Shown here in pieces: positions 1-37,067 of a stretch of 37,067 bases of DNA (positions within the stretch are counted from its first letter, which is position 1; each line of letters begins with the position of its first letter). A program made the position numbers and the translations under genes. The DNA lies in the NCBI GenBank assembly GCA_017829005.1, contig JAGAJF010000076.1, forward strand, positions 1 to 37,067, written 5' to 3'. Source of the DNA: Oscillospiraceae bacterium (GTDB lineage: Bacteria; Bacillota; Clostridia; Oscillospirales; Ruminococcaceae). The notes beneath the pieces are model-generated. The model did no database searches and had not been told where the DNA came from. It was given only the letters and a program-made list of their open reading frames with translations.

Positions 1-2
1 TC

Positions 3-71
3 GCCCTGATAACCGACAATCTCAGGCTCAAATACAAAAAGAATGAAAAGACTCAGATCGCTGTAAAGTGA
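3..71 (+). CDS. 3' end of an unidentified gene (partial)
   Basis: An open frame enters from the left edge and stops at TGA 69-71, giving 22 residues (ALITDNLRLKYKKNEKTQIA, then VK). The tail is basic and hydrophilic, and too short to assign. A rho-independent terminator starts 14 bp after the stop, which is the main reason to think this is a real gene end. It lies on the same strand as the toxin-antitoxin locus, but a terminator and a new consensus promoter separate them. Confidence 0.4.
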   Translation, partial: ALITDNLRLKYKKNEKTQIAVK

Positions 72-84
72 TACTGTCAAAAAG

Positions 85-115
85 ATCCTCTGCAATTTCC
101 GCAGGGGATTTTTTG
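85..115 (+). terminator. Rho-independent terminator of the upstream gene
   Basis: Positions 85-93 (ATCCTCTGC) pair with 101-109 (GCAGGGGAT) with one G-U pair and a 7-nt loop, followed by a T run at 109-114. It insulates the toxin-antitoxin locus from upstream transcription. Confidence 0.75.
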
Positions 116-118
116 TGC

Positions 119-147
119 TTGACAATCTCTGCTGTCTATGGTATAAT
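119..147 (+). promoter_or_regulatory. Consensus sigma-A promoter of the type III antitoxin RNA
   Basis: TTGACA (119-124), a 17-bp spacer and TATAAT (142-147) match the consensus exactly, with an extended -10 TG at 139-140. Transcription would start near 154 and run through the antitoxin repeats. Such a strong promoter suits an antitoxin RNA that must be in excess over its toxin. Confidence 0.9.
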
Positions 148-200
148 ATATACAGACAGGTAAAAGCCTGTCATATATGAGAGCTTTGCTCTTGTAAAAA

Positions 201-305
201 GCAGGAGGACCCTGCCGCTAAGTGGGAGTATTAAAGCAGGAGGACCCTGCCGTTAAGTGGGAGTATTAAAGCAGGAGGTCCCTGCCGTTTAAGTGGGATT
301 TATAA
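201..305 (+). repeat. Three tandem 35-nt antitoxin repeats
   Basis: Units 201-235 and 236-270 differ at one base (CCGCTAAG versus CCGTTAAG). The third unit, from 271, differs in the loop (AGGTC), has one extra T (CCGTTTAAG) and drifts near its end where it meets the terminator. A degenerate last unit is usual for arrays of about 2.8-3 repeats such as AntiQ of AbiQ, which also has 35-nt units (from memory). There are no variable spacers, so this is not CRISPR. Confidence 0.9.
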
Positions 306-335
306 AAAGCTGTGTTTTTCGGCACAGCTTTTTTT
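304..335 (+). terminator. Terminator between antitoxin RNA and toxin gene
   Basis: AAAAAGCTGTG (304-314) pairs with CACAGCTTTTT (323-333) around an 8-nt loop, and the T run reaches 335. In type III loci this terminator lets most transcripts end after the repeats, so antitoxin RNA outnumbers toxin mRNA; occasional readthrough makes the toxin. Confidence 0.9.
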
Positions 336-358
336 ATGAAAAGAATGGGTGTAAAAAA

Positions 359-895
359 TTGGGAAAACTGAATTTTTATTATGTTGATATGAAATATATA
401 CGTGATCTTGCCAATGCGGACAGCAATGTGCTGTCCGTTTCGCCGCAGGATAACAAGCAGACACGTCCGTTTGTGGGAGTTATTCTTGTTTGCGGCAGCA
501 GAACATATTGCGTTCCCTTATCATCTCCGAAAAAGAAGCACGAAACGATGAAAAACAGAGAGGACTTCTCAAGAATCGTTGACAATAACGGAAGGATAAT
601 AGGTGTGCTTAATTTTAATAATATGATACCCGTATGTCAAGAAGTCATTACGCCTATAGATATTCGTCCGAACCGCTCCGACCCCCCTGCTCAGGTCGGA
701 CGGAAAAAAATTATGAACATTCAGCTTGACTGGTGCAATAAAAATAAAGAGCTTATATGTAAAAAGGCGAATAAGCTTTATCATCTTGTGACCGAAACAC
801 CCGAAAAAATGCGAAGTCTCACACGAAGATGCTGTGATTTCAAAAAGCTTGAAACTATCCTTGATAAAAGACTTGAGAACATCACTGTAAAATGA
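359..895 (+). CDS. toxN: ToxN/AbiQ-family endoribonuclease toxin (type III TA)
   Basis: Sequence-selective endoribonuclease that would cut cellular mRNA and its own antitoxin precursor, normally held inactive by ToxI RNA. The 178-aa product matches my recollection of ToxN (171 aa): an N-terminal FYYVDMKYIRDL segment, then PFVGVILVCGSRTYCVPLSS leading into PKKKH. The S55-S56-P57-K58 motif corresponds to the active-site T/S-S-P-K of ToxN. Later NFNNMIPV (about 107-114) and a basic helical C-terminus also fit. The open frame reaches up to a GTG at 293, but that would translate the terminator. I chose TTG 359, where the product aligns with the ToxN start; GGGTG at 347-351 is a modest ribosome site. 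ATG 389 would remove conserved residues. Codon use looks more AT-rich than in uvrB. Confidence 0.85.
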   Translation: MGKLNFYYVDMKYIRDLANADSNVLSVSPQDNKQTRPFVGVILVCGSRTYCVPLSSPKKKHETMKNREDFSRIVDNNGRIIGVLNFNNMIPVCQEVITPIDIRPNRSDPPAQVGRKKIMNIQLDWCNKNKELICKKANKLYHLVTETPEKMRSLTRRCCDFKKLETILDKRLENITVK

Positions 896-909
896 TACTA
901 TAAACATCT

Positions 910-948
910 CCTCCTATGGTATAATAAAATATCATAGGAGGAATTTTT
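910..948 (+). terminator. Inverted repeat after toxN, possible terminator
   Basis: CCTCCTATG (910-918) pairs perfectly with CATAGGAGG (933-941) around a 14-nt AT-rich loop, followed by AATTTTT. It may end the toxin mRNA. The loop holds TATAAT with an upstream TG (917-925), and the right arm contains AGGAGG 8 bp before an ATG at 949, so another role cannot be excluded. Confidence 0.5.
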
Positions 949-961
949 ATGTCGAAACGTA

Positions 962-990
962 TAGACAAATCCATATAAAGGGAGTATAAT
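962..990 (+). promoter_or_regulatory. Probable promoter of the lysR-uvrB gene set
   Basis: TAGACA (962-967), 17 bp, TATAAT (985-990). It lies about 50 bp ahead of the LysR start and suits a transcript that runs into uvrB. Confidence 0.6.
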
Positions 991-1039
991 ATAATATATA
1001 GTTTTTTATATAATGCTATGGGGGAAGTGAATAACCGAA

Positions 1040-1906
1040 TTGAACTTACAGCATCTTAAATATATGACCGAGGTGGAGCGCACAGGCTCTGTAACGAAGG
1101 CGGCGGCGAACCTTTTTATGGGACAGCCCAACCTCAGCAAAGCCATAAAGGAAGTGGAAAACGAGATAGGCATAACCGTTTTCCGCCGAAGCGCAAAGGG
1201 AGTTTATCCCACACCCGAGGGAGAGCGTTTTCTTGTACGGGCAAAGGCGGTGCTTGAGGAGATGGGAAAGCTTGAGGCACTGTATAAGCAGGAGAACGCC
1301 CCGGGACGTTTCACGATCTGTGTTCCCGAAGCCCCATATGTGCCACACCTTCTCGGGGAGCTTGCCCGCACCCTGCCCGATGTAAATATCGAATGTATCA
1401 CCGCACCCTTTTATCTTGGACTCGAGAATGTGAGCGGGGGGATATGCAAAGCTGCCGCAGTCCGCTGTCCCGATGAATGTAAGGACTTTTTTGCGGCGCT
1501 CAGAACAGAGAAAAATATCCGCTCGGAGCAGCTTTATTCGGGAAAATACAGCCTTGTCTTTTCCGAAAAAAGCCCCCTGTCTGAAATGGAGAATGTGACC
1601 CCCGAAGCCCTTTCGGACTATATCCGCATATCCTCGGGAGACGGCTCCCAAAGCAGCAGATCGGAGAAAAGTATGACCCTCCGAAACGGCTCCGACCCCT
1701 ATGAGCTGCTGTCACAGCTCTCCGAAGCCTATATGCTTGCCGAGGCTCTCACCGAAGAAAAATTACGTAGGTACGGGCTTTTACAGCGTGAGATAAGCTT
1801 TGGCGGCAGCTTTACCGACTTCCTCATGACCCCTGCGGGATATAAGCCCGATGAATATACCGAAGCATTTGCCCGCTGTCTTAAAAACGTGATAAACAAA
1901 CAGTAA
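1040..1906 (+). CDS. LysR-family transcriptional regulator
   Basis: DNA-binding regulator of 288 aa. The N-terminal winged helix-turn-helix is typical of LysR proteins: [20 protein letters not shown], then AANL, with [14 protein letters not shown] as recognition helix and [15 protein letters not shown] as wing, over about residues 2-65. A linker helix and an effector-binding domain follow; the latter diverges from well-known members and gives no hint of its ligand. TTG 1040 is the only workable start, because an in-frame TGA lies at 1028-1030; the purine-rich GGGGGAAG at 1020-1027 is a somewhat distant ribosome site. Only 16 bp separate it from uvrB on the same strand, so the two are probably cotranscribed. 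LysR regulators more often sit divergent from their targets. Confidence 0.9.
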
Positions 1907-1922
1907 ATATAAGGAGACCGCT

Positions 1923-3887
1923 ATGGATAAATTTGAACTTGTTTCCCCCTATAAGCCCTCGGGAGACCAGCCCCAGGCGATAGACAAGCTTGTGGAGGGC
2001 ATCGAAAAGGGATATCGTGACCAGACCCTGCTTGGCGTAACAGGCTCGGGAAAGACCTTCACAATGGCGAATGTCATTGCCCGAATGAACCGCCCCACCA
2101 TTGTACTTGCTCATAACAAAATTCTTGCGGCGCAGCTCTGCTCCGAGTTCAGGGAGTTTTTTCCACATAATGCCGTGGAATATTTCGTTTCCTACTATGA
2201 TTATTACCAGCCCGAGGCGTATATCCCCTCCACCGATTCCTATATCGAAAAGGACAGTTCCATAAACGACGAGATAGACAAGCTCCGCCACAGCGCCACA
2301 CTTGCCCTTGCCGAGCGCAGGGACGTTATAATCGTGGCGTCGGTCTCCTGCATATATTCTCTGGGCGCACCCGAGGAATACCGCAGCAATGTCATTTCTC
2401 TTCGCAAGGGAATGGAGATGTCCCGAGAGGAGCTTCTGAGAAGGCTTGTGGAAATACAGTATGAGCGCAATGACATAAATTTTATCCGAAACAAATTCCG
2501 CGTAAGAGGAGACGTGGTGGAAATATTCCCCGCAGGTTCCACCGAGAATGCTATTCGTGTGGAATTTTTCGGAGACGAGATAGACCGCATTTCCGAAATT
2601 CACGTGCTAACGGGAAATGTTATCGCGACCCTCGCCCACACAGCCATTTACCCCGCCTCTCACTATGTAGTCTCGAGAGACCATATCCACGAAGCGGTCC
2701 TTGAGATAGAAAGGGAGCTTGGAGAGCGTGTTGAATGGTTTGAAAAGCAGGGCAAGCTTGTTGAAGCACAGAGACTTAAACAGCGTACCCTTTACGATAT
2801 CGAAATGCTTGAGGAAATAGGCTTCTGCAAGGGAATTGAGAACTACTCCCGCATACTGTCGGGCAGAGAGCCGGGCAGCACCCCCTACACTCTCCTTGAC
2901 CACTTCCCCAAGGACTACCTTCTTTTCGTGGACGAGAGCCACGTCTCTCTCCCACAGGTAAGAGGAATGAGCGCGGGAGACAGAGGCAGAAAGACCGTAC
3001 TTATCGACTATGGCTTCCGTCTCCCCTCGGCATACGATAACCGTCCTCTTAACTTTGACGAGTTTGACTCAAAGATAAATCAGGCGATATATGTATCCGC
3101 CACTCCCGGACCTATCGAAAGGGAGAAGTCCGCTCAGATAGTTGAGCAGGTAATTCGTCCCACAGGTCTTGTGGACCCCGAAATAACCGTAAAGCCCGTA
3201 GAGGGACAGATAGAAGACCTTCTCAGTCAGATAAATATCCGTGCGGAGAAGAATGAGAGAGTCCTTGTCACCACCCTTACAAAGAAAATGGCTGAGGATC
3301 TCACAACGTTCCTCACAAATGCAGGAGTAAGAGTGCGCTATCTCCACCACGATATCGACACCATCGAGCGTATGGAGATAATACGTGACCTGAGACTTGG
3401 TGAATTTGACGTGCTTGTGGGAATAAACCTGCTAAGGGAGGGACTTGATATACCCGAGGTTTCTCTTGTGGCAATTCTCGATGCGGACAAGGAAGGCTTC
3501 CTCCGCTCCGAGTCCTCCCTTATCCAGACCATAGGACGAGCTGCCCGAAACAGCGACGGCAAGGTAATAATGTACGCCGACAGCGTAACAGGCTCAATGG
3601 AGCGTGCCATAGCCGAAACAAACCGCCGCAGAGAGCTGCAGCTCAAATACAACGAGGAACACGGTATCGTGCCGAAAACCATCATCAAGGACGTTCGTGA
3701 CGTTATCGAGATATCCACCAAGGAAGAGGTAAACGGCAAAACAAGTGAAAAGAAGCTCACCAAAAAGGAGCGCGACGAGCTTATAACAAAGCTCACCGCC
3801 CAGATGAAGGAAGCCGCAAAGCTGCTTGAATTTGAGCACGCTGCTTATCTGAGAGACAAGATAAACGAGCTTAAGGAACAGAAATAA
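1923..3887 (+). CDS. uvrB: Excinuclease ABC subunit B
   Basis: UvrB is the damage-verifying helicase-like core of nucleotide excision repair: it receives DNA from UvrA and recruits UvrC for dual incision. The 654-aa protein has full family length. Visible features are the Walker A motif GVTGSGKT (38-45), the beta-hairpin region rich in tyrosines ([20 protein letters not shown], about 90-109), the DESH Walker B box, helicase motifs including the IGRAARN region, and the C-terminal UVR domain ([17 protein letters not shown]) that contacts UvrC. AAGGAG lies at good spacing before ATG 1923. It follows the LysR gene by 16 bp and precedes a cardiolipin synthase by 21 bp. Confidence 0.98.
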
Positions 3888-3908
3888 AAAAGAAAGGACT
3901 GTCGGAAA

Positions 3909-5468
3909 ATGAGCGGTTCGGAGCTTAAAATAAAGGTCCGCAGGATAATAGTAAACAGGATCTTCATAACCGCAGTGTTACTTATCCTGCAAATTGCGTG
4001 GTTTGTGCTGTGCATAGCAAAGCTTTCCGCCTTTTCGGGGTGGATAAGCGCAGCCCTGCGGGTGTTCAGCCTGTTTATCGTGCTTTACATCATCTGCAAG
4101 GACGATAACCCCGCTTACAAAATTGTATGGATAATCCTGATAATGCTCCTGCCCATTTTCGGCGGACTGCTTTACCTTTTTGCAGGGAACAAAAAGCCCT
4201 CCAAGCATATGCACCGCAGGATACAGGCAACAAAGGAAAAATATCTGCCAATGCTCAGGAGCTTCGGAGAAAAGGGAAAAGCTCTCGAGGACGATGACCC
4301 CAGAGCCTATGCCGTCTGCCGCTATATAAACCACCTCAGCGGCTATCCCGTTTATGCGAATACTCAGGTAAAATATTATCCCGTAGGGGAAAAGATGTTC
4401 AAGGATATGCTTTCGGAGATACGAAAGGCGGAGCATTTTATCTTCCTTGAATACTTCATAATCGGGCTTGGAAAAATGTGGGACGAAATGCTTGAGGCGC
4501 TTGTTGACAGAGCGGAGCATGGCGTTGAGATACGGATAATTTACGATGATATGGGCTGTGTGGCACTCCTGCCCCCGAAATATTTCAAGGTGCTGGAGAA
4601 AATTCACCCCAACATCAAATGCCTTGCCTTCAATCCCGTAGTACCCGTCCTCTCACTTGTTATGAACAACCGAGACCACCGCAAAATACTGGTAATAGAC
4701 GGACACACAGGCTTCAACGGCGGCATAAACATCTCCGACGAATATATAAACGAGACTGCTCCCTTCGGTCATTGGAAGGATACAGGCGTAATGCTCAGGG
4801 GAGATGCGGTAATGAACCTTACGGAAATGTTTCTCGAGCTGTGGCACAGCTTCAAGGATACTGAGGTCAAGGCGGATATCGTGAAATATTCACCCGAGGT
4901 GTACGGCGAGAAATACCCTTCCGACGGCTATGTGCAGCCCTTTTATGACACACCCCTCGATACCGAGCCTCTCAGCGAGAATGTCTATATCGAAATACTC
5001 AGCCGTGCGGAAAATTATGTATACATCTACACTCCCTATCTTATCCTTGATGATATAATGAAAAACGCCCTCTGCCTTGCGGCGAAAAGGGGAATAGATG
5101 TCCGTCTCGTCACCCCGGGAATACCCGACAAGAAAATAATCTACCGTATGACCAGGGCAAACTATACGCCCCTTCTTAAAGCAGGCGTTCGGATATTCGA
5201 GTACACCCCCGGGTTTATTCACGCAAAGAGCTTTGTGAGCGACGATAAGATAGGCGTTGTTGGAACCATCAACCTTGACTACCGCAGCCTGTTCCTGCAT
5301 TTTGAGTGCGGCACACTTATATACGGCAACAAAGCAGTCTCCGACCTGAAAAAAGACTGCCTTGACACCTTTGAGAAGAGCAGGGAGATAACCCTGCAGA
5401 ACATAAAGCAGTATTACCGCGGAACAATGTTTGACGCCCTTCTCCGCCTTATCGCTCCGCTGCTGTAA
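3909..5468 (+). CDS. cls: Cardiolipin synthase (phospholipase D family)
   Basis: Membrane enzyme that joins two phosphatidylglycerol molecules into cardiolipin and glycerol. The 519-aa protein has two N-terminal membrane segments (about 15-60 and 70-92), then two phospholipase D domains with HxK(x)4D motifs: HRKILVID in the first and HAKSFVSD in the second. The following GTINLDYRSL is typical of bacterial Cls. Length and order match the family. It sits 21 bp after uvrB and 16 bp before an AI-2E family gene, so the three are probably one transcript. No direct functional link to DNA repair is evident. Confidence 0.93.
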   Translation: MSGSELKIKVRRIIVNRIFITAVLLILQIAWFVLCIAKLSAFSGWISAALRVFSLFIVLYIICKDDNPAYKIVWIILIMLLPIFGGLLYLFAGNKKPSKHMHRRIQATKEKYLPMLRSFGEKGKALEDDDPRAYAVCRYINHLSGYPVYANTQVKYYPVGEKMFKDMLSEIRKAEHFIFLEYFIIGLGKMWDEMLEALVDRAEHGVEIRIIYDDMGCVALLPPKYFKVLEKIHPNIKCLAFNPVVPVLSLVMNNRDHRKILVIDGHTGFNGGINISDEYINETAPFGHWKDTGVMLRGDAVMNLTEMFLELWHSFKDTEVKADIVKYSPEVYGEKYPSDGYVQPFYDTPLDTEPLSENVYIEILSRAENYVYIYTPYLILDDIMKNALCLAAKRGIDVRLVTPGIPDKKIIYRMTRANYTPLLKAGVRIFEYTPGFIHAKSFVSDDKIGVVGTINLDYRSLFLHFECGTLIYGNKAVSDLKKDCLDTFEKSREITLQNIKQYYRGTMFDALLRLIAPLL

Positions 5469-5484
5469 ATAAAAGAAAGGAAGT

Positions 5485-6765
5485 ATGCAAATGAACCATA
5501 GAGACAAAAGCAGATTAAAGCGGTTCATACCGTTTTTGATCCTCACAGGTGCGGCAGTGCTGGCTGTCATAAATTTTGATGTGGTAGTCTCCGCACTGAA
5601 AGCGGTGCTGGGCATATTCAGCCCCCTGCTTATCGGCTGTGTGCTGGCGTATATACTTAACATCATAATGATAAAATTCGAGAAGATCTATTTTCCACGT
5701 TCACAGAAACGGGCGGTGATTGCAGCACGCCGACCCGTATGCCTTGTGCTGTCCCTACTGACGGTAATTCTTGTCCTCACCCTTATAATGGTAATAATCG
5801 TTCCCGAGATAGGAAATATTTTCAAAGTGCTGAGCGACTCCTTCCCCGTATATGCGGCAACTGTTCAGCAGTGGCTTGCGGAAGCAGAGCAGAAATATCC
5901 CGAGGCTGCTGAGCTTATAAGGAAAAATATCGACCTTAGAAGCTTTGACTGGAAAACCATTTCGCAAACGGTCATTGATTTTGCAATGAATGGAATGGGC
6001 GGAGCGCTGACCTCGGCACTTACCGTTATCTCCTCATTTTTCGGGGGTATCGTAAACTTTGTGGTGGGACTTATCTTTGCCATATACATTCTTCTCAGCA
6101 AGGAGAAGCTGGCGGAGCAGGTGGGCAGGCTTATGAAAAGCTATATTAAGCACGAAAACGAGCGCCGTTTCCGTTATTTCTGCGCCACAGCTGATAAATG
6201 CTTCTCAAGCTTTATCGTGGGACAATGCACCGAAGCGGTCATCTTGGGACTGCTCTGCGCTCTGGGAATGACGATACTGCGCATACCATACGCATCCACC
6301 ATCGGCACACTTATCGGAGCCACCGCTCTTATCCCCATTGTGGGAGCATACTTAGGAGCGGCTATAGGCGCACTGATGATAGTTGTGGTAGACCCTATAA
6401 AAGCCCTTTGGTTCTTAATTTTCCTTGTGATACTCCAGCAGGTTGAGGGAAATGTGATATATCCGAAGGTGGTAGGCTCTTCAATCGGACTCCCGGGAAT
6501 GTGGGTGCTTGCGGCTGTGACCGTAGGCGGCGGACTTGGGGGCATCGGCGGAATGCTGCTGGGCGTGCCTATGGCGGCAACTGTCTATAAGCTGCTTGAA
6601 AACGATGTTCACAGAAGGCTTGACGGGGAAAATGCTGCCGAAAATTCGGAGGAGGTCCCCGAAAATACGCCTGAGCCGCCTGCAGAAGAAAATGCTCCCG
6701 TTTCCCGAGAGATTACGGAAAATGACGGTGAGAACGGCGGCTCGGAAAATAGCAGAGACGTATAA
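5485..6765 (+). CDS. AI-2E family (UPF0118) membrane transporter
   Basis: Polytopic membrane protein of 426 aa from the family that includes E. coli TqsA and PerM; members have been linked to autoinducer-2 or small-solute export, and the substrate here is unknown. There are about eight membrane segments. The pattern is typical: an N-terminal hydrophobic pair, a soluble stretch with TVQQWLAEAEQKYPEAAELI, then the core containing FIVGQCTEAVILGLLCALGM and, further on, EGNVIYPKVVGSSIGLPGMW. The last ~50 residues are acidic and low-complexity (many E, N, P), probably cytoplasmic. GAAAGGAAG precedes ATG 5485; a second ATG lies three codons later. It is the last gene of the lysR-uvrB-cls set and converges on carB. 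Confidence 0.88.
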   Translation: MQMNHRDKSRLKRFIPFLILTGAAVLAVINFDVVVSALKAVLGIFSPLLIGCVLAYILNIIMIKFEKIYFPRSQKRAVIAARRPVCLVLSLLTVILVLTLIMVIIVPEIGNIFKVLSDSFPVYAATVQQWLAEAEQKYPEAAELIRKNIDLRSFDWKTISQTVIDFAMNGMGGALTSALTVISSFFGGIVNFVVGLIFAIYILLSKEKLAEQVGRLMKSYIKHENERRFRYFCATADKCFSSFIVGQCTEAVILGLLCALGMTILRIPYASTIGTLIGATALIPIVGAYLGAAIGALMIVVVDPIKALWFLIFLVILQQVEGNVIYPKVVGSSIGLPGMWVLAAVTVGGGLGGIGGMLLGVPMAATVYKLLENDVHRRLDGENAAENSEEVPENTPEPPAEENAPVSREITENDGENGGSENSRDV

Positions 6766-6776
6766 TTATAAATACA

Positions 6777-6806
6777 AAGCCACCCCCGACAAATCGGAGG
6801 TGGCTT
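6777..6806 (-). terminator. Terminator between the convergent AI-2E gene and carB
   Basis: AAGCCACCCCCGA (6777-6789) pairs with TCGGAGGTGGCTT (6794-6806) with one mismatch and a 4-nt loop. On the minus strand it is followed by TTTGTATTTAT, so it best fits as the carB terminator. The plus side lacks a T run. Confidence 0.65.
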
Positions 6807-6820
6807 AAAAAATGCCTGTA

Positions 6821-9800
6821 TTACTTTATCTCAGCATGATAGGACTGGAGCGACTTCACACCTATGTGAGTGTTGTTTTTCACAGCCCTTATGCCGTCAG
6901 CGCTTGCCTTGGCAGCCGCCATAGTGGTGATGTAGGGAACGCGGTGCCTGATAGCCTCCTTGCGGATATAGCTGTCATCATATGCGCTGGTCTTGCCTGC
7001 GGGGGTGTTGATGATAAGCTGAATTTCGCCGTTTGCTATCTCGTCCGCAATGTTGGGACGACCCTCGTATATCTTGAATATACGCTTTGCGGGAATGCCT
7101 GCGTCAATGATCATCTCGTAGCTCTTGCCCGTTGCAAGAATTTTGAAGCCCAGATCATAGAAATCCTTAGCTATCTGAACAAGCTCGGGCTTGTCTCTGT
7201 CGCATACGCTAAGGAGAACTGTGCCTTCCTCGGGAAGTCTTGTCTGAGTAGCCTCCTCGGCCTTGTAATATGCCTCGCCGAAGGAAGATGAAAGTCCGAG
7301 AACTTCTCCTGTGGAGCGCATTTCGGGACCCAGAACGGGGTCAACCTCCTGGAACATATTGAAGGGGAACACCGCTTCCTTAACGCCGTAATGTGTTATC
7401 TCCCTGTCGCGAAGCTCGGGAACGGGAGACTTATTTCCCGTAAGAGGAGCGGTCATTATCTCGGTGGCAATTTTCACCATATTTATGCTGCAAACTTTTG
7501 AAACGAGGGGAACAGTACGGGAAGCACGAGGGTTAGCCTCAAGAACATATACCGTATCTCCCTCAATGGCATACTGCATATTCATAAGACCGCATACATT
7601 CATCTCAACAGCGATCTTCTTGGTGTAATCCTTGATAGTCTCTATCTGCTTTTCGGTGAGATTTTTAGCGGGAAGGATACAAGCGGAGTCACCCGAATGA
7701 ACGCCTGCCAGCTCGATATGCTCCATAACTGCGGGAACGAAGCAGTGCTCGCCGTCGGAAATAGCGTCAGCCTCGCACTCAGTGGCGTGATTTAAAAATC
7801 TGTCGATAAGAATGGGTCTGTCGGGGGTAACGCCTACAGCCGCAGACATATACACCCTCATCATCTCGTCATCGTGAACTATTTCCATACCTCTTCCGCC
7901 AAGAACGTAGGAGGGACGAACCATAACAGGATAGCCTATCCTGTTTGCTATCTCGAGAGCCTCGTCCACATTAACAGCCATACCTGACTCGGGCATAGGA
8001 ATGCCAAGACGCTCCATCATAGCACGGAAGTGGTCTCTGTCCTCCGCAAGGTCAATGGTCTCGGGAGATGTTCCCAGAATGTTCACGCCGTTCTTTTTCA
8101 GGTCAGCCGCAAGATTAAGGGGTGTCTGACCGCCGAACTGTGCGATAACTCCTACAGGCTTTTCCTTTTCGTGAATGCTCAGCACGTCCTCAAGGGTGAG
8201 AGGCTCGAAATAAAGCTTGTCGGAGGTATCATAGTCGGTGGAAACGGTCTCGGGGTTGCAGTTTACGATAATGGACTCAAAGCCCAGCTTTTTAAGAGCA
8301 AGAGCAGCGTGAACGCAGCAGTAGTCGAACTCGATGCCCTGACCTATTCTGTTGGGACCGCCGCCAAGTATCATAATTTTCTTTTTATCAGAAGCGGGGC
8401 TCTTGTCCTCGGGCAGATGATAGGTTGAGTAGTAATAAGCAGCGTCCTGTGTGCCGCTTACGTGAACGCCTTCCCACGCTTCACGAATGCCGTATTTGTA
8501 ACGTGCGTTCCTGATATCCTCCTCGGGCACAGAAAGTATCTGACTGAGATATCTGTCGGAAAAGCCATCAAGCTTTGCCTGACGGAGAGCCTTTTCATCG
8601 GGAACCTGTCCCTTATTTTTCATAAGCTCCTCTTCTTCATTAACCAGCTGGAGAGTCTGTTCAATGAACCAGTGCTTTATCTTTGTAAGCTCGTATATCT
8701 CGTCAACGGTGGCACCCTTGCGGAGAGCCTCGTAAATTATAAACTGTCTCTCGCTGGAGGGGTATCTCAGCTTTTCAAGCAGCTCTTCCTTGGAAAGCTT
8801 ATTAAAATCCTTTGCAAAGCCAAGACCGTATCTGCCTGTTTCAAGGCTGCGGATAGCCTTCTGGAAAGCCTCCTTGTAGGTCTTGCCTATGCTCATAACT
8901 TCGCCGACCGCTCTCATCTGAGTTCCAAGCTTGTCCTCAGCGCCCTTGAACTTTTCAAATGCCCAGCGTGCAAACTTGATAACAACATAGTCTCCGTCGG
9001 GAACATATTTGTCAAGTGTGCCATACTTTCCGCAGGGGATTTCTTTAAGTGTAAGACCGCAGGCAAGCATAGCCGAAACAAGGGCAATGGGGAAGCCCGT
9101 AGCCTTAGAAGCCAGAGCGGAGGAGCGTGATGTACGGGGATTTATCTCAATAACCACAATTCTTCCCGAAACGGGGTCGTGAGCAAACTGACAATTGCAG
9201 CCGCCGATAACGTCAATTGCTTCAACTATCTTGTAGGACTGCTCCTGCATTTTCTTCTGAACGTCCTCGGAAATGGTGAGCATAGGAGCGGAGCAGAAGG
9301 AATCGCCTGTGTGAACGCCGATGGGGTCGATATTTTCGATAAAGCAAACGGTGATGATGTTGTTCTCAGCGTCTCTTACCACCTCAAGCTCAAGCTCTTC
9401 CCAGCCGCTGATACATTCCTCAACAAGCACCTGACCCACAAGGCTCGCCTGCAGACCTCTCTCGCATACGACTTTAAGCTCGTCCACATTGTATACCATA
9501 CCGCCGCCTGCGCCGCCCATGGTGTATGCGGGACGGAGAACAACGGGATATTTAAGCTCCTCGGCGATCTTAACGGCTTCATCAACGGAATAAGCCACCT
9601 GACTGCGTGCCATTTCAATTCCCAGCTTGTTCATGGTGTTCTTGAACTCGATGCGGTCCTCGCCGCGCTGGATAGCGTCCACCTGAACGCCTATTACCTG
9701 AACGCCGTACTTTTCCAGCACTCCTGCCTCAGAAAGCTCGGAGCAGAGGTTAAGACCCGACTGACCGCCCAGATTTGGCAGCAAAGCGTCGGGACGTTCC

Positions 9801-10039
9801 TTTTCGATTATCTGAGTGAGCCTGTTCAGATTAAGAGGCTCAACATAGGTGATATCCGCAACATCGGGGTCTGTCATAATGGTTGCGGGGTTGGAGTTTA
9901 CAAGCACGATCTCGTAGCCGAGATTACGAAGCGCCTTGCACGCCTGTGTACCCGAATAGTCAAACTCGCACGCCTGACCGATGATAATGGGACCCGAGCC
10001 GATTATCATAATTTTGTTAATATCCTGTCTTTTTGGCAT
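6821..10039 (-). CDS. carB: Carbamoyl-phosphate synthase large subunit
   Basis: Makes carbamoyl phosphate from ammonia (delivered by the small subunit CarA), bicarbonate and two ATP, feeding arginine and pyrimidine synthesis. The 1072-aa protein has full length. Two homologous ATP-grasp halves are visible: the first begins with GSGPIIIGQACEFDYSGTQA and the second with GGGPNRIGQGIEFDYCCVHA, each followed by glycine-rich ATP loops. The last ~140 residues form the MGS-like allosteric domain (LSVCDRDKPELVQIAKDFYD). ATG 10039 follows GGGAGA. carA is not adjacent: the next gene upstream on this strand is an ECF transporter component, so the small subunit must be elsewhere. Confidence 0.98.
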   Translation of the reverse strand: MPKRQDINKIMIIGSGPIIIGQACEFDYSGTQACKALRNLGYEIVLVNSNPATIMTDPDVADITYVEPLNLNRLTQIIEKERPDALLPNLGGQSGLNLCSELSEAGVLEKYGVQVIGVQVDAIQRGEDRIEFKNTMNKLGIEMARSQVAYSVDEAVKIAEELKYPVVLRPAYTMGGAGGGMVYNVDELKVVCERGLQASLVGQVLVEECISGWEELELEVVRDAENNIITVCFIENIDPIGVHTGDSFCSAPMLTISEDVQKKMQEQSYKIVEAIDVIGGCNCQFAHDPVSGRIVVIEINPRTSRSSALASKATGFPIALVSAMLACGLTLKEIPCGKYGTLDKYVPDGDYVVIKFARWAFEKFKGAEDKLGTQMRAVGEVMSIGKTYKEAFQKAIRSLETGRYGLGFAKDFNKLSKEELLEKLRYPSSERQFIIYEALRKGATVDEIYELTKIKHWFIEQTLQLVNEEEELMKNKGQVPDEKALRQAKLDGFSDRYLSQILSVPEEDIRNARYKYGIREAWEGVHVSGTQDAAYYYSTYHLPEDKSPASDKKKIMILGGGPNRIGQGIEFDYCCVHAALALKKLGFESIIVNCNPETVSTDYDTSDKLYFEPLTLEDVLSIHEKEKPVGVIAQFGGQTPLNLAADLKKNGVNILGTSPETIDLAEDRDHFRAMMERLGIPMPESGMAVNVDEALEIANRIGYPVMVRPSYVLGGRGMEIVHDDEMMRVYMSAAVGVTPDRPILIDRFLNHATECEADAISDGEHCFVPAVMEHIELAGVHSGDSACILPAKNLTEKQIETIKDYTKKIAVEMNVCGLMNMQYAIEGDTVYVLEANPRASRTVPLVSKVCSINMVKIATEIMTAPLTGNKSPVPELRDREITHYGVKEAVFPFNMFQEVDPVLGPEMRSTGEVLGLSSSFGEAYYKAEEATQTRLPEEGTVLLSVCDRDKPELVQIAKDFYDLGFKILATGKSYEMIIDAGIPAKRIFKIYEGRPNIADEIANGEIQLIINTPAGKTSAYDDSYIRKEAIRHRVPYITTMAAAKASADGIRAVKNNTHIGVKSLQSYHAEIK

Positions 10040-10056
10040 AAATCAAATCTCCCTGT

Positions 10057-10130
10057 TCCGCAGGCTTGTCCTGCGGAGTAAATTTGCCGTTTATACCTTT
10101 CCGCTGCTGCAAACGTAACAAAGCGGAAAG
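10057..10130 (-). promoter_or_regulatory. Structured 5' leader of carB (two hairpins)
   Basis: Between the carB promoter and its start lie two perfect hairpins: CTTTCCGCT / AGCGGAAAG (10097-10105 with 10122-10130) and TCCGCAGG / CCTGCGGA (10057-10064 with 10070-10077). The second ends about 17 nt before the start codon, close to the ribosome site. There is no T run as in a terminator, and I do not recognise a PyrR site or a known riboswitch. Possible translational control is inference. Confidence 0.45.
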
Positions 10131-10154
10131 CATAAGGGCATTTCCCTATGAATA

Positions 10155-10183
10155 ATAATACCATAATTATCGGATAATTGCAA
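10155..10183 (-). promoter_or_regulatory. carB promoter
   Basis: On the minus strand TTGCAA (10183-10178), a 17-bp spacer and TATTAT (10160-10155). This leaves a leader of about 110 nt before carB. Confidence 0.7.
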
Positions 10184-10192
10184 GCAGATTAT

Positions 10193-10211
10193 CAAAAAAA
10201 TAGTTTTTTTG
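10193..10211 (-). terminator. Possible A/T hairpin terminator after the ECF gene
   Basis: CAAAAAAA (10193-10200) and TTTTTTTG (10204-10211) form an 8-bp stem with a 3-nt loop just downstream of the ECF gene stop. An A-U stem is weak, so this is tentative. Confidence 0.3.
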
Positions 10212-10221
10212 TAATAAATGC

Positions 10222-10782
10222 TCACTCTCTGTTTTCATTCTCGGCTCTGAAAACGATAAGGGGAATAAGCGCCCATTGAAGCGCAAGACCGAAAATGCCC
10301 GAAGCAATGCTTGTCCATATCACAGATATCTTTATGCTGTCATTTCCCAGAGCATAGACCGAAAGTGCGATGGCAGCGGCTCTTACAGCACGTCCGCCAA
10401 TCTGAGCAATAAGCACCTTGCCGATAATGGGGAGTTTAATGTTTCTCAGAAGCCCCGAAGCAAGACCGTAGATGCAAAGCTCGATCATCATAAAGGGGAG
10501 CATTGCCGCCGAGGGCATACCCGAAAGGGCAAAGCTTATGAGGGGGCTTAAAAAGCCTGCTATGGCACCCGCATAGGGACCTGCAAGAAGTCCTGCTATA
10601 ATAATTGGCAGGTGCATAGGGAGAAAGGTCTCACCAAGCTTTGTTCCAAGCCCGGATACCGCACCCATAAGATGGAAAATCTGGGGAAGAGCCACAGCTC
10701 CCACAATGGAACCAATTGTCCACAGGGTCTGCGCCTTTACGGAAAGACGGGGCTTGTCAAGTGTTTTAACTGCTGATGACAT
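10222..10782 (-). CDS. ECF transporter S component, substrate unknown
   Basis: Small integral membrane protein (186 aa) that fits the substrate-binding S subunit of an energy-coupling factor vitamin or micronutrient importer. It has about six hydrophobic segments and the typical stretch FLPMHLPIIIAGLLAGPYAG near residues 53-72, then FLSPLISFALSGMPSAAMLP. S components dock on a shared EcfT-EcfA module encoded elsewhere; no ATPase lies next to this gene, as is usual for group II ECF systems. The motif does not tell me the vitamin. ATG 10782 follows AAAGGAG. The transcript leader contains a TATCC-GTGT-GGATA palindrome. Confidence 0.85.
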   Translation of the reverse strand: MSSAVKTLDKPRLSVKAQTLWTIGSIVGAVALPQIFHLMGAVSGLGTKLGETFLPMHLPIIIAGLLAGPYAGAIAGFLSPLISFALSGMPSAAMLPFMMIELCIYGLASGLLRNIKLPIIGKVLIAQIGGRAVRAAAIALSVYALGNDSIKISVIWTSIASGIFGLALQWALIPLIVFRAENENRE

Positions 10783-10803
10783 ATCAAAAACTCCTTTGCA
10801 TAA

Positions 10804-10817
10804 TATCCGTGTGGATA
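10804..10817. promoter_or_regulatory. Palindrome in the ECF gene leader
   Basis: TATCC (10804-10808) GTGT GGATA (10813-10817), lying between the -10 box and the ribosome site of the S-component gene. It could be a repressor operator or a small RNA hairpin. No regulator is identified. Confidence 0.3.
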
Positions 10818-10832
10818 ATTTTATCTGTTCAT

Positions 10833-10861
10833 ATCATACCATAATAAGCCGTGAAAATCAA
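10833..10861 (-). promoter_or_regulatory. Promoter of the ECF S-component gene
   Basis: Minus strand TTGATT (10861-10856), 17 bp, TATGAT (10838-10833). Confidence 0.6.
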
Positions 10862-10895
10862 TAAAATTTGGTTAACGTTTTCTGCCGCAAAAAAA

Positions 10896-11183
10896 TCAGG
10901 TTGGCTTATAGATACCGTCGGGGAATTTCCTTACTCTGCCGCAGGCAGGAAAATCGGGATATATCACTTCCCACAGACAGCCGCATTCTCTGCATTTATA
11001 CCATACATCAGCAAACCACTTCCTGCCGCCAAAACGGTAATATGGCATCTGCGGCTCAAGCACAATAAAGACGCCGTTATTTGTCTGCTGTTCAAAGAAG
11101 TCTTTTATCCCACTCAGACATCTGACAGAATTTATTTCTGTTTCTGTCCGTTCCGAACATTCGCATTTTACCGAAAAACTCAT
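10896..11183 (-). CDS. Small Cys-motif protein, function unknown
   Basis: A 95-aa soluble protein with no signal peptide or membrane segment. Visible are an N-terminal CEC and, near the C-terminus, a CRECGCLWEVIYPDFPACG motif followed by RVRKFPDG; the CxxC and trailing Cys suggest a small metal-binding knuckle. I do not recognise a named family. The start is supported by GGGAGGG about 10 nt before ATG 11183. It is alone between the ECF gene and a divergent lipoprotein gene. The reading frames that overlap it on the other strand have no ribosome sites and look like shadows. Confidence 0.65.
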   Translation of the reverse strand: MSFSVKCECSERTETEINSVRCLSGIKDFFEQQTNNGVFIVLEPQMPYYRFGGRKWFADVWYKCRECGCLWEVIYPDFPACGRVRKFPDGIYKPT

Positions 11184-11276
11184 ACTTCATCACCCTCCCG
11201 ATAATATTACAGCATAAATATCAGGAAATGTCAATACAGGTGCGGAAAAGTGTTTGTTTATAGTCAAATTTTTTTG

Positions 11277-11305
11277 TTGACAAACACGTTTTAAAATGCT
11301 ATATT
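11277..11305 (+). promoter_or_regulatory. Promoter of the Thr-rich lipoprotein gene
   Basis: TTGACA (11277-11282), 17 bp, TATATT (11300-11305). A near-palindrome CGGATA-a-TATCCG (11315-11327) lies at or just after the expected start of transcription. Confidence 0.7.
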
Positions 11306-11355
11306 TATATTTGTCGGATAATATCCGTTTATAAAGAAAAAGGAATGATAGCAAA

Positions 11356-12009
11356 ATGAAAAAAATCATTGCCGCCCTGCTTTGTGCGGCAGTTCTTACC
11401 GCCTGCACGGGCAGTTCTCCCGAGGAAACGGAAGCCCCTACATTGGGAGACTCCTTTACCGAAACAGCTCCCGTCACATCGGAGGAGACCACGACTGTGA
11501 CCACAACACAGACCACTACAGTCACAACCACCGAGACGACCACCGAAACAACCACCGAATTTACCCAAAGGGAAATTCCCTTCGAGGACACCGTCCAGAA
11601 CGCCTACGAGCGCCTTCTTGCCTCCTTTGAAACGGAGCATGGCATTGTTTACCCTGATGATTACGGCGGAGTTTACAGCTATGCGGGAACTCTTTTTGTA
11701 AACATCACCGAAAACACCCCGCCCGAGAGCTATACCGAGGTATTAGGAGATTACACCTGCGTCCGCTATGAGACGGTAAAGCGCTCCTTCAACAGGCTTT
11801 CGGAGATATGTCTTGAAGCCAAGGAGCTTCTTGACGAGCGGTTCGGTGTGGCAGATTTCTATGTAGACGTTCCCGAAAACACAGCCGCCGTAACCATCAG
11901 AAACGAGGACCCCAAAAAGGCGCAGCTCTTCCTCAAGACCGTTACCGACAAAAGCTTTAGCTTGGACGAGCTTTCCATAAGTATGGCTGAGCCGGAAGAG
12001 GAAAATTAA
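11356..12009 (+). CDS. Thr-rich lipoprotein, function unknown
   Basis: Secreted lipoprotein of 217 aa. The signal peptide ends in lipobox LTAC with the lipidated Cys at 17. Residues ~18-72 are a low-complexity linker dominated by Thr and Glu (runs of TTT with V, Q or E), the type that spans the cell wall. A compact domain of about 145 residues follows with no recognised family; it contains YERLLASFETEHG, YPDDYGGVYSYAGTLFVNIT and alternating acidic/hydrophobic patterns. GGAATG upstream serves as ribosome site. It stands alone with its own promoter. A surface-exposed globular domain on a stalk is inferred. Confidence 0.75.
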   Translation: MKKIIAALLCAAVLTACTGSSPEETEAPTLGDSFTETAPVTSEETTTVTTTQTTTVTTTETTTETTTEFTQREIPFEDTVQNAYERLLASFETEHGIVYPDDYGGVYSYAGTLFVNITENTPPESYTEVLGDYTCVRYETVKRSFNRLSEICLEAKELLDERFGVADFYVDVPENTAAVTIRNEDPKKAQLFLKTVTDKSFSLDELSISMAEPEEEN

Positions 12010-12057
12010 AACAGGATTAGATTTTACTTTGAATTTGACAAAAAACTCTTTTGGCTC

Positions 12058-12086
12058 TTGTAATTTGAAAAGCTTTGTGGTATAAT
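12058..12086 (+). promoter_or_regulatory. Promoter of the acidic small-protein gene
   Basis: TTGTAA (12058-12063), 17 bp, TATAAT (12081-12086) with an extended -10 TG at 12078-12079. A TTGACA at 12035-12040 lies too far upstream to pair with this -10. Confidence 0.7.
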
Positions 12087-12145
12087 AAAATTACATTCAG
12101 GGAAGAATATTCTCTCGGAATATTAAATTTTAAGGAGATGACTTT

Positions 12146-12436
12146 ATGAAAGGTTTAGGTATTGCAGTTCTCACAATGCTCGCTGCCGCTGCAGGTGCTG
12201 CTGCCGCAGTTTATGCAGTCAAGAAGCGCGAGGAGCTTGAGCAGTATGATTACAGCTTCGACGATGACGATGAGATCTACTTCGGCGATGATGACGAATG
12301 CTGCGACTGCTGCAGCTGCTCGGACAAGGACGAGTCCGCAAGCGATGTTGAGGAGCTTGAGGCTCTTGACGGCGCAGATGATGCTGACGTTGAGGCGGCT
12401 TCTTCCGATGACAGTGACGAGGAAGCAGATTTCTGA
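12146..12436 (+). CDS. Small acidic membrane-anchored protein with Cys cluster
   Basis: A 96-aa protein: one N-terminal Ala-rich membrane segment (about 3-24), a short basic KKREE stop, then a strongly acidic tail. The tail contains DDDDEIYFGDDDE and a cysteine cluster, ECCDCCSCSD (about 51-60). AAGGAG before ATG 12146, its own promoter and a strong terminator support it as a real gene. I do not recognise the family. The clustered Cys and carboxylates could bind metal, but that is inference. Shadow frames on both strands over this region are artefacts of the repetitive GAC/GAT codons. Confidence 0.7.
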   Translation: MKGLGIAVLTMLAAAAGAAAAVYAVKKREELEQYDYSFDDDDEIYFGDDDECCDCCSCSDKDESASDVEELEALDGADDADVEAASSDDSDEEADF

Positions 12437-12455
12437 TAACTTAAAAGAAAATTTT

Positions 12456-12490
12456 CGGCGGAGGTTCCAAATGGTTCCTCCGCCGTTTTT
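12456..12490 (+). terminator. Terminator of the acidic small-protein gene
   Basis: CGGCGGAGG (12456-12464) pairs with CCTCCGCCG (12477-12485), followed by a T6 run. Confidence 0.9.
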
Positions 12491-12531
12491 TGCGGGTGAC
12501 GACCCGCGGCGAGACGTTCTGTAATTTATTT

Positions 12532-12702
12532 GGGCGGCAGGCTGTCGGCTCGGTAACGGTACGAATAAGCTGCCCAATAAATTGGAATTTGGCGGGTAAT
12601 TTGCTCCAATCAATGTAGGGGACGGGAGACCCGTCCCCTACAAAATTTTTGTAAAACAATGATACATATTTGTATCGTCACCGAGCCGACAGTTTGCCGC
12701 CC
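12532..12702. repeat. MITE-like palindromic intergenic element
   Basis: The ends are imperfect inverted repeats: GGGCGGCAGGCTGTCGGCTC (from 12532), continuing GGTAACG, against CGTCACCGAGCCGACAG and TTTGCCGCCC (12677-12702). Nested inside are a perfect 12-bp hairpin (TGTAGGGGACGG 12614-12625 with 12631-12642, loop GAGAC), a palindrome CCAATAAATTGG, and GATACA-tatt-TGTATC (12661-12676). There is no coding frame of interest. The structure resembles a non-autonomous mobile element or a folded intergenic repeat; no second copy is in this window. It fills most of the 306-bp gap between the acidic-protein gene and malQ. Confidence 0.55.
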
Positions 12703-12726
12703 GAAAAAACTATAGAAAGATCGGCT

Positions 12727-12741
12727 GCAGGCTCAGCCTGC
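12727..12741. repeat. 15-bp near-palindrome at the malQ stop codon
   Basis: GCAGGCTCAGCCTGC abuts the malQ stop on its 3' side. Its reverse complement occurs at 17999-18013, just after the fic stop. This may be a small dispersed repeat or an RNA 3'-end hairpin. Confidence 0.45.
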
Positions 12742-12742
12742 C

Positions 12743-14242
12743 TCAGCCTGCTCTGTAATAAGTCTTAGCCAGCTTTTTAAGTCTCTTTGCAAGCCGGGGA
12801 GTGCATTCGCCGCCGCTCAGTCTCCACGCCCAGTTTCCGCCGCCGATGGTGGAAGGGATATTCATTCTTGCCGAGTTGTCAAGGCATAAAAGATCCTGCA
12901 TCTGTATCACACAGCTCTCGGAAACACTTGCATATGCCGCTCTGATAAGTGCCCATACTATCTCGCTGTCGGAAGTGTCCTTTTTAAGCCCCAGATATTT
13001 TCTTACACGCTTCCTGCCCTTTTTGTCCATTCCCTTGTACCAGCCCAGAGCGGTCTCGTTGTCGTGGGTGCCGATGTAGACAACGCTGTTTTTTACGTAG
13101 TTGTGTGGAAGATATCCGCTGTCATCGCCGCCGAAGCCGAATTCCAGCACGTTCATACCCGGGTAGCCTGCCTCTCTGAGCATATCCTTCACGTCATCTG
13201 TGAGAAAGCCCAGATCCTCCGCAACAAGAGGAACATCGCCAAGTGCGGCTTTTATTGCCCTGAAAAGCTTCATTGAGGGACCCTTCAGCCATTCGCCGTG
13301 CTCGGCGGTCTCGTCCCCTGCGGGAATTGCATAAAAGCTCTCAAAGCCTCTGAAATGGTCTATGCGTGTAAGGTCAAAGAGCTTTGCGCTGTACTTTACA
13401 CGGGATATCCACCATTTGTAGCCGTCCTTGTCCATATAGTCCCAGTCATAGAGGGGGTTACCCCAAAGCTGACCCGTGGGAGAAAAATCATCGGGAGGGC
13501 AGCCTGCCACCTTGACGGGTCTCCTGTCGCTGTCGAGCATAAACATCTCGGGGGCAGCCCATATGTCGCTGCTGTCCATGGAAACGTAAATGGGCATATC
13601 GCCGTATATCTTTATGCCCCGCTTGTTTGCGTACTTTTTCAGAGCCTTGTACTGCCTGATGAATTTGTACTGCATAAATTTCCAGACTTCTATATCGTCC
13701 GAATGCTTTTCCGAATACTGCTCAAGTGTCTTTTTGTCTCTCAGGCGGTATTCATCGTCCCACAGCGTCCACATTTTCTGCTTGAAGAAGTATTTGAGGG
13801 ACATAAACAGAGCGTAATCATCGAGCCACCACGCATTTTTGCGGCAGAAGCGGTTAAGATCCGCAGTCTGAGCGGGGTCTGCCTTTTCCTTGAATGCCGC
13901 ACACGCCTTAGCCAGAATGAGCCGCTTGAAGGAGAACAGCTGACCGTAGTCCGCAAAGCTTTCCTTTCGGCGCAGCAGCTCCATATCCTTGTCATCGGGG
14001 GAGATAAGACCCTCCTCCGCAAGCATATCCAGGTCGATAAGCAGGGGATTGCCCGCAAATGCGCTGTAGCTCTGGTATGGTGAGTCACCGAAGCCTGTGG
14101 GACCTACGGGAAGTATCTGCCAGTAGGTCTGCCCCGCCTTCTTTAAAAAATCCACAAACTTGTATGCCTCCCTGCCCAGAGTACCCGTTCCGCAGGGAGA
14201 GGGGAGGCTTGTAATGTGCATAAGCACGCCGCAGCTTCTCAT
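12743..14242 (-). CDS. malQ: 4-alpha-glucanotransferase (amylomaltase, GH77)
   Basis: Cytoplasmic enzyme that moves alpha-1,4-glucan chains between maltodextrins and releases glucose. At 499 aa it has the normal amylomaltase length. Motifs in order: SLPSPCGTGTLG near the N-terminus, GDMPIYVSMDSSDIWA (about 214-229), the nucleophile region LTRIDHFRGF with D295, the acid/base VAEDLG with E342, and GTHDNET with D394. ATG 14242 follows GAAAGGAA. It is divergent from two sugar ABC permease genes, which suggests that imported oligosaccharide is its substrate or a relative of it. Confidence 0.97.
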   Translation of the reverse strand: MRSCGVLMHITSLPSPCGTGTLGREAYKFVDFLKKAGQTYWQILPVGPTGFGDSPYQSYSAFAGNPLLIDLDMLAEEGLISPDDKDMELLRRKESFADYGQLFSFKRLILAKACAAFKEKADPAQTADLNRFCRKNAWWLDDYALFMSLKYFFKQKMWTLWDDEYRLRDKKTLEQYSEKHSDDIEVWKFMQYKFIRQYKALKKYANKRGIKIYGDMPIYVSMDSSDIWAAPEMFMLDSDRRPVKVAGCPPDDFSPTGQLWGNPLYDWDYMDKDGYKWWISRVKYSAKLFDLTRIDHFRGFESFYAIPAGDETAEHGEWLKGPSMKLFRAIKAALGDVPLVAEDLGFLTDDVKDMLREAGYPGMNVLEFGFGGDDSGYLPHNYVKNSVVYIGTHDNETALGWYKGMDKKGRKRVRKYLGLKKDTSDSEIVWALIRAAYASVSESCVIQMQDLLCLDNSARMNIPSTIGGGNWAWRLSGGECTPRLAKRLKKLAKTYYRAG

Positions 14243-14277
14243 AATATAATAATTCCTTTCCGATGAGACTTTTCTTT

Positions 14278-14306
14278 ATTATACATTATTTCCGTTCTCT
14301 TTGCAA
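14278..14306 (-). promoter_or_regulatory. malQ promoter
   Basis: Minus strand TTGCAA (14306-14301), 17 bp, TATAAT (14283-14278). Confidence 0.8.
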
Positions 14307-14367
14307 TATCCGCAGGAATAAAAATAATTATTTTATTGCAATATGCCCCAAAAACGCAGCGACTTTT

Positions 14368-14382
14368 TGTAAACGATTAACA
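14368..14382. promoter_or_regulatory. LacI/CcpA-like operator candidate 1
   Basis: TGTAAACGATTAACA has the central CG and flanking A/T of cre and LacI-family operators and is one step off the cre consensus. It lies between the divergent malQ and permease promoters. A related sequence lies at 14530. Confidence 0.4.
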
Positions 14383-14434
14383 AAAGATTTGTCCGTTATC
14401 ATAAACAAAATTTTCTGCTCCTGTAAAAAAACTC

Positions 14435-14463
14435 TTGACATTTATCACAAAAACTGCTATAAT
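14435..14463 (+). promoter_or_regulatory. Consensus promoter of the sugar permease genes
   Basis: TTGACA (14435-14440), 17 bp, TATAAT (14458-14463). The leader of about 120 nt contains the second operator candidate. The 89-aa frame covering this region starts upstream of the promoter and has no ribosome site, so I do not call it. Confidence 0.85.
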
Positions 14464-14529
14464 GATTTTAATGAATTTCGGAGGAAGTGCGTGGAGCTTA
14501 TTTTTGAGCCGTTTTCCTCTAAGGCTGTA

Positions 14530-14543
14530 TGAAAACGATTAAG
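14530..14543. promoter_or_regulatory. LacI/CcpA-like operator candidate 2
   Basis: TGAAAACGATTAAG shares AAACGATTAA with the site at 14368. It lies downstream of the permease promoter, where a bound repressor would block elongation. Confidence 0.35.
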
Positions 14544-14590
14544 TAAGCTTTTTATACGGCATAAAATTAAAATTACGGAGGTGCTGTAAG

Positions 14591-16105
14591 ATGTCGGATA
14601 ATTTATCAGCGGCATTGTCGGAAAGAAGTCCCGACGACATCGGTAAGGTCAAGAAAATCGTCCCGAAAACTCCTGCGGAAAAAACGGCGGATATTCTGCT
14701 GTGGGGCGTAAGGATACTGCTTGTTGCGGAAATAGTCCTGCTGTTCTTCCCGTCCTTTAACCCTGCAAGGATATGTGACAAGATCAACAAGAATATGTCC
14801 CTTTTTACCTGCGGTATCGCTTATGATACCCTGGTATCAAATCTGGGACGAGCATTCACAAAGGGCTGGGTACAGGAGTCCACCTTCAAGCTCCTTTTCG
14901 GCTCAAGTATGCTTTCCATAGTTGCGGCTCTTTTCTATGCTGTAGGCGGCTGTATGTCCCTGGGCAGCAATAAGATGAAAAAAGTATCTGCAGCTGTGAC
15001 AGCAGGCGGAACTCTTTTTATGATGGGCTGCCTTTTCGGAATTAAAAATGCCTTCGGTCAGGTAAGCCTCACAGAACGTCCCGAGAAGATTGGTCCTGCG
15101 GAAAGCATTCCCTATTTCGGACTTTTTCTCGTTATCACAATAGCCCTTCTGGCGCTTTGCATTGCAGTATTCTTCCTGCTTCCCTCCTTCTCCAATGCAG
15201 GGGAGATGTATATGGAGGATAAGTACAAGCTCTTCCTTATGATGCTCCCCATTATCGTTCTCTCCTTCCTCTTTGCATACCTTCCCCTCTTCGGCTGGCG
15301 TTATGCATTCTACGATTACAAGGCGGGCGATACTCTTTCTCCCGATAAATTCGTGGGCTTCAAATGGTTCACTCAGCTTTTCCAGAATGCAGCTACCAAA
15401 AAGGATATCCTGAGAGTTATCAAGAACACCCTTGCAATGAGCGGTCTGGGTATCCTCACAAGCTGGGTGCCTATGATATTCGCCATCTTCCTTTCCGAGA
15501 TAAAAAACAACACCTTCAGAAGATTTGTGCAGACCTTTACAACTATCCCCAACTTCATAAGCTGGGTGCTTGTATACGCCATTGCACTTGCTATCTTCTC
15601 CACTGACGGCTTTATCAACACCTTCCTCAAGAGTGTAGGAAATCCCGTTACCACCAACTACCTTATGGACAGCTCACATATGTGGCTGAAAATGCTTGCA
15701 TGGGGTATGTGGAAGGGTCTGGGCTGGAGCGCCATCATTTACATAGCCTCCATTTCGGGCATCGACCAGTCCCTTTTCGAGGCTGCAACGGTGGACGGCG
15801 CAGGACGCTTCCAGAAGATGTGGTATGTTACCATTCCCTCTCTTATCCCCACCTATATGGTTCTCCTCCTTATGTCCGTTGCAAATATCCTTACAAACGG
15901 AATGGATCAGTACCTGGTATTCTCAAACGCAAAGAACTCGGCAAGCATAGAAGTTCTCGACCTCTATGTGTATAACTTAGGTATCGGCAGCGGACTTATC
16001 CCCCTGTCAACGGTTATCGGTATGGTCAAGTCTCTCATAAGCGTGATCCTTCTCTTCTCCGCAAACGGCATTTCCAAGGCTGTCCGCGGCGAGAGCATCG
16101 TATAA
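14591..16105 (+). CDS. Sugar ABC transporter permease (YteP/LplB type) with extra N-terminal membrane domain
   Basis: Inner-membrane permease of a binding-protein-dependent oligosaccharide importer. Residues ~210-504 form the normal permease, starting YKLFLMMLPIIVLSFLFAYL and ending with the EAA loop EAATVDGAGRFQKMWYVTIP and a last membrane pair. The first ~205 residues are unusual: typical family members are near 300-320 aa, while this one adds about four hydrophobic segments (near 34-54, 103-123, 133-150, 178-198) of unknown role. ACGGAGGTG gives a good ribosome site for ATG 14591. It is followed 15 bp later by the partner permease. No solute-binding protein or ATPase gene is adjacent. Confidence 0.9.
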   Translation: MSDNLSAALSERSPDDIGKVKKIVPKTPAEKTADILLWGVRILLVAEIVLLFFPSFNPARICDKINKNMSLFTCGIAYDTLVSNLGRAFTKGWVQESTFKLLFGSSMLSIVAALFYAVGGCMSLGSNKMKKVSAAVTAGGTLFMMGCLFGIKNAFGQVSLTERPEKIGPAESIPYFGLFLVITIALLALCIAVFFLLPSFSNAGEMYMEDKYKLFLMMLPIIVLSFLFAYLPLFGWRYAFYDYKAGDTLSPDKFVGFKWFTQLFQNAATKKDILRVIKNTLAMSGLGILTSWVPMIFAIFLSEIKNNTFRRFVQTFTTIPNFISWVLVYAIALAIFSTDGFINTFLKSVGNPVTTNYLMDSSHMWLKMLAWGMWKGLGWSAIIYIASISGIDQSLFEAATVDGAGRFQKMWYVTIPSLIPTYMVLLLMSVANILTNGMDQYLVFSNAKNSASIEVLDLYVYNLGIGSGLIPLSTVIGMVKSLISVILLFSANGISKAVRGESIV

Positions 16106-16120
16106 GAAAGGGGTGCAGTT

Positions 16121-17080
16121 ATGTCTCTTGCAGAACTTAAAGAAAAAAGAGCGGAGGAAAAACGCTTTAAGGAGCATACCACTCACATAAAGCTCTCCTG
16201 GCAGGACGTTGTGTTCAATATCTTCAACTACCTGTTCTTCGGACTTTTCACCCTGAGCTGTATCTTCCCCTTTTACTACATATTCATCAACACCATTTCC
16301 TCGGGTGAACTTGTTGTAAAGGGAGCCATTACCTTCCTGCCCAAGAACCTCACTCTCCAGAACTACATCGCAATGGGCAACGTAAACGACCTGTGGAACT
16401 CCTTTGCGGTTACCATTATCAGAACTGTTGTGGGAACTGCTCTTATGGTTTTTGCTTCGGGTCTTGCAGGCTACCTTATGACAAAGCAGGAAATGTGGCA
16501 CAGAAAATTCTGGTATCGCTTCCTTGTTGTCACAATGTACTTTAACGCAGGTCTTATCCCTACATACCTGAACCTTTCAATGCTGGGTCTTACCAATACC
16601 TTCTGGGTATACATCATACCCGGTATCGTATCGCCCTACAACATTATCCTTGTTAAGACATACGTGGAGTCCATTCCCCACGAGATCGAGGAAAGCGCAT
16701 TTATGGACGGCGCAGGCTACTGGACCATCTTCCAAAAGATAATCTGGCCCCTGAGCAAGCCTATCCTTGCCACCATCACCATCTTCGGCGCAGTAGGACA
16801 CTGGAACTCCTTCCAGGACTCCCTTATCTACAACGCAAACTCTCCCCAGCTGTACACCCTCCAGCACAGACTGTACGTTTATCTGAACTCCTCTTCAAAT
16901 CTGAGTGCTCTGATGAACGGCGGCTCCGCAGGAGACAGCGTTGCCGTTGCGGGAATGCTCAACACAAAGGTAATTCAGTACACCATATCTATGGTTACTA
17001 TCATACCCATTCTCCTTGTATATCCCTTTATGCAGAAATATTTTGAAAAGGGTATTATGCTTGGTGCTGTAAAGGGCTGA
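16121..17080 (+). CDS. Sugar ABC transporter permease (YtcP/LplC type)
   Basis: Second permease of the importer, 319 aa, with six membrane segments after a charged N-terminus. The CUT1-type pattern is clear: FPFYYIFINTISSGELVVKG near the start, GLAGYLMTKQEMWHRKFWY, and the EAA loop EESAFMDGAGYWTIFQKIIW followed by PLSKP. The C-terminus KYFEKGIMLGAVKG is typical of the LplC/YtcP group, which handle polysaccharide breakdown products. AAAGGGG precedes ATG 16121. A strong terminator follows at 17100, ending the operon before fic. The nearby YesL-type gene at 18040 is of a kind often found with these permeases. Confidence 0.92.
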   Translation: MSLAELKEKRAEEKRFKEHTTHIKLSWQDVVFNIFNYLFFGLFTLSCIFPFYYIFINTISSGELVVKGAITFLPKNLTLQNYIAMGNVNDLWNSFAVTIIRTVVGTALMVFASGLAGYLMTKQEMWHRKFWYRFLVVTMYFNAGLIPTYLNLSMLGLTNTFWVYIIPGIVSPYNIILVKTYVESIPHEIEESAFMDGAGYWTIFQKIIWPLSKPILATITIFGAVGHWNSFQDSLIYNANSPQLYTLQHRLYVYLNSSSNLSALMNGGSAGDSVAVAGMLNTKVIQYTISMVTIIPILLVYPFMQKYFEKGIMLGAVKG

Positions 17081-17099
17081 TATTTAACAGAAATTTTCA

Positions 17100-17135
17100 C
17101 AGGGTACGGGGGATTTTCCCGTATCCTGTTTTTTT
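17100..17135 (+). terminator. Terminator of the permease operon
   Basis: CAGGGTACGGG (17100-17110) pairs with CCCGTATCCTG (17118-17128) with one G-U pair, followed by T7. Confidence 0.9.
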
Positions 17136-17156
17136 GCGGCAATGCTTTGTTGACGG

Positions 17157-17185
17157 TTGATTTTTGCGGACAGATGTGATATACT
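17157..17185 (+). promoter_or_regulatory. fic promoter
   Basis: TTGATT (17157-17162), 17 bp, TATACT (17180-17185). Transcription would start near 17192, downstream of the earliest open-frame start, which supports ATG 17226. Confidence 0.6.
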
Positions 17186-17225
17186 TATTTTCGGAAAGTT
17201 TGCTTTTAAGGAGATTAAAAGGGCA

Positions 17226-17999
17226 ATGACTGAAAAAAGACTTCTGAAAGACACGCTGTTATTTGAAAGGAAAAACAAAATAAGCGGCGGTATCTATCAT
17301 AAAATGCAGGTGGATTTTGCCTATAATTCAAATCATATTGAAGGCAGCAGGCTTTCTCACGAGCAGACACGGTACATTTTTGAGACTCACAGCATTGATG
17401 GCACTGCTTTGGTAAATGATGTGTTTGAAGCCTCCAATCATTTCAAATGCTTTGACCTTGTGCTTGATACGGTCAATGAGCCGCTGACGGAGGAATATAT
17501 AAAAAAGCTGCACTATACGCTGAAAAACGGTCTTATGACCGATAACGCTCCCGAAGCTGTTATCGGAGATTATAGAAAATATGCAAATACAGTCGTTGAG
17601 ATAGAAACGGTGAGACCGAAAGAGGTTCATCAGTCAATGATTAACCTTCTGAAAAAATATCCCGCTCAAAAACGTCTTGACCTGTACGATATCTCTGAGT
17701 TTCATACGGAATTTGAAAAAATTCACCCTTTCTATGACGGCAATGGAAGGGTAGGGAGACTTATCATTTTAAAAATGTGCCTTGCAAATGATGTCGTACC
17801 CTTTTATATCAATGAAGAAAATAAGATTTTCTATTACAAAGGGCTTAAAGAGTGGCAGCTTAACAATAAACCCAACAGGCTCTTAGATGTGTTTTTATCA
17901 ATGCAGGACGATATGAAGAGCGTACTCGATTACTTTGAGATTGAGTATGAAAATTCCGAAACAACATCTCGGGAACTTATTGCAAAGCATTGCGTATAG
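17226..17999 (+). CDS. Fic-domain AMP-transferase with N-terminal inhibitory motif
   Basis: Fic proteins transfer AMP (or another nucleotide part) from NTP onto a target protein hydroxyl. This 257-aa protein carries the complete core motif HPFYDGNGRVGR with catalytic H167. An inhibitory helix motif (S/T)xxxE(G/N) is present as SNHIEG at 35-40, placing it in the group that carries its own inhibitor at the N-terminus and needs no separate antitoxin. The target is unknown. The frame is open from 17157, but AAGGAG (17208-17213) and the promoter favour ATG 17226. It has its own promoter, looks more AT-rich than its neighbours, and interrupts the run from the permeases to the YesL gene, all consistent with insertion. 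A 15-bp near-palindrome touches its stop codon. Confidence 0.92.
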   Translation: MTEKRLLKDTLLFERKNKISGGIYHKMQVDFAYNSNHIEGSRLSHEQTRYIFETHSIDGTALVNDVFEASNHFKCFDLVLDTVNEPLTEEYIKKLHYTLKNGLMTDNAPEAVIGDYRKYANTVVEIETVRPKEVHQSMINLLKKYPAQKRLDLYDISEFHTEFEKIHPFYDGNGRVGRLIILKMCLANDVVPFYINEENKIFYYKGLKEWQLNNKPNRLLDVFLSMQDDMKSVLDYFEIEYENSETTSRELIAKHCV

Positions 18000-18013
18000 C
18001 AGGCTGAGCCTGC
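17999..18013. repeat. 15-bp near-palindrome at the fic stop codon
   Basis: GCAGGCTGAGCCTGC is the reverse complement of the element at 12727-12741, and again touches a stop codon. Confidence 0.45.
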
Positions 18014-18039
18014 AATTTAGCTGAAAAGGAGAAACAAGC

Positions 18040-18693
18040 GTGAAATTTTTCAGTATCGACAGCCCTCTTTATAAATTTATGCAGCGCCTTACGGACGTGC
18101 TGCTTTTAAATATCCTTTGGCTGTTGTTCAGCCTGCCCGTTGTGACAATCGGGTGCAGCACAGCCGCCGCATTTTCGGTGGCGATGAAGTTCGTGGACGA
18201 GTCCGAGGGACACATATGGAACGATTTTATTACGGCGTTCAAGGCAAACCGGAAGCAGGGGCTTCCTCTGGGGCTTATCTCTGTAGTGGCTGTTACAGCG
18301 GTATATCTTGATTTTACCATTGCAAATCAGGTGGAGAACAGCCTGCCCTTTCTGATAGTGGGTTTTCTTACGGCGTTTTTCCTGCTGTTTTCCCTGCTGT
18401 ATGTGTTTCCGCTGATCGTGCGGTATGAAAACACAATTCCCAAGAGCCTGAAAAACTCCTTCCGTCTCGGAATGAAGCATATCGGCAGGACGTTTTTACT
18501 TATAATTATCGTGGCTGTGGAGCTGGCGCTTATATTCTGGAACGAGATAACTTTGTTTATTGGTGCGCTTATCGGTCCCGCCTGCATTATCTATACCATA
18601 AGCGGCACTGCAATGCATATTTTCAGAGAGACGGAAAAGGATCCCGGTGCTGTCTCTAATCCCGAAAAGCTCCATGAGCATGACGGACAGTAA
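18040..18693 (+). CDS. YesL-like DUF624 membrane protein
   Basis: Membrane protein of 217 aa with about five hydrophobic segments. Family traits are the start FSIDSPLYKFMQRLTDVLLL, NILWLLFSLPVVTIGCSTAA and a later FRLGMKHIGRT stretch. DUF624/YesL proteins are commonly encoded with YteP/YtcP/LplB-type polysaccharide importers, and their role is not settled; here the permease pair lies 1 kb upstream, split off by fic. GTG 18040 is chosen because AAAGGAG lies 8 nt upstream and there is no better in-frame start. A terminator follows at once. Confidence 0.85.
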   Translation: MKFFSIDSPLYKFMQRLTDVLLLNILWLLFSLPVVTIGCSTAAAFSVAMKFVDESEGHIWNDFITAFKANRKQGLPLGLISVVAVTAVYLDFTIANQVENSLPFLIVGFLTAFFLLFSLLYVFPLIVRYENTIPKSLKNSFRLGMKHIGRTFLLIIIVAVELALIFWNEITLFIGALIGPACIIYTISGTAMHIFRETEKDPGAVSNPEKLHEHDGQ

Positions 18694-18705
18694 AAAAAAT
18701 GCCTC

Positions 18706-18735
18706 CCGATAGCTGCTATCGGAATGCATTTTTTT
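18706..18735 (+). terminator. Terminator of the DUF624 gene
   Basis: CCGATAG (18706-18712) pairs with CTATCGG (18716-18722); outer A and T runs extend the stem, ending in T8. The next ~90 bp up to the radical SAM gene end show nothing recognisable. Confidence 0.85.
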
Positions 18736-18825
18736 TATTTGAAACACGCTTTCTGATTTCTTTAATCATTCGGCGCGGAGACAAAGCTGCCAATGCGTAC
18801 AAATTAACAGCGCGACCTCGCCGCA

Positions 18826-19713
18826 TCAGAAAAGGCTCAGCTGCTCCTGCTCGTAATCCCGCTTTGAAGCGGAAATTATATCCTGCATTTTGTAAAGCAG
18901 ACCCAGCCGCTCACATTCGGCTGTAAAGCATTTCCACAGCCTGTCCACATTTGGCGAGGTGCATTCGTAGGAATATCCGAAGGCTTCAAAGTACCTTTGC
19001 GACAGCCCTTCCCCGGGGAAAAGCTCATCAATTTTCCTGAGATAATATTCACGCTGGCTGTCCCGTAGTGTCATACCGAATGCGGGATAGATGAATTTCA
19101 CTCCCGCTTCGGCTCCTTTTCGGACTATCTTTATGATATTTTCCTCGCTGTCCTCGATAAATGGCAGCACGGGCATAAGAGTTATCCCCGTGAATATCCC
19201 TGCCTCGGACAGCTCCGCAAGAGCGTTGAAACGTTCGGATGACAGGCTCACATTCGGCTCGATAATTCGGCTGAGACTGTCCTCGGCGGCGGTTACGGTA
19301 AGCTTGCACATCATAGGGGAATGCTCCTTTATGGCAAGAAAAATGTCCTTGTCTCTTGTCATAAGGCTGCTCTTTGAGAGGATAACACAGCCGAAGCCGT
19401 AGTCGTTTATAAGCTCAAGGGCGTGACGGGTAAGGAGGGCTTTTTCCTCAAAGGGATTGTAGGGGTCGCTCATGGAGCCTGTGCCGATAACTCCCGTATG
19501 GGCTTTGTGTCTCAGCTCGTAACGAAGCAGCTCAAGGGAATTTGCCTTGCACCGCACCTTGTCAAAATCCTCGATACCGTAGCAGTCGCTTCGGCTGTCA
19601 CAATAGATGCAGCCGTGACAGCAGCCGCGGTACAGGTTCATATTGTAATCCGTGCCGAACCAGCCCGAGGATTTGTTTTTGTGAAGTATAGACCTTGCTT
19701 CAACGGTTTCCAT
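18826..19713 (-). CDS. Radical SAM protein, SplB-like
   Basis: Iron-sulfur radical SAM enzyme of 295 aa. The cluster motif CX3CX2C is C31, C35, C38 in YRGCCHGCIYC. Other family marks are the HKNKSSGWFGTDYNMNLYRG lead-in, GTGSMSDPYNPFE near 97-109, and SKSSLMTRD. These match the group annotated as spore-photoproduct-lyase-like or Rv2578c-like radical SAM proteins, whose reaction is mostly unknown; true SplB repairs spore photoproduct in DNA. I see no sporulation genes nearby, so I would not call it a photoproduct lyase. It is a single gene, divergent from a MATE exporter. Confidence 0.88.
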   Translation of the reverse strand: METVEARSILHKNKSSGWFGTDYNMNLYRGCCHGCIYCDSRSDCYGIEDFDKVRCKANSLELLRYELRHKAHTGVIGTGSMSDPYNPFEEKALLTRHALELINDYGFGCVILSKSSLMTRDKDIFLAIKEHSPMMCKLTVTAAEDSLSRIIEPNVSLSSERFNALAELSEAGIFTGITLMPVLPFIEDSEENIIKIVRKGAEAGVKFIYPAFGMTLRDSQREYYLRKIDELFPGEGLSQRYFEAFGYSYECTSPNVDRLWKCFTAECERLGLLYKMQDIISASKRDYEQEQLSLF

Positions 19714-19835
19714 AAAATGCCCCCTTCCGCAGAACAGTTTTTCTCTTTCTATTATAACAGCTTTTCAAAGTCTCCGTCAACAGCCACGTGATTTTTGCGG
19801 ATAAAATATTTAACAAAATTTCCTCTGTTTTTTTG

Positions 19836-19864
19836 TTGACAAATACACCCGAATAGGATAATCT
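19836..19864 (+). promoter_or_regulatory. Likely promoter of the MATE gene
   Basis: A perfect TTGACA (19836-19841) is followed after 17 bp by TAATCT (19859-19864), a weak -10; GATAAT at 19857 is an alternative with short spacing. Confidence 0.45.
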
Positions 19865-19902
19865 ATCATAGTATATATTTTAAAGAAATCGAGGAAATTA
19901 AA

Positions 19903-21252
19903 GTGCGAGAGCTTACTTCGGGAAATCCCGCTAAAATGATATTTGCCTTTGCCGTTCCCATTGCGCTGGGAAGCCTTTTTCAGCAGCTTTACAGTATGAT
20001 AGATACGGTCATTGTGGGCAGGACTGTGGGCGTTGAGGCAATTGCCGCCCTTGGCTCCACAAGCTACATATCAAATCTCATTATCGGCTTTATGTCGGGT
20101 CTCACAAACGGCTTTGCCATCATCACCGCACGTCATTTCGGTGCAGGGGACTATGTAAAAATGCGCCGCTCCGTTGCAGGCACCATTATACTCGGTCTGT
20201 CCGTATCGGCTGTGTTTACGGTTTTAAGCCTTGTTTTTCTCCGCCCGTTTCTTCGTATACTCAACACCCCCGAGGAGATATTCGAGACCGCCTACAGCTA
20301 TATTTCCGTTGTCCTTCTGTTTATGACCGCCGCAATGCTTTACAATATGTCCGCAGGCGTGCTGAGAGCGGTGGGGGACAGCGTTACCCCTCTTGTTTTC
20401 CTGATATTTTCCTCATTTATAAACATCGGGCTTGATATATTGTTTATCGCAAAGCTGGGCTTCGGCGTGAAGGGAGCCGCCTATGCAACTGTAATATCCC
20501 AGGGCTTTTCATTTGTGATGTGCTGCATTTACATCTGCATAAGGTTTCCCTACCTCATTCCTCAAAAGGACGAGATGAGGGTAACTCTTTCCGAGCTGTC
20601 CGAGCTTATGGCAATGGGACTTTCACTTGCGCTTATGTTCTCCATAGTGGAAATTGGCTCACTCATTCTCCAGAGAGCCATAAACAATTTCGGCACCGAC
20701 ACCATTGCCGCTCACACTGCCGCAAGAAAAATTTCAAGTATACTGATGCTGCCCTACAGCGCATTCGGCTCAGCCTGTGCTACCTATTGCAGTCAGAACC
20801 TGGGCGCAGGCAGACCCGAAAGAGTGGGAAGGGGAATAAAAAGTGCCGTTGTTATGTGTTGGGTATGGTCGGCGGCGGCTGTGACGGTGGGATATTTTTT
20901 CGCTCCTGCCATCATAAGCTGGATAGCAGGCACGGAAGAGGTATTTATCGTGGAGCTTGCTTCAAGGTATATGAGGGTAAACACCCCCTTTTACTTTATC
21001 CTTGCCGTACTTATAGTAATGCGAAGCTCTCTGCAGGGGCTTGGACGAAAGACTGTACCCGTTGCCAGCAGCGTTATCGAGATGATAGGCAAGGCGGTGG
21101 TGGCATTTGCCGCCGCACCTGTGCTGGGCTATTTCGGAGTTATGATATCCGAGCCTATCGTGTGGTTTTTTATGACCGTTCTCCTTGTGTGGGGATATGC
21201 AAGAGACAGGGAGCTTGTGAAGGCGACCTTTGTTAAGGAAAAGAAAGTATAG
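19903..21252 (+). CDS. MATE family multidrug/Na+ antiporter
   Basis: Exporter of 449 aa with about 12 membrane segments in two halves. The N-terminus is typical: LTSGNPAKMIFAFAVPIALG, then SLFQQLYSMIDTVIVGRTVG and GLTNGFAIITARHFGAGD. The second half repeats the pattern (GTDTIAAHTAARKISSILML, SQNLGAG). The substrate is unknown. It starts at GTG 19903 after GAGGAA; no ATG nearby keeps the conserved start. It is a single gene with terminator at 21264, divergent from the radical SAM gene. Confidence 0.93.
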   Translation: MRELTSGNPAKMIFAFAVPIALGSLFQQLYSMIDTVIVGRTVGVEAIAALGSTSYISNLIIGFMSGLTNGFAIITARHFGAGDYVKMRRSVAGTIILGLSVSAVFTVLSLVFLRPFLRILNTPEEIFETAYSYISVVLLFMTAAMLYNMSAGVLRAVGDSVTPLVFLIFSSFINIGLDILFIAKLGFGVKGAAYATVISQGFSFVMCCIYICIRFPYLIPQKDEMRVTLSELSELMAMGLSLALMFSIVEIGSLILQRAINNFGTDTIAAHTAARKISSILMLPYSAFGSACATYCSQNLGAGRPERVGRGIKSAVVMCWVWSAAAVTVGYFFAPAIISWIAGTEEVFIVELASRYMRVNTPFYFILAVLIVMRSSLQGLGRKTVPVASSVIEMIGKAVVAFAAAPVLGYFGVMISEPIVWFFMTVLLVWGYARDRELVKATFVKEKKV

Positions 21253-21263
21253 TAAATGGATTT

Positions 21264-21306
21264 GCCGCAGTAATGCCGTTTGGCAGGACTGCGGTTATTT
21301 TTTTTG
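21264..21306 (+). terminator. Terminator of the MATE gene
   Basis: CCGCAGT (21265-21271) pairs with ACTGCGG (21288-21294), with an inner TGCC/GGCA stem, followed by T8. Confidence 0.85.
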
Positions 21307-21405
21307 TGTATTCAGCTGTCAGCTGTAGAAATCGGCTGGCGGATATTGTATAATTATGTTAAAAAATATGCTAATATATCGGAGCATATAGAAGGGGGAT
21401 TTTGT

Positions 21406-22236
21406 ATGAATATAACAAAAAAATCTGCGTTATGTATATGTGCGGCTTTGATACTCAGCGGCTGTGACAGCCTGATGTCTGAGTCTTACAGCAGCGAACA
21501 AAGTGATGAGATAGTATCAAGCATTGCCAATGACATTGTTTCGGGCATTGGAAACAAGCTTGATGATATAGGTACAAATGCTTCACTAACCTATCTCGGA
21601 AACAACGAAGTGCTTAAAGAGTATGCAGAAAGCCTGAAATCGGACAAGATAAGCATTGAGATGAAAAACAGCAGGTTTTTTAAGGTGCTCTCATATATGA
21701 TATGGAATGACTTTATGTATTTTGAATCAGGTAAGTCCTTTACGGAGCAGTATCCTGAACAATCAATAACCTATTTTGCAGGTAAATATAGTGTAAAAAT
21801 GGATGATATGGTTCAGGGCGTGGATTCATATATGATATTCAATTCTTATGACAGCACAATATATTACGTAAATAACGCCTCAAAGATCTATTGCACCGAT
21901 AAATCAAGTGATTCGGATACTTCACTTTATGATTCCTTGCTTAAGTCCGGTCTTGATATGCTTGTGTATATGGCAGAAATTGGTGAAGTTACCGGCTCGG
22001 GCAAGGAGACAGTTTTTGGAAAAGAGATGGAATACGAAGATATAAATTTCGGCGAAAATACAGGAAGAGTTTATTTTGAAAACAATTATACTATGTACGC
22101 TCTTGATACCGAAACAGGTACATATTCTAAGGTTATCGGAGTTGCCGATGCTCCGATATCTGTACCGTTGGATTATAAAAAAGTTTCTATGGAGAAATGG
22201 GCTTACGTGACTGCCAAAGATGGCAGTGCGGAATAA
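21406..22236 (+). CDS. Lipoprotein, first gene of the RCC1 operon
   Basis: Secreted lipoprotein of 276 aa, with lipobox LSGC and lipidated C20. The mature part has an acidic/serine stretch, then a domain rich in Tyr, Ser and Asp with beta-like alternation (for example YFAGKYSVKMDDMVQGVDSY) and ends DYKKVSMEKWAYVTAKDGSAE. I do not recognise a family. The frame is open from 21280, but GAAGGGGG before ATG 21406 and a signal peptide that begins there fix the start. A TATAAT at 21349-21354 is a likely -10 without a clear -35. It looks AT-richer than the MATE gene. The RCC1-repeat gene follows after 27 bp. Confidence 0.8.
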   Translation: MNITKKSALCICAALILSGCDSLMSESYSSEQSDEIVSSIANDIVSGIGNKLDDIGTNASLTYLGNNEVLKEYAESLKSDKISIEMKNSRFFKVLSYMIWNDFMYFESGKSFTEQYPEQSITYFAGKYSVKMDDMVQGVDSYMIFNSYDSTIYYVNNASKIYCTDKSSDSDTSLYDSLLKSGLDMLVYMAEIGEVTGSGKETVFGKEMEYEDINFGENTGRVYFENNYTMYALDTETGTYSKVIGVADAPISVPLDYKKVSMEKWAYVTAKDGSAE

Positions 22237-22263
22237 ACTAATATCAAAAGGACGGTAAATCAT

Positions 22264-23292
22264 ATGAATAAAAATCATCATTCCATTTGTATGAAGGACG
22301 AGGTCACAGCACTTTTATCCGGGGGCGGATATATCCAGCTTATCGGAGAGACCGATTCTGAATATAAGAACTCGTTCAGCTGTGACAATGCAGTATCTAT
22401 TGCACTTACAAGCTTTAAGATAGCTGTACTGAGACAGGACGGTACGGTTTTTACCCGGTGGTATCAGGATTATTATATGGACTATTATGATGCAGAAACG
22501 GATTCCTTTATTGATGTGTATCATACGGACGACTGGAGAGGTATAACAAAATTGTGCGCAGGAAACGATCATATCGTTGGACTTACGAGCGGCGGAAGAG
22601 TCTGTGCCACAGGAAATAATGACAAGGGTCAATGTAATGTACAGGGCTGGACAAATATTGTGGATATAGCGGCAGGAGGTGATATAACCTTAGGACTCAG
22701 AGCAGACGGCACTGTTGTAGTGACCGGAGATGAACAGTTTGACATATGCAAAGCAAAAATGTGGAAGAATATCAAAAGAATTTTTGCAGGGGATTATGAT
22801 GCTGTTGGTATAAAAAATGACGGCACTCTTGTATCTACAAATGAGGATTGGGAACAGGAGCTTACAGGCTGGTCCGACATAGTAACTATCTCGGTGGGCT
22901 GTGATACGGTCATAGGAGTAAAAAGCAGCGGAAGGGTATATGCAATATCAGAAGATGAAAGCTTCAAGGAAAAGCTTGAGCAATGGACTAATATCATAGA
23001 TGCTGCAGTTGCGGACGATCTGTCCGATCATTATGCAGTAGGACTTCGTTCAAACGGCAAAATGGTATCTCTTGGCTCGGGCTTCTGGGACGATACTGTT
23101 TTGGGTGATAAAAGAATAAATATAGACGGAAGAGAAAATATAAAGACTCCCGACGGCACAAATGCTCGTGATGATAGAAGCGATTATGCCTTTTCGTCCT
23201 CAAACACATCCGGATTTAAGCTGGAGGATATTTTCTATACCGTTATCGGATTTATCATAGTTATGGTAATGTTTGGCTCATGCAATCAATGA
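22264..23292 (+). CDS. RCC1-repeat protein with C-terminal membrane anchor
   Basis: A 342-aa protein built of RCC1-type beta-propeller repeats, roughly six, each with a hydrophobic strand, an alternating GLRADGTVVVTG-like turn and a following WxNI-DIAAG segment (clear units at about 95-150, 130-165, 165-200, 200-245). There is no N-terminal signal peptide. A Ser/Asp-rich linker leads to a single C-terminal membrane segment (about 321-338), so the propeller may face the cytoplasm. RCC1 propellers usually bind proteins or nucleic acid; the partner here is unknown. AAAGGACGG precedes ATG 22264. Its neighbours are a lipoprotein and a tiny membrane protein in the same operon. Confidence 0.82.
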   Translation: MNKNHHSICMKDEVTALLSGGGYIQLIGETDSEYKNSFSCDNAVSIALTSFKIAVLRQDGTVFTRWYQDYYMDYYDAETDSFIDVYHTDDWRGITKLCAGNDHIVGLTSGGRVCATGNNDKGQCNVQGWTNIVDIAAGGDITLGLRADGTVVVTGDEQFDICKAKMWKNIKRIFAGDYDAVGIKNDGTLVSTNEDWEQELTGWSDIVTISVGCDTVIGVKSSGRVYAISEDESFKEKLEQWTNIIDAAVADDLSDHYAVGLRSNGKMVSLGSGFWDDTVLGDKRINIDGRENIKTPDGTNARDDRSDYAFSSSNTSGFKLEDIFYTVIGFIIVMVMFGSCNQ

Positions 23293-23317
23293 TACATAAA
23301 AAGGGAGGAAAAAGAAA

Positions 23318-23488
23318 TTGCAATTTCTGATAGATATTTTATTTCACATACTTAATATATTTTTGTTTGTGATAGAATTTATTGTGGGGGTCATAAAGAC
23401 AGTGTTTTTTAAACCCAACGGAAAAATATCCTGGTTTTATGTTATCGGTTTTGCTATTCTGGTGATCGTTATTATATCAATGTTTTAA
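23318..23488 (+). CDS. 56-aa membrane protein
   Basis: A small frame not covered by long reading frames. It starts at TTG 23318 with GGGAGG (23303-23308) nine nt upstream and ends at TAA 23486-23488. The product has two hydrophobic stretches (FLIDILFHILNIFLFVIEFI and FYVIGFAILVIVIISMF) separated by a short basic loop with KTVFFKPNGK. It is 25 bp after the RCC1 gene and before a terminator hairpin, so it is probably the third gene of that operon. No family is recognised. Confidence 0.65.
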   Translation: MQFLIDILFHILNIFLFVIEFIVGVIKTVFFKPNGKISWFYVIGFAILVIVIISMF

Positions 23489-23506
23489 TTGAAGAAATAC
23501 AGCTGA

Positions 23507-23537
23507 CCCGCACAGTTCTTATATTGTGCGGGATTTC
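23507..23537 (+). terminator. Hairpin ending the RCC1 operon
   Basis: CCCGCACA (23507-23514) pairs perfectly with TGTGCGGG (23525-23532); only a short ATTT follows, so termination may be partial. It separates the operon from the convergent mntP. Confidence 0.55.
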
Positions 23538-23543
23538 TGCGGC

Positions 23544-24101
23544 TTACCCAAGAAGATGCTCAATAAGTATTTTTATTCCCAGAAGCAGAAGGATAATGCC
23601 GCCTGCAAGCTCAGCCTTTGACTTGTATTTCGTCCCGAAAACCGAGCCTATCTTCACTCCTGCCGCGGAGATAACAAAGGTGCATACCCCGATAAAAAGC
23701 ACGGCGGCAATGATGTTCACCTCTAAGAAAGCAAAGGTCACACCCACCGCCAGAGCGTCAATTGCGGTGGCTATGGCAAGCACCAGCATTGTTTTCGGGG
23801 CAAATGATGGGTCGGCGTTTTCCTCGTCCTTGGAGAGAGCTTCCTTTACCATATTAAAGCCGATAATGGCAAGAAGAATAAATGCTATCCAGTGGTCGAA
23901 TGCAGTAATGTAGCTTTTGAAATTTACCCCCAGAAGATATCCGACTGCAGGCATAAGCGCCTGAAAGCCTCCGAACCATGCTCCGCAGATAAGGGAGTAT
24001 CTGAATTTGTAGGAGGGGGTGGCAAGTCCCTTGCAGACAGACACCGCAAATGCGTCCATCGAAAGCCCTACGGCGATGAGAAATAAGGTGAGCATATCCA
24101 T
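23544..24101 (-). CDS. mntP: Manganese efflux pump MntP
   Basis: Exports Mn2+ and protects against manganese excess. The 185-aa protein has six membrane segments arranged as an inverted repeat. Family marks are GLSMDAFAVSVCKG with D16, its partner ATAIDALAVGVTFAF in the second half, and LAGGIILLLLGIKILIEHL at the end. ATG 24101 is preceded by AAAGGAC. The identification is strengthened by the yybP-ykoY manganese riboswitch in its leader, a known control of mntP in other bacteria. Confidence 0.95.
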   Translation of the reverse strand: MDMLTLFLIAVGLSMDAFAVSVCKGLATPSYKFRYSLICGAWFGGFQALMPAVGYLLGVNFKSYITAFDHWIAFILLAIIGFNMVKEALSKDEENADPSFAPKTMLVLAIATAIDALAVGVTFAFLEVNIIAAVLFIGVCTFVISAAGVKIGSVFGTKYKSKAELAGGIILLLLGIKILIEHLLG

Positions 24102-24163
24102 AGCTTGAAAAGTCCTTTCCCGTTAAAATATTTAATATATGTTTATGTCCGCAGAAAAATAAA

Positions 24164-24218
24164 AAGACTCGCATACAGACAAAGCCGACAGTTTCGGCTG
24201 TATCTGTATGTGAGTCTT
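24164..24218 (-). terminator. Riboswitch-controlled terminator before mntP
   Basis: On the RNA, AAGACTC-A-CATACAGA pairs with TCTGTATG-C-GAGTCTT around an inner CAGCCGAAACTGTCGGCTTTG hairpin, then TTTTTATTTTT. This long stem would stop transcription unless the upstream aptamer is occupied. Confidence 0.85.
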
Positions 24219-24221
24219 ATC

Positions 24222-24308
24222 AATTAAGGCAAACCGGACCTTTCGATCGGTATGTCGATTTGCCGCTTTATGAAAATAAAGCAGATTACTCCCCCACGGA
24301 AATATTGT
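24222..24308 (-). promoter_or_regulatory. yybP-ykoY manganese riboswitch
   Basis: The minus-strand leader contains the signature GGGGGAGTA (about 24295-24287), then a GCTTTAT/ATAAAGC hairpin and a GGCAAA...TTTGCC helix enclosing ACCGATCGAAAGGTCCGGT. The motif, the strong terminator behind it and the mntP gene fit the Mn2+-sensing ON switch. I assigned it by eye, without a covariance model, so the edges are approximate. Confidence 0.82.
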
Positions 24309-24314
24309 AAGGTA

Positions 24315-24343
24315 ATTCTAACATATTTTTTCGCTTGTGTCAA
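24315..24343 (-). promoter_or_regulatory. mntP promoter
   Basis: Minus strand TTGACA (24343-24338), 17 bp, TAGAAT (24320-24315). The transcript would begin about 24308, at the aptamer edge. Confidence 0.8.
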
Positions 24344-24392
24344 GACCTTGAGATGAAAAAATGTTATTTTTCATCACTTTTCTAAAGTAACA

Positions 24393-24902
24393 TCAAAAAG
24401 TCATTTCCTTCAATAATCCGGTGAATGTAGTGCAGCCGTCTTGAAGCTGAATAATGGGGATATGATCAAGCTGAACATTATTTACATCATAAAACGGTAT
24501 TGCTATATATTGGGAGCTGTCTGAGGATAGGATAAGATGGTTATGCTCAAGATCCGAAATTTCCGAAGCCGTTATCCAAGAGCCGTTTTGGCAGCTTTTT
24601 ATTCCGATATCTAAATTTCGTTCCCAGTCAAATACTTTTTCATCGCCAATGTACTTTAATTCTTTCGGAATGCCGTCCTGAAAATGTACGAGCTTAACAG
24701 AAATTAGTGATGAAAAATTATGCCTGCGCTTACCTTGAGGTGTACCTTCATACAAAAAAAGGAGGCTGCAGCCGTTGATAAATTCATCATCACTTATTAT
24801 TTTTGGAACAATTACTTTGCAGTGAACATAATTTGATGTCAGGCTTTCGTTTTTTAATCCCAGCATCATACCCTCAGAAATGTTCAGCCTTTTTGCAGCC
24901 AT
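24393..24902 (-). CDS. Hypothetical protein
   Basis: A 169-aa soluble protein with no signal peptide or membrane segment and no recognised family. It is rich in beta-type alternation: YVHCKVIVPKIISDDEFING, LLFLYEGTPQGKRR and a later SSQYIAIPFYDVNNVQLDHI. AAGGGG about 10 nt before ATG 24902 supports the start. It is a single gene, AT-richer than mntP, between the mntP promoter and the T-box operon. An A/T hairpin at 24352-24373 could be its terminator. Confidence 0.65.
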   Translation of the reverse strand: MAAKRLNISEGMMLGLKNESLTSNYVHCKVIVPKIISDDEFINGCSLLFLYEGTPQGKRRHNFSSLISVKLVHFQDGIPKELKYIGDEKVFDWERNLDIGIKSCQNGSWITASEISDLEHNHLILSSDSSQYIAIPFYDVNNVQLDHIPIIQLQDGCTTFTGLLKEMTF

Positions 24903-25061
24903 ATGTTGTTTTCCCCTTAAAATAATAATTTTTTAAATGCTGTTTTTCAATCCATATATCTGCCAAACCGATCAAATATATTTTATCATAAGATTTATGC
25001 TGTTGTCAACTGCTTTTTATTGGCTTGACCGCATAACAATGTTAAAAAAAGCATTTCACCC

Positions 25062-25090
25062 TTGACAACCCTCATTTTTTATGTTATAAT
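25062..25090 (+). promoter_or_regulatory. Consensus promoter of the T-box operon
   Basis: TTGACA (25062-25067), 17 bp, TATAAT (25085-25090). Confidence 0.9.
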
Positions 25091-25096
25091 CACCTT

Positions 25097-25356
25097 AATG
25101 TAAATGCTATGACGGAAAAAAAGCAGGGCATAACCGTTTTCAGAGAGCCTTCGTATGGTGGGAGAGGGCAGCGGCGCTTTGAAGATACATTCCCGAGCAG
25201 ATACGGTGAAATTTAAGTAGCCCTATCCGTACCGAGACACGTTACAGTCTTCCAAAGGTTATGCTTTCGCATAACGAACTGAGGTGGTACAGCGGCATTT
25301 GTCGCCCTCTTGAAGCTTGCTTCTTTTGAAGCATTGCTTCGGGAGGGCGTTTTTGT
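25097..25356 (+). promoter_or_regulatory. T-box riboswitch, probably tyrosine-specific
   Basis: The leader has the T-box core AGGTGGTACAGCGG (25282-25295) and an upstream stem I with AGAGAGCC (25142-25149) and GGTGGGAGAGGGC. A terminator follows: CGCCCTC (25303-25309) with GAGGGCG (25343-25349), then T5. In stem I the GAAGATACATTCCCGAG stretch offers a TAC (Tyr) specifier at 25186-25188. The antiterminator bulge TGGT would pair with an A73 discriminator, which fits tRNA-Tyr and argues against the overlapping GAT (Asp) reading, since tRNA-Asp has G73. tyrS lies 2 kb downstream behind three other genes. Specifier assignment is by eye. Confidence 0.85.
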
Positions 25357-25369
25357 TTGAGGTGACATT

Positions 25370-25930
25370 ATGAAAAAGCTTTCACTTGCGCTTGTTCCAG
25401 TTGTTCTTTCGCTCCTGCTCTGTGCCTGCAAAGGTGATATCATTCCGCTTTCCGAAGCAGTAATGCTTGATAACGATAAGCTTTCACGAAAGCTTGAAGG
25501 GCGTACATACGCAGAAATATGCGATGCCTGGGGAGAGCCTGCCACAGGCTATGGTGATATTTATTCTTATGGTGATGCGGCTGCAGCAGTGTTTTTTGAC
25601 CCGAAGGATCGTGTAACAAATGCCATCGTGTGCAGCTGGCTTGAGGGCAGATATCTTCGGGATAAAAACGGCGGAAATATGGTGCTTTTGGAGCAGAACG
25701 GATATATTGCGCCGACTTCCGTAAGAACATACGACGGGACTTCATGGTCAGGCTATGACTTTGCCGAATTTGAAAACGGAGACAGGATAAAAATTCTCGT
25801 TGAATTTATAGCAGAAACATATCCCGGACAAGCAACTGTTTATGCTGTAGAACTCATCGAAAAAGGCAGCTATGACGACCTTGACGGCGATGTAATGGCG
25901 CAGCTCAAAGAAATGGGCTGGGTGGAGTGA
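25370..25930 (+). CDS. Lipoprotein directly under T-box control
   Basis: Secreted lipoprotein of 186 aa: signal peptide with lipobox LCAC, lipidated C20. The region LSRKLEGRTYAEICDAWGEP (about 39-58) followed by a TGYGDIYSYGD strand resembles BamE/SmpA-like small lipoprotein domains, but this is a pattern impression only. The second half ends in a region repeating YAVELIEKGSYDDLDG. GAGGTG lies 6 nt before ATG 25370. It is the first gene after the T-box terminator, an unusual target for an amino-acid-sensing leader, and precedes a methyltransferase by 7 bp. Confidence 0.8.
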   Translation: MKKLSLALVPVVLSLLLCACKGDIIPLSEAVMLDNDKLSRKLEGRTYAEICDAWGEPATGYGDIYSYGDAAAAVFFDPKDRVTNAIVCSWLEGRYLRDKNGGNMVLLEQNGYIAPTSVRTYDGTSWSGYDFAEFENGDRIKILVEFIAETYPGQATVYAVELIEKGSYDDLDGDVMAQLKEMGWVE

Positions 25931-25937
25931 GACAATT

Positions 25938-26726
25938 ATGATAACTAACAACAATATTGACAACGGCAAACCTTTTGACTGGGGCAGAGCCTCCTCGGAT
26001 TATGCAAAATACCGTGACATATATCCCCGGGAATTTTACGAAAAAATACACTCTTTCGGAATAGGCATTTCGGGTCAGAAGGTGCTTGATATCGGTACGG
26101 GAACAGGCGTTATCCCACGAAATATGTATAGCTTTGGCGCACGCTTTACGGGTACGGACATCTCGGAAAATCAGATAGCCGAGGCAAAGCGGCTTGCGGC
26201 GGCAGAGTGTATGGACATAGACTTTTTCTGCAAGTCCACCGAGGAGCTTGATTTCCCCGAGGAAAGCTTTGACGCCATTACTGCCTGCCAGTGCTTTTTC
26301 TACTTTGACCATGATATTGCCGCTCCAAAGCTGTCAAAGCTTCTCGGCAAAGGCGGAAAGCTGGCGGTACTCTATATGGGCTGGCTGCCCTATGAGGACA
26401 AGGTGGCAGGGGCGAGCGAGGAGCTTATTCTCAGGTATAATCCCAAATGGACGGGCAAGGGCGATATGCGGCACGAGATATTTATTCCCGAGGTTTACGA
26501 AAATTTCTTTAAAAAGCTTCACGGCGAGATATTCGATGTTCGGGTGCATTTTACCTGTGAAAGCTGGAATGGTCGCATTAAAGCCTGTCGTGGAATTGGC
26601 GCTTCACTGACCGGTGATGAAATTGCCGCTTTCGAGAGGGAGCATATGGCTTTGCTTGAGAAAATCGCACCCGAAAGCTTTGACGTTCAGCATTACTGCG
26701 CTGTGACAGTCCTTGAAAAGGTGTGA
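25938..26726 (+). CDS. Class I SAM-dependent methyltransferase
   Basis: Soluble methyltransferase of 262 aa, substrate unknown. The Rossmann core is clear: motif I VLDIGTGTGVIPRNM (about 49-63), the acidic end of strand 2 in FTGTDISENQIAEA, and motif IV-like SFDAITACQCFFYFD (about 109-123), followed by KLLGKGGKLAVLYMGW. The N-terminal DWGRASSDYAKYRDIYP is typical of Methyltransf_11/25-type small-molecule enzymes. It overlaps no neighbour, lies 7 bp after the lipoprotein and leads into the next gene with no gap, so it is part of the T-box operon. Confidence 0.9.
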   Translation: MITNNNIDNGKPFDWGRASSDYAKYRDIYPREFYEKIHSFGIGISGQKVLDIGTGTGVIPRNMYSFGARFTGTDISENQIAEAKRLAAAECMDIDFFCKSTEELDFPEESFDAITACQCFFYFDHDIAAPKLSKLLGKGGKLAVLYMGWLPYEDKVAGASEELILRYNPKWTGKGDMRHEIFIPEVYENFFKKLHGEIFDVRVHFTCESWNGRIKACRGIGASLTGDEIAAFEREHMALLEKIAPESFDVQHYCAVTVLEKV

Positions 26727-26730
26727 GAAG

Positions 26731-27222
26731 ATGAAATGTGAGTTTTATTCCACGGGAAAATTTTACTTGTGCAAAAAAATCATTTTGTTTCTGAACATTT
26801 TTCTTATATTTTCATTTCAATTTATCATAAGTGATAGATTGATACGCCTTTATGCGCCGTTTGTGATCTTATTTACAGCATTGACTGAACTGTTTGTTAT
26901 TTCTGTATTTGAAAGCGGAAAAATTCTTGCTTGTAAAAATCAGCTGATTATATATCATAAGGTTTTTAATAAAAAAGCTCTTGTGTCGCATATCGAATAT
27001 AAAAACATCTCCTGTGCAGAATACTGCATCAGAAAAAGCTATGCCAGAGGAATTTCTGAATGCCGCATTTTTGTCCTGACTGTTAAATGCAGCGACGGAA
27101 AAAAGCGGGTGTTTATTTCTGAAATGATAGCTCCTCCCAAAGACCCCGACGACTATAATGAATACATAAATAATCAGCCGATGATGAAGCTTTGCAGATA
27201 TATCAATGAAAAATCAAGATAA
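26731..27222 (+). CDS. Small membrane protein with cytoplasmic domain
   Basis: A 163-aa protein with two N-terminal membrane segments (about 13-35 and 42-65), then a soluble part of about 95 residues with alternating strands (NQLIIYHKVFNKKALVSHIE, RIFVLTVKCSDGKKRVFISE). The arrangement resembles bacterial PH-like membrane proteins, but no family is certain. I prefer ATG 26731 over TTG 26713: AAAAGG lies about 10 nt upstream and the later start leaves the methyltransferase stop intact. It looks AT-rich compared with the genes on either side. Confidence 0.65.
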   Translation: MKCEFYSTGKFYLCKKIILFLNIFLIFSFQFIISDRLIRLYAPFVILFTALTELFVISVFESGKILACKNQLIIYHKVFNKKALVSHIEYKNISCAEYCIRKSYARGISECRIFVLTVKCSDGKKRVFISEMIAPPKDPDDYNEYINNQPMMKLCRYINEKSR

Positions 27223-27235
27223 ATATAACACTTGA

Positions 27236-27272
27236 AAGGCGGTGGTATCAGTGAAACTGTGTAACGGTTTCA
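27236..27272 (+). promoter_or_regulatory. Possible degenerate T-box element before tyrS
   Basis: AAAGGCGGTGGTATCAGTG resembles the T-box core (AGGGTGGTACCGCG), with TGGT at 27243-27246, and is followed by TGAAAC / GTTTCA (27252-27257 with 27267-27272). No T run follows, and stem I is absent because the upstream gene ends at 27222. It could be a relic of a second leader copy, or chance. Confidence 0.3.
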
Positions 27273-27331
27273 TCTCATATGAATAAACAAGTCAAATAAA
27301 TAAATTTAATATAAAACGGAGGAAAATTAAA

Positions 27332-28546
27332 ATGACTTTATACGAAGAACTTACCCGCAGAGGACTTATCGCTCAGGTCACCGATGAAAAGGAGATCAGC
27401 GAAATGATTAACAACGGCAAAGCCACCTTTTACATTGGCTTCGACCCCACTGCCGACAGCCTCCACGTTGGTCACTTTATGGCGCTCTGCCTTATGAAAA
27501 GACTCCAGATGGCAGGAAACAAGCCCATTGTCCTTATCGGCGGCGGCACCGCAATGATAGGCGACCCCTCGGGCAAGACCGATATGAGAAAGATGATGAC
27601 AAAGGAGACCATTCAGCATAATGTTGACTGCTTCAAAAAGCAGATGAGCCGCTTCATTGACTTCTCCGATGACAAGGCGATACTTGTTAACAATGCGGAC
27701 TGGCTTTTAAACCTCAATTATGTTGATGTCCTCAGAGAAGTGGGCGCCTGCTTCTCGGTAAACAAAATGCTCACCTTCGAGTGCTACAAGCAGAGAATGG
27801 AGAGGGGACTTACCTTCCTTGAATTCAACTATATGATAATGCAGTCCTACGATTTCTATATGCTGTTTCAGAAGTACGGCTGTAATATGCAGTTCGGCGG
27901 CGATGACCAGTGGGCAAATATGCTGGGCGGCACCGAGCTTATCAGAAAGAAGCTTGCAAAGGACGCCCACGCAATGACTATCACCCTCCTTACCAATTCC
28001 GAGGGCAAGAAGATGGGCAAGACCGAAAAGGGCGCTGTATGGCTTGACCCCGAAAAGACCTCTCCCTACGACTTCTTCCAGTACTGGAGAAATGTGGGCG
28101 ACAGCGATGTTATCAAGTGCTTAAAACTCCTCACCTTCCTGCCCATTGAGCAGATAGAGGAAATGGAGCGCACTATGACAGGCGCAGAGCTTAACAAGGC
28201 AAAGGAAATTCTTGCATATGAGCTGACCGCTCTTATCCACGGCAAGGAAGAGGCTGACAAGTGCCTTGAGGCAGCAAAGAAGCTTTTCGGCGGCTCGGGC
28301 AATACCGATGATATGCCCACCACCGAGATACCCGCAGCAGAGCTTGAGGGCGGCATCAACATTCTCGACCTGCTTGTGAAAACTGCTCTCTGCCCCTCCA
28401 AGAGCGAGGCAAGGAGACTTGTTACTCAGGGCGGTGTAAGCGTTGACGATGTTAAGGTAACAGACCCCAATGGCGTTATTGAGATAGCCGAAAGCGTTAT
28501 CATCAAGAAGGGCAAGAAGGTTTACCATAAGGTTACAAGAGCATAA
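27332..28546 (+). CDS. tyrS: Tyrosyl-tRNA synthetase
   Basis: Charges tRNA-Tyr with tyrosine. The class I enzyme has 404 aa: HIGH-type motif HVGH (45-48) within [20 protein letters not shown], the KMSKS-type motif KMGKT (227-231), and a C-terminal S4 RNA-binding domain (about 340-404, [20 protein letters not shown]). It belongs to the shorter TyrS group common in bacteria. ACGGAGG precedes ATG 27332. It is the last gene of the run that starts at the T-box; no separate promoter is obvious in the 109-bp gap. A bidirectional terminator follows. Confidence 0.97.
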
Positions 28547-28552
28547 AAATAT

Positions 28553-28587
28553 GGGCTTCCGCAAAATTCGGCGGAAGCCCGTTTTGT
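28553..28587. terminator. Bidirectional terminator of tyrS and the sensor kinase gene
   Basis: GGGCTTCCGC (28553-28562) pairs perfectly with GCGGAAGCCC (28571-28580). The plus strand continues GTTTTGTTATT and the minus strand CATATTTTTA. Confidence 0.85.
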
Positions 28588-28589
28588 TA

Positions 28590-29912
28590 TTATACCTTTT
28601 CCGAAACCGCACTCAGTGTTACCGTAAAAGCCGTCCTGTTCTCGTCCGACTCGGCGGTAATGCTGCCGCCGTGCTTTTCGGCAATTGCCTTTGCAATGGC
28701 AAGACCCAGCCCGAAGCCGCCTGTGGAGCTGCTTCGTGAAGCGTCGGTGCGGTAATAGCGGTCGAAAATCCTTTCAAGCTCCTCGGGGGGGATTGGTGTA
28801 CCCTTATTTGACACCGATAGCCTTACCTTGTTTTTGCGGCTCTTTTTCAATGATACGCTTATATCCGAATGCTCCGAGGAATGGTTAACGGCGTTGTCGA
28901 TAAGGATATTTATCATACGCACAAGCCCTTCCCTGTCACCCTTTACCGTAATGCCGCTTTCGATATCGGAGCTTATGACCTTGCCCCGTTCAAAAGCAAG
29001 GGCTTCCATGGCAAGGCACACTCCTTCCGCCGCTTCGGACAGGTCAAGCTCTGCCATTACGGTGGGATTGTCCGTCCGCTCCTCCCTTGAGAGATAGAGC
29101 ATCTCATTTATGAGACGGGACATTTTTTCCGCTTCGCAGCGGATATATCCGAACCATTTTCCCTGCTCTGCAACGGTATCGTCGGGGTTTGAGGTTATCA
29201 CATCAAGATTTGCATTTATGACCGTCAGGGGAGTTTTCAGCTCGTGAGAGGCATTGGAGAAAAACACCCTCTGCCTGTTCCATGCGTCCTCAATGGGTAT
29301 CACCGCCCACTTTGACAGCAGCAGGGACAGCAGGAATATGACCCCGAGAGCCAGCACGAATATTCCCAGCAGGATAAACATAAGCCGCCTGAGGGTGGAT
29401 ATCTCATCGGTGCGGTCCAGAAGTACGATTATCTTGCCGCCCTCCGTTTCACGCAGCTTGTAGCGGTAGGAAACGCCCCCTGCGGAGATGTTTCCCTCGC
29501 TTTCCGAAGTGCGGCTTATTATCTCCTCTGCCGCAGCTGTAACAGCGGAGTTCTGTCTGACTGATTCGTCATTATCCGAAAAGAAACGCTCTCTGCTGTA
29601 AAAAATGCTCTGTATTTCATTTTCGGCGTTCAGCTTCACCGTTATCCAGCCCGAAGACATCTGCATTCTGTCCTTTTTGTCGGGACGCTCTGCAATGTCT
29701 TTCGGAGAATTATCCGTATCATCTCTCGGCGGCGGAGGATTTTCCCATCTGCCGCTGTAGTCGATATTCATAGCAAAGTCTATCACTCTCCGGGCATTCT
29801 GCTCCTCGGAGCGGTACATGGAAATGAATATGGCGGCAAGCACCCCCAGCATTACAAGGGCAAGAAGCCCTGTGAGAACAAAGGTAAATCTTGCTCTGAG
29901 CTTCTTTATCAT
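28590..29912 (-). CDS. Sensor histidine kinase
   Basis: Membrane sensor kinase of 440 aa. Membrane segments at about 11-31 and 175-199 enclose an extracellular sensor region with a Pro/Asp-rich stretch. The cytoplasmic part has the dimerisation/phosphoacceptor box FFSNASHELKTPLTVI with H223, then the ATPase domain with N box INILIDNAVNHSS, G1-like region ERIFDRYYRTDASR and G2 box GGFGLGLAIAKAIAEKHGG. The ligand is unknown. Its start overlaps the regulator stop by 4 bp, indicating translational coupling. Together they form one two-component system. Confidence 0.95.
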   Translation of the reverse strand: MIKKLRARFTFVLTGLLALVMLGVLAAIFISMYRSEEQNARRVIDFAMNIDYSGRWENPPPPRDDTDNSPKDIAERPDKKDRMQMSSGWITVKLNAENEIQSIFYSRERFFSDNDESVRQNSAVTAAAEEIISRTSESEGNISAGGVSYRYKLRETEGGKIIVLLDRTDEISTLRRLMFILLGIFVLALGVIFLLSLLLSKWAVIPIEDAWNRQRVFFSNASHELKTPLTVINANLDVITSNPDDTVAEQGKWFGYIRCEAEKMSRLINEMLYLSREERTDNPTVMAELDLSEAAEGVCLAMEALAFERGKVISSDIESGITVKGDREGLVRMINILIDNAVNHSSEHSDISVSLKKSRKNKVRLSVSNKGTPIPPEELERIFDRYYRTDASRSSSTGGFGLGLAIAKAIAEKHGGSITAESDENRTAFTVTLSAVSEKV

Positions 29913-30595
29913 CTGCCGCTTTCCTCCTCAAGAGTGTAGCCCACGCCGCGGACGGTCTTTATAGTTGACTTTGACTTTATAAAGCCCAGCTTCTTGCGGA
30001 GAAAGGAGATGTAGACCTCCACATTATTATATTCAGCGTCCGAATCGTAGCCCCATATCTTTGTTATAAGGGTTTCCTTGCTCAGCACCCTGCCGCTGTT
30101 TTTCATCAGCAGCTCTATTATGGAAAATTCCTTGAGACCAAGCTTTAAGGAGTTCTGACCGCAGGAAAGCTCATATGCGGCTGTATCAAGCGAAATATCG
30201 CCGCAGGTTATCACATCGGAGCTTATGATGGCGGCGCTGCTTCTCCTGCCCAGTGCCCTTACCCTTGCAAGAAGCTCGTCGGTGGCAAAGGGCTTTGTGA
30301 GATAGTCGTCTGCACCGCTGTCAAGCCCCTTTACCTTGTCGGATATCTCGTCCTTGGCGGTGAACATAAGCACGGGGGTGCTTATTCCCTCGGCTCTTAT
30401 GCGTCTCAGCACCTCGATACCGTCCATTACGGGCATCATTATATCGAGTATGATAACATCATATATCCCTGTCAGAGCATTATCCAGGGCATCTGCTCCG
30501 TTCCCGAAGGCGTCGGCGGTTATTTTGTTTTTTGCAAATATCTGTACAAGGGCGTCGGCTAATTTTTCCTCGTCCTCGGCTATCATTACACGCAT
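29909..30595 (-). CDS. OmpR-family response regulator
   Basis: DNA-binding response regulator of 228 aa. The receiver domain has the acidic pocket (E7, D8), phosphoacceptor D51 in VIILDIMMPVMDG, and the conserved Lys in YLTKPF. The C-terminal winged helix ends GVGYTLEEESGR and contains NVEVYISFLRKKLGF. It heads the operon with the kinase. Upstream at 30642-30658 is a direct repeat TTTAAG-N5-TTTAAG (minus strand) spaced 11 bp, the spacing used by this regulator family; the same repeat occurs before the neighbouring fibronectin-like gene. Confidence 0.95.
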   Translation of the reverse strand: MRVMIAEDEEKLADALVQIFAKNKITADAFGNGADALDNALTGIYDVIILDIMMPVMDGIEVLRRIRAEGISTPVLMFTAKDEISDKVKGLDSGADDYLTKPFATDELLARVRALGRRSSAAIISSDVITCGDISLDTAAYELSCGQNSLKLGLKEFSIIELLMKNSGRVLSKETLITKIWGYDSDAEYNNVEVYISFLRKKLGFIKSKSTIKTVRGVGYTLEEESGR

Positions 30596-30641
30596 TTTCT
30601 CAGCCCCTTTCAGACCTTTGAAATAATGATATCATACGGGG

Positions 30642-30658
30642 CTTAAATCAATCTTAAA
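30642..30658 (-). promoter_or_regulatory. Direct-repeat operator candidate before the response regulator
   Basis: Minus strand TTTAAG (30658-30653), ATTGA, TTTAAG (30647-30642). A -10-like TATCAT follows 10 bp after the second half-site, as in PhoB-type promoters that lack a good -35. It lies about 50 bp before the regulator start. Confidence 0.5.
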
Positions 30659-30659
30659 A

Positions 30660-31793
30660 TTACTGCTTGTTTTTCTGAGGCTTTTTGGGAGTGCCCGATA
30701 TCACTCTTGTGGCTTTTCCGGGGGTATATTTCTTTGTGGTGCTGTCATAGCGAAGGGCGGCTATCTTGAACTTGTATGTACTGCCGTTTGCAAGACCCTT
30801 GATAGTGTATTTGGTGCTTTTTGTGGTTTTGTAGGTCTTGTATTTCTTCGTTTTTGCGTCGTACATATATATCCTGTATGCATATGCCTCGTCAACGCTG
30901 CTCCAGGAAAGGGTAAGCTTTCCGTCTCCGGATTTTACATTTATGCTCAGAGGTGCGGGGAGAGTATATTCCGAGCCCTTCTTGGGGGGCTTTTCCGAGC
31001 TGCTCTGTCCGGCGGTATTTGTCACAACATCGGAAACGTATTTATACTCGGTGACGGTCATTGCGGAGAAGGATTTATTGTATATCTTTACCTTATAGGT
31101 CTCGCCGTCCTTCAGATTCTTTACCTCAACATTGCAGGCGGCAACGTTCTGGCTGAAAACGGATTTGCCCGATTGGTCGGTCACGTCTACGGCGAAAATA
31201 TCCTTGTCCCCCGTAAAGTCATTCGGATTTTTCCAGCCGATAAGAAGCTTGCCGTCCTTTACTAGAAATGCTACATTCTGTGCCGCACCGTAATCGGGAT
31301 ACTCGCTCATATCCGATTTAACGGTGAATTTGCTTGATATAGGAGCATAGTAGGTCTTAGCGGCGTTATCCGACTCACCTCGCTTTAATGCAATAACGCA
31401 GGCATAGAAATCTTTTTTGGAATTATGCTCAACGTCAAACACCGTTTCGGGAACAAGAACAGCGGTGTACTTGTTTGAAACATAGTAGGTTTTTACGACA
31501 GTGTTGTCGGTATTGCATATCTTAACGGCGTAATTGACGGCGCCGGGTACCTCTGTCCAGGTGAATTTCACACAGCCATTGAAAAATTCGGGTATCGCAT
31601 TCTGAACGCCCGAAGAGCTAATGACAGGAGTGGTGGTTGAAGTGGCAGAGCTGTTTGAGGGGGGTGTGGTCGTGGTGGTATTGCTTCCGTCAACAACGGT
31701 AAAATCCACTGCCCCTGCGGAAGCTGCTCCGATAACGGAAAATGACATTGCCGCTGCCATAAGAGCCGCTGTAACTTTCATTGTGTATTTCAT
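30660..31793 (-). CDS. Secreted fibronectin-III-like protein
   Basis: Exported protein of 377 aa. A signal peptide (KVTAALMAAAMSFSVIGAAS, cleavage probably after ASA near 26) is followed by a Thr/Ser/Pro-rich linker with a TTTTTPP run. Then come about three fibronectin-III-like units: one starting near 65 (CVKFTWTEVPGAVNYAVKI), one near 180 (KLLIGWKNPNDF), and a clear last one near 285 (LTLSWSSVDEAYAYRIYMYD) ending KYTIKGLANGSTYKFKIAAL. The basic tail KKPQKNKQ has no sorting motif. Such domains usually bind proteins or glycans on the surface; no catalytic domain is seen. It lies just upstream of the two-component genes and carries the same direct repeat in its promoter region. Confidence 0.88.
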   Translation of the reverse strand: MKYTMKVTAALMAAAMSFSVIGAASAGAVDFTVVDGSNTTTTTPPSNSSATSTTTPVISSSGVQNAIPEFFNGCVKFTWTEVPGAVNYAVKICNTDNTVVKTYYVSNKYTAVLVPETVFDVEHNSKKDFYACVIALKRGESDNAAKTYYAPISSKFTVKSDMSEYPDYGAAQNVAFLVKDGKLLIGWKNPNDFTGDKDIFAVDVTDQSGKSVFSQNVAACNVEVKNLKDGETYKVKIYNKSFSAMTVTEYKYVSDVVTNTAGQSSSEKPPKKGSEYTLPAPLSINVKSGDGKLTLSWSSVDEAYAYRIYMYDAKTKKYKTYKTTKSTKYTIKGLANGSTYKFKIAALRYDSTTKKYTPGKATRVISGTPKKPQKNKQ

Positions 31794-31834
31794 AATTCAT
31801 CAGCCTTTCTTTTTGTTTGGAAATATATATTTTC

Positions 31835-31863
31835 ATTGTACCATATATCACACTCTTTTTCAA
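31835..31863 (-). promoter_or_regulatory. Promoter of the fibronectin-like gene
   Basis: Minus strand TTGAAA (31863-31858), 17 bp, TACAAT (31840-31835), with TG one base before the -10. Confidence 0.75.
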
Positions 31864-31880
31864 GCCAAAAAACGATATTT

Positions 31881-31897
31881 CTTAAAATAGTCTTAAA
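31881..31897 (-). promoter_or_regulatory. Second TTTAAG-N5-TTTAAG direct repeat
   Basis: Minus strand TTTAAG (31897-31892), ACTAT, TTTAAG (31886-31881), about 18 bp upstream of the -35. It has the same half-sites, spacing and orientation as the repeat before the response regulator gene. The rest of the gap up to the tRNA promoter holds no gene that I can support. Confidence 0.5.
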
Positions 31898-32036
31898 TCG
31901 GGGAGAAAAATTTTTTTGTCTCCGTCATAAGGACAATAAATGCTGCATATAATAAAATATATCGGACGGAAAACGGCTTCAATTCGTTATCTGCTCTGCT
32001 CCCAAAACTTTTTTTGAAAAAAATTTCAAAAAACCC

Positions 32037-32065
32037 TTGACAAACGCATTCCATTAGTGTATAAT
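32037..32065 (+). promoter_or_regulatory. Consensus promoter of the tRNA cluster
   Basis: TTGACA (32037-32042), 17 bp, TATAAT (32060-32065), about 40 bp before tRNA-Val. Confidence 0.9.
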
Positions 32066-32106
32066 ATAAAAGTCGGTTGACGAGAGTCAAGGACAAGGAC
32101 AAATGT

Positions 32107-32182
32107 GGGAGCATAGCTCAGCTGGGAGAGCATCTGCCTTACAAGCAGAGGGTCATAGGTTCGAGCCCTATTGTTCCCACCA
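32107..32182 (+). tRNA. tRNA-Val (anticodon TAC)
   Basis: The acceptor stem GGGAGCA pairs with TGTTCCC (one G-U). The anticodon loop CTTACAA gives TAC, the T arm GGTTCGAGCCC is normal, and the discriminator is A with CCA encoded. 76 nt, complete cloverleaf. Confidence 0.97.
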
Positions 32183-32185
32183 AAT

Positions 32186-32262
32186 GGCCTGGTAGTTCAG
32201 CTGGTTAGAACGCCGCCCTGTCACGGCGGAGGTCGTGGGTTCGAGTCCCATCCAGGTCGCCA
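32186..32262 (+). tRNA. tRNA-Asp (anticodon GTC)
   Basis: The acceptor GGCCTGG pairs with CCAGGTC; the anticodon loop CTGTCAC gives GTC; the discriminator is G; CCA is encoded. 77 nt, 3 bp after tRNA-Val. Confidence 0.97.
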
Positions 32263-32265
32263 TTT

Positions 32266-32341
32266 GCGGATTTAGCTCATCTGGTAGAGCGCCACCTTGC
32301 CAAGGTGGAGGTAGCGAGTTCGAGCCTCGTAATCCGCTCCA
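32266..32341 (+). tRNA. tRNA-Gly (anticodon GCC)
   Basis: The acceptor GCGGATT pairs with AATCCGC; the anticodon loop TTGCCAA gives GCC; CCA is encoded. 76 nt, 3 bp after tRNA-Asp. Confidence 0.97.
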
Positions 32342-32342
32342 T

Positions 32343-32412
32343 TTTTTCTCTGCTCTTTATTGTTATTTTTGCAGCAGCAAAAATATGCGCTTCTCTTACT
32401 TGCAGAGAAAAA
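32343..32412 (+). other. Structured spacer between tRNA-Gly and tRNA-Cys
   Basis: TTTTTCTCTGC (32343-32353) pairs perfectly with GCAGAGAAAAA (32402-32412), enclosing a second perfect hairpin ATTTTTGC / GCAAAAAT (32365-32372 with 32377-32384). In the precursor transcript this would fold into a long stem between the tRNAs, perhaps an RNase III-type processing site; that role is inferred. Confidence 0.5.
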
Positions 32413-32419
32413 TATCAAA

Positions 32420-32493
32420 GGCGCTATAGCCAAGTGGTAAGGCAAGGGACTGCAACTCCCTGACCCCCGGTCCGAATCCGGGTGGCGCCTCCA
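32420..32493 (+). tRNA. tRNA-Cys (anticodon GCA)
   Basis: The acceptor GGCGCTA pairs with TGGCGCC; the anticodon loop CTGCAAC gives GCA; CCA is encoded. 74 nt, last gene of the cluster. Confidence 0.97.
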
Positions 32494-32494
32494 G

Positions 32495-32530
32495 AATAAA
32501 AGCTCCGATTTTCTCGGGGCTTTATTTTTT
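32495..32530 (+). terminator. Terminator of the tRNA cluster
   Basis: AATAAAAGCTCCGA (32495-32508) pairs with TCGGGGCTTTATT (32514-32526) with a G-U pair and one bulge, followed by a T run. Confidence 0.85.
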
Positions 32531-32547
32531 GCTTTCTTGACTTTTTT

Positions 32548-32585
32548 AACGGAGCCGCTGCATATCGCAGCGGCTCCGTTTTTAT
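32548..32585 (+). terminator. Second, very strong terminator-like hairpin
   Basis: AACGGAGCCGCTGC (32548-32561) pairs perfectly over 14 bp with GCAGCGGCTCCGTT (32567-32580), then TTTTATC. It is a backup for the tRNA transcript; on the minus strand it follows the vWA gene stop but lacks a T run. Confidence 0.85.
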
Positions 32586-32594
32586 CTTATATTA

Positions 32595-34589
32595 TCATTC
32601 AAGATCAAAATATGCCTGTATATAGTATTCTATCAGCAGATCAAGGTTCTGTGCGTCGTGGCTTTTCGGACCGCTTAAAAGCTTTCTTGCGTCGTCGGGG
32701 TGTGAGCTGCCCTTGTATTCGCTGTCCTTCAGATACATTCCGAACATCGCCGCCGCAGCTGCAAGCTTCATTCTGCTGCTTGGAGCTTTGTGTACAAAGC
32801 TGTCGTCAACAACCGCCGAGGCAAGCTTTGATTTGCTGCCGTCAGGCTCCTTGTAGCGTATCTTTACGGTACACCAGTCCTTTGAGCCTGTGGACTTCTG
32901 ATATTTAAGACTGCTCTTTGCGCCTGCGTCCGCAGGGATTATCTCGTAAAGCACCGTCACGCTCTGACCTGCGCCCACTTCTCCGCCGTCCTTTTTATCA
33001 TTGTCAAAATCCTCGTTGCCCAGCCGCCTGTTGTCATAACCGATGAGACGATAGGATTTTACCTTTTCGGGATTGAACTCAGCCTGAATTTTAACGTCCT
33101 TTGCGGCGGTTATGATATTTTCGGTGCGCTCCTCAATGAGCACCTTTGCAGCTTCGTCGGAGCAGTCAATGTAGTGATAGCTGCCGTTGCCGTTGTCTGC
33201 GAGGGTTTCCATCTTGTTGTCCTTGATGTTGCCCTTGCCGTAGCCGAGAACTGTGAAGAATATGCCGCTTTCACGCTTTTTCTCGATAAGCTTTTTAAGC
33301 TCGCTCTCGTCGGAAATGCCCACGTTAAGGTCGCCATCGGTGCAGAGGATAATGCGGTTGTTGCCGCCCTCGATAAAGTATTTCTCGGCTATCTCATAAG
33401 CCGCATTTATGCCCCTTTCGCCGTTGGTGCAGCCGCTTGCTTCCATACAGTCTGCCAGGTCGGTCACAGCGTTTATGCAATTGCCCTTTGCGCCTGCAAG
33501 AACTGCCCTTTCCTCACCCGAATAGGTGACAATGGAAATGGTATCATTTTCGCTCATATTTTTTGTGAGCATCTCAATGGACTCCTTTACCAGCGGCAGC
33601 TTATCCTTGTTGGCCATAGAGCCGCTTACGTCCACAAGAAATACAAGATTTGAATCGGGGATAGTTTCGGGAGCGAATGCCTCGATACCCAGCTGTAAAA
33701 GCTTTGCGTCCTCATTCCAGGGGCAGTCGGCTATCTCGGAATAAACGGAAAATGTGTCAAGCCTTCGGGTGTATTTCGTGTCCGTATCGTAATCATAATC
33801 GAAATAGTTTATCATCTCTTCAATACGCACAGCGTCCTCGGGAATGGGGCTGCCGTCGTTTATGAGCCTGCGGATATTTGCATAGGAGGCGGTGTCCACA
33901 TCAGCTGCAAAGGTGGAAACGGGGTCTGTTGAGGCGTTTTTGAAGCTGCTTTCCTCGGAGTGGGAATATTCCTCGGTGTTGTACTCGGAGGACGGATAAT
34001 AGCCGCCCTTTACCGATGTGCTTGCGGCAGGAGCCTCTGCAGGTTTGTATGCAATGTCATATCCGGCTTCCTCATACACTTCCTCCTCGTATTCATAATC
34101 AACACCCTCTCCCGCATCATTGGCATAATATGGAGTGGGACGATTTGCACGGTATTTCAGAGTTATCTTGTTTGATGTCCTGCTGATTATCTTTGTGTCA
34201 TTCTCATCGTAGGAGACCGCTCTGATACAGTAGGAGGTGGTTATGGAATAGGTGGTGAAAAACTCCGTGTCATAGGTGGCGCCTATCTTTTCATAGCTTT
34301 TCTTGTTTGAGGGCTTTGCGTAAACGTAGTAGAGAAGGGCATTATCCACAGGCTCCCATTTAAGGGTGCGGCTCTCCACAGAGGAGTAATAATAGTCCTC
34401 TCTGCTCTCTGCGGTGAGCTTAGGTTTGGATTTCTTGAATTTAAGTATTGCGCTTTCGTCATTTTTGCTTGAGAAAAGGGTGGGGAGATCGCTTGTGTCG
34501 ATCTGTGAGCGAGCCTCAGCGGGAAATGCTCCCGCACAGCTTACTGCCATTGCCGCCGCAAGTATTGCCGAAATTTTTCTTTTGGTCAT
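32595..34589 (-). CDS. Secreted von Willebrand factor A-domain protein
   Basis: Exported protein of 664 aa. After a signal peptide (KRKISAILAAAMAVSCAGAF, AEA site near 26) comes a fibronectin-like region (about 47-150), an acidic, Tyr-rich linker (150-215), and the vWF_A N-terminal module DPVSTFAADVDTASYANIRR (about 222-270). The A domain follows with MIDAS motif DVSGS (D320) and later a CTDGD loop. The C-terminal ~180 residues, including DDSFVHKAPSSRMKLAAAAA, match the DUF3520-type end of YfbK-like proteins. MIDAS domains bind metal and mediate adhesion or complex assembly. YfbK proteins normally lack the fibronectin-like front, so the arrangement is unusual. It is a single gene. Confidence 0.9.
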   Translation of the reverse strand: MTKRKISAILAAAMAVSCAGAFPAEARSQIDTSDLPTLFSSKNDESAILKFKKSKPKLTAESREDYYYSSVESRTLKWEPVDNALLYYVYAKPSNKKSYEKIGATYDTEFFTTYSITTSYCIRAVSYDENDTKIISRTSNKITLKYRANRPTPYYANDAGEGVDYEYEEEVYEEAGYDIAYKPAEAPAASTSVKGGYYPSSEYNTEEYSHSEESSFKNASTDPVSTFAADVDTASYANIRRLINDGSPIPEDAVRIEEMINYFDYDYDTDTKYTRRLDTFSVYSEIADCPWNEDAKLLQLGIEAFAPETIPDSNLVFLVDVSGSMANKDKLPLVKESIEMLTKNMSENDTISIVTYSGEERAVLAGAKGNCINAVTDLADCMEASGCTNGERGINAAYEIAEKYFIEGGNNRIILCTDGDLNVGISDESELKKLIEKKRESGIFFTVLGYGKGNIKDNKMETLADNGNGSYHYIDCSDEAAKVLIEERTENIITAAKDVKIQAEFNPEKVKSYRLIGYDNRRLGNEDFDNDKKDGGEVGAGQSVTVLYEIIPADAGAKSSLKYQKSTGSKDWCTVKIRYKEPDGSKSKLASAVVDDSFVHKAPSSRMKLAAAAAMFGMYLKDSEYKGSSHPDDARKLLSGPKSHDAQNLDLLIEYYIQAYFDLE

Positions 34590-34663
34590 AGTGCATTTTC
34601 CTTTCTGTGATGGATTTGAACGTTCTGTATGATAAACAATACAAAACAGGAAAATTTTTCATG

Positions 34664-34705
34664 GGAGTTTATGTTTTGTAGAAATGCATAATTAAAATAA
34701 ACTCC
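34664..34705. promoter_or_regulatory. Inverted repeat upstream of the vWA gene
   Basis: GGAGTTTAT (34664-34672) and ATAAACTCC (34697-34705) are perfect inverted arms 24 bp apart, 75-115 bp upstream of the start. Possible operator; no regulator is known. Confidence 0.3.
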
Positions 34706-34727
34706 ATTTGTTGCATATAAACAAAAA

Positions 34728-34750
34728 GCTCTCCCCAAATCGGAGAGAGC
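34728..34750 (-). terminator. Terminator of the dnaJ/zinc-ribbon/tauE operon
   Basis: On the minus strand GCTCTCTCC pairs with GGGGAGAGC around a short ATTT-type loop, followed by TTTTTGTTT. Confidence 0.8.
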
Positions 34751-34756
34751 AGAAGG

Positions 34757-35530
34757 TTATTTTATAAAAATGTTCACTATCATTACAGAGAGACCCAAAA
34801 TTGCCAGCACCACGCCCGTAACACGGTTAAGCACCTCGGGAGAAGCCTTGTTTGCAAATTTTGCGGCAATTCTTGCCCAGATAAGTGTGAACAAGGCGCA
34901 AAGGACAAGCACCGTAATATCGGGCATACCGCCAATGACAATGTGGGAGACAGAGCCTGTAAGGGCGGTGAACGCCATTATGAAAACGCTGGTTCCCACA
35001 GCGGTTTTAAGCTCATAGCCAAGTACGCTTGTGAGGATAAGGAGCATCATCATTCCGCCCCCTGCACCGATAAATCCGCATATAAAGCCTATCATACTGC
35101 CGCACACAAGAGACTGTATCACACGCTTTTTCTCCGAAACGCTGTTCATAGTTTCCTTTGTGGTCATAACGGGTTTAACGATGAATTTTATTCCAAGAAG
35201 AAAAGTCATAAACACCGAAAAGCTGCCCATAGTCGAGTTCGGAACACGGCTTGAAACATAGCTTCCCACCATGGTGAACACAAGAACGGCTACCATCATG
35301 ATAAGACCGTTTCTTATGTCAAGATTTTTGTTTTTGCCGTAGGTGTATGCCGAAACTGCGCTTGCAAGCACGTCCGAAGCAAGGGCGATGCCAACCGCTT
35401 CATAGGCGGGGATATCAAGGAATGTGACCAGCATGGGGGTTATGACAGCCGCCGCGCTCATTCCCGCAAAGCCTGTCCCCAGACCTGCTCCCAGACCTGC
35501 AAGGAGACAGACGATTATTGTTGTAAGCAT
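34757..35530 (-). CDS. TauE/SafE family sulfite/organosulfur exporter-like permease
   Basis: Membrane protein of 257 aa with about eight hydrophobic segments in two halves. The halves begin with the family signatures GLGAGLGTGFAGMSAAAVIT and GFICGFIGAGGGMMMLLILT. Members move small anions such as sulfite, sulfoacetate or other sulfur compounds; the substrate here is unknown. It is the last gene of a three-gene operon, 8 bp after the zinc-ribbon gene. No sulfur-metabolism genes are nearby to narrow its role. Confidence 0.88.
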   Translation of the reverse strand: MLTTIIVCLLAGLGAGLGTGFAGMSAAAVITPMLVTFLDIPAYEAVGIALASDVLASAVSAYTYGKNKNLDIRNGLIMMVAVLVFTMVGSYVSSRVPNSTMGSFSVFMTFLLGIKFIVKPVMTTKETMNSVSEKKRVIQSLVCGSMIGFICGFIGAGGGMMMLLILTSVLGYELKTAVGTSVFIMAFTALTGSVSHIVIGGMPDITVLVLCALFTLIWARIAAKFANKASPEVLNRVTGVVLAILGLSVMIVNIFIK

Positions 35531-35538
35531 TTAAAGGT

Positions 35539-35943
35539 TCACCTGATCTTTACCGTGATTTTTTCGCCGCATTTGGGGCATACAGCCGTATGAGTTCCCG
35601 AGCGCTTGGGCAGCCTCAGATATGCCTTGCAGCGACTGCATTTTTTATAGCAGTGCTCCTTGTCGGTGAGCATTGTCTTTGTCATTCCGAATTTTTTTAC
35701 TGCCTTTTCCTCAAGCTGCAGATACGCCCGGTTTTCAAGACCTCGCTTATATACATTTTTTGAAAAGCAGCGGAACATTGTCCATATGAACAGTGCCCAG
35801 CTCAGCACGCCGAGAATAAGGGAGTGCGCAAAAAGGTTTATGACCGCAAGCACTGTAAATACCGCTACAAACGCTTTGTAAAGCCTGTCGGGTCCGTTCC
35901 TGCCGTCCATAAAGGCAATGAATTTGTTTCTGAATTTATCCAT
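35539..35943 (-). CDS. Membrane protein with C-terminal zinc ribbon
   Basis: A 134-aa protein with two membrane segments (about 24-42 and 45-58), a basic middle (KRGLENRAYLQLEEKAVKKF), and a zinc ribbon made of CSRC (about 104-107) and CPKCG (about 122-126). The sequence between them, KAYLRLPKRSGTHTAVCPKC, is typical of small Clostridial membrane zinc-ribbon proteins of unknown function. It lies between dnaJ-like and TauE genes, 27 and 8 bp away. Confidence 0.8.
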   Translation of the reverse strand: MDKFRNKFIAFMDGRNGPDRLYKAFVAVFTVLAVINLFAHSLILGVLSWALFIWTMFRCFSKNVYKRGLENRAYLQLEEKAVKKFGMTKTMLTDKEHCYKKCSRCKAYLRLPKRSGTHTAVCPKCGEKITVKIR

Positions 35944-35970
35944 AAAAAAGACCTCGGTTCAAAAATAATA

Positions 35971-36660
35971 TCACATTAAAAACAAAAATCCGAAAAAGCC
36001 TATCACCATTCTTACAATAAATGTAAGCACCAGCAGCATTGTCACCGCCGAAAGAATGGAGGGGAGTATCCTTTGTCTCCTGAGAGCCTTGTCATACCGC
36101 CTGTGATACTCGGCGGCAAGCTCTGCATAATCGGGGTCGGAGGGGTCTGAGCGCCTTGCTTCGTCGGCATAGCGAACAGCGTCCGCATATTCGCCCGAGG
36201 CGCTGCTCACCTGAGCGGCATAGTAGTGCCATTTTCCGCCTCTGATAACTATCCTGTTGAGCAGTGAAGCGGCGGCTGAAAGGTCGCCTTCCGCAATATA
36301 GCGGCTTACCTTGTCGTATATCTCGCCCTCGTTCATCTGTGAAGCCGCAGTTCCGAAGCCGAATGCGCCGAAGAACGAATTTAAAAAATCGTCCATATCG
36401 CCGTACTGATAGGTATATGTGCTGCCGCCCGAGCTGTAGCCGCCCGAGGAATATGACTGACCGCCCTTGTATGGGTCAGCCTGTCCCGATTTTATCATCT
36501 CGTAGGCGGCGTTTATCTCGCTCATTTTTCTGGCGGCTTCGGGGTCATTGGGGTGAAGGTCGGGGTGATACTGCTTCACAAGGGCGCGGTATTTCTTCTT
36601 TATCTCGTCCTCGTCCGCATTGTAGGGGATACCCAGCACCTGATATGGGTCAACGCTCAT
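35971..36660 (-). CDS. Membrane-anchored J-domain protein
   Basis: A DnaJ-type Hsp70 cochaperone of 229 aa. The J domain (about 4-63) has the required HPD at 32-34, in ALVKQYHPDLHP. A Gly/Ser/Tyr-rich linker (65-95) follows, then a helical TPR-like segment (about 105-190, including EGDLSAAASLLNRIVIRGGK and YADAVRYADEARRSDPSDPD), then a C-terminal membrane segment (about 203-227). The zinc-finger and substrate domains of full DnaJ are missing. It would bring DnaK to the membrane; that is inference. ATG 36660 follows AAGGAT. It is the first gene of the operon. Confidence 0.92.
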   Translation of the reverse strand: MSVDPYQVLGIPYNADEDEIKKKYRALVKQYHPDLHPNDPEAARKMSEINAAYEMIKSGQADPYKGGQSYSSGGYSSGGSTYTYQYGDMDDFLNSFFGAFGFGTAASQMNEGEIYDKVSRYIAEGDLSAAASLLNRIVIRGGKWHYYAAQVSSASGEYADAVRYADEARRSDPSDPDYAELAAEYHRRYDKALRRQRILPSILSAVTMLLVLTFIVRMVIGFFGFLFLM

Positions 36661-36712
36661 AATCCTTATTCCATCCTTAAAAAAGTTTACAGGTAAATTT
36701 TTCTCTTGCTTA

Positions 36713-36741
36713 ATTGTAGCATATTAGGCTTTGCCCGTCAA
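36713..36741 (-). promoter_or_regulatory. Promoter of the dnaJ-like operon
   Basis: Minus strand TTGACG (36741-36736), 17 bp, TACAAT (36718-36713). I see no CIRCE heat-shock repeat in this region. Confidence 0.75.
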
Positions 36742-36894
36742 TGGATTTAACCTAATTTTCATTTAACTGTCACCCGAGGCTCAGTTTTTAATCCGATTAT
36801 AATATTATCTCCAAAAATAAGCTTTTGTATTCGGCAGAAACAGGGCTTGTTAATATATATGATAAAAATGCACAATATCGGTTTAACAAAGCTA

Positions 36895-36903
36895 TGGTAT
36901 AAT
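36895..36903 (+). promoter_or_regulatory. Extended -10 promoter of the second MATE gene
   Basis: TGGTATAAT (36895-36903) is an extended -10 without a recognisable -35. It lies about 38 bp before the MATE start. The rest of 36742-36890 is AT-rich and shows no gene. Confidence 0.55.
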
Positions 36904-36940
36904 TATATTTATATGACTAAAAATATCGGAGGTTATCACT

Positions 36941-37067
36941 TTGAACAGCAAAGCGGCAGATGTTTTTGAAAATGCACCCGTTCCCAAGGCGGTGCTTGTG
37001 AATGTTATCCCGTCCATAATCAGTATGCTTATGGTGCTTGTCTATAATCTTGCGGACACCTTTTTCA
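36941..37067 (+). CDS. MATE family exporter, N-terminal part (cut by window end)
   Basis: The frame starts at TTG 36941 with GGAGG (36929-36933) 7 nt upstream and runs off the right edge after 42 codons. The visible product includes FENAPVPKAVLVNVIPSIIS followed by MLMVLVYNLADTFF, which matches the first membrane helix of MATE exporters (compare SLFQQLYSMIDTVIVG in the other MATE protein here). Function beyond the family cannot be told. Confidence 0.8.
   Translation, partial: MNSKAADVFENAPVPKAVLVNVIPSIISMLMVLVYNLADTFF

What the first reader, a model, noticed from the sequence alone, without database searches (positions are those of the whole stretch)
119..895. Complete type III (RNA-protein) toxin-antitoxin locus, ToxIN/AbiQ-like
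A perfect promoter, three ~35-nt repeats, an internal terminator and a ToxN-like gene occur in exactly the order known for type III systems, several of which are phage-defence abortive-infection modules. The repeat sequence (hairpin GCAGG-AGGAC-CCTGC plus TAAGTGGGAG) is not one I recall, so this may be a new specificity variant.
Basis: partly seen in the sequence, partly recalled or inferred. Interest (0 to 1): 0.88.

Follow-up and report, generated by a model that had tools for sequence, protein, structure and literature searches.

The report
ToxIN RNA-protein toxin-antitoxin module
This is a bacterial gene pair in which a small repeated RNA keeps an RNA-cutting toxin in check; systems of this known kind can stop phage infection, and this one also carries a two-hairpin RNA leader that many close relatives share.

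Summary
The window has a perfect sigma-70-type promoter (119-147), three 35-nt repeats (198-302), a terminator (304-337) and a 178-aa gene (359-895, TTG start). The protein is ToxN: Pfam ToxN_toxin E 1.7e-45, PADLOC AbiQ 6.4e-35, best PDB match named TOXN. Five same-genus genomes keep the neighbouring LysR-uvrB pair with no toxN in the 1.5 kb upstream, so the module is accessory. It is a new member of the ToxIN family. The least ordinary part is a two-hairpin 5' leader (155-196) between promoter and first repeat: 26 of 32 close loci with sequence have it, and in those 26 hairpin 2 forms 156 of 156 pairs with covariation. I found no description of it in the searches and passages I saw, but PMC8040213 may already hold part of it. 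Its function is inferred.

The parts
119..147 (+). sigma-70-type promoter, TTGACA (119-124), 17-nt spacer, TATAAT (142-147)
   Evidence: 12 of 12 consensus matches; consensus match only, no transcript data
155..172 (+). leader hairpin H1, 7 bp, first paired base 8 nt after the -10
   Evidence: fold; position relative to promoter; hairpins at the same place in 25 relatives
176..196 (+). leader hairpin H2, 9 bp in the window
   Evidence: fold; 156 of 156 motif-anchored pair cells in 26 loci, arm-swap maximum 146 in 2000
198..232 (+). ToxI repeat 1 (35 nt)
233..267 (+). ToxI repeat 2 (35 nt); inferred pseudoknot stem 2 = 245-247 with 259-261, stem 1 = 237, 239, 240 with 252, 251, 250 and A238 bulged
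   Evidence: stem 2 counted; stem 1 of the window is inferred, its class was not counted
268..302 (+). ToxI repeat 3 (one-base insertion)
304..337 (+). intrinsic terminator between antitoxin and toxin
   Evidence: fold z -5.8; inverted repeat I3
359..895 (+). toxN, 178 aa, TTG start
   Evidence: PF13958 155.4 bits, cut-off 25; AbiQ; PDB ToxN and AbiQ chains
909..942 (+). terminator-like hairpin after toxN
   Evidence: 14 pairs and T-rich tail; inverted repeat I4
57..80 (+). left copy of a 24-nt imperfect direct repeat (83%) that brackets the module; role unknown
881..904 (+). right copy of the same 24-nt repeat, overlapping the toxN stop

Best explanation
It is a chromosomal type III (ToxIN family) toxin-antitoxin module, probably of a Ruminococcus-like gut bacterium (inferred from the nearest relative, not from a taxonomy call). 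One promoter makes an RNA with a two-hairpin leader and three ToxI repeats. Most transcripts stop at the internal terminator; the rest run on into toxN. ToxN, an endoribonuclease, cuts the precursor in the A-rich joints between repeats, and each 35-nt product folds into a pseudoknot that binds and silences ToxN. When transcription stops, in known systems on phage takeover, the antitoxin precursor decays and freed ToxN cuts cellular and phage RNA. Shown here: anatomy, family membership, pseudoknot covariation in relatives, leader conservation, no toxN at the orthologous LysR-uvrB site of five same-genus genomes. Inferred from known ToxIN systems: cleavage, complex formation, anti-phage role. 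My own inference: the 5' hairpins shield the precursor's 5' end and so help set its lifetime.
For: Protein family; active-site residues aligned and mostly conserved; promoter, repeats, terminator, gene in order; repeats in 61 of 77 relatives by TRF and 75 of 77 with reading; stem 2 paired in 240 of 240 cells and stem 1 in 195 of 196 cells of the class counted; leader in 26 of 32 close loci with sequence, H2 pairs 156 of 156; H1 begins 4-10 nt after the -10 in the 14 loci with a promoter of at least 11 of 12; orthologous site without toxN in L099-L103.
Against: No expression, cleavage or toxicity data. NCBIfam gave no match up to E 1. The window's own stem 1 belongs to a class (31 of 80 units) that I did not count and has only three pairs with a bulge by my reading; the competing GCAGG/CCUGC hairpin is the minimum-energy fold. 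Six close loci lack the two-hairpin pattern, and by eye two plasmid loci have no room for it, so the leader is not needed for every ToxIN. No known phage of this host was tested or found.
Confidence: 0.88

Rival explanations
1. A silent or decayed toxIN: the parts are recognisable but no longer make a working pair.
For: The toxin start is a TTG with a weak-looking ribosome site (sequence reading); four of five single-repeat relatives have short or broken toxin frames, so decay occurs in this family.
Against: Full-length frame, promoter 12 of 12, three repeats, terminator, mostly conserved active-site residues.
Confidence: 0.08
2. A working ToxIN whose main role is not phage defence but stabilising the DNA around it (addiction).
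For: PMC5086642 (abstract) says some type III systems stabilise plasmids; the module is absent at the same site in five same-genus genomes; 154 plasmid records carry relatives.
Against: Neighbours checked are ordinary chromosomal genes such as uvrB and carB; no mobile-element gene was identified beside it, though the left flank is cut off by the contig end.
Confidence: 0.3
3. The leader hairpins are not a functional element but a by-product: a former promoter-side palindrome or degenerate repeat copy.
For: In L027-L030 and L033 the leader is shorter and the first repeat is atypical, so leader and array edge may interchange.
Against: In 26 loci H2 keeps all six counted pairs while every pair changes type in some locus.
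Confidence: 0.3

Closest known systems
ToxIN of Bacillus thuringiensis and Pectobacterium (PDB 4ato, 2xd0; organism names recalled)
   Same: ToxN fold family by sequence (4ato 7.1e-16, 2xd0 5.1e-11); repeats, terminator, toxin in the same order (PMC5086642 section read)
   Different: Repeat sequence; a two-hairpin leader before the repeats. Whether those two loci have a leader was not examined
AbiQ of Lactococcus (PDB 4glk)
   Same: PADLOC AbiQ 6.4e-35; PDB AbiQ 3.8e-6; AAGTG motif and pseudoknot-type repeats in the related plasmid locus L116 (reading)
   Different: L116 shows no room for leader hairpins between -10 and first repeat (reading)
Candidate structured RNAs HMP2_3156, HMP2_5421, HMP2_14852 (PMC8040213)
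   Same: Clostridiales and Leptotrichia RNAs directly upstream of ToxN, proposed as ToxI (passages)
   Different: Their structures are in figures and tables I could not see; whether one includes this leader is unknown
CptIN (Eubacterium rectale)
   Same: Type III layout in gut Clostridia (passages)
   Different: No CptN chain among the five PDB matches up to E 1; toxin falls in ToxN_toxin

Membership tests
ToxIN (type III TA) | toxin homologous to ToxN/AbiQ | tested here: met
ToxIN (type III TA) | tandem nucleotide repeats upstream of the toxin | tested here: met
   relatives: 61 of 77 by TRF
ToxIN (type III TA) | Rho-independent terminator between repeats and toxin | tested here: met
   fold z -5.8; prediction only
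ToxIN (type III TA) | single promoter ahead of the repeats | tested here: met
   12 of 12 consensus; no transcript mapped
ToxIN (type III TA) | repeat folds as a pseudoknot | tested here: met
   by covariation in relatives; for the window's own stem 1 only inferred
ToxIN (type III TA) | ToxN cuts the precursor and is inhibited by the product | not testable with these tools
   needs biochemistry
ToxIN (type III TA) | phage resistance | not testable with these tools
   needs an infection assay; a function of several members, not a defining feature of all
CptIN | CptN-type toxin sequence | tested here: not met
   no CptN chain among the five PDB matches up to E 1; strong ToxN_toxin match
TenpIN | TenpN-type toxin sequence | not tested
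   no TenpN reference was compared; only the ToxN/AbiQ matches speak against it

The most novel reading that the evidence does not exclude
The two-hairpin leader is a so far undescribed functional part of type III systems in gut Clostridia: a 5'-terminal RNA cap that controls how long the antitoxin precursor lasts, and so how fast the toxin is released when transcription stops, with H2 placing the first cut next to repeat 1.
Probability: 0.33. Interest if true: 0.5.

Novelty: new member of a known kind. Interest (0 to 1): 0.32.

Why it matters
It adds a clear chromosomal ToxIN locus with many relatives in gut Clostridia and gives the antitoxin fold of this branch covariation support. If the conserved leader works as proposed, antitoxin decay, which is taken to trigger ToxIN defence, has a cis-acting setting that a simple deletion can test.

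Tried and rejected
Simple hairpin as the working fold of the repeat: not kept as main model (z -0.14 and -0.34; covariation in relatives fits the pseudoknot). One compensatory change between window and L003 (C-G to U-A) would fit the hairpin, but L003 repeat 1 breaks it (reading).

Upstream tail (3-68) as the end of a second toxN: the 22-aa tail found only chance-level matches outside the window's own copies (best E 2.7) and lacks the CCDFKKLE end of ToxN. Assembly repeat at the contig end: window 1-130 has one full match in the held genome and one 17-base match, so not supported.

A first pair count on alignment A1 used a bracket string that I had misplaced by one column (41% paired; the +1 slide gave 84%). 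I replaced it with counts anchored on sequence motifs, with an arm-swap control. The motifs were tuned by eye, and the swap control ignores relatedness, so it is not a probability. H1 has no separate control; only the window's two hairpins together were shuffled.

Rfam: no match in 1-1000 at the gathering score; the weak hits lie below the gathering scores and were ignored.

Distance from promoter to H1: in 12 of 26 loci my -10 rule (T at position 6) found only scores of 6-8 and distances of 7-21; these are left out of the 4-10 nt statement.

Not done: structure prediction, a toxin tree, a covariance model.

Mended since then: one search read 15, not 16, of the TRF-negative loci; the same-genus toxN identities; the identity range of the second branch; uvrB is now named from a search instead of recall; leader odds lowered slightly (0.35 to 0.33) because of the unseen figures of PMC8040213.

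Full report
What is there. On the + strand, in order: a 12-of-12 promoter at 119-147, two hairpins at 155-172 and 176-196, three 35-nt repeats at 198-302, a terminator hairpin at 304-337, an open frame that by homology starts at TTG 359 and ends at 895 (178 aa), and a terminator-like hairpin at 909-942. The array has the highest score of the 18 TRF rows in the 37-kb window.

What the protein is. It matches Pfam ToxN_toxin at 155.4 bits (cut-off 25), PADLOC AbiQ at 6.4e-35, and four PDB chains named TOXN (two), ToxN/AbiQ family toxin and AbiQ; a fifth match is weak and unrelated (E 0.44). NCBIfam gave nothing up to E 1. PMC8860590 names Lys33, Thr52, Ser53 and Lys55 at the active site of E. coli ToxN (passage). 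By the alignments these fall on Arg36, Ser55, Ser56 and Lys58. In an alignment of 65 proteins (the window and those relatives whose frame near the match was at least 150 aa, out of 81 entries), position 36 is R in 57 and K in 7, position 55 is S in 30 and T in 25, position 56 is S in 60, position 58 is K in 47 and T in 17; the tail CDFKKLE is identical in 63 to 65 of 65 at each position.

Are the repeats general? The genome collection gave 84 relatives, of which 80 were kept. For 77 there was enough upstream DNA, and 61 of 77 have a TRF array. Of the other 16, 15 were read by eye: two have runs of N inside an array, three have two copies, four have three diverged copies, five have one copy (L031, L069, L071, L079, L082), and L066 is a toxin remnant with no repeat. 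L078 has too little upstream DNA and was not read. So 75 of 77 keep at least one repeat. Four of the five single-copy loci (not L069) have short or broken toxin frames. Viral contigs gave six relatives, phage records two, plasmid records 154, of which the 40 listed are annotated as ToxN/AbiQ.

How the repeat folds. A regular expression gave 107 hits (it does not catch every copy); 96 come from the near group. Of these, 80 could be anchored by sequence motifs without using pairing, and 16 were dropped: 7 that are not repeats and 9 divergent repeats of L027-L030 and L033. Stem 2 is paired in 240 of 240 cells, 239 Watson-Crick, against a swap mean of 202 and maximum of 217 Watson-Crick; the outer pair is U-A 49, C-G 30, U-G 1. 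The anchoring motif itself asks for three pyrimidines on one side and GG plus a purine on the other, so the informative part is the exchange at the outer pair. Stem 1 was counted in 49 of 80 units: 195 of 196 cells (swap mean 182, maximum 188), with A-U 32 and G-C 17 exchanging. The other 31 units, among them the three of the window, were set aside: some have the same stem behind an AAGAG start, others a bulge. For the window I infer stem 1 as C, bulged A, GG with CCG, and stem 2 as CCC with GGG.

The leader. In the near group (window, L003-L033, L054, L055; 34 entries) a sequence-motif search, tuned by eye on earlier printouts, found the leader in 26. L008 and L015 lack the DNA; L017, L027, L028, L029, L030 and L033 do not show the pattern; by reading, L017, L027 and L033 have one hairpin there. 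With the arms of H2 placed by motifs, its six pairs form in 26 of 26 loci (156 of 156 cells; arm-swap mean 136, maximum 146 in 2000), and each pair has at least two types. H1 folds in each of the 26, with differing stems, but without a control of its own. In the 14 loci whose promoter scores at least 11 of 12, H1 begins 4 to 10 nt after the -10, at or near the predicted 5' end. Loci L035, L036, L038, L039, L040 and L044 (toxins 33-37% identical) also have hairpins between promoter and repeats (folds without control). Of seven plasmid loci read by eye, a Lactococcus (L116) and a Shewanella (L118) locus have no room for such hairpins, a Carnobacterium locus (L120) has one, in an E. coli locus (L117) I could not place the promoter with confidence, and the other three I did not classify. 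That a 5'-terminal hairpin protects RNA is recalled general knowledge.

Literature. Of PMC5086642 I read sections 2, 4.3, 5 and 7 and ran a term search: it gives the layout, pseudoknot and cleavage sites, and has no occurrence of 'leader', 'hairpin' or 'stem-loop'. Term searches in PMC8860590, PMC5772629, PMC10853763 and PMC4627078 gave no 'leader' (passages only; 'hairpin' occurs twice in the first and once in the second, for terminators and a protein motif). PMC5772629 gives a ToxI half-life of 3.2 to 4 min (passages); PMC10853763 gives the model in which transcription shut-off frees ToxN (passage). PMC8040213 lists three structured RNAs upstream of ToxN as possible ToxI (passages), so part of this RNA may have been seen before. 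The statement that I found no description of the leader rests on paper searches and these passages, nothing more.

Surroundings. Downstream are a LysR-type regulator (1040-1906) and uvrB (1923-3887). Of 20 same-genus genomes (the window's own included), 13 have a LysR match at 1e-20 or better. In five of the others' loci (L099-L103) the LysR stands next to uvrB, and no toxN match appears within the 1.5 kb held upstream. Nucleotide similarity to four of them starts at 954-960, just before the LysR promoter region; in L103 at 1020. So the module was inserted here, or lost elsewhere. Relatives of toxN occur in 6 of the 20 genomes (own included), at 30-34% identity outside the window's own gene, plus one short match of 40%. 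Imperfect 24-nt direct repeats at 57-80 and 881-904 bracket the module and match nowhere else in the held genome with up to 3 mismatches. The contig begins at base 1 of the window, so the left boundary cannot be read.

Verdict. A complete-looking toxIN locus, a new member of a known kind. The conserved two-hairpin leader is the part worth a bench test.

Noticed in passing
L002:1450-2170 (own genome, contig 112): A second, distant ToxN (31% identical, 178 aa; PF13958 1.8e-33, AbiQ 6e-29) with its own array of 2.9 copies of 42 nt upstream, quite unlike the window's repeat.
   Followed up: partly
L035, L036, L037, L038, L039, L040, L044, L067, L073, upstream of toxN: In this more distant branch the copies of one array have different stem 2 sequences, each with a matching partner (for example L035: UCCGA/UCGGA, UCUG/CAGA, UCCCU/AGGGA), seen in 9 of 9 loci examined and often in the same order; it may keep neighbouring repeats from mispairing. 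Longest-stem search without a control; one call (L036 repeat 2) was ambiguous.
   Followed up: partly
L066, about 2900-3100: A 32-residue C-terminal toxN remnant lies directly after a promoter-like stretch and an H1-like hairpin, with no repeat left: it looks like an internal deletion of a toxIN locus.
   Followed up: no
L031, L071, L079, L082: Short or broken toxin frames go with arrays of a single repeat, as if arrays shrink once the toxin is lost.
   Followed up: no
window 57-80 and 881-904: Imperfect 24-nt direct repeats bracket the module and are unique to it in the held genome; possibly an insertion or duplication scar.
   Followed up: partly
window 25100-25312: T-box leader (Rfam, 105 bits) ahead of a 186-aa frame without a Pfam match at 1e-5 and a methyltransferase-like frame; a tyrosine/tryptophan-type tRNA synthetase follows at 27332-28546.
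   Followed up: no
window 32107-32490: Cluster of four tRNA genes by Rfam.
   Followed up: no
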